Source: Mycobacterium cookii
Lineage (GTDB): Bacteria; Actinomycetota; Actinomycetes; Mycobacteriales; Mycobacteriaceae
Assembly (NCBI RefSeq): GCF_010727945.1
Contig: NZ_AP022569.1
Location: 372,001-436,000 of the forward strand
Length of the DNA stretch: 64,000 nucleotides
Direction of reading: 5' to 3'
The notes below the pieces were generated by a model, which did no database searches, was not told the DNA's origin, and was given only the letters and a program-made list of their open reading frames with translations. Shown in pieces: positions 1 through 64,000 of this stretch. Each line of letters opens with the position of its first letter. Position 1 is the first letter of the stretch. The translations under genes were made by a program, and so were the position numbers.

Positions 1-128
1 TTTGTTATCGCTGGGGGCGTCGATGTCAGACGTCACGGTGGTTCAGCTTAAATGACAACCCCGACAGCGCAGGCATATTGGCGACGGGAGGATAGGTCGC
101 GGGGTCATTTCTCAGGCCCTTAACAGGC

Positions 129-157
129 TTGACATTTCTTCGAACAAGAGTTCGAAT
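129..157 (+). promoter_or_regulatory. Candidate promoter of the radical SAM gene
   Basis: A TTGACA hexamer (129-134) lies 17 bp before TCGAAT (152-157). Transcription from this pair would begin at about 164-165, which is the ATG of the gene, so the message would be leaderless. This fits the lack of a clear Shine-Dalgarno before that ATG. The -10 hexamer is not canonical, so the call rests on the -35 and the spacing. Bases 1-128 hold no convincing gene. Confidence 0.5.
140..155. promoter_or_regulatory. LexA-binding SOS box
   Basis: The 16 bases TCGAAC-AAGA-GTTCGA are a perfect palindrome around a 4-bp centre and match the mycobacterial LexA consensus TCGAAC-N4-GTTCGA exactly. The box covers the spacer and -10 of the promoter at 129-157, so bound LexA would block RNA polymerase. 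From memory, the M. tuberculosis orthologue Rv2578c is also in the LexA regulon. Confidence 0.9.
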
Positions 158-164
158 AGTGGAC

Positions 165-1175
165 ATGCGGTGGGACGGGCAAAGCGTCAAGCTCGACGAC
201 GGCGCACTGCCCGGATTGGCGCGCATTGGCCTCGTTCGGAGCGTGCGCACGCCGCAGTTCGACGGCATCACATTTCACGAGGTGCTGTGCAAGTCCGCGC
301 TGAACAAGATTCCGCGCGCAGCGACACTTCCGTTCCAGTACACCGTCAACGGCTATCGCGGTTGCTCGCACGCCTGCCGATATTGTTTCGCTCGGCCAAC
401 CCACGAATACCTGAATATGGACTGTGGCAACGATTTCGACACGCAAGTGGTGGTGAAAACCAATGTCGTGGACGTGCTGCGCCACGAACTGAGCCGACCG
501 GCGTGGCAACGCCAGACGGTGGCGCTGGGCACCAATACCGATCCTTATCAGCGGGCCGAAGGGCGATATGCCTTGATGCCGGGGATTATCGGTGCGCTCG
601 CGGAATCGGGCACACCGCTGTCGATCCTGACCAAAGGCACGCTGTTACACCGCGATCTGCCGTTGATCGCCGACGCTGCCGGCCAGGTCCCGATCAGCCT
701 TGCCGTCTCGCTCGCTGTCGGTGATCCAGTACTACACAAGCAGGTCGAGCCGGGCACACCCAGCCCGCAGGCCCGCCTCGGACTGATCGCCGCGATCCGT
801 GAGGCCGGGCTGAGCTGTCACGTGATGGTGGCGCCGGTGCTGCCGTACCTGACTGATTCCACGGAGCAACTCGATGCACTGCTTCGTCAGATCGCAGCGG
901 CCGGAGCAAATGGCGTCACGGTGTTCGGCCTGCATTTGCGCGGGTCGACGCGAGGCTGGTTCATGTCGTGGCTGACGCGGGTCCACCCCCGGTTGGTGGG
1001 CCCGTACCGCGAGTTGTACCGGCGAGGAGCGTATTTGCCGCCGTCATATCGTGACGAGCTCAGGGCAAGGGCGGCTCCGCTCATCGCCGAACACGGCCTC
1101 GCCGGCGGGGAGCGGCGATTCGGCGCCGCTGCACCTCAGCGAGTCGCCGAAACGTATCAGCCGACGCTGTTTTGA
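165..1175 (+). CDS. Radical SAM protein, Rv2578c family (SplB-like)
   Basis: A 336-residue protein of the radical SAM superfamily, resembling Rv2578c and more distantly spore photoproduct lyase-like enzymes. The 4Fe-4S-binding cysteines are in CSHACRYC (C67, C71, C74 from this start). TNTDPYQ and a GVTVFGLHLR segment fit the partial TIM barrel. ATG 165 is preferred over an in-frame start at 129 because the earlier one lies in the -35 element, and the predicted transcript begins at 165. The exact SOS box upstream implies induction by DNA damage, but the substrate is unknown. It converges on the metallopeptidase gene with one base between the stop codons. Confidence 0.88.
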   Translation: MRWDGQSVKLDDGALPGLARIGLVRSVRTPQFDGITFHEVLCKSALNKIPRAATLPFQYTVNGYRGCSHACRYCFARPTHEYLNMDCGNDFDTQVVVKTNVVDVLRHELSRPAWQRQTVALGTNTDPYQRAEGRYALMPGIIGALAESGTPLSILTKGTLLHRDLPLIADAAGQVPISLAVSLAVGDPVLHKQVEPGTPSPQARLGLIAAIREAGLSCHVMVAPVLPYLTDSTEQLDALLRQIAAAGANGVTVFGLHLRGSTRGWFMSWLTRVHPRLVGPYRELYRRGAYLPPSYRDELRARAAPLIAEHGLAGGERRFGAAAPQRVAETYQPTLF

Positions 1176-1176
1176 C

Positions 1177-2055
1177 TCAGTTCAGATTCGGATCGCGGAA
1201 CGTATCGCACTGGTTGGGATCACCGGTCTGGTAGCCGACGGTAAACCAGTGCTGGCGCTGCTCTGAAGATCCGTGCGTCCACGACTCGGGATTGGTGCGG
1301 CCGGTGGCGGCCTTTTGGATGCGGTCATCGCCCACCGACGCCGCAGCCGACAGCGCGTCGGCAATGTCCTTGTCGCTCAGCGGTTCCAGGAAGGGCACCC
1401 CGGTGCTTTCCTGCTTGGTCGTCGAGGCGTAATGCGCCCACACCCCGGCGTAGCAGTCGGCCTGTAGCTCGGTGCGTACGCCGTTGCCGCCCGCGCCCTG
1501 CGCACCCTGCTGGGCGCGGCCCAGTGATCCCTGCAGGTCCTGAACGTGGTGTCCGAACTCGTGGGCGACCACGTACTCCTGTGCCAATGGTCCGCCGCTG
1601 GAACCGAATTGCGTACGCAGCACATCGAAGAAGCCGGTGTCGAAGTAGGCGGTTTGATCCACCGGGCAGTAGAAGGGCCCGACCTCGGTGCTGGCCGGAC
1701 CGCAGCCGGTGTTGACCTGACCGCTGAACAACCGGACATGCGGGCGGGTGTACCCGCGCATCAGCTGCTTCCATACCGCGTCCACCGAGTTACCGGTGGC
1801 GATGACGCGGCACTGGGCGTACTGGTTGGCGTCCGCGCCGGTCTTGCACTTGCTCAGATCGAATCCGGGCGCGACGTCCTGGGTGGTGTTCGTCGGCAGC
1901 TGATTCACCACCTTGCCGGGATCGACCCCGAGCAGCAGGGCCACTACAAGAAACAGCAGGCCGCCGAGCCCACCGCCGATGGCGATTCCCCGTCCGCCGC
2001 CGCCGGACGCCGACGTCGTGCTGGTGTCGATCTGCATACCCTCGTTGAAGGTCAT
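1177..2055 (-). CDS. Neutral zinc metallopeptidase (YpfJ family, Rv2575-like)
   Basis: A 292-residue membrane-anchored protein. A Gly-rich N-terminus is followed by one hydrophobic segment (about residues 24-44), so the rest is probably outside the membrane. The zinc site is HEFGHHVQ (H165, E166, H169), and the region before it has the conserved CGPASTEVGPFYCP segment with two cysteines that could form a disulfide. These are typical of the PF04228 neutral zinc metallopeptidases. The downstream LQADCYAGVWA segment is the usual third-ligand region. The gene diverges from the esterase gene across about 70 bp. Its substrates are not known. Confidence 0.9.
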   Translation of the reverse strand: MTFNEGMQIDTSTTSASGGGGRGIAIGGGLGGLLFLVVALLLGVDPGKVVNQLPTNTTQDVAPGFDLSKCKTGADANQYAQCRVIATGNSVDAVWKQLMRGYTRPHVRLFSGQVNTGCGPASTEVGPFYCPVDQTAYFDTGFFDVLRTQFGSSGGPLAQEYVVAHEFGHHVQDLQGSLGRAQQGAQGAGGNGVRTELQADCYAGVWAHYASTTKQESTGVPFLEPLSDKDIADALSAAASVGDDRIQKAATGRTNPESWTHGSSEQRQHWFTVGYQTGDPNQCDTFRDPNLN

Positions 2056-2126
2056 CGCACTCTCCGTTGCGTGTCTGTCGCGGCTGCCGGCCCGGCGAGA
2101 TCAGCTTTTCACACTACGATTCAGGC

Positions 2127-3632
2127 GTGCCCCGGGTTGCCGAAGTTCCCGCTCTCGCGCGGACGGTGGGGGGCGATCTGCGGGGCACGGTCGAAGGCGG
2201 CGTAGCGGTGTGGCGTGGCGTGCCATACGCCGAGCAACCGGTCGGCGAGCGGCGTTTCGCGGCGCCGGCGCCGCTGTCGCCGTGGTCGGGTGTGCGCGAC
2301 GCCGTCGAACACGCGCCGTTGCCGCTGCAGAGTCGCTCGATGGTGGCAGGCGACCGCAGGGACCCGAAAGTCCGCGACGAGGCCTGCCTGACGGTGACGG
2401 TGTGGTCGCCGGATGTGTCCGGCTCGCTGCCGGTGATGGTATGGATTCCGGGCGGAGCATTTCTCAACGGCGCGGGCCAACTCCAGCTCTACAACGGCGC
2501 GCGGTTGGCTGCCAACGGCAATGTCGTCGTGGTCAACGTCACCTACCGGGTCGGGGTGTTCGGCGGCTTCGAGCTCGGCGACCTCGGCGACGGCTTCGAT
2601 GACAACCTGTGCCTGCGCGACCAGATCGCCGCGCTGACTTGGGTGCGTGACAACATCGCCGCGTTCGGCGGCGATGCCAACCGGGTGACCGTATTCGGTG
2701 AATCCGCAGGCGCTACTTCAGTTTTGGCACTGATGGCCAGCCCGGCCGCAGCGGGGTTGTTCACCCGAGCGATTGCGCAGAGCCCCGCACTGCCGTTAAT
2801 CGCTGACCGCGCTACGCGTGCCGAGCAGTCCCACGAGTTTCTGCGTCGACTCGGTGTGACCACGGCGGAGGCGCATCTGCTCAAGGGACTGCCGCAGCGT
2901 GAATTGCGACGTGCGGCAGGGGAATTGCAACTCGCAAGTGTTGCATCGACGCCGACGCTGGCGCACGGGTTGACCTACGGGGTCGATCTGTTGCCGCGGC
3001 ATCCGATCGAGGCGGCGCAACTGGGCGCCATGCCCCGAATTCCGTTGATAATCGGTACAAATCGGCACGAGGCCGCGCTCTTCGCCAGAGACAAGCCCCC
3101 GATGTTGCCGACGACGCCGGCTACCATCGACCGCTATTTCGCACGGGTGGAACGGGATTCGCGGGACCGGATGCTCCAGGCCTACCCCGGCTATCCGCGA
3201 CGCCGGGCACGGGAAGCGGTTGGCGCCGACGTGATGTTTGTTGCGCCCATGTGGGCGTTCGCCGACGCCTACAGCGCACACGCGCCGACGTACGTCTATC
3301 GGTTCGATCACGCGTCTTGCACTCTGCGTGCGACGCGTCTAGGCGCGGTGCACGGCAGCGAGATTATTCACGTGTTGCATAGCTATGACTCGCATTTGGG
3401 CCGACGGCTGCACCCCTTGGGCACATGGCTGACGCCATCGGTGGGTCGCCGTATGCAGCGCACGTGGTCGAAATTCGCTACTGCACATACGTGTAACGAA
3501 CCATTTTGGTCGAAAGACTGGCCCCGTTACGAAATCCCGCAGCGGTTGACCCGCGTCATCGGGTCCTTCGGCGACGTCCTCAGCGCAGATCCGGACGTCG
3601 GACGTCGCTCGGCATGGCACGAAATCTCGTGA
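2127..3632 (+). CDS. Type B carboxylesterase
   Basis: An alpha/beta-hydrolase of the carboxylesterase type B family (501 residues from GTG 2127). The nucleophile elbow is GESAG with Ser193; the oxyanion-hole segment PGGAFLNGAG is near residues 108-117. The acid and His are probably in GTNRHEAALF and GAVHGSEIIHV. The reading frame stays open to ATG 2067, but residues before 2127 do not look like the family, so GTG is preferred with modest certainty. There is no signal peptide, so a cytoplasmic ester or amide hydrolase is likely. It begins the block (2127-7508) that separates the Rv2575- and Rv2574-like genes, which I recall as adjacent in M. tuberculosis. Confidence 0.85.
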   Translation: MPRVAEVPALARTVGGDLRGTVEGGVAVWRGVPYAEQPVGERRFAAPAPLSPWSGVRDAVEHAPLPLQSRSMVAGDRRDPKVRDEACLTVTVWSPDVSGSLPVMVWIPGGAFLNGAGQLQLYNGARLAANGNVVVVNVTYRVGVFGGFELGDLGDGFDDNLCLRDQIAALTWVRDNIAAFGGDANRVTVFGESAGATSVLALMASPAAAGLFTRAIAQSPALPLIADRATRAEQSHEFLRRLGVTTAEAHLLKGLPQRELRRAAGELQLASVASTPTLAHGLTYGVDLLPRHPIEAAQLGAMPRIPLIIGTNRHEAALFARDKPPMLPTTPATIDRYFARVERDSRDRMLQAYPGYPRRRAREAVGADVMFVAPMWAFADAYSAHAPTYVYRFDHASCTLRATRLGAVHGSEIIHVLHSYDSHLGRRLHPLGTWLTPSVGRRMQRTWSKFATAHTCNEPFWSKDWPRYEIPQRLTRVIGSFGDVLSADPDVGRRSAWHEIS

Positions 3633-3642
3633 CTCGAGCTAA

Positions 3643-3666
3643 GTTTCGGCTGAGAGCAGCCGAAAC
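3643..3666 (+). terminator. Hairpin downstream of the esterase gene
   Basis: Arms GTTTCGGCTG and CAGCCGAAAC pair perfectly over 10 bp around an AGAG loop, 10 bp after the esterase stop codon. No U-tract follows, only a TTTT a few bases on. This matches the tail-less hairpins proposed as terminators in mycobacteria, but activity cannot be judged from sequence. Confidence 0.55.
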
Positions 3667-3733
3667 GAGGCGTTTTGGCCAATACCGGTGGAACAAACAC
3701 GTCGCAGGGCGTATTTTGGGGCCCTAACGAAGA

Positions 3734-3739
3734 TAAAAT
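3734..3739 (+). promoter_or_regulatory. Possible -10 element before the KAS III-like gene
   Basis: TAAAAT in a locally AT-rich stretch, 29 bp before ATG 3769, fits the TAnnnT form of a sigma-A -10. No good -35 lies at the expected distance. Confidence 0.35.
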
Positions 3740-3768
3740 CAGAGTGGTTCTAGGGGATGGGAGCCGAA

Positions 3769-4818
3769 ATGTCTCAGAAATCCAGCGGGGAATCTCAGCT
3801 TCCGTGTATGTACATGTCCAGGCCTGCGGTCGTGATGCCAGAGACCGCCCTAGACAACGAGATGGTTCTGTCGCGGGTCCGGGAGAACTTCCGTGGTCCA
3901 GCATCGGAGTGGGATGCGATCGCACAGGGCATCGAGTACGTACTCGGGCGGTGTAACACCAAGGTCCGCTACGTCGACCCGGACCAGACGCTCTCGCCCG
4001 GTGAGTTTGCGTCTCGCGCGGCGACCGCCTGTCTATTCGAGAACGGCGTTGAAGCGTCCGACATCGACCTTCTGGTCTATGGGGGGATCGCCCGCGAGGC
4101 CTTCGAACCGGCGACTGCGTCCGAAGTTGCCGGACGGCTGGGGGCGACACCCCTGCACGCGTTCGACGTGACGTGCGCCTGCGCCGGACTTGTCGAGGCG
4201 CTGCACGTGGTCGCGGGTTACTTCGCTCTACATCCCGAGATCGAGACGGCGCTGGTTTGCGCCGGCGAACTCTGGCGTGACCGTGTCAGCTATGACCTGC
4301 AGTCGCTGGAGGACGTGGCCAACCTGGCTGCCGGCCTGACACTGGGCAACGCCGCCACCGCATTCCTGGTGACTCGCAACGCGCTGCCGGCGGGCAGCGC
4401 GCGGCTGATGGGCTTCCAGCACAAGACGCTGGCCGAGTACTACGACCTGTGCACGGCGCCGGTCGACGGCCACTTCGTGTCGCGCTCGAAGGAACTGTTC
4501 GCACTTGCGGTGCACGTCCCGGGGGAGATTCAGCGCCTTCTCGGGTCCGCCGGTTGGGCAGCCGAAGACGTCGACCACTACATTTTCCATCAGCCGAGCC
4601 AGGCCATCCTGGAGCGCGTATTCGGTGCGATCGGCGCGCGGCCCGAGGCGTGCGTGCACACCCACTCCCTGTACGGGAACACCGCCAGCACCTCGTGGGC
4701 GGTCGCCCTCAATCACCGCCTGAAGCACGGAACGGTCAACAACGGTGACAAACTTGTCATCGCAAGTGCAGCATCCGGCTTCACGATCGTGTGTGCCTCG
4801 GCAGTCTGGGAGAGCTAA
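3769..4818 (+). CDS. Beta-ketoacyl-ACP synthase III-like (FabH/thiolase fold)
   Basis: A condensing enzyme of about 349 residues. The KAS III triad is complete: Cys138 in TCACAG, His274 in FHQPSQ and Asn304 in YGNTAST. Such enzymes join an acyl-CoA to a malonyl thioester, or make related C-C or ester bonds. ATG 3769 has GGGAG five bases upstream; an in-frame ATG at 3757 has no spaced ribosome-binding site. The stop codon is followed directly by the ATG of a sulfotransferase (TAA then ATG), so the two are almost certainly co-translated. It is not the usual mycobacterial fabH neighbourhood, so a dedicated lipid or polyketide role is inferred. Confidence 0.82.
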   Translation: MSQKSSGESQLPCMYMSRPAVVMPETALDNEMVLSRVRENFRGPASEWDAIAQGIEYVLGRCNTKVRYVDPDQTLSPGEFASRAATACLFENGVEASDIDLLVYGGIAREAFEPATASEVAGRLGATPLHAFDVTCACAGLVEALHVVAGYFALHPEIETALVCAGELWRDRVSYDLQSLEDVANLAAGLTLGNAATAFLVTRNALPAGSARLMGFQHKTLAEYYDLCTAPVDGHFVSRSKELFALAVHVPGEIQRLLGSAGWAAEDVDHYIFHQPSQAILERVFGAIGARPEACVHTHSLYGNTASTSWAVALNHRLKHGTVNNGDKLVIASAASGFTIVCASAVWES

Positions 4819-5976
4819 ATGGGTCGTTACCTGCGCGTCTATGCGGTGATCGGCAAGACGTTCGGGTCGTGGTTCAAGCCCTTGGGCGTGTTCACGCTCC
4901 TGCAGGTGCGGCAGGTCATCTCGGCGACGACGCTGGGGCTCGACCACATCTTCTTCCCGCGGCACCGCAAGCAGGCGATCGACCGCCCGATCTTCATCAT
5001 CGGCAACCCGCGGAGTGGCACGACATTCCTGCATCGCTTCCTGTTGGGGGCCGGCGACATGGCGGCGTTGGAATTGTGGGAGATGCTGTTTCCCGCGATT
5101 ACCGCGCGCAAGCTGCTCGGCGGCATCGTGCCGCGGCTGGACAAGCTCAATCCCGCGCAGTATCACCCGTCGGACGTTCATGACACCAGCTTGCGTGGCA
5201 TCGAAACCGATGACGTGGCGTGGTTCTTCCGCACGATGGACGGCCCGTTCGCGTGGGCGTATTTTCTGGCTTGGCGCGACACCTGGGGGAGCGAGTTCTC
5301 TCGGCGTAACTTCGGGATCGATGGTGTGTCGGCTAAGGAAGAGAACCACTTCTTCAAGTATTACGAGGCGATCTGGCGAAGGAACCTGACCGCCAAAGGC
5401 GCGAACCGGATCCTGGTGAAGTCGAGCATGCTGGTGTTCCGTCTGGACGCGCTATTGCGGCGCTATCCCGACGCCCGACTGGTTTACATTGTGCGCGATC
5501 CGGTCGAGGTGATCCCTTCGGGAATGTCGCTGCTGGCCAGCGTGCTGGAGAACGGTTTCGACATCTGGAACCGCACCAGTAAAAAAGACCAAGACAAATG
5601 GCTGGAAAACCTCTACCAGGCGTCCGGCGATATGCTTCGCTACTTTCGTGACGCCGAGGTTGCCGGACGCATCCCGGAGAAGAACGTGTGCGTGGTTCGC
5701 TATGAGGACCTGCTCCAGAATCTCGAGCCCACAATGGCCCGAATTCTCGACTTCATCGAAATCAAGCCCAGCGCCGAATTCGAAGACGAGGTGCGCCAAC
5801 AGGCGGAAAAGCAGCGTGGCTACACAAGTCGTCACCAGCACTCGCCGGACAAATTCGGACTCGACCCCGAGCGCATCCGCGCCGACCTTGCCTTCGTATA
5901 CGACGCCTACGGCTTGTCGAATGAATCCCCTCACGTATCGGCATCGACCACAGAAATCCCAGAATCGCAGACCTGA
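4819..5976 (+). CDS. PAPS-dependent sulfotransferase
   Basis: A 385-residue sulfotransferase. The 5'-phosphosulfate loop is IIGNPRSGTTFLHR (about 60-73), and the 3'-phosphate site is VYIVRDPVEVIPSG (Arg226, Ser234). These would move sulfate from PAPS to a hydroxyl or amine of a small molecule or lipid. An early hydrophobic stretch could associate with membrane. It starts directly at the stop of the KAS III-like gene. The partner suggests that the acceptor is the product of that synthase, or a lipid derived from it, which is an inference. Mycobacteria are known to make sulfated lipids, but no known sulfolipid locus has this pair. Confidence 0.85.
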   Translation: MGRYLRVYAVIGKTFGSWFKPLGVFTLLQVRQVISATTLGLDHIFFPRHRKQAIDRPIFIIGNPRSGTTFLHRFLLGAGDMAALELWEMLFPAITARKLLGGIVPRLDKLNPAQYHPSDVHDTSLRGIETDDVAWFFRTMDGPFAWAYFLAWRDTWGSEFSRRNFGIDGVSAKEENHFFKYYEAIWRRNLTAKGANRILVKSSMLVFRLDALLRRYPDARLVYIVRDPVEVIPSGMSLLASVLENGFDIWNRTSKKDQDKWLENLYQASGDMLRYFRDAEVAGRIPEKNVCVVRYEDLLQNLEPTMARILDFIEIKPSAEFEDEVRQQAEKQRGYTSRHQHSPDKFGLDPERIRADLAFVYDAYGLSNESPHVSASTTEIPESQT

Positions 5977-5990
5977 AAGCGGGGCCAACC

Positions 5991-7508
5991 ATGGGTAAGC
6001 ACTCAGTGACGAGTCCTCACACGCCTTTGGCGCCCACACCTGTCGACGTACGACTCCACTTGGCTGCGGGCCAGGCGACGTCCGCGTCGAGTCGACGTTG
6101 GACCGTGCGCAATATCGGCGCCGCGGCCGGCGGACTGCTGGGGCTGGCGTTGCTGCCGTTGGCGGTCGCCAACGCCGACAACTACATAATCTTGCCCGAC
6201 GCTACTTCAGTTGAAACGATCACCGGCCTCTACGGACACGGATTCGACGGCGCCGACACCGCGCCGCCCGCGGTGACCGGGAGCATTCAGGGTGAGCAAC
6301 TGTTCAGCTACACCGACACCACGACCAACGCCACCGGGACGTTCTACGGATTCGAGAGCGTCTCCAACGATGGGTTGGGTGACATCAACACCGAGGTGTA
6401 CGTCGCACCGACGCCCGAGACGGGTTACTACAGCGGTGCGGGAGGCACTGACGCACCGCCGGTCGGGTCGGTCTTCGACTCGTACAGCTACGGCAACGGC
6501 GCCGGTACCAGCGTGTACTCCGCGATACCCGACGGCCACGGCACAGCCACCGTGACAGACACGCTGGTCAGCTCCACCGGGAACGTCAGCGCCCCGACCA
6601 CGTTTGACGCGGCCGACGGGCCGGCCGTCTATGCCGCCCCGGTGATCATCGGTAACAGCGGCACCATGCAAGCCATTGGCTCCCAAACGGTTACGTCGAT
6701 CAGCGGGATACCGCCGCTGACGGCGGCGCTGCAGGGCACCCAGGATTTCAGCTTCTTCAACTCGGCCGGGACACTGGTCGGCACAGTTGGCACGGTCGAC
6801 ACGACGACGTCGGACGGCGCCGGCACCTTCACCGAGGCCGTCCTGGTGACAAACGACCTCTCCGGCACAGTCGGTGCCACCGGGGCCGACATCCCGGCGG
6901 CCGGATCGATTTACAACACCATCGATTTCTACGGCTCCGACAACATCTATTCCGACATCGTCACGCCGAGTGGGAACCACTTCACGGACACCCTTCAGAC
7001 CAGCATGGGCACCTTCATCATCCCCGTCGCTTTCGACGCGGCCAAAGCCGAAACCATCAGCAATTCGCCGGTCTCATTCTCGAACGGGATGACCTTTACC
7101 CCGACCGATGCGTTGAATTTCACTGGTATCAACGGACTTCCGCCGGTGGACGTGGGTATTCAGGGCGGCCAGGACTTCAGTTTCACCGACGGCACGCTCG
7201 GCTCCGGCACGTTCACCGCTGACGTCACCAACACGTTGGACGATTTCAACGACCAAACCGAGGCGATATTGGTCACTCAATCATCGGACCCGGCCGTCCT
7301 ACCGGTGGGCTCGGAGTTCGAGATCGTCAACTTCGGCTACGGATTTGAGAGTCTCTACTCCGATATCGCCTCGGCGGGCGGCCAGAACGTGATCACCGAG
7401 ACACTGGTGACCCCGTTGGGTGACATCAGCCTTCCGCCACCGTTCGACGCCGCGGCGGGTCTCTTCAGCGATATGTTCAGCGTCTTCGCCGGCGGCGGAG
7501 CGCTGTAG
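5991..7508 (+). CDS. Exported protein with three ~130-residue repeats
   Basis: A 505-residue protein that I cannot assign to a named family. A long basic N-region with SSRRW (residues 33-37) precedes a hydrophobic stretch and an AxA site (VANA then DNY, cleavage near residue 62), so Sec or possibly Tat export is likely. The mature part has three diverged repeats (about residues 70-205, 220-350 and 365-495). Each has a QGEQLFS/QGTQDFS/QGGQDFS strand, a GSxF/GSIY turn, an IYSDI/VYSAI/LYSDI strand, and ends in FDAA. It is rich in Thr, Ser, Gly and Asp and looks beta-stranded, like a surface protein. It lies 14 bp after the sulfotransferase gene and may share its transcript. Confidence 0.75.
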   Translation: MGKHSVTSPHTPLAPTPVDVRLHLAAGQATSASSRRWTVRNIGAAAGGLLGLALLPLAVANADNYIILPDATSVETITGLYGHGFDGADTAPPAVTGSIQGEQLFSYTDTTTNATGTFYGFESVSNDGLGDINTEVYVAPTPETGYYSGAGGTDAPPVGSVFDSYSYGNGAGTSVYSAIPDGHGTATVTDTLVSSTGNVSAPTTFDAADGPAVYAAPVIIGNSGTMQAIGSQTVTSISGIPPLTAALQGTQDFSFFNSAGTLVGTVGTVDTTTSDGAGTFTEAVLVTNDLSGTVGATGADIPAAGSIYNTIDFYGSDNIYSDIVTPSGNHFTDTLQTSMGTFIIPVAFDAAKAETISNSPVSFSNGMTFTPTDALNFTGINGLPPVDVGIQGGQDFSFTDGTLGSGTFTADVTNTLDDFNDQTEAILVTQSSDPAVLPVGSEFEIVNFGYGFESLYSDIASAGGQNVITETLVTPLGDISLPPPFDAAAGLFSDMFSVFAGGGAL

Positions 7509-7515
7509 GCCGACG

Positions 7516-8028
7516 CTAACCCTGCGGCGTCACCGCGAACCGCTCGTCGGTGTAGCGGCGCAGGTTGGCCAGAAAGCGACGGAAGGCCAGATTCAACACC
7601 GGCCGGACCACGAACATCGCAATCTTGGCCGGCCCCAACGGTTTTTGCGCCAGTGTCCAGGTCAGTCGGCAGCCGCCGGGAATGACCTCGACCCGGTAGT
7701 CTTCGGCGAAAGCGCCGACGGCCTTCGTTGAGCAGCTGTTGAACCGAAAAGCCATGCGCGTGAACGGTTCCCAGACAAGATACTCCTCATCGCCGACAAT
7801 GCCGCCGCGCATGTCGACAGTCCTTGTGGTGCCCACACCCCGGGGCTCAGGGCTGGTCCAGGTGACGTTGGTGATCACGCTCGCCCAGCGCGGCCAGGAC
7901 CCCGCGTCGGCGAGTACTTCGAACACCTGCTCGGGCGTGATGGCGAGATCGACGCTGTTGGTGAAGCGGTACGGCGCGCTCTCGGTGAAGCTCACGTCGA
8001 CGCGTTCGCAGGGAAACAACGTGGTCAT
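7516..8028 (-). CDS. SRPBCC/START-like protein (Rv2574-like)
   Basis: A 170-residue helix-grip protein: YRFTNSVDLAITPEQVFEVL opens the fold, and the WPRWASVI segment and a C-terminal helix (RRFLANLRRYTDERF) close it. Such proteins bind hydrophobic ligands and resemble polyketide cyclases, but this family has no settled reaction. It lies 45 bp downstream of the PanE-like gene on the same strand, the order recalled for Rv2573-Rv2574, so the two are probably co-transcribed. Confidence 0.8.
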   Translation of the reverse strand: MTTLFPCERVDVSFTESAPYRFTNSVDLAITPEQVFEVLADAGSWPRWASVITNVTWTSPEPRGVGTTRTVDMRGGIVGDEEYLVWEPFTRMAFRFNSCSTKAVGAFAEDYRVEVIPGGCRLTWTLAQKPLGPAKIAMFVVRPVLNLAFRRFLANLRRYTDERFAVTPQG

Positions 8029-8073
8029 CGGCGATCCTCCTGGGCTCGCAGTCTAGAGAGCTGGCCATCCTCA

Positions 8074-8955
8074 TCAGCCGGGGCCGTCGCCGGCCGCGGC
8101 CAGCAGTGGCACGAGGATGTCGCTGATCGGCGTGGCGATTCCATGCGAGCGCGCTTTTCGGATGATCACCCCGTTGCGGATGTCCCACTCCAGCGGGCGG
8201 CCGGCCTCGCGATCGGCCAGCATCGACGTGCCCATATCGGTTGGCGCCGAACGGAACATCTGCACGGTGCCGTCGGCGACGTCGTCGCCCAGCTGAGCTC
8301 CCTCCGCGCGGGCGACCTCCAGACATTCGCCGGCATACCGCCTTGCGAGTTCGGCGACGTCGTCGCGGCGGAACATGCCGGATCGGCGTCCGGTGAGCAC
8401 CATCAGGCCGGCGACCGCGTTGACCAACAACTTGCGCCACGCGGCCGTGACGAAGTCGGGATCGCAGTCGGCGGTACCGCCGGCGTGGCGCCACAGGTCG
8501 GCGAACGTGGTTGCCGCAGGCCCGGTGGGCAGCGCCAGCCGGGCCTCGCCGCGCAGTCGCACCCAGCCGTCGGGCTGGGTCTCGGCCGAAAACCAGACAA
8601 TGCCGGGGATGACGGTCGACGACGGGCAGTGTGGCTGCACCATCTCCACCTGCTCGACACCGTTCTGCAGCACCACGACGATGGTGTGTTCGTCGCACAG
8701 CCGGGCCAGCCACCGGGCCGCGTCGGCGTTCTGGGTCGTCTTGACCGCCAGCAACACCACCCCAACCGGCTTGGTGATGACGGCGGGATCGGTGGTGACC
8801 GGGCCGGGCACCACGATCGGATCGCCCTCGTCGGGACGCAATTCGGTGCGCGGTCTCGGCGTCCGCCCGCAGACCAGCACCCGGTTGCCGGCGGCGGACA
8901 GGTACGCCGCGGCCGTCGTACCGACAGCTCCGGGACCGACCACTGCAATATCCAT
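8074..8955 (-). CDS. 2-dehydropantoate 2-reductase family protein (Rv2573-like)
   Basis: A 293-residue NADP-dependent reductase. The Rossmann motif is [10 protein letters not shown] at residues 5-14. [19 protein letters not shown] and the helical C-terminal domain with KLLVNAVAG follow the ketopantoate reductase/PanE layout; Lys in the last segment is the usual catalytic residue. The canonical reaction is ketopantoate to pantoate for CoA synthesis. Bacterial genomes often have several homologues with other 2-oxo acid substrates, so panE is not asserted. It is divergent from aspS with 64 bp between start codons. Confidence 0.82.
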
Positions 8956-9019
8956 GACGGTCTCCGAAACTACCGCCTCTAGACTGGGCTGTCGTTTCCA
9001 CCGTTGCGAGGAGTATTTC

Positions 9020-10816
9020 GTGCTGCGCAGTCACACCGCCGGTTCGTTGCGGGCCGGCGACGCCGGTCAGAAGGTGACGCTGGCCGGCTGGGTCGCTCGT
9101 CGGCGCGACCACGGCGGGGTGATCTTCATCGACCTGCGCGACGCCTCCGGGGTGTCCCAAGTGGTGTTCCGCGCCGATGACGTGCTGGCTCAGGCCCATC
9201 GCCTGCGCTCCGAATTCTGTGTCGCCGTCGAAGGCGTGGTGGAAATCCGGCCGGAGGGCAACACCAACCCGGAGATCGCCACCGGCGAGATCGAGGTCAA
9301 CGCGACGTCGCTGCGGGTGCTGGGGGAGTGCGCGCCGCTGCCGTTCCAGCTCGACGAGCCCGCCGGCGAGGAGACCCGCCTCAAATACCGCTATCTCGAC
9401 CTGCGCCGCGAAGGCCCCGGCGGCGCGATCCGGTTGCGCTCCAAAGTCAACGCCGCCGCCCGCGGCGTGCTGGCCGCACACAACTTCGTCGAGATCGAGA
9501 CGCCGACGATGACGCGGTCGACACCCGAAGGCGCACGCGATTTTCTGGTGCCGGCCCGTCTGCAACCCGGCTCGTTCTACGCGCTGCCGCAAAGCCCGCA
9601 GCTGTTCAAACAGCTGCTGATGGTGGCCGGAATGGAACGCTACTACCAGATCGCGCGCTGCTATCGCGACGAGGATTTCCGCGCCGACCGTCAGCCGGAG
9701 TTCACTCAGCTCGACATGGAGCTGAGCTTCGTCGACGCCGAGGACGTCATCGCGATCTCCGAGCAGGTGCTCAAGGCGGTGTGGGCGTTGATCGGCTACG
9801 ACCTCCCCACCCCGGTGCCGCGCATCACCTACGCCGAGGCGATGAAGCGTTACGGCACGGACCGACCCGACCTGCGATTCGGCGTCGAACTCGTCGAATG
9901 CACAGAGTTCTTCTCCGACACCACGTTTCGGGTGTTCCAGGCACCCTACGTCGGCGCGGTCGTGATGGCCGGAGGGGCGTCGCAGCCGCGTCGAACGCTG
10001 GACGGCTGGCAGGAGTTCGCGAAGCAGCGCGGCCACCGGGGTCTGGCCTACGTGCTGGTCGGTGACGACGGCACCCTGAGTGGCCCGGTGGCCAAGAATC
10101 TGTCCGACACCGAACGCGACGGGCTTGCCGCACATGTCGGTGCGCAGCCCGGCGACTGCATCTTCTTCTCCGCGGGTCCGGCGAAGGCGTCGCGCGCGCT
10201 GCTGGGTGCCGCGCGTGACGAGATCGCAAAGCGGCTCAACCTGATCGCCCCGGATGCCTGGGCGTTCACCTGGGTGGTGGACTTCCCGCTGTTCGAGCCG
10301 GCTGACGAGGCCACCGCCGCCGGCGACGTCGCAGTGGGCAGCGGCGCGTGGACCGCGGTGCACCACGCGTTCACCTCACCCAAGCCCGAGTCGGAAGCCA
10401 CCTTTGACAGCGACCCGGGCAGGGCGCTGGCCGATGCCTACGACATCGTCTGCAACGGCAACGAAATCGGTGGCGGCTCGATCCGTATCCATCGCCGCGA
10501 CATCCAGGAGCGCGTCTTCGCGATGATGGGCATCGACAAGGATGAAGCCGAGGCTAAATTCGGATTCCTGCTGGACGCGTTCACATTTGGTGCGCCGCCG
10601 CACGGCGGGATCGCGTTCGGCTGGGACCGGATCGTCCAGCTGCTTTCCGGCGCGGATTCGATCCGCGAGGTGATCGCGTTCCCGAAGTCCGGCGGCGGCG
10701 TCGATCCGCTGACCGACGCCCCGGCGCCGATCACCGCCCAGCAGCGTAAGGAATCGGGCATCGACGCGAAGCCCGAGGACGCACGTCGCAAGCCCGCTCC
10801 CGCCGACACGGAATAG
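9020..10816 (+). CDS. aspS: Aspartyl-tRNA synthetase
   Basis: A class II synthetase of 598 residues that charges tRNA with aspartate. It has an N-terminal OB-fold anticodon domain (about 1-110), motif 2 [15 protein letters not shown] near residues 214-228, a bacterial GAD insertion, and motif 3 [11 protein letters not shown] 9020 follows AGGAG (9009-9013) at 6 bp and aligns with the start recalled for M. tuberculosis AspRS; the frame is open much further upstream, but that part overlaps the PanE-like gene. His31 in RRRDHGG and Gly80 in RPEGN are the residues linked to non-discriminating AspRS, so it may also charge tRNA-Asn for amidation. Confidence 0.97.
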
Positions 10817-10845
10817 GGCACCGACCCGCCGGGGTTGAGCCAGGC

Positions 10846-11283
10846 ATGTCGCAACAGATGCCTGACACCGAGTCCCTCAAAGCGTTCAACGAGGCCATCA
10901 CCGACGAGTTCCGGGCCAACGACGGCAAGGTAGGCGGCCAGTTCGAGGGCGCCGACCTGCTCCTGCTGACCACCACCGGGGCCAAGTCCGGTCAGCCGCG
11001 CGTCTCGCCGCTGGCCTATTTCCGCGTCGACGGGAAGCTGCTCATCATCGGGTCGTTCGCCGGCGCGGACGTGAACCCCGCTTGGGTGCACAACTTGCGC
11101 GCCAACCCGTCGGCGCACATCGAGGTCGGTAACGAACCCTCGGAAGTCACCGCGCGGGAATTGCCGCCGGACGAACGTGACGAGCTGTTCGGCAAGATCA
11201 CCGCGGCTGCTCCAGGCTTCGCCGAGTATCAGGCGAAGACGTCCCGGGTGATCCCGGTCTTCGAGCTGCAGCCGGCGGATTAG
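10846..11283 (+). CDS. Deazaflavin (F420)-dependent nitroreductase-family protein
   Basis: A 145-residue protein of the Ddn/FDOR-A type: LLLLTTTGAKSGQPRVSPL, then IIGSFAGADVNPAWVHNL, the segments that bind F420 in this family. Members reduce quinones, nitroimidazoles and other acceptors with F420H2. It starts 29 bp after aspS and could be read through from it. The physiological substrate is unknown. Confidence 0.85.
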   Translation: MSQQMPDTESLKAFNEAITDEFRANDGKVGGQFEGADLLLLTTTGAKSGQPRVSPLAYFRVDGKLLIIGSFAGADVNPAWVHNLRANPSAHIEVGNEPSEVTARELPPDERDELFGKITAAAPGFAEYQAKTSRVIPVFELQPAD

Positions 11284-11370
11284 CTCGACCGGCGACCGGC
11301 GGGTCGCTGCACCGGGTCACGGGGCAATCACGTCACCCATCACGGGCTGATTTCGTAGCCCTCGATGTGG

Positions 11371-11799
<429 letters not shown>

Positions 11800-11819
11800 T
11801 TAACAGTTCTAACGAACGC

Positions 11820-12030
11820 ACGTGAAAGGAGTCAATGAGTGGGGTTTTAGTAATTAATGAGATTATTGTTTAATTAGGGTTTTATGTTGCTAGAGGTAAT
11901 TAGAGGGAGAAAATTAGCTTAGTGATGCATTTTTATACTGAAGTGAATTAAGTGACAAAAGTTATCTAGTCGTGATTGAGTGATTAGAGTGACTTGTGTT
12001 ACTTCTGTTACTCAAGTGATATCTGATGCC
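11820..12030. promoter_or_regulatory. AT-rich upstream region of the rpf gene with phased GTnA array
   Basis: About 200 bp between the rpf start and the YjbR-like gene is strikingly AT-rich for this genome. Within it, GTGA or GTTA begins at 11943, 11952, 11961, 11972, 11980, 11989, 11998, 12007 and 12016, with spacings 9, 9, 11, 8, 9, 9, 9 and 9. Read on the rpf strand this includes GTAACAGAAGTAACACAAG followed by TCAC, which resembles the repeated GTCACA/GTAACA half-sites of the response regulator MtrA. MtrA control of rpf genes is established in mycobacteria; its binding here is inferred. No gene is seen in this stretch. Confidence 0.6.
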
Positions 12031-12052
12031 TGGGTGGGGTGCGCTCGACATG

Positions 12053-12442
12053 TCACTTGGTGTCGTCGAGGAACTCCTGGACCAGGCGTTTTGGGGCCTG
12101 CGCCAACCAGGCATCGACGATCAGCTCCCGTAATTCGGGCTCGCCGATCTCCGCGAGCCTGACCAGCACCGCCGGGTAGCCGTCGAAGTGCGGGGTGGTG
12201 AAGTACACGTCGGGTTCGTCGGCGATCAGCGCGAACTTGACGCCCTCGTCGGAGACTCGAACGCCGAGGATGTCGCCCCGGGGAGGGTCGATTCCGAGAG
12301 CGGTGAACGCCTCGTGGTCCGACTTGCGCAGCGGGCGTTCCCAGGCGATCAGCTTCTTCCCGACCCGCCATTCGCGCGGCGAACTTTCCTCGCCGAGCGG
12401 AAGCACTCCGACGACACTGGCGACGTCGTCCCACGTGGCCAT
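12053..12442 (-). CDS. MmcQ/YjbR-family protein (Rv2570-like)
   Basis: A 129-residue protein, the length recalled for Rv2570. The pattern EWRVGKKLIAWERPL, VKFALIADEPDVYFTTPHFDGYPAVLV and a last helix with WLAQAPKRLVQEF is that of the MmcQ/YjbR CyaY-like fold, whose members are small DNA-binding-like proteins of unsettled function. It stands alone between the rpf control region and a divergent transglutaminase gene. Confidence 0.8.
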   Translation of the reverse strand: MATWDDVASVVGVLPLGEESSPREWRVGKKLIAWERPLRKSDHEAFTALGIDPPRGDILGVRVSDEGVKFALIADEPDVYFTTPHFDGYPAVLVRLAEIGEPELRELIVDAWLAQAPKRLVQEFLDDTK

Positions 12443-12528
12443 GCCTCATTGTGCTCTTCGTTCAAGGGCTTAGGGGACGATCGCGCTCCGCCGCTGCGCG
12501 CGATGTCGCCGCTCACTAGTGTTGCAGC

Positions 12529-13500
12529 GTGACGTCGTCGACCCAGGCCAGCGAGCCCGAGCCGCGGTCACCGGATCAGCATCCGCCGGGCACAGGGGCC
12601 CGCTACCGGATCACCCACCGCACCGAGTACCGCTATTCGGACGTGGTCACCAGTTCCTACGGTCGCGGGTTCCTGACCCCGCGCGATCTGCTGCGGCAAC
12701 GTTGCCTGTTCCACGAGCTGCGAATCTCGCCCGCCCCGGCGGACAGTTCGACCAGCCGCGACTCTTACGGCAACACCAGCTCCTACTTCCATGTCACCGA
12801 GCCGCACCGGACGCTGACCGTCACCAGCGAGTCGGTTGTCGAGGTGTACCCGTCGCCGCCGGAACGCTGGGGCGCCGGGCCGGCGCTCGCACCATGGGAA
12901 CACGCCCGGCCGCGCGGAGTGCGCGGCGCACTGGCCACCGAATTCACCCTCGACCTGAATCCACCCGAGATCACCGACGCCGTACGCGATTACGCGGCGC
13001 CGAGCTTCATCCCCGAACGTCCGCTGGTCGAGGTGCTGCGCGACCTCACGACGCGGATCTACACCGACTTCACCTACCGGTCCGGATCGACCACGGTATC
13101 CACCGGCGTCAATGAGGTTCTGACGGCCCGCGAAGGGGTATGTCAGGATTTCGCACGGCTGGCGATAGCTTGCCTGCGCGCCAACGGTTTGGCGGCCAGT
13201 TACGTGTCCGGCTACTTGGCCACCAGTCCTCCCCCCGGAAAGGACCGCATGATCGGTATTGACGCAACCCACGCCTGGACCGCCGTGTGGACACCGCAGC
13301 CACCCGGCCAGTTCGAGTGGCTCGGCTTGGATCCCACCAACGATCAGATGGTCGACGAGCGGTACGTCATCGTCGGGCGAGGCCGCGACTACGCGGACGT
13401 GCCGCCGTTGCGCGGCATCATCTACACCAATGCCAAGGACAGCAAGATCGATGTCGCCGTCGACGTCGTGCCCGATGAGGGTGGCGAACTCAATGCGTGA
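12529..13500 (+). CDS. Transglutaminase-like protein (Rv2569c-like)
   Basis: A 323-residue cytoplasmic protein with an N-terminal transglutaminase-associated beta domain (RYRITHRTEYRYSDVV from residue 25) and a papain-fold core. The triad is Cys205 in REGVCQDFARL, His248 in DATHAWTAVW and Asp268 in LDPTND. It may cleave or form amide bonds. The start is GTG 12529. Its stop overlaps the next gene's start (ATGCGTGA), so the two are translationally coupled. It belongs with the ATP-grasp/DUF2126 genes that converge on it. Confidence 0.88.
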   Translation: MTSSTQASEPEPRSPDQHPPGTGARYRITHRTEYRYSDVVTSSYGRGFLTPRDLLRQRCLFHELRISPAPADSSTSRDSYGNTSSYFHVTEPHRTLTVTSESVVEVYPSPPERWGAGPALAPWEHARPRGVRGALATEFTLDLNPPEITDAVRDYAAPSFIPERPLVEVLRDLTTRIYTDFTYRSGSTTVSTGVNEVLTAREGVCQDFARLAIACLRANGLAASYVSGYLATSPPPGKDRMIGIDATHAWTAVWTPQPPGQFEWLGLDPTNDQMVDERYVIVGRGRDYADVPPLRGIIYTNAKDSKIDVAVDVVPDEGGELNA

Positions 13501-14545
13501 CTTCCATTGCCCGAACTGCGGTCAGCGCCTCACCTTCGAGAATTCGACCTGCCTGGTCTGCGGCAGTGCGCTGGGTTTCTCCCTCGCACAGATGGCCCTG
13601 CTGGTGATCACCACCGGCGACGACGCCGACCACGCCGGCTTCGTCAGCGCGAGCGAATACGAGCTGTGCGCCAACCGCTATGTCGCCGAATGCAATTGGC
13701 TGGTGCCGATCATGTCCGGCGGGCTGTGCGAGTCCTGCCAGCTGACGATCGAACGGCCCAACGATGCCGACAAGGAGGGTCTTGCCGAGTTCGCGAGCGC
13801 CGAGGCGGCCAAGCGCCGCCTGGTCGTCGAACTGCGCGAGCTGAAGCTGCCGATCGTCGGACGTCAGCAGGATCCCGATTACGGGCTGGCGTTCCGGTTG
13901 CTGTCCAGCGCGCACGAGAAGGTGATGACCGGACACGAGAACGGCGTCATCACCATCGATCTCGCCGAGGGCGACGATGTGCACCGCGAGCAATTACGGG
14001 TCGAGATGGACGAGCCGTACCGCACTTTGCTAGGGCACTTCCGCCACGAGATCGGCCACTACTACTACTACCGGCTGATCGCCCCGTCCAGCGAGTACGT
14101 GGCCAGGTTCAACGAGTTGTTCGGTGACGCGAACGCCGACTATCAGGAGGCGCTGGACCGGCATTACAGCGAAGGTGCGCCGGAGGGCTGGGAGAAGACC
14201 TTCGTGTCGTCGTACGCGACCATGCATCCGGCCGAGGACTGGGCGGAGACGTTCGCGCACTACCTGCACATCCGCGACACTCTGGACACCGCGGCGTGGT
14301 CGGGCTTCGCTCCGGCGACGGCGACGTTCGACCGGCCGGTGTTGGGGCCCAGCGCTTTTGCCACCATCATCGACATGTGGCTGCCGGTGTCGTGGTCGCT
14401 GAACATGGTGAACCGGTCGATGGGTCACGACGATCTCTATCCGTTCGTCCTGCCGGTCGCGGTGCTGGAGAAGATGAAGTTCATCCACGGCGTCGTCGAC
14501 GAGGTGACCGCGCCCAGCGGCAAGCGTGATCCGGTGCGCGCCTAG
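13493..14545 (+). CDS. Zinc-ribbon putative metallopeptidase (Rv2568c-like)
   Basis: A protein of about 350 residues. The N-terminal zinc ribbon has CPNCG (C6, C9) and CLVCG (C20, C23); further cysteines occur in YVAECNW and LCESC. The peptidase-like part has HEIGHYYYYRL (H185, E186, H189) with MHPAEDWAETFAHYLHI downstream supplying the likely third ligand. It fits the putative zinc-binding peptidase family linked to transglutaminases and ATP-grasp proteins. ATG 13493 gives an 8-bp overlap with the transglutaminase gene and places the zinc ribbon right at the N-terminus. The target is unknown. Confidence 0.88.
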   Translation: MRDFHCPNCGQRLTFENSTCLVCGSALGFSLAQMALLVITTGDDADHAGFVSASEYELCANRYVAECNWLVPIMSGGLCESCQLTIERPNDADKEGLAEFASAEAAKRRLVVELRELKLPIVGRQQDPDYGLAFRLLSSAHEKVMTGHENGVITIDLAEGDDVHREQLRVEMDEPYRTLLGHFRHEIGHYYYYRLIAPSSEYVARFNELFGDANADYQEALDRHYSEGAPEGWEKTFVSSYATMHPAEDWAETFAHYLHIRDTLDTAAWSGFAPATATFDRPVLGPSAFATIIDMWLPVSWSLNMVNRSMGHDDLYPFVLPVAVLEKMKFIHGVVDEVTAPSGKRDPVRA

Positions 14546-14552
14546 ACGCAGG

Positions 14553-17210
14553 TCACGGCAGCACGCGGCTCTCGCCGGGGCCCCACAGCGGCTGCATGTC
14601 GCTGGGCAGCGCGAGCTGCGTCGCGGCGATCACCTCGGCCAGCTCGCGCAACGCGACATGCACGGAGGTCAACAGGTCGGTCAGCTGTTTTCGCCGGCCA
14701 CCGGCGACTGCTTCGAGCTCGGCGGGATGCGATCGTCGCAGCAGGGTGCTCATCTCGGCGACCATCCGTTCCGGTCGCGACGACCCCGACGAGCCGGGCA
14801 GGTCGCCGAGGTCGGCCCGCAGCCGCTCCAGCTGGTACACCAGCGACCGCGGGTTCGTCGGGTCGAAGAGCATCAATTCGGCCAGTGCCGCCACGCTCAC
14901 CATGCCGGCGGTGCGGCGGCGGTAGATCACCGCGGATTCGGCTGCGGTGAGTGCGGATTCGATGACGGTCCGCTCGGCGGCCGGGTCCCGCACGGTGGTC
15001 AGCGTGGCGTTGAGCAACGCGGTCAGGCCAAGCCCACGCTCGATGCGCTTGCCGATGTCCATCAGGGTCCAGCCGACATCGTGCACCATCGACTCACCGG
15101 CTACGCCGGCCAACGTGAGCATCCCGACCAGGGTCTGCGACTGCGCCGTCGCGAGCACGGCGTCGGCCTCGGCCAGCGAGTCCGGTGGTTCGGATTTGTG
15201 CGCCAGCGCGCGTTCGACCCCGGCCAGCACCACCCAGGTGTCGCTGGACAACTGGTCACGCACCGCCCTGGCGGCCAGCGCCAGGCGGTCGACGGAATGC
15301 ACCAACGACCCGGGGCGCTCACGGTCCATGGTCAGCGACCACAGCGTCGACGGCGCGATCGCGATGATCTCGGCCGCGTCGTCGGCCTGGATGTCGGTGC
15401 CGGTGATGCGGCCGAGTGCGGCCATCAGCACCGGCACGCAATCGCTTTCCGAGGTCTCCTGGCGATGCCGGAATTCGTAGTAACGCCTGCGTGCCACGAT
15501 CAACAACCGGGCCATGTTCTCGGCCCGTTCGCCGTAACGTCCCATCCAGAACAGGTCGGACAACACGCGCGGAGAGCTGACGCCCAGCGTGCCGGCACCG
15601 GTCTTCACGGGCGTCTCGGGTGCCGGCAGGGTCGCCGTCTCGGTGCGCGAACGCTCGGTGGGACGCACCCAGACATCTTTGGCCGCAATAGTTTTCAACG
15701 TGTAGGCGGATGGCCCCGACGCGAGTACGTAGCCCAAACCGCCCAGCATCGGCGCGTAGCCGCCGCGCTGGGCCACCGTGAACAACCGCAGGCCCACTCC
15801 GCCGGGGGAGAATTCGCCGCCGTAGCTGGTGGGCGCCGACGAGAACTGCGGCAGCTCCTGGCCGACCCATTGCCACGGCATCGCCTCGATGCACGACGCC
15901 AGCTCGGCCAGCCGCGCCGACGAAAGCGTCGGGCCGACAAGGGTTTGTCCGCCGATAGTGGGCCGGATCAACAGCGACGAAAGGTTTGCCAGTAGATGCG
16001 AACGTTCGCTGTCGATGCCACCCCAGTAGCTCGGCGCGACGGCCAGTAACGGCGCCTCGCCGAGTAACCGCTTGGCCAGCTCGGGTAGAAAGCGTTGCAG
16101 CCCAGCACTTTCCAATATCCCGCTGCCAACGGTGTTGACCACGGTGACCGTCCCGCGGCGCTGCGCCTCGATCAGGCCGGCCACCCCCAACCGCGAATCG
16201 GCGCGCAGATCCAGTGGGTCGGTGTACGTCGCGTCGACCCGACGGAACACCACGTCGACGCGCTTGAGGGTGCCCAGCGAGCGCATCCACAGCCTGCCGT
16301 CGCGCACCACCAGATCGGCGCTCTCCACCAGCGGGAAACCCAGCAGCGTCGCGAGATAGGCCTGATCGAACGCGGTCTCGGAGTAGATGCCCGGGCTGAG
16401 CACCACCACGACCGGGTCCTGGACGCCGTCGGCCGCCGCGTCGATCAACGCCAACCGCAGCGCCTGCGCGAACGGTGTCGTGGGCCGCGGCCCCACCCGC
16501 TCGTAGAGGTCCGGGAGAGCCTGGGTCAGAACGCGGCGGTCGGCCAGCGCGTACCCGGCACCCGACGGGGCCTGCGTCCAGTCGGCGTTGACCTGAAATC
16601 CACCGTCGGGCAGCCGGCTGACATCGCAGGCATGCATGAACAGTTGGTGGTGGCCCGGTACGTCGATTCCGTTGGCCGCGCGCACGTAACCGGGGTGGGC
16701 GAACAGCAACTCCGGCGGCAGCACACCTTCGGTGAGCGCGCGACGGGCACCGTACAGATCGGCGAGCACCGCGTTGAGCACCCGCGACCGCTGCACCAGC
16801 CCGGCCTCGAGCACATCCCAGTCGGAGGCCGACACCACCAGTGGCAGCGGGTCCAGGCGCCACGGCCGCGGCTCGGCATGGGGTTCCTTGGCGGGATCGA
16901 CGCCGGTATAGGTGATGTCGTCGTTGTCGACCAGTTGGCGCACCGCGGCGCTGAGCCGGCTGAGCCCGGCCCGCCCGCGGTCGCCGACAACGTCGGCCAA
17001 CTCGGTCCACCCGGGTTGGACGTTCCCGGCCCGGTCGACGAATTCGTCGTAACCGCTGACCGGTCCGCGCAGGCCGGGTGGTCGCAGATCGAACAGGGCC
17101 TCCTGGGACCGCGCGGCGCGATACCCGGCCAGCAGCTGATCGACGTCGGTGCGGTGGTGAGCAACCGCCGACGACTCGCTGGAGTGAACTGTCATCTCTG
17201 ACGAAGCCAT
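14553..17210 (-). CDS. Circularly permuted ATP-grasp plus alpha-E protein (Rv2567-like)
   Basis: An 885-residue two-part protein. Residues of about 1-480 are a circularly permuted type 2 ATP-grasp domain (YDEFVDRAGNVQPGW near the start, then segments such as GIDVPGHHQLFMHACDVSRL and NTVGSGILES). Residues of about 540-860 are the helical alpha-E domain (RVLSDLFWMGRYGERAENMA). ATP-grasp enzymes of this class are predicted to make peptide-like amide bonds. Length agrees with Rv2567. Its ATG overlaps the stop of the upstream gene (TAATG), so translation is coupled. It converges on the zinc-peptidase gene with 7 bp between. Confidence 0.9.
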   Translation of the reverse strand: MASSEMTVHSSESSAVAHHRTDVDQLLAGYRAARSQEALFDLRPPGLRGPVSGYDEFVDRAGNVQPGWTELADVVGDRGRAGLSRLSAAVRQLVDNDDITYTGVDPAKEPHAEPRPWRLDPLPLVVSASDWDVLEAGLVQRSRVLNAVLADLYGARRALTEGVLPPELLFAHPGYVRAANGIDVPGHHQLFMHACDVSRLPDGGFQVNADWTQAPSGAGYALADRRVLTQALPDLYERVGPRPTTPFAQALRLALIDAAADGVQDPVVVVLSPGIYSETAFDQAYLATLLGFPLVESADLVVRDGRLWMRSLGTLKRVDVVFRRVDATYTDPLDLRADSRLGVAGLIEAQRRGTVTVVNTVGSGILESAGLQRFLPELAKRLLGEAPLLAVAPSYWGGIDSERSHLLANLSSLLIRPTIGGQTLVGPTLSSARLAELASCIEAMPWQWVGQELPQFSSAPTSYGGEFSPGGVGLRLFTVAQRGGYAPMLGGLGYVLASGPSAYTLKTIAAKDVWVRPTERSRTETATLPAPETPVKTGAGTLGVSSPRVLSDLFWMGRYGERAENMARLLIVARRRYYEFRHRQETSESDCVPVLMAALGRITGTDIQADDAAEIIAIAPSTLWSLTMDRERPGSLVHSVDRLALAARAVRDQLSSDTWVVLAGVERALAHKSEPPDSLAEADAVLATAQSQTLVGMLTLAGVAGESMVHDVGWTLMDIGKRIERGLGLTALLNATLTTVRDPAAERTVIESALTAAESAVIYRRRTAGMVSVAALAELMLFDPTNPRSLVYQLERLRADLGDLPGSSGSSRPERMVAEMSTLLRRSHPAELEAVAGGRRKQLTDLLTSVHVALRELAEVIAATQLALPSDMQPLWGPGESRVLP

Positions 17211-20200
17211 TACCGCAGGACGGTACGCACGCGTCGCAGGTCGAGGATGCCCGGCGCGCCGATGTCTGTGGAAATTCGCGCTTGCATTTCACGGACGTCG
17301 GACAGGTCGAGCTTGCCCGAGGTGAAACCGGTGGCCTCGAAGCGGCGGGCGCGACGGGATTCGGCTTCCACGGCGTTGACGGGCGGCTCGTCGTAGGCGC
17401 GCCCGCCGGGGTGGGCGATGTGGTAGGTGCAGCCGCCGCGTGACGTCGACGTGGTGAGGTCGACGAGCTCGAACTGCAGCGGGCCGTCGACGGTGATGCT
17501 GGGGTGCAGCGCGCTGGGCGGTTGCCAGGCCCGGAACCGCACACCGCCGACGTGGATGTCGGGGTTGTCGGTGGCCAGCAGCGGAACCGGAAAGCCGTTG
17601 CAGGTCAACAGGTAACGGTGGCGGTCGGCGCCGATGACGCGCACCTGCAGGCGCTCTACCGACGAGTCGACATAGCGGGCCGTGCCGGTGGCGGTGGACT
17701 CCTCGCCGAGCGTGTTCCACGGCTCGATCGCCCCGCGAAGCTCGATCTCGACGCCGTCGAACACCGCGGTGCCGATGCGCGGGAAGCGGAATTCGGTGAA
17801 CGGGTCCAGCCAGTTGGTCTCGAACGCGATCCCGTGCGCGCGCAGGTCCGCAGCGACGTCGGCGATGTCGTGGATCAGGAAGTGCGGCAACAGGTATCGC
17901 CCGTGCAGGTTGGAGCCGTGCCGGATCAGCGGAGCCCGCAGCGGCTCGTCCCAGAACCAGGCCACGAGTGAACGCACCAGCAGTGACTGCACCATCGCCA
18001 TCCGCAGATGCGGTGGCATCTCGAAGCCACGCAGCTCCAACAGGCCGAGTCGGCCGCGCGGGCTGTCCGGGCTGTAGAGCTTGTCGATGCAGAATTCGGC
18101 GCGGTGCGTGTTGCCGGTGATGTCGGTCAGCAGATGCCGCAGTGCCCGGTCGGTCAACCATGGCTTGGGCTGGGCGTCCTCGGAAAGCGAAGTGAGCCGG
18201 TCGATTTCGGCGAATGCGATCTCGAGTTCGTAGAGCGCCTCGGCGCGGCCCTCGTCCACCCGCGGTGCCTGCGAGGTGGTGCCGACGAAGCGGCCGGCGA
18301 ACAGGTAGGACAACGACGGGTGTCGCTGCCAATACGTCAGCAGCGAGACCAGCAGGTCCGGCCGGCGCAGCAGCGGCGAATCCTTCGGGGTGATGCCGCC
18401 CAGCGTGATGTGGTTTCCGCCGCCGGTGCCGCCGTGGCTGCCGTCGACGTCGAACGACTCGGTGGACAACCGCGCTAATCTGGCTTGCTCGTAGAGGGTT
18501 TCGAGCTGTCGGCTCTGCTCGGCGAAACTGGCGGTGGGCGCGACGTTGACTTCGATGACGCCCGGGTCGGGGGTGATCGTCGTCGACGTCAGCCGTGGGT
18601 CGGGCGGCGGCTCGTAACCCTCGATGACGACCGGACAGCCGATCGCCGCCGCCGCGTCGTGCACCCGGCCGATCAGGTCGACGAAGTGGTCCAGCGCCTC
18701 GCTCGGCGGCATGAACACATAGAGCAGCCCGTCGCGGACCTCGGCGACCATTGCGGTGGTCGGTGCGGTCTCGTCATCGTCGACGTCGGCCTTCGCCGTG
18801 GAGGGGTGCAGTTCGTCGCCGACAGTGGTCGGGTCGGTGTCAAAGGTCGGTCGCGGCGGCTTCCAGCTGATCGCGTCGAGCGGCAGCCGAAGACCCGCCG
18901 GCGAGTCGCCGTCCACCAGCACGACGCGGCCGCGACGCAGCCGCCAGTCGGCGCTGGCCCAGCCGGAGCCATCGTCGCGGCGGTGCAGCGGCAACACGAA
19001 TGCCGCTGGCTCGTCGGTGGATTCGTCGAGGCGCGCCAGCAACGCGGCGCGTGTCGCGGCGGTGTCCCCGCCGGTTTCGGGGTCCAAGTCGTCATCCGAC
19101 GCCACCGGGTCACCTTCGGGCAGACGGGCTTTGGCAGCCACCCGGGACAGCGGATCCTCGTAAGCGGGCCGCACCTGCGACAGCGGCAGGCCCAGCCCGT
19201 CGGCGATGGCGGCCAGCAAGTCGTGGGCGGCCGAGTCGGCCGCCGGCGGGCCGACCGCCTCGACGGCCCAGGGGTCGGCGAGCAGCGTGGCATCCGGCCA
19301 CAGGGGCTGGCCGTCGGTGCGCCAATACAGGCCGATCTGCCAGCGCGGCAACGGTTCTCCGGGGTACCAGCGGCCCTGCCCGCGGTGCACCAGCCCGTGC
19401 GGGGCCCACTGCGCTTTGAGCCGCGCGGCCAGGTCGGATGCGCGTTGCCGCTTGTGCGGGCCGTCGGCGGCGGTGGTCCACTCGTCGTCGACCTGGTTGT
19501 CCACCGAGACGAACGTCGGTTCGCCGCCGACGGTGAGCCGCACGTCGGCGGCGGTCAGTCGCTCGTCGACACCGCGGGCGACGTCCTGAATGGTCGCCCA
19601 CGCTTCGTCGGTGTAGGGCAGCGTCACGCGGGGGTCTTCGTGGATGCGGGTGACCGTGTTGGAGAACTCCAGCACCGACTCGCACGGCTCGATCCCGCCG
19701 GTGATCGGCGCCGCGCCCGACGGATGCGGGGTGGCTGCCAGCGGGATGTGGCCCTCGCCGGCGAACAGCCCCGACGTCGGGTCCAGCCCGATCCAGCCCG
19801 CACCGGGGATGTACACCTCGGCCCAGGCGTGCAGGTCGGTGAAGTCGGCCGCCGGACCCGAGGGCCCGTCGAGCGCCTTGACGTCGGAGGTCAGCTGGAC
19901 CAGGTAGCCGGACACGAAACGGGCGGCCAGCCCCATCTGGCGCGCGATCGACACCAGCAGCCAGGCGAAGTCGCGACAGGAGCCGACCCCGGTTCGCAGC
20001 GTGAAGTCCGGCGTCTGGACGCCGTGTTCCATCCGGACGCTGTAGCTGAGGTCGTGGTTGATCCGCCGGTTCAGCTCCACCAGGAAGTTGATCGTGCGGG
20101 TGCCCTCCGGCACCGCGAAGTTACGCACCCAGGCCTGCACGAGTTCGCCGGGCCCGGAGCCGGGGCCCTCCTCGTCGACGGGTCGCAGATATGGCTTGAG

Positions 20201-20551
20201 GTCTTCCGCCAACGGCTCGGGGTAGCTGAATATGCCGGATGACGGCCACGTCTCGGCCCAGTCCTCGATGAAGAAGTCGAAGGGGTTGATCACCTTGAGG
20301 TCGGCGATGAGCCCGACGGTGATGGTCAGCTGGCTCGTCGGATTCGGGAAGGTCAGCCGGTAGACGAAGTTGCCGACCGCGTCCTGTTGCCAGTTGACGA
20401 AGTGGTCGGCGGGCTCGACCCGCAGCGAGTAGGCCTCGATCGGCGTGCGCGAGTGAGGTGCCGGGCGCAGCCGCACGACGTGCGGGAAGACCCGGACCGG
20501 CCGGTCAAAGGTGTAACTGGTGCGGTGCTCCAGTGCCACTTTGATGGTCAT
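17210..20551 (-). CDS. Transglutaminase plus DUF2126 protein (Rv2566-like)
   Basis: A large cytoplasmic protein (1113 residues). The N-terminal transglutaminase region has the triad Cys192 in GVGSCRDFAWL, His241 in FTDLHAWAEVY and Asp257 in IGLDPTSG. The rest, about 320-1110, is DUF2126, with RRPDLLVSLLTYWQRHPSL and RFRAWQPPSALHPSI as typical stretches. This family is nearly always found with the permuted ATP-grasp/alpha-E protein encoded next, and is part of a predicted peptide synthesis or modification system. It heads a two-gene operon and faces the TM2-protein gene across about 180 bp. The biological product is not known. Confidence 0.9.
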   Translation of the reverse strand: MTIKVALEHRTSYTFDRPVRVFPHVVRLRPAPHSRTPIEAYSLRVEPADHFVNWQQDAVGNFVYRLTFPNPTSQLTITVGLIADLKVINPFDFFIEDWAETWPSSGIFSYPEPLAEDLKPYLRPVDEEGPGSGPGELVQAWVRNFAVPEGTRTINFLVELNRRINHDLSYSVRMEHGVQTPDFTLRTGVGSCRDFAWLLVSIARQMGLAARFVSGYLVQLTSDVKALDGPSGPAADFTDLHAWAEVYIPGAGWIGLDPTSGLFAGEGHIPLAATPHPSGAAPITGGIEPCESVLEFSNTVTRIHEDPRVTLPYTDEAWATIQDVARGVDERLTAADVRLTVGGEPTFVSVDNQVDDEWTTAADGPHKRQRASDLAARLKAQWAPHGLVHRGQGRWYPGEPLPRWQIGLYWRTDGQPLWPDATLLADPWAVEAVGPPAADSAAHDLLAAIADGLGLPLSQVRPAYEDPLSRVAAKARLPEGDPVASDDDLDPETGGDTAATRAALLARLDESTDEPAAFVLPLHRRDDGSGWASADWRLRRGRVVLVDGDSPAGLRLPLDAISWKPPRPTFDTDPTTVGDELHPSTAKADVDDDETAPTTAMVAEVRDGLLYVFMPPSEALDHFVDLIGRVHDAAAAIGCPVVIEGYEPPPDPRLTSTTITPDPGVIEVNVAPTASFAEQSRQLETLYEQARLARLSTESFDVDGSHGGTGGGNHITLGGITPKDSPLLRRPDLLVSLLTYWQRHPSLSYLFAGRFVGTTSQAPRVDEGRAEALYELEIAFAEIDRLTSLSEDAQPKPWLTDRALRHLLTDITGNTHRAEFCIDKLYSPDSPRGRLGLLELRGFEMPPHLRMAMVQSLLVRSLVAWFWDEPLRAPLIRHGSNLHGRYLLPHFLIHDIADVAADLRAHGIAFETNWLDPFTEFRFPRIGTAVFDGVEIELRGAIEPWNTLGEESTATGTARYVDSSVERLQVRVIGADRHRYLLTCNGFPVPLLATDNPDIHVGGVRFRAWQPPSALHPSITVDGPLQFELVDLTTSTSRGGCTYHIAHPGGRAYDEPPVNAVEAESRRARRFEATGFTSGKLDLSDVREMQARISTDIGAPGILDLRRVRTVLR

Positions 20552-20732
20552 AACCGCTCATCTCATCACGCCAGCCTGAGTGCCGCAGCGCGGCAACACT
20601 CAGTGTCGGCGCGGTCGGTCTCCGCGGGCGGATCACGTGACGCAATTCCGGCTCGAATGCGATGATGACGCCGGCTGTCCAACGCCGTCGCCGTGCAAGA
20701 TCCCCTGTCAACGCCTAGAAAGGGCCAGCGAA

Positions 20733-21122
20733 ATGACGTTTCAACAACCGGCTGCAGGCTGGTACCCGGATCCGAGCGGCGGGCCAGGACAACGGTTCTG
20801 GGATGGCCGGCAATGGGTTGCGGCACCGCCCGTTCCAGCTCCGGCCGTCGCGCCCTTCGGCGGAGTGGGCTACCACGGCGTGGATGCGAGCGGGCGGCCG
20901 CTGTCGGACAAAAGCAAGCTGGTGGCCGGTCTCCTGCAGCTTTTCCTCGGAGGCATCGGCATCGGACGCTTCTACCTCGGCTACATCGGGATCGGCTTTG
21001 CGCAACTCGCGATCACCGTTTTCACCCTGGGACTTGCCGGGTGGATATGGCCGTTGATCGACGCCATCCTGATCCTCACCGGCAAGATGCCTGACGCGCA
21101 GGGGCGCACCCTTCGCGATTGA
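20733..21122 (+). CDS. DUF2510/TM2-domain membrane protein
   Basis: A 129-residue protein. The DUF2510 motif is AGWYPDPSGG...RFWDGRQW near the N-terminus. A short Pro-rich linker is followed by a TM2 domain with two membrane segments (LVAGLLQLFLGGIGIGRFYLG and a second hairpin ending WPLIDAILILTG). ATG 20733 is chosen because the DUF2510 begins there and AGGG precedes it. DUF2510-TM2 proteins are common in actinomycetes and have no settled function. Confidence 0.88.
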   Translation: MTFQQPAAGWYPDPSGGPGQRFWDGRQWVAAPPVPAPAVAPFGGVGYHGVDASGRPLSDKSKLVAGLLQLFLGGIGIGRFYLGYIGIGFAQLAITVFTLGLAGWIWPLIDAILILTGKMPDAQGRTLRD

Positions 21123-21194
21123 CGCTGTCGGCGATCGGATATCGCGGAGTGGCGCAACCGGATTTGGCGGGCTGCTGTTCCTAGGATCGCTCGG

Positions 21195-22031
21195 GTGGAC
21201 GATCGTTACGGCTCCGACGTACTGGCACGCGACCCGCACGGCTCGCGCAAGCCCCGATCGGTCGAAGTGCCAATAGAACTCGGCATGGTCGTCGAGGACG
21301 CGCAAACCGGCTACGTCGGCGCGGTGGTTCGCGTCGAGTACGGCCGGATGCAACTTGAGGACCGCCGCGGGGCCACCAAATCCTTCCCGGTCGGGCCCGG
21401 GTACCTGGTGGACGGCAAACCGGTGATCCTGACCGCCCCGCGTCGTCCAGCGCCGAAAAGCGCCGCTCGCACCGCATCCGGCTCGGTGGCGGTGACCGGC
21501 GCCCGTGCCCGGGTGGCCCGGACCGGACGGATCTATGTCGAGGGACGCCACGACGCCGAACTCGTCGAGCAGGTGTGGGGCGACGATCTGCGGATCGAAG
21601 GCGTGGTGGTCGAATACCTCGGCGGCGTCGACGATCTCGTCGGCATTGTGGAGCAGTTCCGGCCCGGCCCGCAGCGACGGTTGGGTGTGCTGGTCGATCA
21701 TCTGGTGCCCGGGTCGAAGGAGTCGCGGCTGGCCGACGCGGTGCGCCGGGGCCCGGGCGGCGCGGACACGCTCGTCGTCGGGCACCCGTTCGTCGACATC
21801 TGGCAAGCCGTCAAACCGGCCCGCCTCGGCCTGGCGCAGTGGCCGGTGATTCCGCGCGGAACCGAGTGGAAGCACGGCATCTGCGACGCGCTGGGCTGGC
21901 CGCACGCAGACCAGGCCGATATCGCCGCGGCCTGGCGCCGCATCCGCGGCCGGGTCCGCGACTGGACCGACCTGGACGCCGCGTTGATCGGCCGGGTGGA
22001 AGAGCTGATCGACTTCGTCACCCGGCCGTGA
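21195..22031 (+). CDS. DUF3097-family protein
   Basis: A 278-residue cytoplasmic protein. The N-terminal part (RSVEVPIELGMVVEDAQTGY) and the segment GRIYVEGRHDAELVEQVW, then VEYLGGVDDL, are typical of DUF3097. The second half resembles a TOPRIM-like arrangement, with VEGRHD as a possible acidic motif, but that is only a resemblance. It starts at GTG 21195 and converges on the Pro/Gly-rich membrane protein gene with 4 bp between the stops. Confidence 0.75.
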   Translation: MDDRYGSDVLARDPHGSRKPRSVEVPIELGMVVEDAQTGYVGAVVRVEYGRMQLEDRRGATKSFPVGPGYLVDGKPVILTAPRRPAPKSAARTASGSVAVTGARARVARTGRIYVEGRHDAELVEQVWGDDLRIEGVVVEYLGGVDDLVGIVEQFRPGPQRRLGVLVDHLVPGSKESRLADAVRRGPGGADTLVVGHPFVDIWQAVKPARLGLAQWPVIPRGTEWKHGICDALGWPHADQADIAAAWRRIRGRVRDWTDLDAALIGRVEELIDFVTRP

Positions 22032-22035
22032 CCGG

Positions 22036-23031
22036 CTAGGGCGCGACCGGGCCGCCGGAGAGTTTCCGGTAGGTATAGACCTGGATGAGCAGCGCCACCG
22101 GCGCGGCGACCAGGATGCCGACGCCGCAGGCCAAAAAGCCGAGGAACAGCACCAGGCCCTGGACCAGGAACGACAGCAGCGTGTCGCCGATGTGCGATCT
22201 GACCGTGCTGACGCTGGCCTTCAGCGCATCGATGGGCGACAAACCACGGTCCGTTGCGAACGCGATGGTGAACAGCGCGAAAAACGTGAAGACGATGATC
22301 GCCACGAACGACAGGAACGCGAACAGGAAATTGGGCAGCAGTGCGGGCAGGTCCAGGACGGCGCTGATCACACTGAGCAGTGCGCCAGCCAGGACCACGC
22401 TGCCGAAATTGCGCGGCTTGAAGAACGAGCCGACGCTGACCGGCCGCCCGTCGGCGAGATCGAGCCCTCCGGACAGGAACGCCGCCTGGACGAAAATGCC
22501 GAAGACGAACGACACGATCGACAGGACCAGCGTGCCGACGGTGCCCAGGCCCGCGGAGAACGATGCGGCGTAATTTCCGTCTGTACCAGGGTTCTCGGCC
22601 GTGGCGCCGCCGAGGAGCACGAATACCAGGCCGTGCACGACAATCCCCACGACCGCATAGACCAGCATCGCCAGGATCAGCGGCCCAAGATTCTGAGTGA
22701 ACTTATTCCACGCCCAGCTGAACGCCTGACCGATGTCGAACCCCTGCCCGGGGGGAGGGCCATAGCCCGGGGGCCCGTAGCCGGGCGGCGGCCCGTAGCC
22801 GGGCGGCGGGGGATAACCGGGCGGCGGTCCGTAGCCGGGCTGAGGCGGCGGGCCGTAGCCCGGGGGCGGACCCGGAGGCGGACCGTAACCCGGCGGCGGC
22901 CCCGGCGGTGGTCCGTAGCCCGGCGGCGGTCCTGGGGGAGGGCCGTACCCGGGTCGCGGGTAGTTGCCCGGGTGCGGGTTGTCGCTCCACGGCTCGCTCG
23001 GGTTGCCGGGATACTCCGGAGGTTGGCTCAT
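22036..23031 (-). CDS. Pro/Gly-rich membrane protein (Rv2560-like)
   Basis: About 331 residues. Roughly residues 20-105 are repeats of PPPGYG/PPGYGPPP, cytoplasmic and disordered. The rest holds four to six membrane segments, including LILAMLVYAVVGIVV and FLVQGLVLFLGFLACGVGIL. ATG 23031 (start MSQPPEYPG) follows AGGAG at 6 bp on this strand and is better than an in-frame start 57 bp earlier. The GC-rich repeats in the DNA are explained by the Pro-Gly-Tyr code. It diverges from rarA, as recalled for Rv2560/Rv2559c. Function is unknown. Confidence 0.85.
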   Translation of the reverse strand: MSQPPEYPGNPSEPWSDNPHPGNYPRPGYGPPPGPPPGYGPPPGPPPGYGPPPGPPPGYGPPPQPGYGPPPGYPPPPGYGPPPGYGPPGYGPPPGQGFDIGQAFSWAWNKFTQNLGPLILAMLVYAVVGIVVHGLVFVLLGGATAENPGTDGNYAASFSAGLGTVGTLVLSIVSFVFGIFVQAAFLSGGLDLADGRPVSVGSFFKPRNFGSVVLAGALLSVISAVLDLPALLPNFLFAFLSFVAIIVFTFFALFTIAFATDRGLSPIDALKASVSTVRSHIGDTLLSFLVQGLVLFLGFLACGVGILVAAPVALLIQVYTYRKLSGGPVAP

Positions 23032-23147
23032 GACCGCTCCTGCGTCGTCGTCGGGGAGTTGTGCAGGCGTGCTCCGCGAACTTAGCAAGTATCCACCTGC
23101 CCCGCTGCGACCTCACACTGCCCGCCGACGTGTCGAATCGACGTGGT

Positions 23148-24494
23148 ATGCCTGACACCGTGCCCGACGGTCTGTTCGACGTCCCCGATGAGACCGACCG
23201 TGGCGTGCGTGAGCAATTCGGTTCCGCCGCCGCGCCGTTGGCCGTGCGGATGCGCCCGGCCAGTCTCGACGAGGTCGTCGGTCAGGACCACCTGCTGCAG
23301 CCCGGCTCGCCGCTGCGGCGTCTGGTCGAAGGATCAGGCATGGCGTCGGCGATCCTCTACGGCCCGCCCGGTAGCGGTAAAACGACGCTGGCATCGCTGA
23401 TCTCGCAGGCCACCGGACGCCGTTTCGAAGCGCTGTCGGCGTTGTCGGCGGGGGTCAAAGAAGTCCGCGCCGTCATCGATGTGGCCCGTCGTGCCGCCGC
23501 GTACGGCGAGCAGACCGTGTTGTTCATCGACGAGGTGCACCGGTTCTCCAAGACTCAGCAGGACGCGCTCTTGTCTGCTGTGGAGAACCGGGTGGTGTTG
23601 CTGGTCGCCGCGACGACTGAAAATCCGTCGTTCTCTGTTGTCGCGCCGTTGCTTTCGCGGTCATTGATCCTACAGCTGCAGCCGCTGTCGGCCGATGACA
23701 TTCGCGCCGTGGTACAGCGTGCGATCGACGACGAGCGCGGCCTGGGCGGCCGGGTCACGGTGACAGCTGAGGCCGTCGACCTGCTGGTCCGGCTGGCTGC
23801 CGGTGACGCCCGTCGCGCGTTGACCGCGCTGGAAGTGGCGGCCGAGGCGGGGGAGCAGGTCACCGTCGAGGTCATCGAGCAATCGCTCGACAAGGCCGCG
23901 GTCCGCTACGACCGTGACGGCGATCAGCACTATGACGTGGTCAGCGCGTTCATCAAGTCGGTACGCGGCTCCGACGTGGACGCCGCGCTGCACTACCTGG
24001 CCCGGATGCTGGTCGCCGGCGAGGATCCGCGATTCATCTCGCGGCGGCTGATGATCCTGGCCAGTGAGGACATCGGGATGGCTGACCCGACTGCGCTGCA
24101 GACCGCGGTCGCCGCGGCGCAGACCGTCGCGCTGATCGGCATGCCCGAAGCCAAGCTGACCCTGGCGCACGCCACCATCCACCTGGCCACCGCGCCGAAG
24201 TCGAACGCCGTCACCACCGCGATCGGCGCGGCGATGCAGGACATCAGCGCCGGCAAGGCCGGGCTGGTCCCGCCGCACCTGCGCGACGGCCACTACTCGG
24301 GTGCCGCCGCACTCGGCAACGCCCAGGGCTACCGGTACGCGCACGACGATCCGGATGGTGTTGTGCCGCAACAGTATCCGCCGGACGATCTGGTCGGCGT
24401 CGACTACTACCGGCCGACCAGCCACGGGGCCGAGCGGGAGATCGCGAGTCGACTCGAACGACTTCGGGCGATCATTCGACGCAGGCGTGGCTAG
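23148..24494 (+). CDS. rarA: Replication-associated recombination protein A (AAA+ ATPase)
   Basis: A 448-residue RarA/MgsA/WRNIP1-type AAA+ ATPase of stalled replication forks. It has Walker A GPPGSGKT (72-79), Walker [11 protein letters not shown] (from 124), sensor 1 [11 protein letters not shown], and the C-terminal tetramerisation region ending [13 protein letters not shown] and a basic tail. ATG 23148 is preferred; GTG 23160 is possible. Bases 24339-24494 recur in diverged form at 32981-33136, so this 3' end marks one edge of the accessory island. Confidence 0.93.
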
Positions 24495-24683
24495 CGCGGC
24501 GCACCACTGGCACTGCTTCCTGGGATCGCCGACGCTGTGCTGAGCCCACGGGCATGGAGGCCGCGTATTCAGCTGCTACAGCCGTAACCTCCAAAATCCC
24601 AACACATCTGCCGGCCGGACGACCCGCTGCCACGTCCAGAAGCGCCCAAACAAATTCGGCGTCATGGTGCGTTCGCTGAGTGT

Positions 24684-24969
24684 GACAACATAACTAAGCC
24701 GCCCGAAAGCGTCCTCCACGTTGTTGCCGAAGGTCGCCAAGACAGCATGTTGCCCAAGGTATGATGCCAATTGGCAAGTATAAATATCGCCGTGATTCAG
24801 CCAGCGCCCCACGGGAAGCCCAAATGGCGTGCACTTGTGACATCACATGGATAGAACGACGTCTGATTAATCGCCGCGTCTCCGTTCGGTAACTCGTAGA
24901 GCAAAAAACCGCGAAGTTGGCGACGACCGGGAACCTGCGTGCCGTAATGCCGTCGGATAAGGGGATCAA
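24684..24969 (-). pseudogene. Rhomboid-family protease gene, degenerate remnant
   Basis: Three reading frames on this strand give the successive parts of an actinobacterial rhomboid protease. From TTG 24969: MIPLSDGITARRFPVVANF. After a frameshift: LYELPNGDAAINQTSFYPCD and later FPWGAG, a TGA stop (24797-24799), then ITAIFILANWHHTLGNM. After a second frameshift: TFGNNVEDAFGRLSYVV. The catalytic Ser/His region further downstream is gone. At least two frameshifts, one stop and a 3' truncation make it non-functional. Family recognition is from memory of the LYELP, FYPC and FGNNVEDAFG patterns. Confidence 0.6.
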
Positions 24970-25284
24970 ACCAAACGACCTCCCTTTCGCCAGCGGTCGG
25001 TACTGATGTCGCGGCTTACCAACTATCTTTGCGGGATGGCCGACGCCACCGCGGCGTCAATGGCAGCCCTAACGCCTATGCACGTGGGGTTCTGGAGTCG
25101 CCGCACCACGAGGTGTAATCCCTTGCGTCACCGTTGTGTCCACCTACTCGCAGATGCCGCTGCGGACGGGCGGTATCGGGCCGACGCCCAGGCGGTGGGG
25201 CGTCCTGCAACGGCGCCCCTGGGCGGATACGGGCACCGCAACGATGAGCAGGATTTTCTTCACAGTCTTTGTAATCGATGGGTG
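24970..25284. other. No convincing gene
   Basis: A frame of 99 codons is open on the plus strand (25006-25305) but has no ribosome-binding site, mixed composition and no recognisable motif, and it overlaps the end of the exported-protein gene. It is probably decayed island DNA. Confidence 0.4.
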
Positions 25285-25602
25285 TTACTGAGTTGGGGTT
25301 ACTGAGCCGTTTTCTTGCAGATCGCCGTCACAGGCGGGGGGTATGCGGCCCGTGCTCACCCCACCCACCTTGCAGTGCGGCTTGCCGCCCGTCAGGTTGA
25401 CCCCGCCCCCTACGCCACAGTCGAAAGCCACTTGTTGGGCGAGGTTTGGGTTGTGGATGGCATTCCGGCACGAGTTGCACAGCGGCATGGAACCGTCGGG
25501 AGATATTTCCGAATGGCAAATCGGGTCGCCGTCTGCGTGAGCAGACGGACAGATGAACAGGGCGCCCAGGGCCATTACTGAGGCGAACAATAGTCGTTTC
25601 AT
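25285..25602 (-). CDS. Small exported cysteine-containing protein
   Basis: A 105-residue protein with a clear Sec signal peptide (MKRLLFASVMALGALF, cleavage after AHA before DGDP). The mature part has six cysteines (PIC, PLCNSC, DCGVGG, PHC, PAC), enough for three disulfides, and Gly/Asn-rich loops. ATG 25602 has AAAGGA at a good distance; the ATG two codons earlier touches that site. No family was recognised. It lies in the accessory island, divergent from the RDD gene across about 280 bp. Confidence 0.65.
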   Translation of the reverse strand: MKRLLFASVMALGALFICPSAHADGDPICHSEISPDGSMPLCNSCRNAIHNPNLAQQVAFDCGVGGGVNLTGGKPHCKVGGVSTGRIPPACDGDLQENGSVTPTQ

Positions 25603-25885
25603 TGGCATTCCTTTTCTCTATGCGCCGCAGGTTTAGCTGTTGCCGTTGGTACCGCTCACCACTAGCAGACAGTAAAGGCTGATCCCCGCCAGTGGAGCTG
25701 AAAAGCATTCTCTATAACTGTTCTGCGCCTCCGTTCGACGGTTGCTGACGTGGTAACAAAGTGTTGCAGTTCTGCTGTGAGAATGATAGGAGCCGCCGCG
25801 AATGACTTGACTTTTGGCAAGGAGATGCCAAGCGATTGGTTGGCGCGGTAAAGTGTCTCCACCCACCTCGGCGGAGGAGCAACAG

Positions 25886-26563
25886 ATGACCACACGTGAC
25901 TCCGATCCCAACGCGTCGGGTCAACCTGGCAGCTTTCCCTCACCGCCCCCGCCGAGCCCTTCTGGTCAAGCCGGCGTCTTTCCCTCACCGCCGGCGCCCA
26001 GCGCGTCCGGTCAAGCCGGCGTCTTTCCCTCACCGCCGGCGCCCAGCGCGTCCGGTCAAGCCGGGGTCTTTCCCTCACCGCCGGCGCCCGGCACCTCCGT
26101 TCAACCCGGCGGCTTCTCCTCCCCAGTTCCGTCCTCATCTGTCAGTTATCCCGCAGGGTTGGGGTCGCGGTTCGTAGCGCGGTTTATCGACGGCGTCCTG
26201 GTAACGATCGTGGGGGGTGTGCTCATAGGGATGTTCGATTGGCCGACCGATATTGCTTTCACCGGGCTGCTGTCGGGTCTCTTGATGTTCACCTATTTCG
26301 TCGCGTTCGAAGTAAGCCTTGGCTGGACGCCGGGCAAGAAGATGCTTGGCCTGAGCGTCCACGGTCCGGCGGATGCGATCAAGCCGACTGCGAAGCAGTC
26401 CGCTACCCGCAATGCCTTCACCTTGCTGTCGATCCTTCCGTGGATCGGCGGCGTGCTGGCGGTGACCGCCATCATCGTCATCGCGGCCACGATCCAAGGG
26501 AGTCCTACCAAACAGGGCAAGCACGACCAGCTGGCCGGCGGGACGCAAGTTATAAAGGGCTGA
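25886..26563 (+). CDS. RDD-family membrane protein with Pro-rich repeats
   Basis: About 225 residues. The N-terminal 80 are low-complexity repeats of the unit GQAGVFPSPPAPSAS. From YPAGLGSRFVARFIDGVLV comes an RDD domain with three or four membrane segments and the conserved WTPGKKMLGLSVHG. ATG 25886 follows GGAGGAG (25872-25878) at 7 bp. RDD proteins are poorly understood; some move small solutes or ions. Downstream is a gene-free stretch, so it seems to be a single-gene unit inside the island. Confidence 0.85.
   Translation: MTTRDSDPNASGQPGSFPSPPPPSPSGQAGVFPSPPAPSASGQAGVFPSPPAPSASGQAGVFPSPPAPGTSVQPGGFSSPVPSSSVSYPAGLGSRFVARFIDGVLVTIVGGVLIGMFDWPTDIAFTGLLSGLLMFTYFVAFEVSLGWTPGKKMLGLSVHGPADAIKPTAKQSATRNAFTLLSILPWIGGVLAVTAIIVIAATIQGSPTKQGKHDQLAGGTQVIKG
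25919..26122 (+). repeat. 45-bp tandem repeat in the RDD gene
   Basis: About 4.5 in-frame copies beginning at 25919, 25964, 26009, 26054 and 26099, each starting GGTCAA or GTTCAA. The copies at 25964 and 26009 are nearly identical and the outer ones have drifted. Each encodes 15 residues, so copy-number change would keep the frame. Confidence 0.85.
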
Positions 26564-26909
26564 GCTAACCGACTCGGCCGATGGAGCGCCTGTTCCAGGG
26601 ATCGGCTCAACGTGTTGTCTTGACTTGATCCTGCTGCTCTCCAAGTCCGACAAAGTCGGCACTCCAAACAGCGCCATGACGAGCGTGCACGGCCTAAATT
26701 GCAACCTAAGAAATCCCGCGAATCGTCGGATCTCTTCCATCACGGCTAGTGGGGCAGTCTGTCGCGCTGCAACGGGCCCGAAGGTTGAGGCAATGAATGA
26801 ACCAAATTCGGCCCTTCGAGTGTCGGGCTAGCGTGGACCTGGCGCGGGCCGACACTGATGACGCTCAACGCTGCAACACGGGCACGGACTGCGGGAGATC
26901 GGATTCGCG
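26564..26909. other. Gene-free stretch in the island
   Basis: 346 bp without a credible gene on either strand. Short open frames lack ribosome-binding sites and recognisable motifs. It presumably holds the promoter of the coiled-coil/VirD4-like pair, but no clear -35/-10 set was picked out. Confidence 0.4.
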
Positions 26910-27824
26910 ATGAGCAGCCTTGACGACCCTGGCCAGCCAGATGAACGCCGGGAAGAACGGCAGGATTTCCTCCGCGTCCAGGAGCAGGTGGGGCAATTTC
27001 TGCGCAAGCTTGAAAAGCGTCAAGATCATTGGCGTAGCGGTCAAGTAGCCGATGCTCTCCCCAACGTGATCGAAGATTTCAGTGACGCGCTAAACGAGTC
27101 CGGTCATTCTCAGGAAGCGACTACGACCCACCACCTGACGCAGGTCGGCACATCGCACCATGAGTATTCGCACGACCAGATTTCCGGCTCCGCCGCATTT
27201 CCGAACGATCCCCTAACGGGTGTCATCATGCTCTTCACAGTTGTCAAAAATTTGAATGACACATTTGATGTGCTGCAGAAAATTAACGATTCGATCGAAT
27301 CTCCTTATGTCGAGAAAATGGTCGAGGAAATTGGCGCCAGCCTCGCGGGTGTGTGGGACCAGTTCAAAGAGGGCACCGAGAAGATCATCGAGGATGTTAA
27401 GGAGCGGATGACTGAACTGGCCTCTCCGGAACAGGCGCAGGAGCCTATCAAGACGGATGCAGAGCTCGCGGCGAATGCCATCGAGAAAGCGACCGATGAA
27501 ATAAACCAGGAAATGACGCTGCAGGATGCTTTCGCACCAGCGGCGGAAGCGAAGCTTAAGCAGAACTTTGCTGAAGACCGCCAGAAACTTGAGAGCAAAC
27601 TTGACAAGAATGAGGAGAAATATTTCGAGAAGCATCCTGATCTGAGCCCGGAGGAAAAAGACGCGGCTGAGAAGAAATTCGACAAGATAAGAGATGACGC
27701 GGTCCAGAAGCTTGAGGATCAGCAAGCCAAGACACTCGCGGAGCGGGAGGCCCGCCAGCAGGCGGAACTCGAAGATCTTGAGCAAAAGCGACGAGAACTA
27801 GAGGACACCAGAGCCGAGCGGTGA
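26910..27824 (+). CDS. Coiled-coil protein upstream of a VirD4-like ATPase
   Basis: A 304-residue acidic and basic-rich protein of no recognised family. About residues 1-65 are helical and charged. A His-rich stretch (about 72-92) and one short hydrophobic segment (LTGVIMLFTVVKNL) follow. From about 175 to the end it is strongly heptad-like coiled coil (KLESKLDKNEEKYFEKH, then AEREARQQAELEDLEQKRRE). There is no signal peptide. A GGGAG lies about 12 bp before ATG 26910. The GC content is visibly lower than in the backbone. It is 52 bp upstream of the VirD4-like gene, so a partner or adaptor role for that ATPase is inferred. Confidence 0.7.
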   Translation: MSSLDDPGQPDERREERQDFLRVQEQVGQFLRKLEKRQDHWRSGQVADALPNVIEDFSDALNESGHSQEATTTHHLTQVGTSHHEYSHDQISGSAAFPNDPLTGVIMLFTVVKNLNDTFDVLQKINDSIESPYVEKMVEEIGASLAGVWDQFKEGTEKIIEDVKERMTELASPEQAQEPIKTDAELAANAIEKATDEINQEMTLQDAFAPAAEAKLKQNFAEDRQKLESKLDKNEEKYFEKHPDLSPEEKDAAEKKFDKIRDDAVQKLEDQQAKTLAEREARQQAELEDLEQKRRELEDTRAER

Positions 27825-27876
27825 TGGTACGGGGCACAGCTACACGCAATTCACTCAAGGCAAGGAGCACAAACTT

Positions 27877-29730
27877 ATGGCACTCACCCCTGCGCCCTAT
27901 GTGGCACAGCAGCGTCTGATGAATGCATCGTGGCTGGCCTCTCTTGGACCTGACCACGCACAGAGGGTCAGGTCTATCAATGCTATCTACGATGAGCGAC
28001 GGGCCACGATACGGGCCATGGGTGTGGTCACCATAAACTTAAACGGAAGTGTCACATACAGCGGCACCTCTGCGTTTGGACTTGCGCACTTGAGTTTGGT
28101 GGTGAGCAGGAATCTCGCTGGCATGGATAACCGCGAGCGAGAATACCTGAGGATTATCGAGCTGCTGAATAGCGCCGGTGATGGCAATTATAACACCAAC
28201 TTCTATAACGCGGAAAAAGTCGCGCTGCTTTACGCTGATGGAAAAGGGGCGTGCAGCGAAGAGTGGTTTAAGCCCGGCAAGACTTCATTCACCGACAAAG
28301 AGGTTATGGCCAGAGCGTTCGGCACTGTTGACCAGGCCATTAACGAGATCCAGCAGCATATCGCTCAACTTGACCAAAACACTACTTTACATCCTGCTTA
28401 TCGAGCTATCGTCGATGAAGCCAAAAGTCGCATCAATCCCTCCGGCGGAGGAGCGTGGTTGAAATCATCCGAGGTGGCAGGCACCGCGTTTGCTGACAAA
28501 GGTCCATACAAGCTGTACATCGGTTCGTTTGAGGACGGTTCCATGCTGTCATATTCGGGAGACGGGTCGATGGTCACGATCGCGCCACCAGGTTCGGGCA
28601 AGACTCAATGCAATGTCTTTCCGAACTTGCTGGTGTGGCAAGGACCGGCCATCGTGCTGGACGTCTCGGGTGACCTCTACGAGCACACCGCAGCCTGGCG
28701 TGCCGCCAACGTCGGACCGGTATATAAATTCGACCCGCTGGAACCCGAAGACAGCAATAAATACAACCCGCTGACATTTGTGCGCCAAGAGCCCGACTAC
28801 ATCTGGGAAGACTCGCGCCTCCTAGCCGAGATGATGATCGTCCCGTCCGGGGCCGCCGATCCGTTCTGGGAAAATGAGGCGCGAACTGTCCTGACCGCGG
28901 CGATAGCCCACGTCTGCTATTCCCATCCGCCAGCCGAACGGCCCATGTCCGCGGTTCTCGACGTACTCTTCGGCGGCGAAGCCTGGGACGACATGATTCT
29001 GGGCCTCAAAATGGCAATCGACGTCCACGTTATGACGCAACACGCCAATTCCTTGTCCTCCATGAACGAGAAGACGCTCAGCAGCGTCCTGCAAACAGCG
29101 CGCTCAAGTTTGGGCGCATGGACTGGAGAGCGGGTAGCGCGAGCGACAGCGCGCTCGGATTGGGACCCACTGGACCTTCGCAGCGGCACTAATCCAACGA
29201 TATATATCTCAGTCCAGCCAAATCAGGTCGAAACCTACCTGTCGCTGCTGCGGGTGTTCATCGGCCAGCACATCAGGGTCCTCACTGGCGGTCGCGTCCC
29301 CCCTCGGGATGCGCCCCCAATCCTGCTCATGCTCGACGAGTTGCCGAGGCTCCGCTACATGTCACCCGTCGATGAGGCACTCAACATCGGCCGCAAATAC
29401 AACCTGCGGCTCTGGATGTTCGCGCAGAGCGTCGGCCAGTTCCAGGTGGCATATCCCAACGGCGACGGCATGCTTGGTTCTTGCGCCGTCCGCATCTTCA
29501 TGAACCCCAGTGGCGCGGACGGGCTTGCCGAACGGCTGTCCGAAGAACTGGGATACGTGGACTCGCTCAACGACAATTCCCGCAAGCGCCTGGTAGACGC
29601 CGCCGATCTCGCCGGGCCGTCTTACAAGGACAAGCAGCTCGTGCTGGCCGCGGGTACCAAGCCGGCCATGGTGCGAAAAGACTTCGCCTTCGCCAACCCC
29701 GAACTCGCGCGACGAATGAATGGGCAATAG
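27877..29730 (+). CDS. Orphan VirD4/TraG-type coupling ATPase lacking a membrane anchor
   Basis: A 617-residue P-loop ATPase of the T4SS-DNA_transf family. Walker A is APPGSGKTQCNVFPNLL (about 236-252), the next strand IVLDVSGDLYEHT is typical of TraG, and Walker B is ILLMLDELPRL (482-492), followed by GRKYNLRLWMFAQSVGQ. Family members normally have two N-terminal membrane helices and feed DNA or protein to a conjugation channel. Here the first 230 residues are soluble and unfamiliar. No relaxase, VirB4 or channel gene lies nearby. AAGGAG (27862-27867) precedes ATG 27877. Transfer, defence or DNA translocation are all possible. Confidence 0.82.
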   Translation: MALTPAPYVAQQRLMNASWLASLGPDHAQRVRSINAIYDERRATIRAMGVVTINLNGSVTYSGTSAFGLAHLSLVVSRNLAGMDNREREYLRIIELLNSAGDGNYNTNFYNAEKVALLYADGKGACSEEWFKPGKTSFTDKEVMARAFGTVDQAINEIQQHIAQLDQNTTLHPAYRAIVDEAKSRINPSGGGAWLKSSEVAGTAFADKGPYKLYIGSFEDGSMLSYSGDGSMVTIAPPGSGKTQCNVFPNLLVWQGPAIVLDVSGDLYEHTAAWRAANVGPVYKFDPLEPEDSNKYNPLTFVRQEPDYIWEDSRLLAEMMIVPSGAADPFWENEARTVLTAAIAHVCYSHPPAERPMSAVLDVLFGGEAWDDMILGLKMAIDVHVMTQHANSLSSMNEKTLSSVLQTARSSLGAWTGERVARATARSDWDPLDLRSGTNPTIYISVQPNQVETYLSLLRVFIGQHIRVLTGGRVPPRDAPPILLMLDELPRLRYMSPVDEALNIGRKYNLRLWMFAQSVGQFQVAYPNGDGMLGSCAVRIFMNPSGADGLAERLSEELGYVDSLNDNSRKRLVDAADLAGPSYKDKQLVLAAGTKPAMVRKDFAFANPELARRMNGQ

Positions 29731-30108
29731 CGACCGCCCCGCGTCCCGTGCACTTAACCATGGCTGCTCGAACTCATAAAGGCGCCTGGGTTTTTCCGGC
29801 ACTGGCCGCTAGGCACTCCATTGCTTGACCGTCGATTTGCGGTGATATCGAAAGCCAGGCCCGCGCCGTCGTCGTGGGCATCGACGATTATCCGGACGGC
29901 TTTGTGCCCCTCGCGAAGCCGGTGCTCGTCATTCGGTAGGCCCGCCGTGGTCTTGGTCAAGTAATCGTCCCGCTCGTCCTCGGTGTGGCGGTCGCCGTGG
30001 CGTCGGTGTCATCGGCTGAGACGGGTGGACAAGGATTTGCCACCGGTTTCCGGGCCGCTCTACCGGATGGTTTGTCCGCACACCCTCCAGGCGGGACCAG
30101 CACGGTGT
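29731..30108. other. Intergenic stretch with a possible caspase-domain fragment
   Basis: 378 bp without an intact gene. In one plus-strand frame (29829-29939, between two stops) it reads ARAVVVGIDDYPDGFVPLA, which looks like the first strand and loop of a caspase-type (C14) domain, but nothing recognisable follows. This may be a chance match or the remains of a lost island gene. Confidence 0.3.
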
Positions 30109-31179
30109 TTATTTCGGAGGCAGCAACTCGACGCTGGCACCGGGTGAATTCGATGACCCGTGAAGTTCCAATATGCCCCCGGGAGGGGTGTCCGTCGGCA
30201 CGTCGAACGACAACGCGGCCATAGTGGTCACACCGGGGCTGACAACGGTTTCGAATGTCATCGTCCACAGGGCGGCCGCCGGGTCGACTTCATAGACCCC
30301 GCTGTCGATTCTGAGCTTCTGGTCGGACGCGATGAATATTTCGGGTCGCTTGCCGTTGTTGGTGATCGTCAGCCGGGCGGTGACGAACGTGCCCTTGGCG
30401 GTTGTCTGCATGAAGGGAAAACTCGGGTTGGTCACGGTCTTGGACCGGTCGACTGACGTGACGACGAAAGTGACGTTGCCATCTACGGCTTGTTGGCCCA
30501 GCCTCACTGGGGACGCCGCGGGTAAGGTCGGCGGTGACGTGGGCCCGGGTAGTGGCGCCGGAACAACTGGCAACGGAATATGCAGCGGTGCAGTCGGATT
30601 CATCGGGTGCGGTATGGGTCGGCTCACGGGACCGGGCGTGAACGTGGGCGTCGGCACGGGGCGCGCTGCCCGATCGGCGGATCGGGCGTTCACTGTGGCC
30701 ACGACCGTGAAGACGACGAGGCACGCGACGACGGCGACGCCGGTAACGAAAGACAGGCGAGCTGATTTCTCCGGCCTCGGAGGTGGCTTGACGAAGGGCT
30801 CGGCCGGTGGGTTCAGCCCGAAGACTCCCCATCGGTCGTCGCCGTGGAGTAGCGCCTCGTGTTGGTCATCTGCACGCGCGGCGATCTCCGCTCTTTCTTG
30901 ACGGCGGCGATGTCGAAAGCGGATGGCCGGCATGGCCAGCACGATCAGACCAGTTACCACGGCGGTGAGGGCACCCAGGATCAAAAAGGCTTTCCAGTCC
31001 GTCAGGATCAAGGCAAGCGCGGCCAGCGCCCCGATTCCGGTGAGCAACGGGTGAACGGTCATGAAGCCTCGAAAACCGGTCCCCAGCGACGCAACTCCCT
31101 CATCGATCCGGTTCCAATATCGTTTTCCCTGGCTGCCTGATGGGCCCGGGTGCCAGCCTTCGGGAGTAGGCCGTGTCAT
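30109..31179 (-). CDS. DUF2510-like membrane protein with extracellular DUF4352-type domain
   Basis: A 356-residue protein. The N-terminus (EGWHPGPSGSQGKRYWN) is a degenerate DUF2510. Two adjacent membrane segments (about 39-85), a basic loop and a third segment (LSFVTGVAVVACLVVFTVVA) follow. A Pro-rich linker leads to a C-terminal beta domain (VTFVVTSVDRSKTVTNPSF through FVTARLTITNNGKRPE) of the DUF4352 type, expected outside the membrane. It is probably an envelope protein. No partner is obvious. Confidence 0.78.
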   Translation of the reverse strand: MTRPTPEGWHPGPSGSQGKRYWNRIDEGVASLGTGFRGFMTVHPLLTGIGALAALALILTDWKAFLILGALTAVVTGLIVLAMPAIRFRHRRRQERAEIAARADDQHEALLHGDDRWGVFGLNPPAEPFVKPPPRPEKSARLSFVTGVAVVACLVVFTVVATVNARSADRAARPVPTPTFTPGPVSRPIPHPMNPTAPLHIPLPVVPAPLPGPTSPPTLPAASPVRLGQQAVDGNVTFVVTSVDRSKTVTNPSFPFMQTTAKGTFVTARLTITNNGKRPEIFIASDQKLRIDSGVYEVDPAAALWTMTFETVVSPGVTTMAALSFDVPTDTPPGGILELHGSSNSPGASVELLPPK

Positions 31180-31300
31180 TTGACCTGCACGGTACGCCGA
31201 AACCTGGTCCCGCGAAGGCCTATTCGTCGTAGGCTGACATCCGCTTATGGCGCTGGCCTGAGCGCCTTGTCGCGGTTCGACGCCGAGCTGGACCGGCCGG

Positions 31301-31525
31301 CTATGTGTCTGACGACGACGGCGCCGATGGCGGCCAAGACCATGCAGTCACCGGTGCCGGTGACCGCTTGCGTCGCCGAGATCGCGCCTCGAAACCCGCC
31401 TGCGCTTGCCGAGATGGCGTTAGGACTGCGACGGGTTCTTTGGCGGCTCGTCCGACGCCACGACCCTTGTGTGGCTTGCACATCGCGCAGCCGCGCCACG
31501 ACCTTGAGGGGTGGTACTGGCTCAT
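31301..31525 (-). CDS. Small CxxC hypothetical protein (74 residues)
   Basis: A short basic protein beginning MSQYHPSRSWRGCAMCKPHK. Its N-terminal CxxC followed by CKPHK resembles a group of small actinomycete hypothetical proteins that I recall but cannot name. AGGAG lies 10 bp before ATG 31525. The rest of 31180-31772 shows no other credible gene. The second half of the protein is Arg/Ser-rich, so part of the frame may be incidental. Confidence 0.35.
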   Translation of the reverse strand: MSQYHPSRSWRGCAMCKPHKGRGVGRAAKEPVAVLTPSRQAQAGFEARSRRRKRSPAPVTAWSWPPSAPSSSDT

Positions 31526-31772
31526 GGCGGAGCAACTCCTGAGGCCTCGGTGACGTGTTCGACGCGTCGACCCTCGCTGGAGAGCTATTGCGTTTTGCCG
31601 CAGGCCCATACAGCCGCAGGGATGGAGCCGCCTGGCGCTCGGGTCCCGGGATTTCTCGATGGGGTCCGAGCCCCGACCCTGTTCCTGGGCCCGTGTGCTT
31701 AGAGGACGCGAGCCCAGCGCTGGGCACAAGTCGGCGACGGAAATTACACGAAGGACAGCACTTCGGCGACAC

Positions 31773-32249
31773 CTAGCCCCCGCAGTAGTTGTGGGTGGTG
31801 TCGTTGCAGTAATTCCAATCCCGCATTTTGCCTATGCGCACCTCCAGGGCCACACCGTTGCTGCGTGAAACGGAAGCCGGTGGCCCGGTGAACGGGTCAC
31901 CGATGCCGGTAATGAGCTTGATTGTGACTGGCTCGCCCACGGTGTCGTTGCTCGGATTCGAGGCAACGTTGACGGTTCCGGTGGCGGTGTCACCCGAGAC
32001 TGATGTCAGCGTGAAATCTATGGTGGCCAGCGGTGCATCGGCATAGTCGTCGCGACCGGAACAGGCGCCTGGGCAGGCGGAGATGTCAGCGTACGTCAGC
32101 CGACCGGACGCGTCGCTGTTGATGGTGAGTCCCGACGCGTGGGCGTGCCAGGACCCAGTGAATGGGGTGATCCCTGGTATGTCGGCAGCCGCACGCGGCG
32201 TCAACGCCAGCGCGAGAAGCGCAAATCCTCCCGGGGCAATGTTTTTCAC
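31773..32249 (-). CDS. Exported protein of unknown function (158 residues)
   Basis: A signal peptide (GFALLALALTPRAAA before DIPG) and a beta-rich mature domain with the segments FTGSWHAHASGLTINSD and GTVNVASNPSNDT. Cysteines occur in ACPGAC and near the end in YCNDTTHNYCGG, suggesting two disulfides. GTG 32249 has GGAG eight bases upstream. It starts 14 bp after the preceding exported-protein gene, so the two form an operon. The composition is that of small mycobacterial secreted proteins. Confidence 0.7.
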   Translation of the reverse strand: MKNIAPGGFALLALALTPRAAADIPGITPFTGSWHAHASGLTINSDASGRLTYADISACPGACSGRDDYADAPLATIDFTLTSVSGDTATGTVNVASNPSNDTVGEPVTIKLITGIGDPFTGPPASVSRSNGVALEVRIGKMRDWNYCNDTTHNYCGG

Positions 32250-32263
32250 GTCGTTGCTCCGAA

Positions 32264-32689
32264 TCAGAACGGGTTGACAGTGGTATCGCTGCCGACGAAC
32301 ATGCCGTGGCCGGTACCGTCGTGGGTGAAGCGGATGCCGTCACCGCCGGCCACAATTGTCCAACCCTGGATGTGGTAGGTCTGACCCGCGACGAGGGTGT
32401 CGAAGGGCGGGTGGTCGTAGCCGACGCCGATATTCGCGATTCGGTAACTGAACCGGCCCGACGCGGTGACGTAGGCCTGATCATCGTCTGGGGGAGCCTG
32501 CACAAAACTCCCCTGACAGACGACATTGGGGCCGACCCCCGGTGTGGCGTCATCGGAGCCGATCTCGCAGAGCATCGGTGGCGTCTGGGTGGCCATTTTC
32601 GCATCGTGTCCCGGATTGGGATCGGCGCTCGAGGGTGCCGCGCAAGCCAGCGCGACGATGCCGAGCCCCGCCACTGCGCTCATTCTCAT
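32264..32689 (-). CDS. Exported protein of unknown function (141 residues)
   Basis: A signal peptide (MRMSAVAGLGIVALACA, cleavage near SSA before DPNPG) and a mature part with two cysteines (MLCEIG, VVCQGSF). YVTASGRFSYRIANIGVG is followed by a typical beta-rich segment, GQTYHIQGWTIVAGGDGIRF. GAGAGGA precedes ATG 32689 by 6 bp. It is the first secreted gene of a two-gene unit with the 158-residue protein. No family name can be given. Confidence 0.7.
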   Translation of the reverse strand: MRMSAVAGLGIVALACAAPSSADPNPGHDAKMATQTPPMLCEIGSDDATPGVGPNVVCQGSFVQAPPDDDQAYVTASGRFSYRIANIGVGYDHPPFDTLVAGQTYHIQGWTIVAGGDGIRFTHDGTGHGMFVGSDTTVNPF

Positions 32690-32690
32690 G

Positions 32691-32882
32691 TCAGTCCTCT
32701 CGGAACCAAGTGACGATGCCAGCGCCGACGACTTTTGCGCGACCGCGGGCGGATGGCACGGTTAGCCGGGTGCCTCGAGTTTGGTCGTTAGCCCACTTGC
32801 CGACGAGAGCGAGCAAGGCGGGGGTTGCACGCGCAGGACCCGCGATCTCATTTGGCGACGGCGGGCAGCTTCCCGCACCCAC
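32691..32882 (-). CDS. Possible small protein upstream of the exported pair
   Basis: A 63-codon frame that ends 1 bp before the next start and contains its ribosome-binding site. The third positions are fairly GC-rich, and the translation (for example LLALVGKWANDQTRG and VVGAGIVTWFRED) looks protein-like, but it has no known motif and no signal peptide. It could be a leader gene or the 3' end of a decayed gene. Confidence 0.3.
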   Translation of the reverse strand: MGAGSCPPSPNEIAGPARATPALLALVGKWANDQTRGTRLTVPSARGRAKVVGAGIVTWFRED

Positions 32883-32980
32883 AATGCAGGGGCTTTCCTG
32901 GAACTCATCGTCTGTTTAACCGCAGCTCTAATCATTGGGTCAAAGCACCGGACGTGTTCGATTCGGTGAGCACCTCGACT

Positions 32981-33136
32981 TCACATGACAACCTGGATGG
33001 TGTTTTCCTACAACAGTATCCACTCGACGATCTGGTCGGCGTCGACAATTGCCAGCCGATGACTCGTGGTGCAGAGCGGGACATCAGCGGTCGGTTGCAG
33101 CGGCGCCGCGCGATCACCCGGCACCGGCGCGGGTAA
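32981..33136 (+). pseudogene. Duplicate C-terminal fragment of rarA
   Basis: The frame encodes 51 residues ending in a stop that align without gaps to the last 51 residues of RarA (24339-24494). About 32 of 51 are identical, including [11 protein letters not shown] and GAER. The DNA is also alike, with long shared stretches around CGACGATCTGGTCGGCGTCG. Nothing upstream of 32981 matches rarA. It is a truncated paralogous or displaced 3' end and marks the right edge of the island that begins at the rarA stop. Confidence 0.85.
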
Positions 33137-33292
33137 CACTAATCACTCCAGCATTGTCTGGAGGCCGTAGCTCTCTTTCAAAAGAGTTGCGCTTGCGAAG
33201 TCACCCGGGCGTGATAGGGCCCGCGATGCGAATCTGAAACGGTATCTGCCCCTCACCTCCTGTGGTTGGTGTGGCTGATCGTGCTGCCCGAG

Positions 33293-33321
33293 TTGAAATC
33301 TAATATATCAGATGTTAGACA
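33293..33321 (+). promoter_or_regulatory. Promoter with palindromic operator before the catabolic operon
   Basis: TTGAAA (33293-33298) is followed 17 bp later by TAGACA (33316-33321), giving a start near the ATG at 33325/33328 and thus a probably leaderless message. Between them lies ATCTAATA-TATCAGAT (33298-33313), an inverted repeat with 7 of 8 pairs matching. Its ATNTGATATAT-like core resembles GntR-family sites. No regulator gene is adjacent. Confidence 0.5.
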
Positions 33322-33324
33322 TCG

Positions 33325-34680
33325 ATGATGACTTCGAAACGACAGATGGCTCTCGTCGCCTTCATGCAAGCGGGCAGCACCTCGGTCTATGCCGGCTCGT
33401 GGCGTCACCCCGCCACCGAGCACGGTTACCTCGATGCGTCCTACTACGCCAAGATCGGCCGGCAACTCGAGCAGGGCTGCTTCGACCTGATGTTCTTCGA
33501 CGACCGGCTCGCGATGCCCGGCATCTACGGCGGCTCGGTCGCTGACGCCGTCAAATACGGCGCGCGCCCGGTGAAGCTCGACCTGTCGATCGTGCTGGGT
33601 GTGCTGGCCCAGGCGACCTCGCGTATCGGGCTGGGCGCGACCTGCTCCACGACCTACTACCCGCCCTTTCACGTGGCCCGCACGTTCGCCACCCTCGATC
33701 ACCTCTCCGGCGGCCGGGCCGCCTGGAACATCGTCACCTCGGTCAACGACAGCGAGGCGCAGAACTTCGGCACGGACTCGCATCTGGGCCACGACGCCCG
33801 CTACGACCGCGCCGAAGAGTTCCTCGATGCCACCGTCGGGCTGTGGGACACCTGGGAAGACGACGCGATTTTGCACGACCGGGTCAACGGCATCTACGCC
33901 GACTCGGACAAGGTGCACGAGCTGCACCATCATGGTGACTTCTTCTCGGTGCGGGGTCCGCTGACGGTGCCGCGCACCCCGCAGGGACGACCGGTGCTCA
34001 TCCAGGCCGGATCCTCGGGCCGCGGACGCGAATTCGCTTCGCGCTGGGCCGATTTGATCTTCACCGGCGACCCGGGCATCGAGGTCGCGCGCAACCACTA
34101 CGCCGACCAGAAGGAGCGCATCGGCGCAGCGGGCCGCGACCCGGATTCGGTCAAGCTCTGCCCGATGGCCTATGCCGTCGTCGGCGAGAGTGAAGATCAC
34201 GCCAAGGAGCGCGAGCGGGTCTTTCTCAACGACCTCGTGCACCCGATGGCGTCGCTGACCCTACTCTCGGAGCTGATGAACTACGACTTCGCCAAACACG
34301 ACCTCGACGACCCGATCACCGACGAGCTCATCGACTCGGTGTCGGGCATTCGCGGCCTGGTGCAGAATCTACGCGCCCACATCGGTGACAAGATCACCCT
34401 GCGTGACCTCGCCGGTCATCGGGCGACCCTGCTGCAGGGCCCGCGGTTCGTCGGCACCGGAAAGCAGGTGGCCGATCAGATGGAAGAATGGTTCCATGGT
34501 GGTGCCTGCGACGGATTTGTCTTGGCTGCAACGCATCTGCCCGGTGCTTTCGAGGACGTGGTACGGATGGTGATCCCGGAATTGCAGCACCGCGGGCTGT
34601 TCCGCGAGTCCTACAGCGGATCGACGTTGCGCGATCACCTCGGTTTGCAACGGCCGGCCGGCGTGCCCGTCACAGCATGA
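33325..34680 (+). CDS. LLM-class FMN-dependent monooxygenase (NtaA/SnaA/DszA type)
   Basis: A 451-residue TIM-barrel monooxygenase using reduced FMN from a partner reductase. HVARTFATLDHLSGGRAAWN followed by IVTS, and QAGSSGRGREFASRWADLIF, are hallmark segments of the nitrilotriacetate/dibenzothiophene-sulfone monooxygenase group. ATG 33325 or 33328 are both possible and lack a Shine-Dalgarno. It overlaps the next gene by ATGA. With the CoA-transferase and CitE-like lyase it suggests degradation of an organic acid or heteroatom compound; the substrate cannot be read from sequence. Confidence 0.88.
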   Translation: MMTSKRQMALVAFMQAGSTSVYAGSWRHPATEHGYLDASYYAKIGRQLEQGCFDLMFFDDRLAMPGIYGGSVADAVKYGARPVKLDLSIVLGVLAQATSRIGLGATCSTTYYPPFHVARTFATLDHLSGGRAAWNIVTSVNDSEAQNFGTDSHLGHDARYDRAEEFLDATVGLWDTWEDDAILHDRVNGIYADSDKVHELHHHGDFFSVRGPLTVPRTPQGRPVLIQAGSSGRGREFASRWADLIFTGDPGIEVARNHYADQKERIGAAGRDPDSVKLCPMAYAVVGESEDHAKERERVFLNDLVHPMASLTLLSELMNYDFAKHDLDDPITDELIDSVSGIRGLVQNLRAHIGDKITLRDLAGHRATLLQGPRFVGTGKQVADQMEEWFHGGACDGFVLAATHLPGAFEDVVRMVIPELQHRGLFRESYSGSTLRDHLGLQRPAGVPVTA

Positions 34681-35864
34681 TGCTCGACGGCATCCGGGTT
34701 CTCGATGTCGCGACGCTGGCGGCAGCACCGCTGGCCGCGACATATCTCGGCGAGTTCGGTGCCGACGTCATCAAGATCGAACAGCCCGACGGCGGCGACC
34801 CGATCCGCACCTGGGGTAACCAGGTCGACGGCGTCGGGCTGATGTGGAAGTCGTTGGCGCGCAACAAGCGTTCGATCACCCTCAACCTGCGCGTCGCCGA
34901 AGGCCAGGCGCTGCTGCGGCAACTCGTCGAACACGCCGACGTGGTGATCGTGAACACCCGGCCGGCGACCCTGCGCAAGTGGGGGCTGGACTATCCGGCG
35001 CTGAAGGCGGTCAACGAGAAGATCGTCATGCTGCATATCACCGGCTACGGACTGACCGGACCGAAGAGTGAGCGACCCGGCTTCGGCACGCTCGGCGAGG
35101 CGATGAGCGGCTTCGCCAACATCACCGGCGAGGCCGGCGGACCGCCGACGCTGCCGCCGTTCATGCTTGCCGACGGAGTGGCGTCGCTCAACGCCGCGTA
35201 CGCGGTGATGATGGCGCTGTATCACCGTGACGTGCACGGCGCGCCGGGGCAGCTGATCGACATCAACCTGATCGACCCGCTGGCGCGGCTGCTCGAGCAG
35301 ACGCTGCTCGGCTACGACCAGCTCGGTCTGGTGCCGACCAGGGCGGGCAACCGCTGGGACATCTCGGCGCCGCGCAACACGTACCGCACCGCCGACGACA
35401 AATGGCTGGCGATGTCGGGCAGTTCACCGACGTTGGCGCTGAGGGTGTTTCGCGCGATCGGGCGCGGCGACCTGGTCGACGACGCCGACTTCTCCGATCC
35501 GCAGCGACGGCTGGCGCGGGCCCTCGAGGTCGACCAGGTGGTCGCCGACTGGGTGGCCACCAAGACGCTGGCCGAAGCGATGGAGATCCTCGACGCGGCC
35601 GAGGTGGCCGCCGCTCCGGTCTACGACATCACCGATCTCGTTGCCGACGAACAGCTTTCGCATCGCGAGGTCTTCGTCAAGGTCGGCGACGACGAGCTCG
35701 GCGCGATGACCGTCCAGGCTCCGGTGCCGCGGTTCTCCGGCGCGACGGGACGCGTACAGCACCTCGGCCCGCGGATCGGCGAGCACAACATCGAGGTGTA
35801 CGGCGAACTGCTCGGGCTCACCGGCACTGACATCGACGGCCTGCGCGCGAAAGGTGTGCTGTAG
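34677..35864 (+). CDS. Family III CoA-transferase (CaiB/BaiF)
   Basis: About 395 residues. It begins with LDGIRVLDVATLAAAPLAAT and FGADVIKIEQPDGGDPIRTW, standard for CaiB/BaiF enzymes, with the catalytic Asp expected in the later MLADGVASLNAAYAVMMAL region. It moves CoA between carboxylic acids, activating a substrate for the lyase encoded next. ATG 34677 overlaps the previous stop (ATGA), and a second ATG follows at 34680. The next gene starts directly after its stop codon, so translation is coupled throughout. Confidence 0.9.
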   Translation: MMLDGIRVLDVATLAAAPLAATYLGEFGADVIKIEQPDGGDPIRTWGNQVDGVGLMWKSLARNKRSITLNLRVAEGQALLRQLVEHADVVIVNTRPATLRKWGLDYPALKAVNEKIVMLHITGYGLTGPKSERPGFGTLGEAMSGFANITGEAGGPPTLPPFMLADGVASLNAAYAVMMALYHRDVHGAPGQLIDINLIDPLARLLEQTLLGYDQLGLVPTRAGNRWDISAPRNTYRTADDKWLAMSGSSPTLALRVFRAIGRGDLVDDADFSDPQRRLARALEVDQVVADWVATKTLAEAMEILDAAEVAAAPVYDITDLVADEQLSHREVFVKVGDDELGAMTVQAPVPRFSGATGRVQHLGPRIGEHNIEVYGELLGLTGTDIDGLRAKGVL

Positions 35865-36785
35865 ATGACCTCACTGCTGCGCCGCTCCGAACTTGCGGTG
35901 CCCGCGGCCAACGACCACATGTTCGCCAAGGCCGCCGCATCGGACGCCGACCTGGTGTTCCTCGACTTGGAGGACGCCACCGCGCCCGCGCACAAGGAGG
36001 CCGCGCGCGCGAAAGTTGTCACGGGCCTCAACGAACTCAACTGGGGACGCACCGTGCGGGCGGTCCGGATCAACGGCCTGGACACCCAGTGGTGCCACGA
36101 CGACATCATCGAAGTCGTCACCGGCGCCCGGGATAACCTCGAGACCATCATCATCCCGAAAGCGCTTCGGGCACGCGATGTTTGGTGGGTCGACGTACTG
36201 CTCAGCCAGCTGGAGGCCAAACTCGGCCTGTCGCGCCAGATTCGGCTCGAGGTGCTCATCGAAGAGGTGGAGGGCCTGGCCAACGCCGAGGAGATCGCGG
36301 TGGCCAGCGGACGGCTGGACGCGCTGATCTTCGGGGTCGGTGACTTCTCGCTGTCCCAGGGCGCCCGGGTAAACACCAACTTCGACCCGCTCGGCGAATA
36401 TCCCGGCGACTTCTGGGCATACGCGCGCAACAAGGTGATCGTCGCGGCCCGCATCGCCGGCATCGACGCGATCGACGCGCCCTATCCCGACTACGGCAAC
36501 CTCGAGGGCTACGAGCGCGACGCGCGTCGGGCCGCGCTGATGGGTTACACCGGCAAGTGGGCCATCCACCCGAGCCAGATCGCCGTCGCCAACGCGGTGT
36601 ACGCGCCGACCGACGAGGAGATCGCGCTCGCCGAGCGCAACGTCAAGGCCTACCGCGAAGGCGAACAGAAGGGTCTGGGCGCGGTCGGCGTCAACGGCGT
36701 GCTGGTCGATGCGGCACACGTCAAAATGGCCGAGGCCACCCTGCAGCGTGCCGCGCTGATCGGGCGGGGTCCCGCCACGGGCTGA
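35865..36785 (+). CDS. HpcH/HpaI-family CoA-thioester lyase (CitE-like)
   Basis: A 306-residue TIM-barrel lyase. LRRSELAVPAANDHMFAKAA and ADLVFLDLEDATAPAHK open it, followed by VRINGLDT, LEVLIEEVEGLANAEEI with the metal-binding Glu, and GVGDFSLSQG with the Asp ligand. GKWAIHPSQI closes it. This is the CitE/malyl-CoA lyase pattern: magnesium-dependent cleavage or formation of a C-C bond next to a CoA thioester. Its start follows the CoA-transferase stop without a gap, which supports one pathway. Confidence 0.88.
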   Translation: MTSLLRRSELAVPAANDHMFAKAAASDADLVFLDLEDATAPAHKEAARAKVVTGLNELNWGRTVRAVRINGLDTQWCHDDIIEVVTGARDNLETIIIPKALRARDVWWVDVLLSQLEAKLGLSRQIRLEVLIEEVEGLANAEEIAVASGRLDALIFGVGDFSLSQGARVNTNFDPLGEYPGDFWAYARNKVIVAARIAGIDAIDAPYPDYGNLEGYERDARRAALMGYTGKWAIHPSQIAVANAVYAPTDEEIALAERNVKAYREGEQKGLGAVGVNGVLVDAAHVKMAEATLQRAALIGRGPATG

Positions 36786-36796
36786 GGAGACGACCA

Positions 36797-37132
36797 ATGA
36801 AGACTTTCACCGACGAAGAGATGGGCCAACTGCTGCCCTCCGCCAAGACCTATAGCGTCGTAATCCTGAAACGGGGTCCGAAGTTCGGCGACGATTCGAC
36901 ACCCGGCATCGTCTGGGAACACGGTCGGCGCAACTTCGGGTTACGCGACGACGGGGTGCTAGCGGTGGTCCTGCCGGTCACCGACGGCTCTGAGGTCTGC
37001 GGCATCGCGGTGTTTGCGGCCACCGTCGACGAGACCACCGCAATCATGGGCGACGACCCCGGAGTCGCAGCGGGCGTCTTCACCTACGACGTGCACGCCT
37101 GTCTTGGATTCCCCGGGGACTCGCTGCCCTAG
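36797..37132 (+). CDS. YciI-like protein
   Basis: A 111-residue protein of the YciI/dimeric ferredoxin-like fold: WEHGRRNFGLRDDGVLAVVL, then DDPGVAAGVFTYDVHACLGF and the closing PGDSLP. GAGGAG lies 7 bp before ATG 36797. It is the last gene of the catabolic operon and probably a small accessory enzyme. Its TAG stop (37130-37132) lies inside the 6-bp sequence duplicated by the IS element, so the insertion left the protein intact. Confidence 0.75.
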   Translation: MKTFTDEEMGQLLPSAKTYSVVILKRGPKFGDDSTPGIVWEHGRRNFGLRDDGVLAVVLPVTDGSEVCGIAVFAATVDETTAIMGDDPGVAAGVFTYDVHACLGFPGDSLP

Positions 37133-37133
37133 C
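37128..37133. repeat. Left copy of the 6-bp IS target duplication
   Basis: CCTAGC here is repeated exactly at 38223-38228 on the other side of the element. It fits the NCTAGN target known for IS481. The perfect match indicates a fairly recent insertion. Confidence 0.9.
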
Positions 37134-38222
37134 TGTACTGACCACGGACGTTGGTGACGGCGTGGTGTGGTGACAAAGCGAAGACCTCCGAGTGAAGTGC
37201 GAGCTGTCTAGGAAAGCACTCACACACCGGAGGTCTTCGTGTCTCACCGTAATGCCCCTTTGTCGGAGCTGGGCCGTCTGCGTTTAGCGCGTTGTGTTGT
37301 CGAGGATGGTTGGCCGCTGCGGCGGGCCGCAGAGCGCTTCCAGGTTGCGGTGAGCACCGCGGCGCGCTGGGCAAGCCGGTATCGCGCGTTCGGTGAGGCC
37401 GGCATGGCCGATCGGTCCTCGCGCCCGCATCACAGCCCAACCGGACCCCGACGCGCACCGAGCGGCGCATCATCGGGGTGCGTGTTACTCGACGCTGGGG
37501 ACCAGCACGTATCGGTTACCTGCTCGGAATTCATCCCTCGACGGTGCATCGGGTCCTGACCCGATATCGGCTGGCCAAATTACGCTGGCTGGATCGCCCG
37601 ACCGGGCGCGTCGTGCGCCGCATGCACTCCGAGCACTGTGGGGATCTGGTTCATGTCGACGTCAAAAAGCTGGGCAAGATTCCCGCCGGCGGTGGTTGGC
37701 GCATGTTGGGCCGCTCGGTAGGCCAACGTCACTCCCAGGCCGATAAGTCCAGCGGGAAACGCAACGGGTACCGCAATCCTGTGCGCGGCTATCACTTCCT
37801 ACATACCGCCCTGGATGCACACTCTCGACTGGCCTACAGCGAGCTGCTGGCCGACGAGCGAAAAGACACCGCAGCAGGGTTTTGGCTGCGCGCTAACGCA
37901 TGGTTCGCCGAATCCGGCATCACCGTACGGAAAGTGTTGACCGACAACGGCTCCTGCTACCGCTCGCACGCCTTTGCTGACGCCCTGGGTCACATCGAAC
38001 ATCGCCGGACCCGACCCTATCGACCCCAGACCAACGGCAAAGTAGAGCGGTTTCACCGCACCCTGGCCAACGAATGGGCCTACGCCCGGCTCTACCGCAG
38101 CGACGCCGAACGCTGCCAGGAATTCACCACCTGGCTGCACACCTACAATTTCCACCGCGGCCACACCGCACTCGGCGGCCAACCACCCGCCACCCGCGTA
38201 CCTAACCTCTCAGGTCAGTACA
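37134..38222 (+). mobile_element. IS481-family insertion sequence
   Basis: A 1089-bp element bounded by perfect 10-bp terminal inverted repeats TGTACTGACC (37134-37143) and GGTCAGTACA (38213-38222), with weaker pairing beyond. A 6-bp direct repeat CCTAGC flanks it. It encodes a DDE transposase whose frame is broken and has an mRNA hairpin over the transposase start. It lies between the YciI-like gene and the convergent ABM-domain gene and disrupts neither. Confidence 0.93.
37179..37239 (+). promoter_or_regulatory. Hairpin sequestering the transposase ribosome-binding site
   Basis: CGAAGACCTCCG (37179-37190) and CGGAGGTCTTCG (37228-37239) pair perfectly over 12 bp. The right arm contains the Shine-Dalgarno GGAGG (37229-37233) and the first base of the GTG start (37239). 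An mRNA begun outside the element would fold this stem and hide the start, a protection against read-through known in other insertion sequences. A message starting within the loop would escape it. Confidence 0.7.
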
Positions 38223-38227
38223 CCTAG
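37239..38227 (+). pseudogene. IS481-type transposase, frameshifted
   Basis: Frame 1 from GTG 37239 gives the helix-turn-helix part (GRLRLARCVVEDGWPLRRAA, RFQVAVSTAARWASRYRAFG). Near 37440-37460 it shifts to the -1 frame, which carries TERRIIGVRVTRRWGPARIG and the DDE core: VHVDVKKLG, TDNGSCYRS and NGKVERFHRT. IS481 transposases are normally one frame, so a one-base loss is likely and the product is probably inactive unless ribosomes shift. The stop codon TAG (38225-38227) lies in the duplicated target, not in the element. Confidence 0.85.
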
Positions 38228-38228
38228 C
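38223..38228. repeat. Right copy of the 6-bp IS target duplication
   Basis: CCTAGC, identical to 37128-37133. Its TAG serves as the transposase stop codon. Confidence 0.9.
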
Positions 38229-38231
38229 CCG

Positions 38232-38852
38232 CTAAACCAGCTCGGGCACCCGCAGGTGTGCCACCGCCAACTCGAACTCGCCGACGTCGTGCTGGTCGGC
38301 GCCGAGGTCGCGCAGCCGAGCGGTCCGCAGCGAACGGGCCTGCTCCTCATTGCGCTGCATCGCCTCGAGGCTGTCGAACGTCGACGACGACACCGCCCGC
38401 CACGAGGCACGGTCGATCATCAGGCTCGCGCTGCAAAAGCCGTCGAGCTCTTCGATCGCGGGCAGCACTGACTCCCGGTAGAACTCGATTGCCCGATCGA
38501 ACTGCTCGGGCCGCACCCTAAGCCACGTGGCGCGCACACAGGCGCCCGGACCGGAGCGGTGATCGCGATGCAGTACCGCGATTTCCCACTCGTCGATCGT
38601 TGGGCTGCCCCCGAATTTCTGCGCCACCTCATCACGCACCGGGCGCACCTGCTGGGCGCTGGCATGCAGGGCGGCTTCGTTCTCCCATGCGGTGGTCGCG
38701 ATACAACGACCGGACTCGCGGTCGACCAACAACGACAGGCCGACGCAGCCGTCGACCTCCTGGATTCTCGGCAGAACGGCGTCGCGAACATGCGCGACGC
38801 CGGCGTCGATCGACGACGGCTGAGCCTGGATAGTGGTGGAGCGCGCAAACAT
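38232..38852 (-). CDS. Tandem ABM-like domain protein (Rv2557/Rv2558-like)
   Basis: A 206-residue protein with two similar halves of the antibiotic-biosynthesis-monooxygenase (dimeric alpha/beta barrel) fold. Both contain the pair [20 protein letters not shown] and [20 protein letters not shown]. It closely resembles what I recall of the M. tuberculosis paralogues Rv2557 and Rv2558, which are reported to respond to starvation. Catalytic activity is unproven. It separates the IS element from the TIR/RyR pair and holds the backbone position between rarA and yjbQ. Confidence 0.8.
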
Positions 38853-38978
38853 GATGAACCCTCCTCGTTCGGGGGCAGCGCCCCGGCGGCGCCACCGGTC
38901 CTTTGCTCACCTTCCTCTGCTGGATTCGCCATGACAATGGGCAAATCCGTCGGCTGAACCGGTGGAAACCGACGTGCC

Positions 38979-40556
38979 TTATTTCATGACGCCGGGTTGG
39001 GCTAGCCCGGCGGCGATCTTGTCGACGATGCGGCTGGCTTCGTCGGTGACGCCGGGTCCGCACGCCTTGACGTCGATGACGTAGTCAGACACCGCGTTCA
39101 GCACTCGTTGGCACGCATAGCCGTTGCCGTCGACCTCGGTGAAGCGTTGGAAGATTTTGGTGGAGCCGCCGGAGAAGTCACCGACGTCCCATCGGTAGGA
39201 ACGGTTGTCGGAAAGATAGGTGGCCGTCGCGACTTGGCGGGCGCACTGCTTCCACTGGTCGGCCGATCGCGCCACGAATGCGGCCGCTCGGTCGGAGTTC
39301 GGCGGGAAGACCGCGATGTCCTGGTCGGCAAAGCGGTTGTTGCTCTCACCGGCCCGGTTCGGCCCACCTCGCTTCTGTATGACCGTCCAGGAAAGCTCCT
39401 GCATTCCGCTGTCCTGATACGTGGAGTCCATCCCCGGATAGAGCGTCGCCAGACAAATCTGTGGGGTCGTGGAAACCCAGCTGCTGTGTTTCGTCGCTCC
39501 TTTGCCGCTCTCCACCTGTCGCATATCGTCACCGCCCATGATGGAGTTGACGTCTGAGTCGCTGACGAGCAGGCCACTAAGCCGGTCGGAATTCTGTTGT
39601 GGGAAAGCAACTTTGAGGCCAATCCCGGCCGCGATCGAGGCAACCACGCCGACAACGCCGACGACGATCCAGCGCCGGCGAATCCGGCCCGACTTGGCAT
39701 TGCGGTCGGAAATCGAGGGCGTCGGGGAAGGCGGGGGAGCCGGGGGAGGTGGGGGCGGCGGGATCGGCTGCGGTCCGGAAAACGCCGCCGGCATCACCGG
39801 ATGCGGGATGGTCACCGCTGACGTCACCGCCGGCTCCGGAGCGGAGAACGGCCCAGACATTCCTGCCTGCGTGAATGGAACCGTGACTGCAGCGCCCGCG
39901 TTCGGCGATTCGATCGAGGCCAGGGTCGAGTCGATCTCGGTGCGGATCCGCCAGGTGACGTCCGCCCGGTCGCGTAGCAGTCGCAACAACTGGGTGAGGT
40001 CGCGGAAGGCGGCCGGATCGTGACGATCGTCGTCTAGTCGATCCTTGAGTTCGATCATCAGCTCGGCCTGCTGGTGCCGACTCAGCTCTGGGCGTGACAG
40101 GACCGCCGCGAGCCGCATCAGGTACGCGAACGGCACCTGTGGTTCGGGGGGTAGTGGCCAGGGCAGCGTCGGGACCTGAGCCTGCCGGTGCTGCACCGAG
40201 GAGAGCAGCCGGAAGGCGTTCTGCTTGGACGGGTCCCTGAAGTCGAGGATCTGTCGGGCCGCCAACGGGGTCACCCGCAGGCTGTCGATCGGCCCAATCT
40301 GGACGGGCAGGATCGGCCGTCGCAGCGCCTCGGCGTAGCGCAGCTCAGCCTGGCAGGGTTTGGACGCCAACGAGTTGTTGGAGACGGCGACGATGAATAC
40401 ATCGCAGCGGCGGATCTGCTCGAGTATGGCGTGCCACCACGCTTCGCCACCGCCCAACTCGTCGTCCCACCACACCTGCTGGCGATTGCGTCGCAACGTG
40501 GTCAGCAGGTTCTCTATCAGCGGTCGGTCTTGACTGGCGTAGCTGACAAAAAGCAA
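38979..40556 (-). CDS. TIR domain - membrane helix - PknH_C-type sensor protein
   Basis: A 525-residue fusion. Residues 1-115 are a TIR domain: LFVSYASQDR, VWWDDELGGGEAWWHAILEQ, CDVFIVAVSNNSLASKPCQ. Residues 140-215 are a helical linker common after actinobacterial TIR domains. A Pro-rich stretch (262-280), a basic stop (RIRRRW) and one membrane helix (296-317) follow. Residues 325-520 resemble the extracellular sensor of the kinase PknH: LLVSDSDVNSIMGG, and four cysteines (368, 438, 482, 499) suited to two disulfides. The kinase is thus replaced by TIR. The Glu expected in an LExG motif is Gly here (LGGGE), so NADase activity is uncertain. The start is TTG after GGGGGGAAG. Confidence 0.85.
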   Translation of the reverse strand: MLFVSYASQDRPLIENLLTTLRRNRQQVWWDDELGGGEAWWHAILEQIRRCDVFIVAVSNNSLASKPCQAELRYAEALRRPILPVQIGPIDSLRVTPLAARQILDFRDPSKQNAFRLLSSVQHRQAQVPTLPWPLPPEPQVPFAYLMRLAAVLSRPELSRHQQAELMIELKDRLDDDRHDPAAFRDLTQLLRLLRDRADVTWRIRTEIDSTLASIESPNAGAAVTVPFTQAGMSGPFSAPEPAVTSAVTIPHPVMPAAFSGPQPIPPPPPPPAPPPSPTPSISDRNAKSGRIRRRWIVVGVVGVVASIAAGIGLKVAFPQQNSDRLSGLLVSDSDVNSIMGGDDMRQVESGKGATKHSSWVSTTPQICLATLYPGMDSTYQDSGMQELSWTVIQKRGGPNRAGESNNRFADQDIAVFPPNSDRAAAFVARSADQWKQCARQVATATYLSDNRSYRWDVGDFSGGSTKIFQRFTEVDGNGYACQRVLNAVSDYVIDVKACGPGVTDEASRIVDKIAAGLAQPGVMK

Positions 40557-40560
40557 GAGT

Positions 40561-40600
40561 CTTCCCCCCGGGACAAACTCAGGAAATTTTCAGCAGTATA
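40561..40600 (-). promoter_or_regulatory. Leader and possible -10 of the TIR gene
   Basis: On the minus strand TATACT (40600-40595) is a good -10 placed about 32 bp before the TTG start. CCCGGGGGGAAG (40572-40561) is the ribosome-binding region and is identical to that before the RyR-domain gene (42438-42427). No clear -35 was found. Confidence 0.4.
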
Positions 40601-40658
40601 AGCATCGGGTTGATCGCTCGCCCGGTAATCAGGCGGGTTTGCGTGCCTAGCGTAGGAG

Positions 40659-42422
40659 TTAAGGGTGCGTGCCAGCCGTCGCGGCGGCATTCGGGTAGCG
40701 GGCCGCCGCTTCCCGTACGTCGACGATCTGCAGGCCCACCGAGGCAAGCATCGCGGGGATCGCCCTGATGAAGTTGGTGTCCCACTCGGCGATATCGGTA
40801 GGCAGCTGGTCCCATGGCAGAAAATGCGGGTCCGATTTCACCCCGGCGTCTCTTTTTTCCTGCTCCCAACGATCGTGCTCCATGATGCTCAACTTGGTGA
40901 GCTCGTCGCTGGTGAAGGTGAAATCCTTCGCCTGCCAGTCCCGAAGCGGCGTGATCTCGCATCCGATGCTGCGCAGTTTGACACCGATATGACGCGCCTG
41001 GGCACGGTTGGATTTCTTCAGTGACTCGTCCAGCTCGGACCACGGCGGTGGGTTCACCCCGTCGGGTTGCATCAAGCAGTAGCGGCGATGGATTTCGTGG
41101 GCGATTGCTTCGAACGACCCGCCTTCGACCAGGTCCACGCTGCATGTTTGCTGGATTGTTCTGAATACCGTCAGATTCGTGCCGTGCTGCGTCGTCGAGT
41201 TCTCCAGGAGGTCGGCAACCCCGTAGGCCTGCCACAGCGCCGCGACCACCGGCACCGCCGAGTCGAGCGCGTGGCGCAGCTTGAGCGCGGTCTCGACGGT
41301 CTGTTCGTCGCGCTGCGCGGTCACGTAGGCGCGGGAAATCGGGACCGCGGGCCGGGCGGTCGAGAGCCGCTGGAGATCGCGGGCAGAAGTGCAGTAGGCG
41401 GTGAACTCGCACACCTGCTCGAGGACCGGGTAGTTGGCCAGCAGACTGCCGATCCGCTGGTCCGCGTCGTCATCGACAACCGTGACCAGCAGCGGTGCGG
41501 AACTGTCCGCGCGTTCGTCCTGCCATCTGCGGGCCGCGTTCATCACCAGCTCGGAACCGAGTGTGTCGAGGTGAGCCAGCAGGATGTGCGGCTGCGTCGC
41601 CGTGTCGAACGGGTGCGCCTCGAGCAGCAGGCGCGCGCCGATCTCATCGGCGTTGAAGAAGTCCAGCGCCGACTCGTCGTCCCCGTGGTTGGACTCCTCG
41701 ATCCTCAGAAACACACACAGGCTCGGGTTGTTGACCCGGGCCAGGCAGAGCAGTCGGCGACTGCCTTTGACCAACCGCCTTGCCCGCGTGACGATTTCAG
41801 TGTTGACGACGTCGTCTGGCGTTACGGCGAGTAGACGTGCGGCACGCTTGACTCCGGCCGCCTCCAGCGTCGACTTCAACTGCGCGTCGCCCACGATCAC
41901 CGGGCCGCCCCACTGGCGGCAGGCTTCGATGCGTGGGTTACGCGCGTCTGCTTCGATGACAACCACCCGGTAATTCGCGGCGCGCAGCACCCGCAGCAAC
42001 TCGAAGCCGACATCGCCCAAGCCGCACAGCACCACATGGTTACGTCTGAGCGGAATCAGCATCCGCTGCGCCCGGTCGTGCAGCAGCGCGATCAGTGCGA
42101 TCAGCGCAGCCCACCCGGCCACGATCGGTGCCAGGTAGCGGGCGACATCCAACGCCAAGCCGACCTGGCTCTCCGGCTGTGGGGCGGCGTGCAGGAAGAA
42201 AAGTTTGCTGCTGCCGTATAAGGCGTCGGAGAGCGAATAGTGCACGTGCTCGGAGCCTTCGAGCGGCTCCCAGGTCAGGTAACCGAAGCAACCGAGCAGA
42301 AACGCGAAAACGGCGGCGGGCGCCAGCACCCAGTACAACCGGGGATCGGTCAGCACGGCCAGAATGCGCTGATGGACCGCCAGCGGAGGCGTGGCCTCGC
42401 CGTCGGCAGGCGATGCGGTCAA
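40659..42422 (-). CDS. Two-helix membrane protein with TrkA-N/RCK and RyR domains
   Basis: A 587-residue protein. Two membrane helices (about 30-50 and 96-114) flank a loop placed like a channel pore loop (YSLSDALYGSSKLFFL) but lacking a TVGYGD filter. A Rossmann TrkA-N/RCK domain follows (VVLCGLGDVGFELLRVL, GLGDVG at 134-139, acidic VVVIEADA). A second, weaker copy spans about 280-420. The C-terminus (about 438-567) is an RyR domain: ELDESLKKSNRAQARHIG, then IMEHDRWEQEK and FIRAIPAMLASVGL. It may sense nucleotides or gate ions. The start is TTG 42422 after GGGGGGAAG. It is 102 bp upstream of the TIR gene on the same strand. Confidence 0.85.
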   Translation of the reverse strand: MTASPADGEATPPLAVHQRILAVLTDPRLYWVLAPAAVFAFLLGCFGYLTWEPLEGSEHVHYSLSDALYGSSKLFFLHAAPQPESQVGLALDVARYLAPIVAGWAALIALIALLHDRAQRMLIPLRRNHVVLCGLGDVGFELLRVLRAANYRVVVIEADARNPRIEACRQWGGPVIVGDAQLKSTLEAAGVKRAARLLAVTPDDVVNTEIVTRARRLVKGSRRLLCLARVNNPSLCVFLRIEESNHGDDESALDFFNADEIGARLLLEAHPFDTATQPHILLAHLDTLGSELVMNAARRWQDERADSSAPLLVTVVDDDADQRIGSLLANYPVLEQVCEFTAYCTSARDLQRLSTARPAVPISRAYVTAQRDEQTVETALKLRHALDSAVPVVAALWQAYGVADLLENSTTQHGTNLTVFRTIQQTCSVDLVEGGSFEAIAHEIHRRYCLMQPDGVNPPPWSELDESLKKSNRAQARHIGVKLRSIGCEITPLRDWQAKDFTFTSDELTKLSIMEHDRWEQEKRDAGVKSDPHFLPWDQLPTDIAEWDTNFIRAIPAMLASVGLQIVDVREAAARYPNAAATAGTHP

Positions 42423-42540
42423 CGTGCTTCCCCCCCGGGGGTTAGGCGATCAAAGGCCACCCCATCCTTTTTCGGAGGGGATCGTACCTTGACACCCGTT
42501 GGACTCGGCATCTCGAACGACGCGTACGTAGGCTGAACCG

Positions 42541-42942
42541 GTGAAAACCGATGTGCTGGATGTCGACACCGCGCGTCGCCGTACCGTCGATCTGACCGAG
42601 GCTGTGCGCGCGTTCTGCTTCCCGCTGGGTGACGGCCTGTGCAACGTGTTCGTCCCGCACGCGACGGCCGGGGTGGCGATCATCGAAACCGGGGCCGGAT
42701 CCGACGACGACCTCGTCGACACCCTGGAACGGTTGTTGCCGCGCGACGAGCGCTACCGGCATTCGCACGGATCTGCAGGTCATGGCGCCGATCATGTGCT
42801 GCCGGCGATCGTCGCGCCGTCGATCACCGTGCCGGTGCACGGCGGTGAGCCGCTGCTCGGCACCTGGCAGAGCGTCGTGCTGGTCGACTTGAACCGGGAC
42901 AATCCGCGGCGGTCGGTGCGGCTGTCGTTCGTCGAGGCGTGA
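42541..42942 (+). CDS. YjbQ/UPF0047 family protein (Rv2556c-like)
   Basis: A 133-residue protein of the YjbQ family: CNVFVPHATAGVAIIETG, then SHGSAGHGADHVLPAIVAPS, then LLGTWQSVVLVDLN with the conserved GTWQ. Members show secondary thiamine-phosphate synthase activity, but their main role is unsettled. The start is GTG 42541. It precedes alaS by about 100 bp, the same order as Rv2556c-Rv2555c. Confidence 0.9.
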   Translation: MKTDVLDVDTARRRTVDLTEAVRAFCFPLGDGLCNVFVPHATAGVAIIETGAGSDDDLVDTLERLLPRDERYRHSHGSAGHGADHVLPAIVAPSITVPVHGGEPLLGTWQSVVLVDLNRDNPRRSVRLSFVEA

Positions 42943-43044
42943 CTCGTCGAGTGTTCGGGCACCGTTGGTGGACCGGTACTGTAGTGCGGTCCAAATAGGC
43001 TGGACGCGGGCCGAAAAGAACAGGGTCAAAGAGGAAGCGGAAAA

Positions 43045-45750
43045 GTGCAGACACACGAGATCAGGAAGAGGTTCCTGGATCATTTCGTGAACGCGGGCCA
43101 CACCGAGGTACCCAGTGCGTCGGTGATACTCGACGACCCGAACCTGCTGTTCGTCAATGCCGGCATGGTGCAGTTCGTGCCGTTCTTCCTCGGCCAGCGC
43201 ACGCCGCCGTATCCGACGGCAACCAGCATCCAGAAATGCATCCGGACGCCCGACATCGACGAAGTCGGGATCACCACCCGGCACAACACGTTTTTTCAGA
43301 TGGCCGGCAATTTCTCGTTCGGCGATTATTTCAAGCGTGCAGCCATCGAATTGGCCTGGACCCTGCTGACCAACAAGGTCGAGGACGGCGGCTATGGGCT
43401 GGATCCGGAAAAGCTCTGGGCCACAGTTTATTTGGACGATGACGAAGCCATAGCGCTGTGGCGCGAGATCGCCGGCCTGCCGGTCGAGCGTATTCAGCGG
43501 CGCGGGATGGCGGACAACTACTGGTCGATGGGCATTCCCGGCCCGTGCGGCCCGTCGTCGGAGATCTATTACGACCGCGGACCCGGGTTCGGGGTCGACG
43601 GCGGTCCGGTCGCCAACGAAGACCGCTACCTCGAGGTCTGGAACCTCGTGTTCATGCAGAACGAGCGCGGCGAAGGAATCGGCAAGGAGGACTACGAGAT
43701 CCTCGGTCCGTTGCCGCGCAAGAACATCGACACCGGCATGGGCGTGGAGCGGATCGCGCTGGTGCTGCAGAACGTGGCCAACGTCTACGAGACCGACCTG
43801 CTGCGGCCCGTCATCGACCTGGTGGAGTCGCGTGCCCCGCGCCGCTACGACGTCGGCAACCACGCCGACGACGTGCGCTACCGCATCATCGCCGACCACA
43901 GCCGCACCGCCGCGATCCTGATCGGCGACGGGGTGAGCCCCGGCAACGACGGCCGCGGCTACGTCCTGCGCCGCCTGCTGCGCCGCGTCATCCGCTCGGC
44001 CAAGCTGCTGGGCATCGACGACCCGATCGTGGGCGATCTGATGGCGACCGTCCGCGACGCGATGGGCCCGTCGTATCCGGAACTGATGACCGACTTCGAC
44101 CGGATCAACCGGATCGCGATCGCCGAGGAGACGGCCTTCAACCGCACGCTCGCGTCGGGCTCCAAACTGTTCGACGACGTCGCGGGCACCACCAGATCCT
44201 CAGGCGCGTCAGTGGTTTCCGGCTCGGACGCTTTCACGCTGCACGACACCTACGGGTTCCCGATCGAGCTCACCCTGGAGATGGCCGCCGAGCAGGGCCT
44301 GACCGTCGACCAGGCCGGCTTCCACGAGCTGATGCTGCAGCAGCGGCAGCGCGCCAAGGCCGATGCCGCCGCCCGCAAACACGCCCATGCCGACCTGACC
44401 GCCTACCGTGAGCTGGTCGACGCCGGACCGACGGAGTTCACCGGCTTCGACGAATTGACCTCCGAGGCAAGGATTCTCGGGATCTTCGTGGACGGCAAGC
44501 GGGTGCCCGTCGTCGCACACGCCGCCCACGGGGAGGCCGCCATCGCCGACCGGGTGGAGCTGGTGCTGGACCGCACCCCGCTCTACGCCGAGTCCGGCGG
44601 CCAGCTCGCCGACGTGGGCACCATCACCGGGACCGGGTCCGGCGGGAGCGCCCGGGCCGCCGTGACCGATGTGCAGAAGATCGCCAAAAGCCTGTACGTG
44701 CACCGGGTCAATGTGGAATCCGGCGAATTCGTCGAGGGCGACACCGTGGTCGCCGCGGTCGACGCAGGCTGGCGCAAAGGTGCCACCCAGGGCCATTCGG
44801 GCACCCACATGGTGCACGCCGCACTGCGGCAAGTGTTGGGGCCCAACGCCGTTCAGGCCGGTTCGCTGAACAGGCCGGGCTATCTGCGGTTCGACTTCAA
44901 CTGGCAGGGTTCGCTCAGCGAGCAGCAGCGCGCCGACATCGAAGAGGTGACCAACCAGGCGGTGCAGGCCGACTACGAGGTGCACACCTTCGTCGAGAAT
45001 TTCGAGAAGGCCAAGGCGATGGGCGCGATGGCGCTGTTCGGCGAGAGCTATCCCGAGCAGGTGCGGGTCGTGGAGATCGGCGGCCCGTTCTCACTCGAGC
45101 TGTGTGGTGGCACGCATGTGCACAACTCGGCGCAGATCGGGCCGGTCACCTTGCTCGGCGAGTCGTCGGTGGGTTCGGGCGTGCGACGCGTCGAGGCCTA
45201 CGTCGGCCTGGAGTCGTTCAAGCATCTGGCCAAGGAGCGGGCGCTGATGGCCGGGCTGGCCTCGTCGCTGAAGGTGCCGTCCGACGAGGTGCCCGCCCGG
45301 GTGGCGAACCTGGTGGAGCGGTTGAAAGCCGCGGAGAAGGAAATCGAACGTAGCCGGTTGGCGAACGCGCGGGCCGCCGCGGCAAACGCCGCCGCCGGAG
45401 CCCAGCACATCGGTAACGTCCAGGTGGTGGCGCAGCGGATGTCAGCCGGGATGACGGGTTCCGATCTGCGCTCGCTGGTCGGCGACATCCGCGGAAAGCT
45501 CGGCAACGACCCGGCGGTGGTCGCGCTGATCGCCGAAGGTGGCGGCGGCGCCGTGCCGTACGCGGTCGCCGCCAACCGCGCCGCCCAGGACCTGGGCCTG
45601 CGGGCCAACGAGCTGGTCAAGCAGCTCGCCGGCGCAGTCGACGGGCGTGGCGGCGGAAAGGCCGACCTCGCGCAGGGCTCGGGGAAGGATTCCTCCGGCA
45701 TCGACGCGGCGCTGGACGCCCTACGCGCTGAGATAGCCCGGGTCGGCTGA
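43045..45750 (+). CDS. alaS: Alanyl-tRNA synthetase
   Basis: A 901-residue class II synthetase. The aminoacylation domain begins [20 protein letters not shown]. The editing domain has [13 protein letters not shown] and the zinc-type ELCGGTHV, and the C-terminal part is coiled coil plus DHHA1-like. It charges tRNA-Ala and hydrolyses mischarged Ser/Gly. GTG 43045 follows AGAGGAAG and gives the usual [10 protein letters not shown] start. ruvX follows immediately after its stop codon, so the two are co-translated. Confidence 0.98.
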
Positions 45751-46248
45751 GTGGAGTCGTCGCACCGCCTCCCGGACCGGCCCGGAGGAGACGATCCGGG
45801 ACCCGGGCGGCGGCTGGGCGTCGACGTCGGCACCGTGCGTATCGGGGTGGCGAGCAGCGACCCGGACGGCATTCTGGCCACCCCGGTCGAGACGGTCCGC
45901 CGCGAACGGTCCGGCAAGCATCTGCGACGACTGGCCGAACTGGTGGCGGAATCGAACATCGTCGAAGTGGTCGTCGGCCTGCCCCGCACCCTGGCCGACC
46001 GCACCGGCCCGTCAGCCCTGGACGCGATCGAACTGGCCGAAGCGCTGGCCGGCCGGATCGCGCCGGTTCCGGTGCGGCTGGCCGACGAGCGGCTGACCAC
46101 CGTCAGTGCGCAGCGCTCGCTGCGGCAGGCCGGTATCCGGGCCAAGGGCCAGCGTAGGGTCATCGACCAGGCGGCGGCGGTGGCGATCTTGCAGGGATGG
46201 CTCGACGAACGCCGTGCCAAGCTGCCCGGGGAGGTCAACGGTGTCTGA
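45751..46248 (+). CDS. ruvX: Putative Holliday junction resolvase / pre-16S rRNA nuclease YqgF
   Basis: A 165-residue RNase H-fold protein: [19 protein letters not shown] with the first catalytic Asp, [30 protein letters not shown] and [14 protein letters not shown] with the last Asp. YqgF/RuvX proteins mature the 5' end of 16S rRNA and may cut recombination intermediates. GTG 45751 starts right after the alaS stop, and its own stop lies within the mltG start (GTGTCTGA). Confidence 0.95.
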
Positions 46249-47509
46249 CGGCCGGGAGCGCGTACGTCGCGTGCGGCCGCGACCAGAGCAACGCGCGGCG
46301 CCTGTCGCGGTCGGGCCGTCGCGGCGGACACATTCGCGCGCCGAGCGGCTGCGCGCCGAGCGGGGCCGTCGGCGTAAGCGGATGATCCGGGCGTTCGCCG
46401 TCGGCTTCCTCGTCGCCGTGGTTCTGGCCGTGGTGTTCGTCGGCTCGAAGATGTGGCACAGCCTGGGCTCGCAGAACGACTACGCCGGCGACGGCAAGAA
46501 GGACTTGGTGGTCCAGGTGCACGCCGGCGACTCGACCACGGCGATCGGCGAGACGTTGCACAAGCAGGACGTCGTCAAGACCGTCAAGGCGTTCCTCGAG
46601 GCCGCCCATGGCGACGCTGCGATCTCGGCGATCCAGCCCGGCTATTACCGATTGCGCACCGAGATTCCCGCCGATTCGGCGGTGAAGCGGCTCGCTGACC
46701 CGCAGAACCGGGTCGGCAAGGTGGTGATCCCGGAAGGTCGGCAGCTCGACGACACCACCGACGTCAAGACCAACGACACCACTCCCGGCATCTTCACCAT
46801 GATCTCCAAGGCCAGCTGCGTGGAATTGGACGGCGACAAGCGCTGCATCGCCGCGGCCGATCTGCGCACCGCGGCCGAAAAGACGCCGCTGGCGTCGCTT
46901 TCCGTGCCGACCTGGGCGGTCGGCGCGGCGACCGCGATGGGTGAGGATCACCGCCGGCTCGAAGGCCTGATCGCGCCCGGAACATTCAACGTCAACCCCT
47001 CGGCGGACCCGCAGACGATTCTGGAATCGCTGATCAGCGCCAGCACCGAGCAGTACGTGAAGTCGGGCCTGCTGGACACCGCGACGGCGATGAACATGTC
47101 GCCGTACAACGTCCTGGTGGTCGCGTCGCTGGTGCAGCGGGAGGCCAAGCCGCAGGACTTCGCCAAGGTGGCGCGGGTCATCTACAACCGGTTGGCCGAG
47201 CACCGAAAGCTGGAGTTCGACTCGACGGTCAACTACCCGCTGGACCGTCGCGAGGTGGCCACCACCGACGGCGACCGCGGGCAGACGACGCCGTGGAACA
47301 CCTACGTGTCCGAAGGCCTGCCCGCGACGCCGATCTGCTCGCCGGGTGTCGATGCGCTGAAAGCCGCCGAGCATCCCGACGACGGCGACTGGCTGTACTT
47401 CGTCACCATCGACGCGCAGGGTACGACGCTGTTCACCCGCGACTATCAGCAGCATCTGGCGAACATCGAGTTGGCCAAGCGCAACGGTGTCCTTGATAGT
47501 GCCAGGTAG
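46241..47509 (+). CDS. mltG: Endolytic murein transglycosylase
   Basis: A 422-residue YceG/MltG protein. A basic cytoplasmic tail, one membrane helix ([20 protein letters not shown]) and a LysM-like region ([17 protein letters not shown]) precede the lytic domain. The catalytic Glu is in [19 protein letters not shown], followed by [18 protein letters not shown] and [20 protein letters not shown]. It cuts nascent glycan strands. GTG 46241 overlaps the ruvX stop by 8 bp, and the 3' end overlaps aroE. Confidence 0.94.
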
Positions 47510-48305
47510 TCGGGCGCCCAGAAAAGCAGCTGTCCTGGGCTCGCCGATCGCCCATTCGCGCTCTCCGCAGCTGCATCTGGCTGCCTACCGGGCGCTGGGC
47601 CTGATCGACTGGACCTACGAGCGCATCGAATGCGGCGCCGACGAATTGCCCGGCGTGGTCGGTGCTTTCGGGCCGGAATGGGTCGGCGTGTCGGTCACGA
47701 TGCCGGGCAAATTCGCCGCGCTGCAATTCGCCGACGAACACACCGACCGGGCCGGGCTGGTGGGGTCGGCCAACACGCTGCTGCGAACACCGGACGGTTG
47801 GCAGGCCGACAACACCGACATCGACGGAGTCGCGGGCGCCCTGGGTGCAGTGACCGGCGCGGCAGTGGTGTCGGGATCCGGCGGCACCGCGCCGGCGGCA
47901 ATCGTCGCTCTGGCCGGACTGGGCGTCACCGATATCACCATTGCCGCGCGCAACCCGGACAAGGCCGCCGGTCTGATCGAGCTGGCCGGCCAGGTCGGCG
48001 CCGCGGCCCGGTTCTGCGATCTCAACGGTGACGCGGTGGGCGATGCCGTCGCTGCGGCGGGTGTACTGGTCAGCACGCTGCCCGCCGATGTTGCCGCGGC
48101 GTACACCGAGGCCTTCGCCGGCGCGCCGATTCTGCTGGACGCGATCTACGACCCGTGGCCGACACCACTGGCCGTGGCGGTCGAGGCGGCCGGCGGAAGG
48201 GTGATCAGCGGGCTGCAGATGCTGCTGCACCAGGCCTTCGCCCAAGTCGAACAATTCACAGGGCTACCGGCTCCGCGAGCGGCGATGGCGGCCGCGCTGC
48301 AATAG
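47487..48305 (+). CDS. aroE: Shikimate dehydrogenase
   Basis: A 272-residue NADP-dependent enzyme reducing 3-dehydroshikimate to shikimate. AVLGSPIAHSRSPQLHLAAY binds substrate (Ser pair), VTMPGKFAAL has the catalytic Lys, and NTDIDGVAGAL the Asp. VVSGSGGTAPAAIVAL is the cofactor loop. It overlaps mltG by 23 bp from GTG 47487; GTG 47499 is an alternative. Other chorismate-pathway genes lie 3.4 kb downstream (51695-55084). Confidence 0.95.
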   Translation: MSLIVPGSRAPRKAAVLGSPIAHSRSPQLHLAAYRALGLIDWTYERIECGADELPGVVGAFGPEWVGVSVTMPGKFAALQFADEHTDRAGLVGSANTLLRTPDGWQADNTDIDGVAGALGAVTGAAVVSGSGGTAPAAIVALAGLGVTDITIAARNPDKAAGLIELAGQVGAAARFCDLNGDAVGDAVAAAGVLVSTLPADVAAAYTEAFAGAPILLDAIYDPWPTPLAVAVEAAGGRVISGLQMLLHQAFAQVEQFTGLPAPRAAMAAALQ

Positions 48306-48315
48306 CTTGTCGCGC

Positions 48316-48738
48316 ATGCGGATCGCGGCTGCGCTGGTGTGGATGATCACGCTCAGCGCCTACGACGTCCGCCACCGCCGATTGCCCAACTGGCTCACTC
48401 TCCCGGGGTTCGCGGTGGTCCTGCTCATTGCCAGTGCCTCGGGTCGTGGTGCGGCCGCAGCACTGGGCGCCGCGGCGCTGAGCACCGTCTACCTGCTGGT
48501 GCACCTGGCGTCGCCGACCGCGATGGGTGGCGGTGATGTGAAGCTCGCGCTCGGCCTGGGCGCTCTGACCGGTTGCTTCGGCGCCGACGTGTGGCTGCTG
48601 GCAGCGCTCGGCGCCCCGCTGCTGACGGCGGCCGCGGCCGTGGTCGCGGTGCTGCGCCGCTCGGGGCCGTCGGTTCCGCACGGCCCGTCGATGTGTCTGG
48701 CCTGCGTCGTCGCGGTGGGGTTGGCGGTATTGCCATGA
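48316..48738 (+). CDS. Prepilin-peptidase-like (A24) membrane protein (Rv2551c-like)
   Basis: About 140 residues, almost all membrane segments. The two Asp of the A24 aspartic peptidase site are in SAYDVRHRRLPNWLTLP and GGGDVKLALGLGALTG. It lacks the N-terminal methylase domain of full prepilin peptidases. It may process type IV pilin-like (Flp/Tad) leaders. ATG 48316 is chosen; TTG 48307 is possible. It follows aroE as recalled for Rv2551c/Rv2552c. Confidence 0.85.
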   Translation: MRIAAALVWMITLSAYDVRHRRLPNWLTLPGFAVVLLIASASGRGAAAALGAAALSTVYLLVHLASPTAMGGGDVKLALGLGALTGCFGADVWLLAALGAPLLTAAAAVVAVLRRSGPSVPHGPSMCLACVVAVGLAVLP

Positions 48739-48805
48739 CGCAACTGGCAGCCTTTGGCAGTGCCGTGACTGGAGTCGGCAGCGGGTCCGGCCGGACGATC
48801 AGGGC

Positions 48806-49204
48806 ATGACAAGCACAACGATTTCACGCCACACCGATGCACCGCGCCGTCGATCGATCAACGCCGACCTCGCCTTCTGGACGGCCGCCGGCGCGGTCGT
48901 CGCCGCGCTCAGCGCACCGCTCGCGCACTGGTGGGGGGTTTCCCGCGCGACGCTCGTCGTCGGCGGGTTGTCCTTTGCGATCCTCGGCCCTGTCCTGCTG
49001 GTCGGCCTCAACCGGACTCGCCCCACCCGCAGCCTGGTGGCCGCATTCGTGGTGACCAACTTCCTGCTGGCGCCGATCACCGCGGCGGCGGCATGGTTCG
49101 GCTGGCTGCCGTTGAGCACCGCGGGCAATTGGGCGCTGGCCGACGCAGCCGCGGTCATGCTGGTGCTCGGCGTCTGGCAGTTCACCGAACTGCGGCGTTG
49201 CTAG
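48806..49204 (+). CDS. Four-helix membrane protein of unknown function
   Basis: A 132-residue protein with about four membrane segments (ADLAFWTAAGAVVAALSAPL, TLVVGGLSFAILGPVLL, LVAAFVVTNFLLAPITAA, WALADAAAVMLVLGVWQF). No family was recognised. It ends 4 bp inside the convergent desaturase gene. Its position between the aroE and aroC genes is occupied by other genes in M. tuberculosis. Confidence 0.7.
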   Translation: MTSTTISRHTDAPRRRSINADLAFWTAAGAVVAALSAPLAHWWGVSRATLVVGGLSFAILGPVLLVGLNRTRPTRSLVAAFVVTNFLLAPITAAAAWFGWLPLSTAGNWALADAAAVMLVLGVWQFTELRRC

Positions 49205-50409
49205 GCCGCAGCTGTGTTGCGGCCCCTCAGCGCGCTGCGCAATCCGTACCGCTTGCCCTGGATTTCGTGCGGCTCGGTATCAGAAAACTTCTTCTCGGAA
49301 TGCGTTTCCGGTGCGTCGTCGGGGGTGCCGGGCAACCAGCTGTCCGGCACGGCGAGTTTGAGAATGGTCCAGAACGATTGCCAGTACTGCCGCAGCAGTG
49401 GCCCGGTCGTGTAGGGCAGGTCGTATTTTTCGCACACTTCGCGGACCCGGACGCTGATCTCGGCATACCGGTTACTGGGTAGGTCGGGGAACAGGTGGTG
49501 CTCGATCTGGTAGCACAGGTTTCCGCTCATGAACGCCATGATCGGGCCGGCGTTGAAGTTGGCCGAGCCCAGCATCTGCCGCAGATACCACTCGCCGCGG
49601 GTCTCCTCTTCGAAACTTTCCCGGGTGAACTTCTCGGCGCCGTCGGGGAAGTGGCCGCAGAAGATGACCATGTACGCCCAGTAGTTGCGGATCAGGTTCG
49701 CGATCGCGTTCGCCTTGAGCGTGTGCTTCCAGTTACTGCCGGCCAGGGCCGGGTAGACGATGTAGTCCTTGCCCGCCTGTTTGCCCATCTTCTTGCCCAT
49801 GATGCGCAGGTCTTTTCGTGCCTCGGCCCACGTCTTTTCTTTCTTCCTGATCTTCGCGGATTCAATGTGGTGCAGCGCGACGCCCCACTGGAACAGCGTC
49901 CCCAGCAGCAGGTTGTAGACCGGGTTGCCGATCATCCACGGCGACCAGCGTTCGTCTCGCGTCACGCGCATGATGCCGTAGCCGACGTCGCTGTCCAGGC
50001 CGACGACGTTGGTGTATTTGTGGTGCACGAAGTTGTGCGAATGCTTCCACTGCGACGACGGGCACGCGGTGTCCCATTCCCATTCCGTGGAGTGCACTTC
50101 GGGATCGTTCATCCAGTCCCACTGGCCGTGAATGATGTTGTGCCCCAACTCCATGTTCTCGATGATCTTGGCCGACGCCAGGCTGGTGATGCCGGCCATG
50201 CGCGCGATCCTGCTGCTGCTGGCGAACAGCGCCAAGCGCCCGAAGGCGGCGAGCCCGCGCTGCAACTGAATCGCGCGACGGATGTAACGCGCGTCGCGCT
50301 CGCCCCGTGATTCCTCGATGTCGGTCCGGATCGCGTCGAGTTCAGCCGCCAGATCCTCGACGTCCTGAGGGGTGAGGTGTGCGTACGCCTTGATGTCGGT
50401 GATAGCCAT
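49201..50409 (-). CDS. Fatty acid desaturase (DesA3-like)
   Basis: A 402-residue membrane desaturase with the three His clusters for the di-iron site: GHNIIHGQWDW, HSHNFVHHKYTN and QIEHHLFPDLP. It probably adds a delta-9 double bond to acyl-CoA, as DesA3 (Rv3229c) does with its reductase Rv3230c. The reductase gene lies 15 bp upstream on the same strand, as recalled for that pair in M. tuberculosis, though at a different place in the chromosome. The membrane segments are short and paired between His boxes. Confidence 0.9.
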   Translation of the reverse strand: MAITDIKAYAHLTPQDVEDLAAELDAIRTDIEESRGERDARYIRRAIQLQRGLAAFGRLALFASSSRIARMAGITSLASAKIIENMELGHNIIHGQWDWMNDPEVHSTEWEWDTACPSSQWKHSHNFVHHKYTNVVGLDSDVGYGIMRVTRDERWSPWMIGNPVYNLLLGTLFQWGVALHHIESAKIRKKEKTWAEARKDLRIMGKKMGKQAGKDYIVYPALAGSNWKHTLKANAIANLIRNYWAYMVIFCGHFPDGAEKFTRESFEEETRGEWYLRQMLGSANFNAGPIMAFMSGNLCYQIEHHLFPDLPSNRYAEISVRVREVCEKYDLPYTTGPLLRQYWQSFWTILKLAVPDSWLPGTPDDAPETHSEKKFSDTEPHEIQGKRYGLRSALRGRNTAAA

Positions 50410-50424
50410 GTGACCGATTTCCTC

Positions 50425-51564
50425 TCAAACTTTGATGGTGCAGTTGCCGGATGCTGTTGAAATGCATGTCTGTATCCGATCGCCGGCGCCATGTTCTTGA
50501 CCCGAGCGAACGTCGCGGACGTGCCCGTCTTCCAACGGCAGCACGCAGGTCTGACAAATACCCATTCGGCAGCCGAACGGCATCTGAATGCCTTGCTTTT
50601 CACCCGCTTCCAGAATGGAGGTCGCGCCGTCGATCTCAATTGTCTTGTCCGAGATGGCAAACGTCACCGTGCCACCTTCACCGCCTTTGTCGGTGGCCGC
50701 GATGTTGAACCGCTCCATATGCAGCGCGTCGTCGATGTCGTTGTCCTGCCACACCTTTTCGACCGCGTCGAGCATGGCTCCGGGGCCGCATGCCCACGCG
50801 GATCGCTCGCGCCAGTCGGCGACGATGCCGTCCAGCTCGTCGAAGTCGACCTTGCCGTCGGTCTCGGTCAATTGAAGGTGGAGGCGGTAGCCGCTCTGCT
50901 CCTGCTCGATCTCGCGCAACTCGTCGTGGAAGATCACCGCATCCTGCGACGCGGCCGAGTGGACATGCACGATGTCCGGAAATTGACCACGCGCCCGCAA
51001 TGACCGCAGCATCGCCATGACCGGTGTGATGCCACTGCCGGCGGTGATGAACAGCAGCGATTGCGGGGGCGGGTTCGGCAGCGCGAAATCGCCCTTGGGC
51101 GACGCCAGCCGGATGATGGTGCCCGGCTCGACGCCGTTGACCAGGTGGGCGGACAGGAAACCCTCCGGGGTCGCCTTCACCGTGATCGAGATGTTCTCGT
51201 CGCCCCGCTCGGGAACCGACGTCAACGAATACGACCGCCAATGCCACTTGCCGTCGACCCGCAGACCGATCCCGACATACTGACCCGGGCGGTAGTCGCC
51301 GGAGAACCCCCAGCCCGGCCGGATGACGACCGTCGCGGTGTCTTCGGTTTCGGGTTTGACCGCCACGATCTCGCCGCGCAGTTCGCGCGCCGACCACAGC
51401 GGGTTGAGCAGCGACAGGTAATCGTCCGGCAGTAGCGGCGTCGTCGCCCGTGCGGCCAGGCCGCGAACCATGTTCACCCACGATCCCGATGCCGAGTCCA
51501 CGTCTTTCGCGGGCGATCTCGCCCAACGCACCAAATTCTTCAAGGGCGTAGTCATCGACGTCAT
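50425..51564 (-). CDS. Ferredoxin reductase-type electron donor (Rv3230c-like)
   Basis: About 379 residues: an FAD domain ([29 protein letters not shown]), an NAD(P) domain ([20 protein letters not shown]) and a C-terminal plant-type 2Fe-2S domain ([13 protein letters not shown] with a later Cys in GDRIQTCIS). It passes electrons from NADPH to the desaturase encoded next. ATG 51564 has AAAGG upstream; an ATG three codons later is possible. It diverges from aroC across about 130 bp. Confidence 0.9.
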
Positions 51565-51694
51565 CGACCGCCTTTCGTTGTCGCGCCTGCGCGCTGCTGT
51601 GACCGCAATCACGAGATGGCTACCCTACTGGCGAGTAAGTAAACCGCCGCGAGGCTTTTTCCTCGTCGACGCCGGTCATGGGAAGATGGGACTC

Positions 51695-52900
51695 GTGTTG
51701 CGATGGACCACTGCTGGTGAATCCCACGGCCGCGCGTTGGTGGCCGTGGTCGAAGGCATGGTCGCCGGGCTGACCGTGACGTCCGACGACATCGCCGACC
51801 AGTTGGCCCGTCGCCGCCTCGGTTACGGCCGCGGTGCCCGGATGAAGTTCGAGCGCGACCAGGTCACCGTGCTGGCCGGGCTGCGCCACGGCGTCACCCT
51901 GGGCGGCCCGATCGCCATCGAGGTCGGCAACACCGAATGGCCCAAATGGGAAACCGTGATGGCCCCGGACCCGGTCGACGAGGCCGAGCTCGAGGTGGCG
52001 CGCAATGCACCGCTGACCCGGCCACGACCCGGCCACGCCGACTATGCGGGCATGCTCAAATACGAGTTCGACGACGCCCGCCCGGTGCTCGAGCGGGCCA
52101 GCGCCCGCGAGACCGCGGCCCGCGTCGCGGCCGGCACCATCGCCCGGCAGTTCCTGCGGCAAGCGCTCGGCGTCGAGGTGCTGTCCCACGTCATCTCGAT
52201 CGGCGAGTCCACGCCGTACGATGGCCCGCCGCCGCAGGCCGGCGACCTGGCGGCGATCGACGACAGCCCGGTGCGGGCGTTCGACAAGGCGGCCGAGGCG
52301 TCGATGATCGCCGAAATCGAAGCGGCCAAGAAGGACGGCGACACCCTCGGCGGCGTCGTCGAAGCGGTTGCGGTGGGTCTGCCCGTCGGCCTCGGGTCGT
52401 TCATCAGCGGCGACCACCGGCTCGACAGCCAGCTCGCCGCCGCGGTGATGGGCATCCAGGCGATCAAGGGTGTCGAGATCGGCGACGGCTTTACCACCGC
52501 ACGTCGGCGCGGCAGCCGCGCCCACGACGAGATGTACCCCGGGCCCGACGGTGTGGTGCGCTCGACCAATCGGGCCGGCGGCCTGGAGGGCGGTATGACC
52601 AACGGCCAGCCGCTGCGGGTCCGCGCGGCGATGAAGCCGATCTCCACGGTGCCGCGCGCGCTGGCCACCGTGGACATGACCACCGGCGAGGAAGCCGTCG
52701 CGATCAACCAGCGCTCCGATGTCTGCGCGGTGCCGGCGGCCGGTGTGGTCGTCGAGACGATGGTGGCGCTGGTGCTGGCGCGGGCGGCGCTGGAGAAGTT
52801 CGGCGGCGACTCGCTGAACGAGACGCGGCGCAACATCGAGTCGTATCTGCGGTCGGTGGCCGAGCGGGAGCCGGTCAGCGATGTTCGGGCATCCGGGTAA
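51695..52900 (+). CDS. aroC: Chorismate synthase
   Basis: A 401-residue enzyme that turns EPSP into chorismate with reduced [20 protein letters not shown] opens it, [13 protein letters not shown] and [15 protein letters not shown] are signature stretches, and [17 protein letters not shown] closes the site. GTG 51695 gives the same N-terminus and length as recalled for M. tuberculosis; ATG 51686, three codons earlier, is an alternative without a spaced ribosome-binding site. It begins the aroC-aroK-aroB-aroQ operon. Confidence 0.96.
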
Positions 52901-52905
52901 TCGTG

Positions 52906-55084
<2,179 letters not shown>

Positions 55085-55087
55085 CGG

Positions 55088-55774
55088 TTACTTCTCGTCC
55101 GACTCGCTCTTGGTCTCGCTGTGCCCGGTCGGCCACTCGTGCGTCGGCAGCGCCTCGGTCTTCTCGGTCTTGGCTTCACCGACGGCCTCGGTCGGCGTCT
55201 CGTGCTCGTGGTGCTCGGCCGTCGCTACGGCGCTCGTCTGTTCCTCCGGCCACTCGGCGCCCTCGGTGGCGGCCTGGTCGGAGCGGACCGCGGCGAACAC
55301 GTCGGTGTCCGCCCGATCCTCGTCGCGGCCGCCCTTGCTCTGCGGCTTGTAGGCCTCGGTGCGGTCGATCCGCCAGCGGCCGACGGTCACGCCGCAGATC
55401 GCGCCGACAAAGACGACCAGCGCGGTGAACGCGGCGAACGTGGTGAGCTCGTTGATCAGCCCGCCGACATACAGCGACTTGTAGAACACCGAGATCAGCC
55501 AGGTCACCGCGCCGCTGAGCAGCCCGGCGACCAGGCCGGCCAGCAGCCACGTCATGGCCAGGTCCTGGCGACGGTCCGGGTCGGGATTGGACGCGGCGTC
55601 TTCGCGGCCGTCGACGACACCCCAGGCGACCACGCCGACGATGAAGAGCAGCAGCAGCGCAATGCTGATCAGTGCGGCCTGCGTCTGCCACACATTGATC
55701 AGCGTGCCCTGGAACAGGCGGACGACGACCATCGCGCCGCCGAAGACCAGGCCACGCAGCATCCAGTTACTCAT
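55088..55774 (-). CDS. Conserved membrane protein (Rv2536-like)
   Basis: A 228-residue protein with four membrane segments in two pairs (LRGLVFGGAMVVVRLF, LISIALLLLFIVGVVAWG, WLLAGLVAGLLSGAVTWLIS, FTALVVFVGAICGVTVG). An acidic cytoplasmic tail rich in Glu, Thr and Ala follows. It matches Rv2536 in place and layout. It converges on aroQ and diverges from pepQ with 33 bp between starts. Function is unknown. Confidence 0.82.
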   Translation of the reverse strand: MSNWMLRGLVFGGAMVVVRLFQGTLINVWQTQAALISIALLLLFIVGVVAWGVVDGREDAASNPDPDRRQDLAMTWLLAGLVAGLLSGAVTWLISVFYKSLYVGGLINELTTFAAFTALVVFVGAICGVTVGRWRIDRTEAYKPQSKGGRDEDRADTDVFAAVRSDQAATEGAEWPEEQTSAVATAEHHEHETPTEAVGEAKTEKTEALPTHEWPTGHSETKSESDEK

Positions 55775-55807
55775 GGGGCCACAGCGTAGCGAGTAGCGTC
55801 ACCTCAC

Positions 55808-56914
55808 GTGACACATTCCCAGCGCCGCGCCGCACTCGGTGCCAGAATTCGCGCCGCGGACCTGGACGCAATGCTGGTCACCGATCTTGTCAATGTGCGT
55901 TACCTGTCCGGTTTCACCGGGTCGAACGCGGCACTGCTGGTATTCGCCGACGACCGCGGCGCGGTGCTGGCCACCGACGGCCGCTACCGCACCCAGGCCG
56001 CCCGGCAGGCGCCCGACGTGGAACTCGCGATCGAGCGCGCCTGCGGACGACATCTGGCCGAGCACGCCGCGGCGGCGGGCGTGCGGCGGCTCGGCTTCGA
56101 AAGCCACGTGGTCACCGTCGACGGGCACGCCGCGTTGTCTGCCGCGTTGACCGCGGCCGGCAGCACGGAGCTGGTCCGCGCTTCCCAGACCGTGGAAGCG
56201 CTGCGGGAGATCAAAGACGCCGGCGAGGTGGCGTTGCTGCGGTTGGCCTGTGAAGCCGCCGATGCCGCGCTGGCCGATCTGGTCGCCCTCGGCGGTCTGC
56301 GGCCGGGCCGGACGGAACGCGAGGTCGGCCGCGAGCTGGAGGCGCTGATGCTGGACCACGGCGCCGACGGGGTGTCGTTCGAGACGATCGTGGCGACGGG
56401 GACGAACTCGGCGATCCCGCACCACCGGCCCACCGATGCGGAGTTGGCCGTCGGCGACTTCGTCAAGATCGACTTCGGTGCGCTGGTCGGCGGCTATCAC
56501 TCGGACATGACCCGGACGTTCGTGTTGGGCAAGGCCGCCGATTGGCAGCGAGAGATCTACGAGCTGGTCAGTGCCGCGCAGCGGGCAGGCCGGCACGCGC
56601 TGGCCGCCGGTGCGGACCTGGCGGCCGTGGACGCGGCGGCGCGGGGCATGATCGCCGACGCTGGGCACGGCGCCCACTTCGGTCACGGCCTCGGCCACGG
56701 TGTGGGCTTGCAGATCCATGAAGCGCCGGGGATCAACGCCACCGCCGCCGGCACGCTGCTCCCGGGTTCCGTCGTGACCGTGGAGCCCGGCGTCTATCTG
56801 CCTGACCGCGGCGGAGTCCGCATCGAGGACACGCTGGTGGTGGCAGACGAGTCCCCCGGACACGCGCCGGAATTGCTCACTCGTTTTCCAAAGGAATTGG
56901 CCGTTCTGGGCTAG
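55808..56914 (+). CDS. pepQ: Xaa-Pro aminopeptidase/dipeptidase (M24B)
   Basis: A 368-residue creatinase-fold peptidase. The metal ligands are in VGDFVKIDFGALVGGYHSD (Asp pair), GHGLGHGVGLQIHEAPG (His), VVTVEPGVYLP (Glu) and GVRIEDTLVV (Glu). It removes or splits residues next to proline in the cytoplasm. The start is GTG 55808. It has the position of Rv2535c (pepQ) upstream of efp. Confidence 0.92.
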   Translation: MTHSQRRAALGARIRAADLDAMLVTDLVNVRYLSGFTGSNAALLVFADDRGAVLATDGRYRTQAARQAPDVELAIERACGRHLAEHAAAAGVRRLGFESHVVTVDGHAALSAALTAAGSTELVRASQTVEALREIKDAGEVALLRLACEAADAALADLVALGGLRPGRTEREVGRELEALMLDHGADGVSFETIVATGTNSAIPHHRPTDAELAVGDFVKIDFGALVGGYHSDMTRTFVLGKAADWQREIYELVSAAQRAGRHALAAGADLAAVDAAARGMIADAGHGAHFGHGLGHGVGLQIHEAPGINATAAGTLLPGSVVTVEPGVYLPDRGGVRIEDTLVVADESPGHAPELLTRFPKELAVLG

Positions 56915-57104
56915 GCGGTCGGACCGTCAGATGAACGCTGGGAGACGAAAAAAACCGGGGAAGTTGAACAACCGGTAGTGATTTAACCGCATCCGGCGTG
57001 TAACACTGGGGTTACATAGGTGTTCGGGCATACCGTCGAGTGAAGTCCAGAAGGACGCCCTCGGCGGGGACGCCGGGACCACCGATTGACCGGAAGCAGC
57101 GATC

Positions 57105-57443
57105 GTGCACACGACCCTCATGCATGGTGAAGTCAGCGTCGATGTTCACCACCTCGGCGGCGCGGTGAAACTCTGGTGCTCGACAGCGCACCACCACATC
57201 GGGCACCTTCGGCAGAAGTCGAATTCCACCGTCATCGAATATTGGCCCCGCGAGGGCGCGAAACAGCCTTGGCCGCCGCGTGACGAGTGGGGTTCGGTCA
57301 GATGGTGGGCCGTTCGGTGCCCGGACGGGTGCCCCCACGAATTCGGTGGCCCCGTCGACATCATTCTTCGGATCGTGAACGAGGTGGGCGGCGACCCGAC
57401 CCGCACCGAAGGTGAATACACACTGATTCGCGGGAACGCCTAA
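57105..57443 (+). CDS. Hypothetical protein between pepQ and efp
   Basis: A frame of 112 codons. YWPREGAKQPWPPRDEWGSV and WAVRCPDGCPHEFGG look like a real small globular protein, with two Cys and several His (HHHIGH). There is no clear Shine-Dalgarno before GTG 57105 or the ATG at 57120, so it may be leaderless. No family was recognised. It has no counterpart that I recall between Rv2535c and Rv2534c. Confidence 0.5.
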   Translation: MHTTLMHGEVSVDVHHLGGAVKLWCSTAHHHIGHLRQKSNSTVIEYWPREGAKQPWPPRDEWGSVRWWAVRCPDGCPHEFGGPVDIILRIVNEVGGDPTRTEGEYTLIRGNA

Positions 57444-57637
57444 CCAACGGGCAGGGCGGTACTCCGCCGCGGTATCCGCCGTCTTTGATCAGTTCGGTGG
57501 TACAGGTCGGCGTCTGAGCACGGGTAACCTCTACCGGGTGTCTGCTCTCAGCGGTTGTGGCGAGATCCCACCAACCGTCTGACCTGTAAAACCCGGTTCT
57601 CCAAGGAGCCGGCGATCCCGTAGGAGATTCACCGACT

Positions 57638-58201
57638 GTGGCAAGCACTGCCGATTTCAAAAATGGACTCGTGCTGATGATCGACGGCCAACTGTGGCAG
57701 ATCGTCGAGTTCCAGCACGTCAAGCCCGGCAAGGGCCCGGCCTTTGTGCGCACCAAGCTCAAGAACGTGCTCTCCGGCAAGGTGGTCGACAAGACCTACA
57801 ACGCCGGGGTGAAGGTCGAGACCGCGACGGTGGACCGCCGCGACGCCACGTATCTCTACCGCGACGGCTCGGACTTCGTGTTCATGGACAGCGAGGACTA
57901 TGAGCAGCATCCGCTGCCGGAGTCGCTGGTCGGCGACGCTGCCAAGTTCCTGCTGGAGGGCCTGCCGGTGCAGGTGGCTTTCCACAACGGCGCCCCGCTG
58001 TATCTCGAGCTGCCGGTGACCGTCGAACTCGTGGTCACGCACACCGAGCCGGGCCTGCAGGGCGACCGGTCCAGCGCCGGCACCAAGCCGGCCACCGTGG
58101 AGACCGGTGCGGAGCTCCAGGTGCCGCTGTTCATCAACACCGGCGACAAGCTCAAGGTCGACTCGCGCGACGGCAGCTACCTGGGACGTGTCAACGCGTG
58201 A
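57638..58201 (+). CDS. efp: Translation elongation factor P
   Basis: A 187-residue EF-P that helps ribosomes through consecutive prolines. [20 protein letters not shown] opens it, and the [19 protein letters not shown] loop carries the tip Lys/Arg. Two OB-fold-like domains follow, with LINTGD-type [19 protein letters not shown] at the end. The length equals that of M. tuberculosis EF-P. GTG 57638 overlaps nothing upstream, and the nusB start GTG overlaps its stop (GTGA). Confidence 0.97.
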
Positions 58202-58680
58202 GCCGGCCCGCTCGTCCTGTCAAAGGACGGCACCAGGCTCGCAAGCGTGCCGTCGACCTGCTGTTCGAGGCCGAGGCCCGCGGACTGACGCCGGCGCAGG
58301 CCGCTGATGCCCGCACCGAACTTGCGGCGGCCAATCCCGACGTGGCGCCGCTGCACCCCTACACGGTCACCGTGGCTCGCGGCGTCAGCGCGCACACGAC
58401 ACATATCGACGACCTGATCGCGTCGCATCTGCAGGGCTGGACGCTGGATCGGCTGCCCGCGGTGGACCGGGCCATCCTGCGGGTCGCGGTGTGGGAGTTG
58501 CTGCACGCCGACGATGTGCCCGAGCCGGTCGCCGTCGACGAGGCGGTGGAGCTGGCCAAGGAGCTTTCCACCGACGACTCACCGGGTTTCGTCAACGGGG
58601 TGCTGGGGCAGGTCATGTTGGTGACCCCACACATCAGGGCAGCCGCAGACGCTGTACGCGAGCCCAGCGCGGAGTCATGA
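58198..58680 (+). CDS. nusB: Transcription antitermination factor NusB
   Basis: A 160-residue helical protein: [20 protein letters not shown] at the start, [20 protein letters not shown], then [20 protein letters not shown] and FVNGVLGQV. It binds boxA RNA with NusE (S10) for rRNA antitermination. It overlaps efp and the next gene by 4 bp each, so the three form one coupled unit. Confidence 0.96.
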
Positions 58681-59042
58681 CCCGGCTGGAACTGCGCGTC
58701 GGGATCGCCGCCGTCTTGGCGGCGACCGTGGTCTTGGGTGCGGTGTTGTGTGCGGCCTACGGGCAGGCGGCGATCGCCGCGGCGCTGGCGGTCTACGCGC
58801 TCGGCGTGGGTGCTTGGCTCTGTCATTCGATCGAACGGCTCGTGCTGGCGCGCCGCATCGAGACCGTTCGTACCGCGGCCACGCCGTTGCGGCCGTTGCT
58901 GCCGGTGATGGCGGCGATCATGGCGTTGACTCAAGTCGTGGTGCGCTCGCTGTCCGACGTTACCGAAGTTGCGCCACGCCGCTGGATTCCGATCACCCGT
59001 GGTCGCCGCGGACACGACTACGACGCCGACATCGACGGCTGA
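58677..59042 (+). CDS. Two-to-three-helix membrane protein (Rv2532c-like)
   Basis: A 121-residue protein: membrane segments [20 protein letters not shown] and [18 protein letters not shown], a basic loop ([13 protein letters not shown]), another short hydrophobic helix ([16 protein letters not shown]) and a charged tail. ATG 58677 overlaps the nusB stop. It has the position of Rv2532c. Function is unknown. Confidence 0.75.
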
Positions 59043-59162
59043 ATCCCGCGGCGGCGGTCACCGTGCCGCGAGACCGGTGTGGCCGGTGTGGCATCGCGTA
59101 AGTAAACAGTCAGCGTCCGCAAAATGCCCGCGAGTGGCTGATTGGAGGGACACACTGGCGAT

Positions 59163-61916
59163 ATGGACCGAGACGGTAGGCGCCCGAGGCGGCTTAGAGT
59201 CTCCGCGTTGGCGGCGGTGGCGAACCCGTCGTACTCGCGAATCGACACCTGGAATCTGCTCGACGACGCCTGCCATCAGCTCGCCGTCGTCGACCGCGCC
59301 GGGATGGACACCAGCCACGAAGCGGCCCGGGTGCGGCGTCTGCTCAACCGGCTCAGTGCCTACGAGCGGTACTGGATTTACCCGGGCCCGGAAAACCTGG
59401 CGACATTCTGCGGCTACCTGGACCATCTCGCCACGGTGAGCCTGGCCGAGCAGGTGTCGCTGGCCGTACGGCTGCTCTCCGAATACGGCGACCGCGCGGC
59501 CTTGTTCGACACCTCCACGTCGCTGGCCGACCAGGAACTGGTGGCCCGGGCCAAAGAGCAGCAGTTCTACACCGTGCTGCTGGCCGACGACGCCCCGGTT
59601 ACGGCCCCCGAAGGGCTGGCAGAAAGCCTGCGCGCCATCCGCGATCCCGGCGACGACGTGCAGTTCGAGCTGTTGGTCGTCACCAGCGTCGAGGACGCCA
59701 TCACCGCGGTCGCGTTGAACGGCGAGATCCAGGCGGCGATCATCCGCCACGACATCCCGCTGCGCTCCCACGACCGGGTGCCGCTGATGACGACACTGCT
59801 GGGCGCAGCCGACGACGCGGTGGCCACCGACCGCACGCACGACTGGGTGGAGTGCGGCGAGTGGATCCGCGAGCTACGGCCACACATCGATCTCTACCTG
59901 CTCACCGACGAATCGATCGCCGCCGAGACCGAGGACGAGTCCGACGTCTACGACCGCACCTTCTATCGGCTCAACGACGTCACCGATCTGCACAGCACGG
60001 TGCTGGCCGGCATCCGGAATCGTTACGCCACACCGTTTTTCGACGCGTTACGCGCTTACGCGGCGCGGCCGGCCGGCCAGTTCCACGCGCTTCCGGTTGC
60101 GCGCGGCGCCAGCATCTTCAACTCCAAGTCGCTGCACGACATGGGGGAGTTCTACGGCCGCAACATCTTCATGGCCGAAACCTCCACCACGTCAGGCGGT
60201 TTGGATTCGCTGCTGGACCCGCACGGCAACATCAAGAAGGCGATGGACAAGGCCGCCAAGACCTGGAAGTCGCATCAGACGTACTTCGTCACCAACGGGA
60301 CGTCCACCGCGAACAAGATCGTCGTACAGGCGCTGACCCGTCCGGGTGACATCGTGCTGATCGACCGCAATTGCCACAAGTCGCATCACTACGGTCTGGT
60401 GCTGGCCGGGGCGTACCCGCTGTACCTGGACGCCTACCAGTTGCAGCCGTTCGCCATCTACGGTGCCGTGTCGTTGCCGACCATCAAGAAGGCGCTGCTC
60501 GACCTCGAGGCCGCCGGGCAACTGGGCCGCGTACGCATGCTGCTGCTGACCAACTGCACGTTCGACGGCATCGTCTACAACCCACGCCGGGTGATGGAAG
60601 AGGTGCTCGCGATCAAGCCGGACATCTGCTTCCTGTGGGACGAGGCGTGGTACGCCTTCGCCACCGCGGTGCCGTGGGCGCGACAGCGCACCGCGATGAT
60701 CGCCGCCGAGCAACTCCAGTCGATGCTGTCGTCGCCGGCCTACGCCGAGGAATACCGGCAGTGGAAGGAATCGATGCGCGACGTCGACCGCAGCCAGTGG
60801 GGTGAGCACCGACTGCTGCCGGACCCCAGCCGGGCGCGGGTCCGCGTCTACGCCACCCACTCGACGCACAAGTCGCTGTCGGCGCTTCGGCAGGCGTCCA
60901 TGATCCACATCCACGACCAGGATTTCAAGGCGTTGTCCCGCGACGCGTTCGGCGAGGCGTTCCTGACCCACACCTCGACTTCACCCAACCAACAGCTGCT
61001 CGCCTCGCTGGATTTGGCCCGCCGACAGGTCGACATCGAGGGCTTCCAGATGGTGCGCTACGTCTACGACATGGCGCTGGTGTTCCGTCACCGCGTCCGC
61101 AAAGACCGGTTGATCAGCAAGTGGTTCCGCATCCTCGACGAATCCGACCTGGTGCCAGACCAATTCAGGCTCTCCGCGGTCAGCTCTTACCGTCAGGTTC
61201 GCCAGGGTGCGCTGGAGCAGTGGAACGAGGCGTGGCGGTCTGACCAATTCGTGCTCGACCCCACCCGGGTCACCCTGTACGTCGGTCAGACGGGCATGAA
61301 CGGCTACGACTTCCGCGAGAAGGTCCTGATGGACCAATTCGGCATCCAGATCAACAAGACATCGATCAACAGCGTGCTGCTGATCTTCACGATCGGCGTG
61401 ACGTGGTCGAGCGTGCACTATCTGCTCGATGTGCTGCGCCGGATAGCCACCGACTTCGATCGCACCCAGGACGCGGCCAGCCGGGACGACCGGGCGCTGC
61501 ACCGGCGGCGGGTCGAGGAGATCACCGAGGACCTGCCGCCGCTGCCGGATTTCAGCGAGTTCGACGGTGCGTTCAAGCCCGACGACGCCAGCTCGTTTGG
61601 CGATATGCGTTCGGCCTTCTACGCCGGATACGAGGACATGGATCGCGAACACGTCATGATCGGGGAAGCCGGCCGGCGACTTGCCGACGGAAAGACCCTG
61701 GTTTCCACCGGATTCGTGGTGCCGTATCCGCCCGGCTTTCCGGTGCTGGTGCCCGGGCAGGTGGTGTCCAAGCAGATCCTGTATTTCCTCGCTCAACTCG
61801 ACGTGAAGGAAATCCACGGCTACAACCCCGATCTCGGGTTGTCGGTGTTCACCGAGGCCGCGTTGAAGCGGATCGCCGCGGCGGGGCCGTCCGACGTCGC
61901 TGCCGTTCACCGCTGA
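59163..61916 (+). CDS. Orn/Lys/Arg decarboxylase family protein (Rv2531c-like)
   Basis: About 917 residues of the fold-I PLP decarboxylase group. It has an N-terminal receiver-like wing region (LLVVTSVEDAITAVALNGEI, IDLYLLTDESIAAE). In the PLP core, ETSTTSGGLDSLLDP and TYFVTNGTSTANKIV bind the cofactor phosphate, FLWDEAWYAF has the Asp, and ATHSTHKSLSALRQ has the Schiff-base Lys. A C-terminal domain ends DVKEIHGYNPDLGLS. It probably removes CO2 from ornithine, lysine or arginine; which one cannot be told. ATG 59163 begins the stretch matching the M. tuberculosis protein. Confidence 0.9.
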   Translation: MDRDGRRPRRLRVSALAAVANPSYSRIDTWNLLDDACHQLAVVDRAGMDTSHEAARVRRLLNRLSAYERYWIYPGPENLATFCGYLDHLATVSLAEQVSLAVRLLSEYGDRAALFDTSTSLADQELVARAKEQQFYTVLLADDAPVTAPEGLAESLRAIRDPGDDVQFELLVVTSVEDAITAVALNGEIQAAIIRHDIPLRSHDRVPLMTTLLGAADDAVATDRTHDWVECGEWIRELRPHIDLYLLTDESIAAETEDESDVYDRTFYRLNDVTDLHSTVLAGIRNRYATPFFDALRAYAARPAGQFHALPVARGASIFNSKSLHDMGEFYGRNIFMAETSTTSGGLDSLLDPHGNIKKAMDKAAKTWKSHQTYFVTNGTSTANKIVVQALTRPGDIVLIDRNCHKSHHYGLVLAGAYPLYLDAYQLQPFAIYGAVSLPTIKKALLDLEAAGQLGRVRMLLLTNCTFDGIVYNPRRVMEEVLAIKPDICFLWDEAWYAFATAVPWARQRTAMIAAEQLQSMLSSPAYAEEYRQWKESMRDVDRSQWGEHRLLPDPSRARVRVYATHSTHKSLSALRQASMIHIHDQDFKALSRDAFGEAFLTHTSTSPNQQLLASLDLARRQVDIEGFQMVRYVYDMALVFRHRVRKDRLISKWFRILDESDLVPDQFRLSAVSSYRQVRQGALEQWNEAWRSDQFVLDPTRVTLYVGQTGMNGYDFREKVLMDQFGIQINKTSINSVLLIFTIGVTWSSVHYLLDVLRRIATDFDRTQDAASRDDRALHRRRVEEITEDLPPLPDFSEFDGAFKPDDASSFGDMRSAFYAGYEDMDREHVMIGEAGRRLADGKTLVSTGFVVPYPPGFPVLVPGQVVSKQILYFLAQLDVKEIHGYNPDLGLSVFTEAALKRIAAAGPSDVAAVHR

Positions 61917-61950
61917 CGAATCCGCCTCGTCGTCGCTAGGCTTACCGCCC

Positions 61951-62517
61951 ATGGCGACGTCGAGCCGCCCGGCCAATTCGCGACTGTCCGTGGATGACTG
62001 GGTACAGGAGGGTTTCCGGGTCCTGGCCGAAGACGGATTGAAGGCGCTCACACTCGGCCGGCTGTGCACCCGACTCGTGGTGACCAAAGGCAGCTTCTAC
62101 TGGCATTTCACCGACATGAGCGCCTACCGCGCGGCGCTGATCAACACCTGGGCCGCCGTCCGAGACTCCGATCGCGACTTCTTCGACGACCTGGCCGGCG
62201 AACCGCCCCGGCAGCGGTTGTCGCGCATGATGAGCGCACTGGTCGGACCCCGGCACTGGATGCTGGAGCGCGCGATGCGGGAATGGGCACGTTCGGAGCC
62301 CGCGGTTGCCGCCGCGGTGCGGGCCTCGGACCGCCGGGTGATCGCCGCGGTTCGGCAGGCCTTCCTCGATGACGGCTTCGACCCCGAGCAGGCCGATATC
62401 CGCGCGAACGCCACATTCGCTGCCGGCATCGGCTTTCTGCACCTGTCGGGCTCGCGGCCCAGCCCGCAGGCTGTCGGACGTCGGGAGAAATTCCTCGAGG
62501 TGATGCTGCAGCACTGA
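61951..62517 (+). CDS. TetR-family transcriptional regulator
   Basis: A 188-residue regulator. The N-terminal helix-turn-helix is DDWVQEGFRVLAEDGLKALT, then LCTRLVVTKGSFYWHFTDMS with the usual SFYWHF. The C-terminal ligand domain is all helical. The gene lies directly upstream of a flavin monooxygenase gene with a palindrome between them (62534-62551), so it probably controls that gene in response to its substrate. Confidence 0.9.
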   Translation: MATSSRPANSRLSVDDWVQEGFRVLAEDGLKALTLGRLCTRLVVTKGSFYWHFTDMSAYRAALINTWAAVRDSDRDFFDDLAGEPPRQRLSRMMSALVGPRHWMLERAMREWARSEPAVAAAVRASDRRVIAAVRQAFLDDGFDPEQADIRANATFAAGIGFLHLSGSRPSPQAVGRREKFLEVMLQH

Positions 62518-62533
62518 CCGCAGCACCCGGATT

Positions 62534-62551
62534 CCATACCAAAAGGTATGG
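62534..62551. promoter_or_regulatory. Palindrome between tetR-type gene and monooxygenase gene
   Basis: CCATACC-AAAA-GGTATGG is a perfect 7-bp inverted repeat in the 47-bp gap. It contains TATGGT, a possible -10 for the next gene, 13 bp before its ATG. It fits a TetR operator. It could instead be a short hairpin in a shared transcript. Confidence 0.5.
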
Positions 62552-62564
62552 TAGGTTTCAGCCC

Positions 62565-63704
62565 ATGGTCGATGCCGACTTCATCGCGCGTCTGGCTGAT
62601 CGCGCGGGCGAGGCGGAGCAGTTGCGCCGGCTGCCGCAGGCCACCATCGACGACTATCGGCGGTCCGGGCTGGCGGGGCTGCTGCTGCCCGCGCGTTACG
62701 GCGGCCTGCAGGCCGAATTCCGCGAAATCCTCGACGTGGTGCGCCAGTTGGCGCACGGCTGCACCTCAAGCGCGTGGACGCTGGGTTTCTACACGCTGCA
62801 CAACTGGATGCTCGCGTTGTTCGGTGAGCAGGCCCAAGACGAGGTCTTCGCCGACGGGCCGGTGCTGTGTCCCGCGCCGCTGGCGCCGACCGGGCGCGGT
62901 ACGCCGGCCGACGGCGGGATCAGGCTGAGCGGCCGGTGGTCATGGGCCACCGGGGTGATGGACGCCGGCTGGGTGCTCGTCGGTGCGATCTGCGGACCTG
63001 ACGACGCACCGTATCCGGCGTTGGTGTTGTTGCGCGCGAACGATATTCGCATCGACGACGTGTGGCACACCGCCGGGATGTGTGCCACGGGTTCCAACGA
63101 TGTGATCGTCGACGAGGTGTGGGTGCCCGCGCATCGACTGGTGACGGTGGCCGACATCTACGGCGGCACGGCACCGGGCGCGGCTTTCCACGATGCGCCG
63201 GTCTATCGCTGGCCGATGGTCCCCGCGCTGGCGCTCACTGCGGCGATGCCCGCGCTGGGTACCGCCGAGCGGGTCGCCGACCTGTTCGCGTCGCGGCTGA
63301 GCCAGCGGGTGCTCGCGTATTCCGGCGCTTCGCAGAAGGACCAGCCCGCGGCACAGGTGCGCCTCGGCGACGCCCGGGTGCGGTTACGCGCGGTGCGCGC
63401 GCTGGCCGAGGCCGCCGCCGACGACATTGAGGCCAGGGTCAACAGTGGGCAGCATGTGGGACGCGCGGCGCGCGCCGGCGTGCGTGCTGCCGCGGCCCAT
63501 GTCGTGCACGAATCCCGTTCGGTCATCGGCGATCTGCTCGAGTCATCCGGGGCGAGCGCCCAGTTCCTGGACAACCCGCTGCAGCGCGCCAAACGCGACG
63601 TGGACGTGATTTCCGGGCACGTGGTGTTCGACTACGACGTCAGCCGCGAGTTGGCCGGCGCGCTTGAGATCGGCGCCAAGGTCTCGCCGTTCGCGATGGT
63701 TTAG
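62565..63704 (+). CDS. Group D flavin monooxygenase (acyl-CoA dehydrogenase fold, HsaA-like)
   Basis: A 379-residue protein with the acyl-CoA dehydrogenase fold: GLAGLLLPARYGGLQAEFRE, GCTSSAWTLGFYTLHNWML, SGRWSWATGVMDAGWVLVGA and WHTAGMCATGSNDVIVDEVW, and a helical C-terminus with FLDNPLQRAKRDVDVISGHV. These are closest to two-component flavin hydroxylases such as HsaA, which need a separate flavin reductase. No reductase gene is in view. It probably hydroxylates an aromatic or polyketide-like compound. Its stop codon overlaps that of the convergent GNAT gene. Confidence 0.85.
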   Translation: MVDADFIARLADRAGEAEQLRRLPQATIDDYRRSGLAGLLLPARYGGLQAEFREILDVVRQLAHGCTSSAWTLGFYTLHNWMLALFGEQAQDEVFADGPVLCPAPLAPTGRGTPADGGIRLSGRWSWATGVMDAGWVLVGAICGPDDAPYPALVLLRANDIRIDDVWHTAGMCATGSNDVIVDEVWVPAHRLVTVADIYGGTAPGAAFHDAPVYRWPMVPALALTAAMPALGTAERVADLFASRLSQRVLAYSGASQKDQPAAQVRLGDARVRLRAVRALAEAAADDIEARVNSGQHVGRAARAGVRAAAAHVVHESRSVIGDLLESSGASAQFLDNPLQRAKRDVDVISGHVVFDYDVSRELAGALEIGAKVSPFAMV

Positions 63705-64000
63705 CGCAGCGCCTTGGCGTAGAGCAGGCTGTCGGATGGCTCGGTGCCGAGGTTGGGGTAGATCGCGTGCCGGTTCAGCCGGCCTTCGAGGGCGAACCCG
63801 GCGCGCTCCAACAGCCGCACCGAACGATCGTTGTCGACGTGGCAGGTGGCCCACACCCGGTAGACGTCGGGATCGGCGTCCAGCGTGGCCATCAGCATGT
63901 CGAGCGCGTCGGACATCAAGCCCTTGCCCCACCAACGCCGACCGACGCAGTAGCCGATCTCGGCGGAATGTCGCACCGGGCGGCTGCAGCTCATCATCCC
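63701..64000 (-). CDS. GNAT acetyltransferase, cut by the window edge
   Basis: The C-terminal part of a GNAT-family N-acetyltransferase of the RimJ/RimL type: EIGYCVGRRWWGKGLMSDAL holds the acetyl-CoA-binding loop, VWATCHVDNDRSVRLLERAG the next conserved helix, and FALEGRLNRHAIYP follows. The N-terminus lies beyond base 64000, so the ATG near 63997 is probably internal. The substrate is unknown. Confidence 0.82.
   Translation of the reverse strand, partial: GMMSCSRPVRHSAEIGYCVGRRWWGKGLMSDALDMLMATLDADPDVYRVWATCHVDNDRSVRLLERAGFALEGRLNRHAIYPNLGTEPSDSLLYAKALR

Follow-up and report, generated by a model that had tools for sequence, protein, structure and literature searches.

The effectors of the anti-phage system Thoeris are of the ThsA type, with SLOG, Macro or caspase-like domains, and the mycobacterial Ser/Thr kinase PknH has one membrane helix. 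For an NAD-derived messenger acting on a channel with a ryanodine receptor (RyR) domain, animals provide the one precedent to date, and that in outline only. In a preprint of 2026, phage RyR-domain proteins are reported to cleave or sequester the TIR products 2'cADPR and 3'cADPR: RyDEP is a hydrolase with the catalytic dyad H75/D117, and two tested homologues are sponges (PMC13232231). This preprint makes no mention of TrkA and calls for studies on whether cADPR acts directly on the animal RyR domain (PMC13232231).

Here, I show that a 64,000-nucleotide stretch of the Mycobacterium cookii genome (hereafter, the window) carries on its reverse strand a gene for a TIR-linker-TM-PknH_C receptor-like protein (38979..40556) and, 102 nt directly upstream and co-directional with it, a gene for a channel-like protein of 587 amino acids with two membrane helices (2TM), an RCK and a RyR domain (40659..42422). 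The channel gene, absent from the original prediction for this DNA, is the main functional clue. The reading favoured below, with a probability of roughly 0.5, is that the receptor is an outside-sensing TIR enzyme making an ADP-ribose messenger that gates the RyR-domain channel.

The receptor gene is a single open frame of 525 amino acids with a TTG start, upstream of which there is a purine-rich stretch. Residues 3-117 (40206..40550) match the Pfam family TIR_2 with 76.2 bits (cut-off 28), an assignment shared by the alignment with Cat1 and by the conservation among relatives, and residues 324-516 (39009..39587) match PknH_C with 128.4 bits (cut-off 27); the proposed fusion of the two domains is borne out. 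The sensor also matches 4esq, the extracellular domain of PknH, both in sequence (E 3e-26) and in fold (TM 0.90 on target, 1.7 A rmsd), the receptor model having a mean pLDDT of 81.8 and retrieving animal and plant TIR structures as well. The four sensor cysteines expected at 368, 438, 482 and 499 are present and invariant in all 30 aligned relatives. In a PHROGs search the receptor gave one weak match only, to a family of unknown function. Between the two domains lie a Pro-rich stretch without predicted structure and a helical linker, predicted to be cytoplasmic (residues 128-216, 39909..40175), which is delimited by conservation and by the fold model: it has numerous invariant positions between L131 and R205 in the aligned relatives, four predicted helices (pLDDT about 81-97) and no Pfam match. 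The single membrane helix that had been foreseen corresponds to the one hydrophobic stretch in the hydropathy profile (residues 296-314, 39615..39671), though the fold model forms no helix there and its pLDDT is under 50 for most of the stretch. Because RIRRR precedes this stretch, the positive-inside rule predicts the TIR domain inside and the PknH_C domain outside, with the two ends on opposite sides of the membrane, in agreement with a receptor-like plan.

Within the genus, 248 genomes were searched, and full-length receptor relatives were found from 57% identity downward among the matches listed; at least 238 of the genomes hold some receptor match, many of which show only one of the two domains. 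A one-off fusion or an assembly error is ruled out by the best relative, which has 57% identity over residues 1-521 (genome G094). The fusion, originally taken for an undescribed architecture, is real but not unique, its family being spread over the genus with 62 intact ORFs in the fetched loci. These were the neighbourhoods of listed matches starting in the TIR part, plus those of channel hits; with the window, they contain 87 TIR hits, 62 of which are in ORFs wholly holding a PknH_C hit, all from one genus. The other 25, with no PknH_C hit wholly within the called ORF, comprise 10 other TIR types (L128, L131, L133-L137, L139-L141) and 15 cases of broken frame, contig end or unsure boundary, every one of the 15 with a channel gene within 500 nt. 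Gene calls in several locus analyses were made by a simple script, and some ORF ends and frames are unsure. Scanning contigs with the receptor alignment gave 88 places, the best 80 of which correspond to 77 named loci; the same scan with the single receptor sequence found zero relatives. Mycolicibacter species, the M. kansasii group, M. gordonae, M. simiae, M. asiaticum and others are represented among the best 80 of the 88 places, and M. tuberculosis is not among the 77 loci derived from them. One Gordonia and two Micropruina records match over the TIR and linker part, to which that comparison refers.

Some loci hold variants of the plan. Tandem TIR-PknH_C copies are found in L080 (7645-10714), their TIR halves being near-identical and their sensors unlike, and L138 (1800-4409) encodes an 870-residue TIR-TPR-PknH_C protein with no channel hit on its 4.9-kb contig. 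Two TIR proteins have other C-terminal domains, namely an NHL propeller (L131, 5385-7055) and a thioredoxin/DsbA domain (L141, 4080-5579), which presumably resemble the sensor domains of two further kinases, PknD and PknE; TIR receptors look as if they mirror kinase sensors (PknH, PknD, PknE).

As for the genomic setting, the pair is flanked on one side by a backbone gene for an ABM-domain protein (38232..38852, reverse strand) and on the other by backbone genes for a UPF0047 protein and what I take to be alaS (42541..45750, forward strand), as identified by Pfam and genome comparison. Sixty genomes were searched, 41 others having a match to the ABM gene, and the gaps were derived by hand from two match lists. 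The gap between the ABM gene and alaS is about 250-760 nt in 32 of these 41 genomes, 3127 nt in one and 4193 nt here; in the other eight, the two genes are far apart or on different contigs. The receptor-channel pair in the window is an insert between the ABM gene and alaS, and the earlier placement of the receptor between two backbone genes holds. A transposase ORF with an integrase core (37478-38227) adjoins the ABM gene, the transposase-like ORFs together spanning 37239-38227.

To judge by gene neighbourhoods, the pairing of TIR-PknH_C receptors with RyR channels is near certain. A RyR-channel gene lies within 500 nt of 54 of the 62 intact receptor ORFs (69 of 87 when all TIR hits are counted); of 55 ORFs with a channel in the locus, 43 are co-directional with it, 10 divergent and two convergent. 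The eight that lack a channel within this distance are L054, on a 4.8-kb contig, the second tandem copy of L080, L062, L127, the TIR-TPR-PknH_C protein of L138, and L123, L124 and L125, which are extra copies in genomes holding a paired one. A tree of 60 receptor ORFs (quick method, SH-aLRT support) calls for at least two switches of channel class and at least three of orientation, the RyR channel remaining the neighbour across these changes. Grouping the loci by context yields seven groups if two shared flanking genes are required (51 loci falling into one of them, another being merely a contig end) and three if one is enough. Class, orientation and context all vary, and the pair thus stays together amid changing surroundings. 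Pairing as a trait of every TIR gene was considered and rejected, for no channel hit occurs in any of the nine loci with weak TIR matches (L133-L141), nor in L128 and L131, all of these loci being 4.9-14 kb long.

The channels themselves are of two classes, of about 600 and about 800 residues, with about 23% mutual identity where compared. The long class is found in 92 of the 248 genomes at E 1e-80 and the short one in 17 at E 1e-20, two of the latter only over the RyR part. Thirty fetched places of the long class are those without a TIR-PknH_C neighbour (L070, L076, L077 and one contig-end piece stand outside this set). In 18 of them a TIR ORF lies within 1.5 kb, in nine within 500 nt; the remaining 12 have no TIR within 1.5 kb. 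Thirteen of the 18 neighbours were recognised at E under 1e-10, one (L297) being a fragment beside a channel remnant, and five are weak profile matches (E 7e-5 to 3e-6); when four of these five were run against Pfam, TIR_2 was among the families listed for L270 and L286, L282 and L290 having the profile match only. The neighbours include proteins of TIR-nSTAND1-WD40 size, TIR-WD40 proteins and others. L270, L282, L286 and L290 encode WD40-propeller proteins of about 930-980 residues with an N-terminal TIR-like region near RyR channels, and in L292 a TIR-DeoRC protein is found near such a channel. Among nine further channel loci, a whole TIR gene is present within 1.5 kb in L071, L072 and L075, L073 holds no more than a TIR-like piece of 64 residues, a TIR-nSTAND1 gene lies further off in L069 and L077, and L070, L074 and L076 are without TIR.

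Outside the genus, 20 channel loci were inspected. TIR adjoins the channel in two of them (L250, L266), one more TIR being at 1.6 kb, and a DUF4062-NACHT-HEAT gene does so in four (L249, L251 and L258 by Pfam, L262 by clustering only); DUF4062 is reported to be an NADase that resembles TIR (PMC13174449). Fourteen of the 20 showed no TIR and no DUF4062 up to 1 kb away, Pfam having covered part of the neighbours. AAA proteins, amine oxidases, a ClpB and a BTAD regulator are other neighbours. The TIR profile used for channel loci can undercount, for it missed the TIR of L266, which was found by Pfam.

These distributions bear on a role in environmental sensing without defence, whereby ion balance would be set by the pair, with PknH_C reporting a cue of envelope or redox origin. 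That PknH_C is the sensor of a Ser/Thr kinase speaks for such a role, and the large clade in which the pair is syntenic (51 loci in one context group) is what a housekeeping sensing function would also give. The patchy presence, the different insertion sites and the STAND-WD40 kind of channel partners elsewhere speak against it. I regard this explanation as rather unlikely; it is compatible with a messenger mechanism, so that its odds overlap those of the others.

The partner of the receptor is assigned on the basis of TrkA_N, profile and fold matches. Its membrane part (42048..42329) has two helices flanking a predicted pore-type helix, in a region where the confidence of the model is low, and is followed by a TrkA_N/RCK domain (residues 130-236, 41715..42035; Pfam, 64.8 bits); a TrkA_N domain together with two membrane helices is the make-up of an RCK/TrkA channel. 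The K+ selectivity filter TVGYGD was not found in its pore. The mean pLDDT of the model is 79.6, lower in the membrane part, and its best fold matches are GsuK and TrkA, with a whole-length but loose alignment to GsuK (Foldseek E 2e-10, TM 0.37 on the model, about 14 A rmsd). No match to the window's channel was obtained among the PADLOC models or in PHROGs, and the channel was not found in the plasmid collection.

These data invite a reading by NAD depletion or redox state, according to which the TIR domain destroys NAD+, the RCK domains of the partner read NAD or ADP levels as in GsuK, and the RyR domain has an accessory role, structural or regulatory. The GsuK entries among the best fold matches include NAD- and ADP-bound ones, and among the Pfam domains in the window's channel TrkA_N scores highest; yet both channel classes keep the RyR domain, which is also found as separate small ORFs beside some channels, as would suit a domain with its own ligand, and I consider depletion unlikely.

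The RyR domain of the partner, of the two-repeat, R12-like type (residues 437-572, 40707..41114), is recognised through relatives and by profile. The window's own protein is unmatched by the Pfam RyR model PF02026 (cut-off 27.4), which was assigned scores of 29.4, 31.3, 36.7, 34.5, 27.3 (just under the cut-off) and, for a RyR-only ORF, 52.1 bits in six relatives. With this RyR-only ORF, the partner domain shares 44% identity (E 2e-36), and a profile of 14 channels matches RyR1, RyR2 and RyR3 structures (best E 9e-25, a RyR1 chimera) in addition to TrkA and KefC, so that homology to RyR is reached via the profile and close relatives; RyR structures are not among the 50 fold matches listed for the partner. 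About ten loop residues, including a Trp, that all 13 other aligned channels keep are missing from the window's RyR domain, whose ligand may consequently differ or be lost.

Small RyR-only ORFs are found beside RyR channels in L073 (7610-8110), L075 (7838-8407), L076 (7208-7816) and L077 (4351-4833), and possibly act as messenger sponges or hydrolases. Extended to the channel protein itself, the idea would be that its RyR domain ends the signal, hydrolysing or soaking up the TIR product as phage RyDEP does, and that the protein is a brake or self-immunity module. The RyR alignment does have an invariant His and acidic residues, and the precedent of a hydrolase with two sponge homologues is at hand (PMC13232231), but a mere hydrolase hardly explains the fusion with a membrane pore and RCK domains, and this explanation seems quite improbable.

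Turning to the TIR active site, Asp31, Ser65 and Glu71 of the receptor are the same in all 30 aligned relatives, and a profile of 11 TIR relatives places S5, D31, S65 and E71 on S7, D33, S68 and E74 of Cat1, the correspondence being counted by hand along the profile alignment. The pocket of Cat1 is described as formed by S7, H8, N9, N10, D33, S68 and E74; alanine mutants of D33, S68 and E74 are defective, and N10 is important too (PMC12162218). All of the catalytic Glu of helix C and the pocket Ser and Asp of TIR NADases are kept in the receptor. The original prediction that Gly occupies the position of the catalytic Glu is wrong: a missing Glu is rejected both by the conservation of Glu71 and by its alignment with E74 of Cat1. 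There are departures as well. N10 of Cat1 is replaced by Ser8, the residues at H8 and N9 differ too, and Pro or Ala stands in the receptor family at the Trp of the WxxxE motif, which is present in most bacterial TIR NADases (PMC11374754). With the Glu, Asp and Ser kept and this Trp and N10 replaced, the receptor TIR is likely an NADase with departures. That TIR is instead a scaffold, as the original prediction proposed, with clustered sensors bringing in the channel or a further TIR protein through contact and without catalysis, is suggested by the two replacements and by the matches of the TIR profile to MyD88 and TLR structures, yet it is very doubtful given the invariance of Glu71, Asp31 and Ser65 in 30 of 30 relatives and the fact that channels pair with TIRs that differ in architecture as well as with DUF4062 proteins, which are TIR-like.

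The messenger reading may now be stated in full. The receptor and channel genes would form one signalling unit, in which the PknH_C domain senses a cue in the envelope or outside the cell, and the signal, relayed by the membrane helix and then by the conserved linker, makes the TIR domains cluster. The clustered TIR would act on NAD+ to give an ADP-ribose messenger (a cyclic ADP-ribose isomer being the likeliest) that would bind the RyR domain of the adjoining 2TM-RCK channel and alter its gating, a step that has about an even chance of being right. The resulting ion flow would stop growth or kill the cell, most likely in anti-phage defence. What leads to this proposal is the pairing, the occurrence of TIR near other RyR channels, the RyR profile matches, the phage RyR proteins and the conserved catalytic residues. 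To be counted against it are the RyR loop deletion, the failure of the window's protein to match PF02026, the missing K+ filter and the loose GsuK fold, as well as the replaced WxxxE Trp and Cat1 N10, the eight unpaired receptors out of 62 and the 12 TIR-less channel loci out of 30.

In wider terms, the pair might belong to an actinobacterial, above all mycobacterial, modular TIR-to-RyR pathway with exchangeable sensors (PknH_C outside, STAND-WD40 inside), in which cyclic ADP-ribose gates an RCK channel; this would be a bacterial counterpart of the action of cADPR on ryanodine receptors, with the mycobacteriophage RyDEP as a counter-move. I hold this broader proposal tentatively, as falling somewhat short of an even chance. 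If true, it names a host system as a possible target of the RyR protein of mycobacteriophages. TIR enzymes, the makers of cADPR isomers, being genetically tied to RyR-domain channels, small bacterial proteins become available for a direct test of whether cADPR acts on the RyR domain. No description of a TIR-PknH_C receptor or of a TIR-RyR channel pair was found in the open literature searched, the coverage of which is incomplete, and novelty is accordingly provisional.

To sum up, the pair can be set beside five known systems. By its domain content it resembles Thoeris in plan, in that a TIR protein stands beside a candidate effector with a nucleotide-binding domain and an NAD-derived messenger is expected. 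It is not filed as Thoeris, for the effector type differs: the TIR is here part of a putative membrane receptor with an outer sensor, the candidate effector is a channel with RCK and RyR domains and not ThsA, and the PADLOC ThsB models match the receptor weakly (13-23 bits). With PknH of M. tuberculosis, the receptor shares the PknH_C sensor and a single membrane helix, TIR receptors using the same outer sensor as a mycobacterial kinase, whereas the kinase is replaced by TIR and the helical linker. GsuK, an RCK K+ channel, is the best fold match of the partner over its whole length, the partner differing by the added RyR domain, the lack of a TVGYGD filter, an identity of about 15% and a loose superposition. 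The two-repeat RyR domain of the partner is like the R12 repeats of animal ryanodine receptors and phage RyDEP but, unlike in these, it is joined to a bacterial two-helix RCK channel-like protein. Finally, an outer sensor, one helix and an inner TIR, in the predicted topology, recall the Toll-like receptors; unlike them, the mycobacterial receptor has TIR first and the sensor last, its outer part is PknH_C, and it retains Glu, Ser and Asp at the catalytic positions known from bacterial NADase TIRs.
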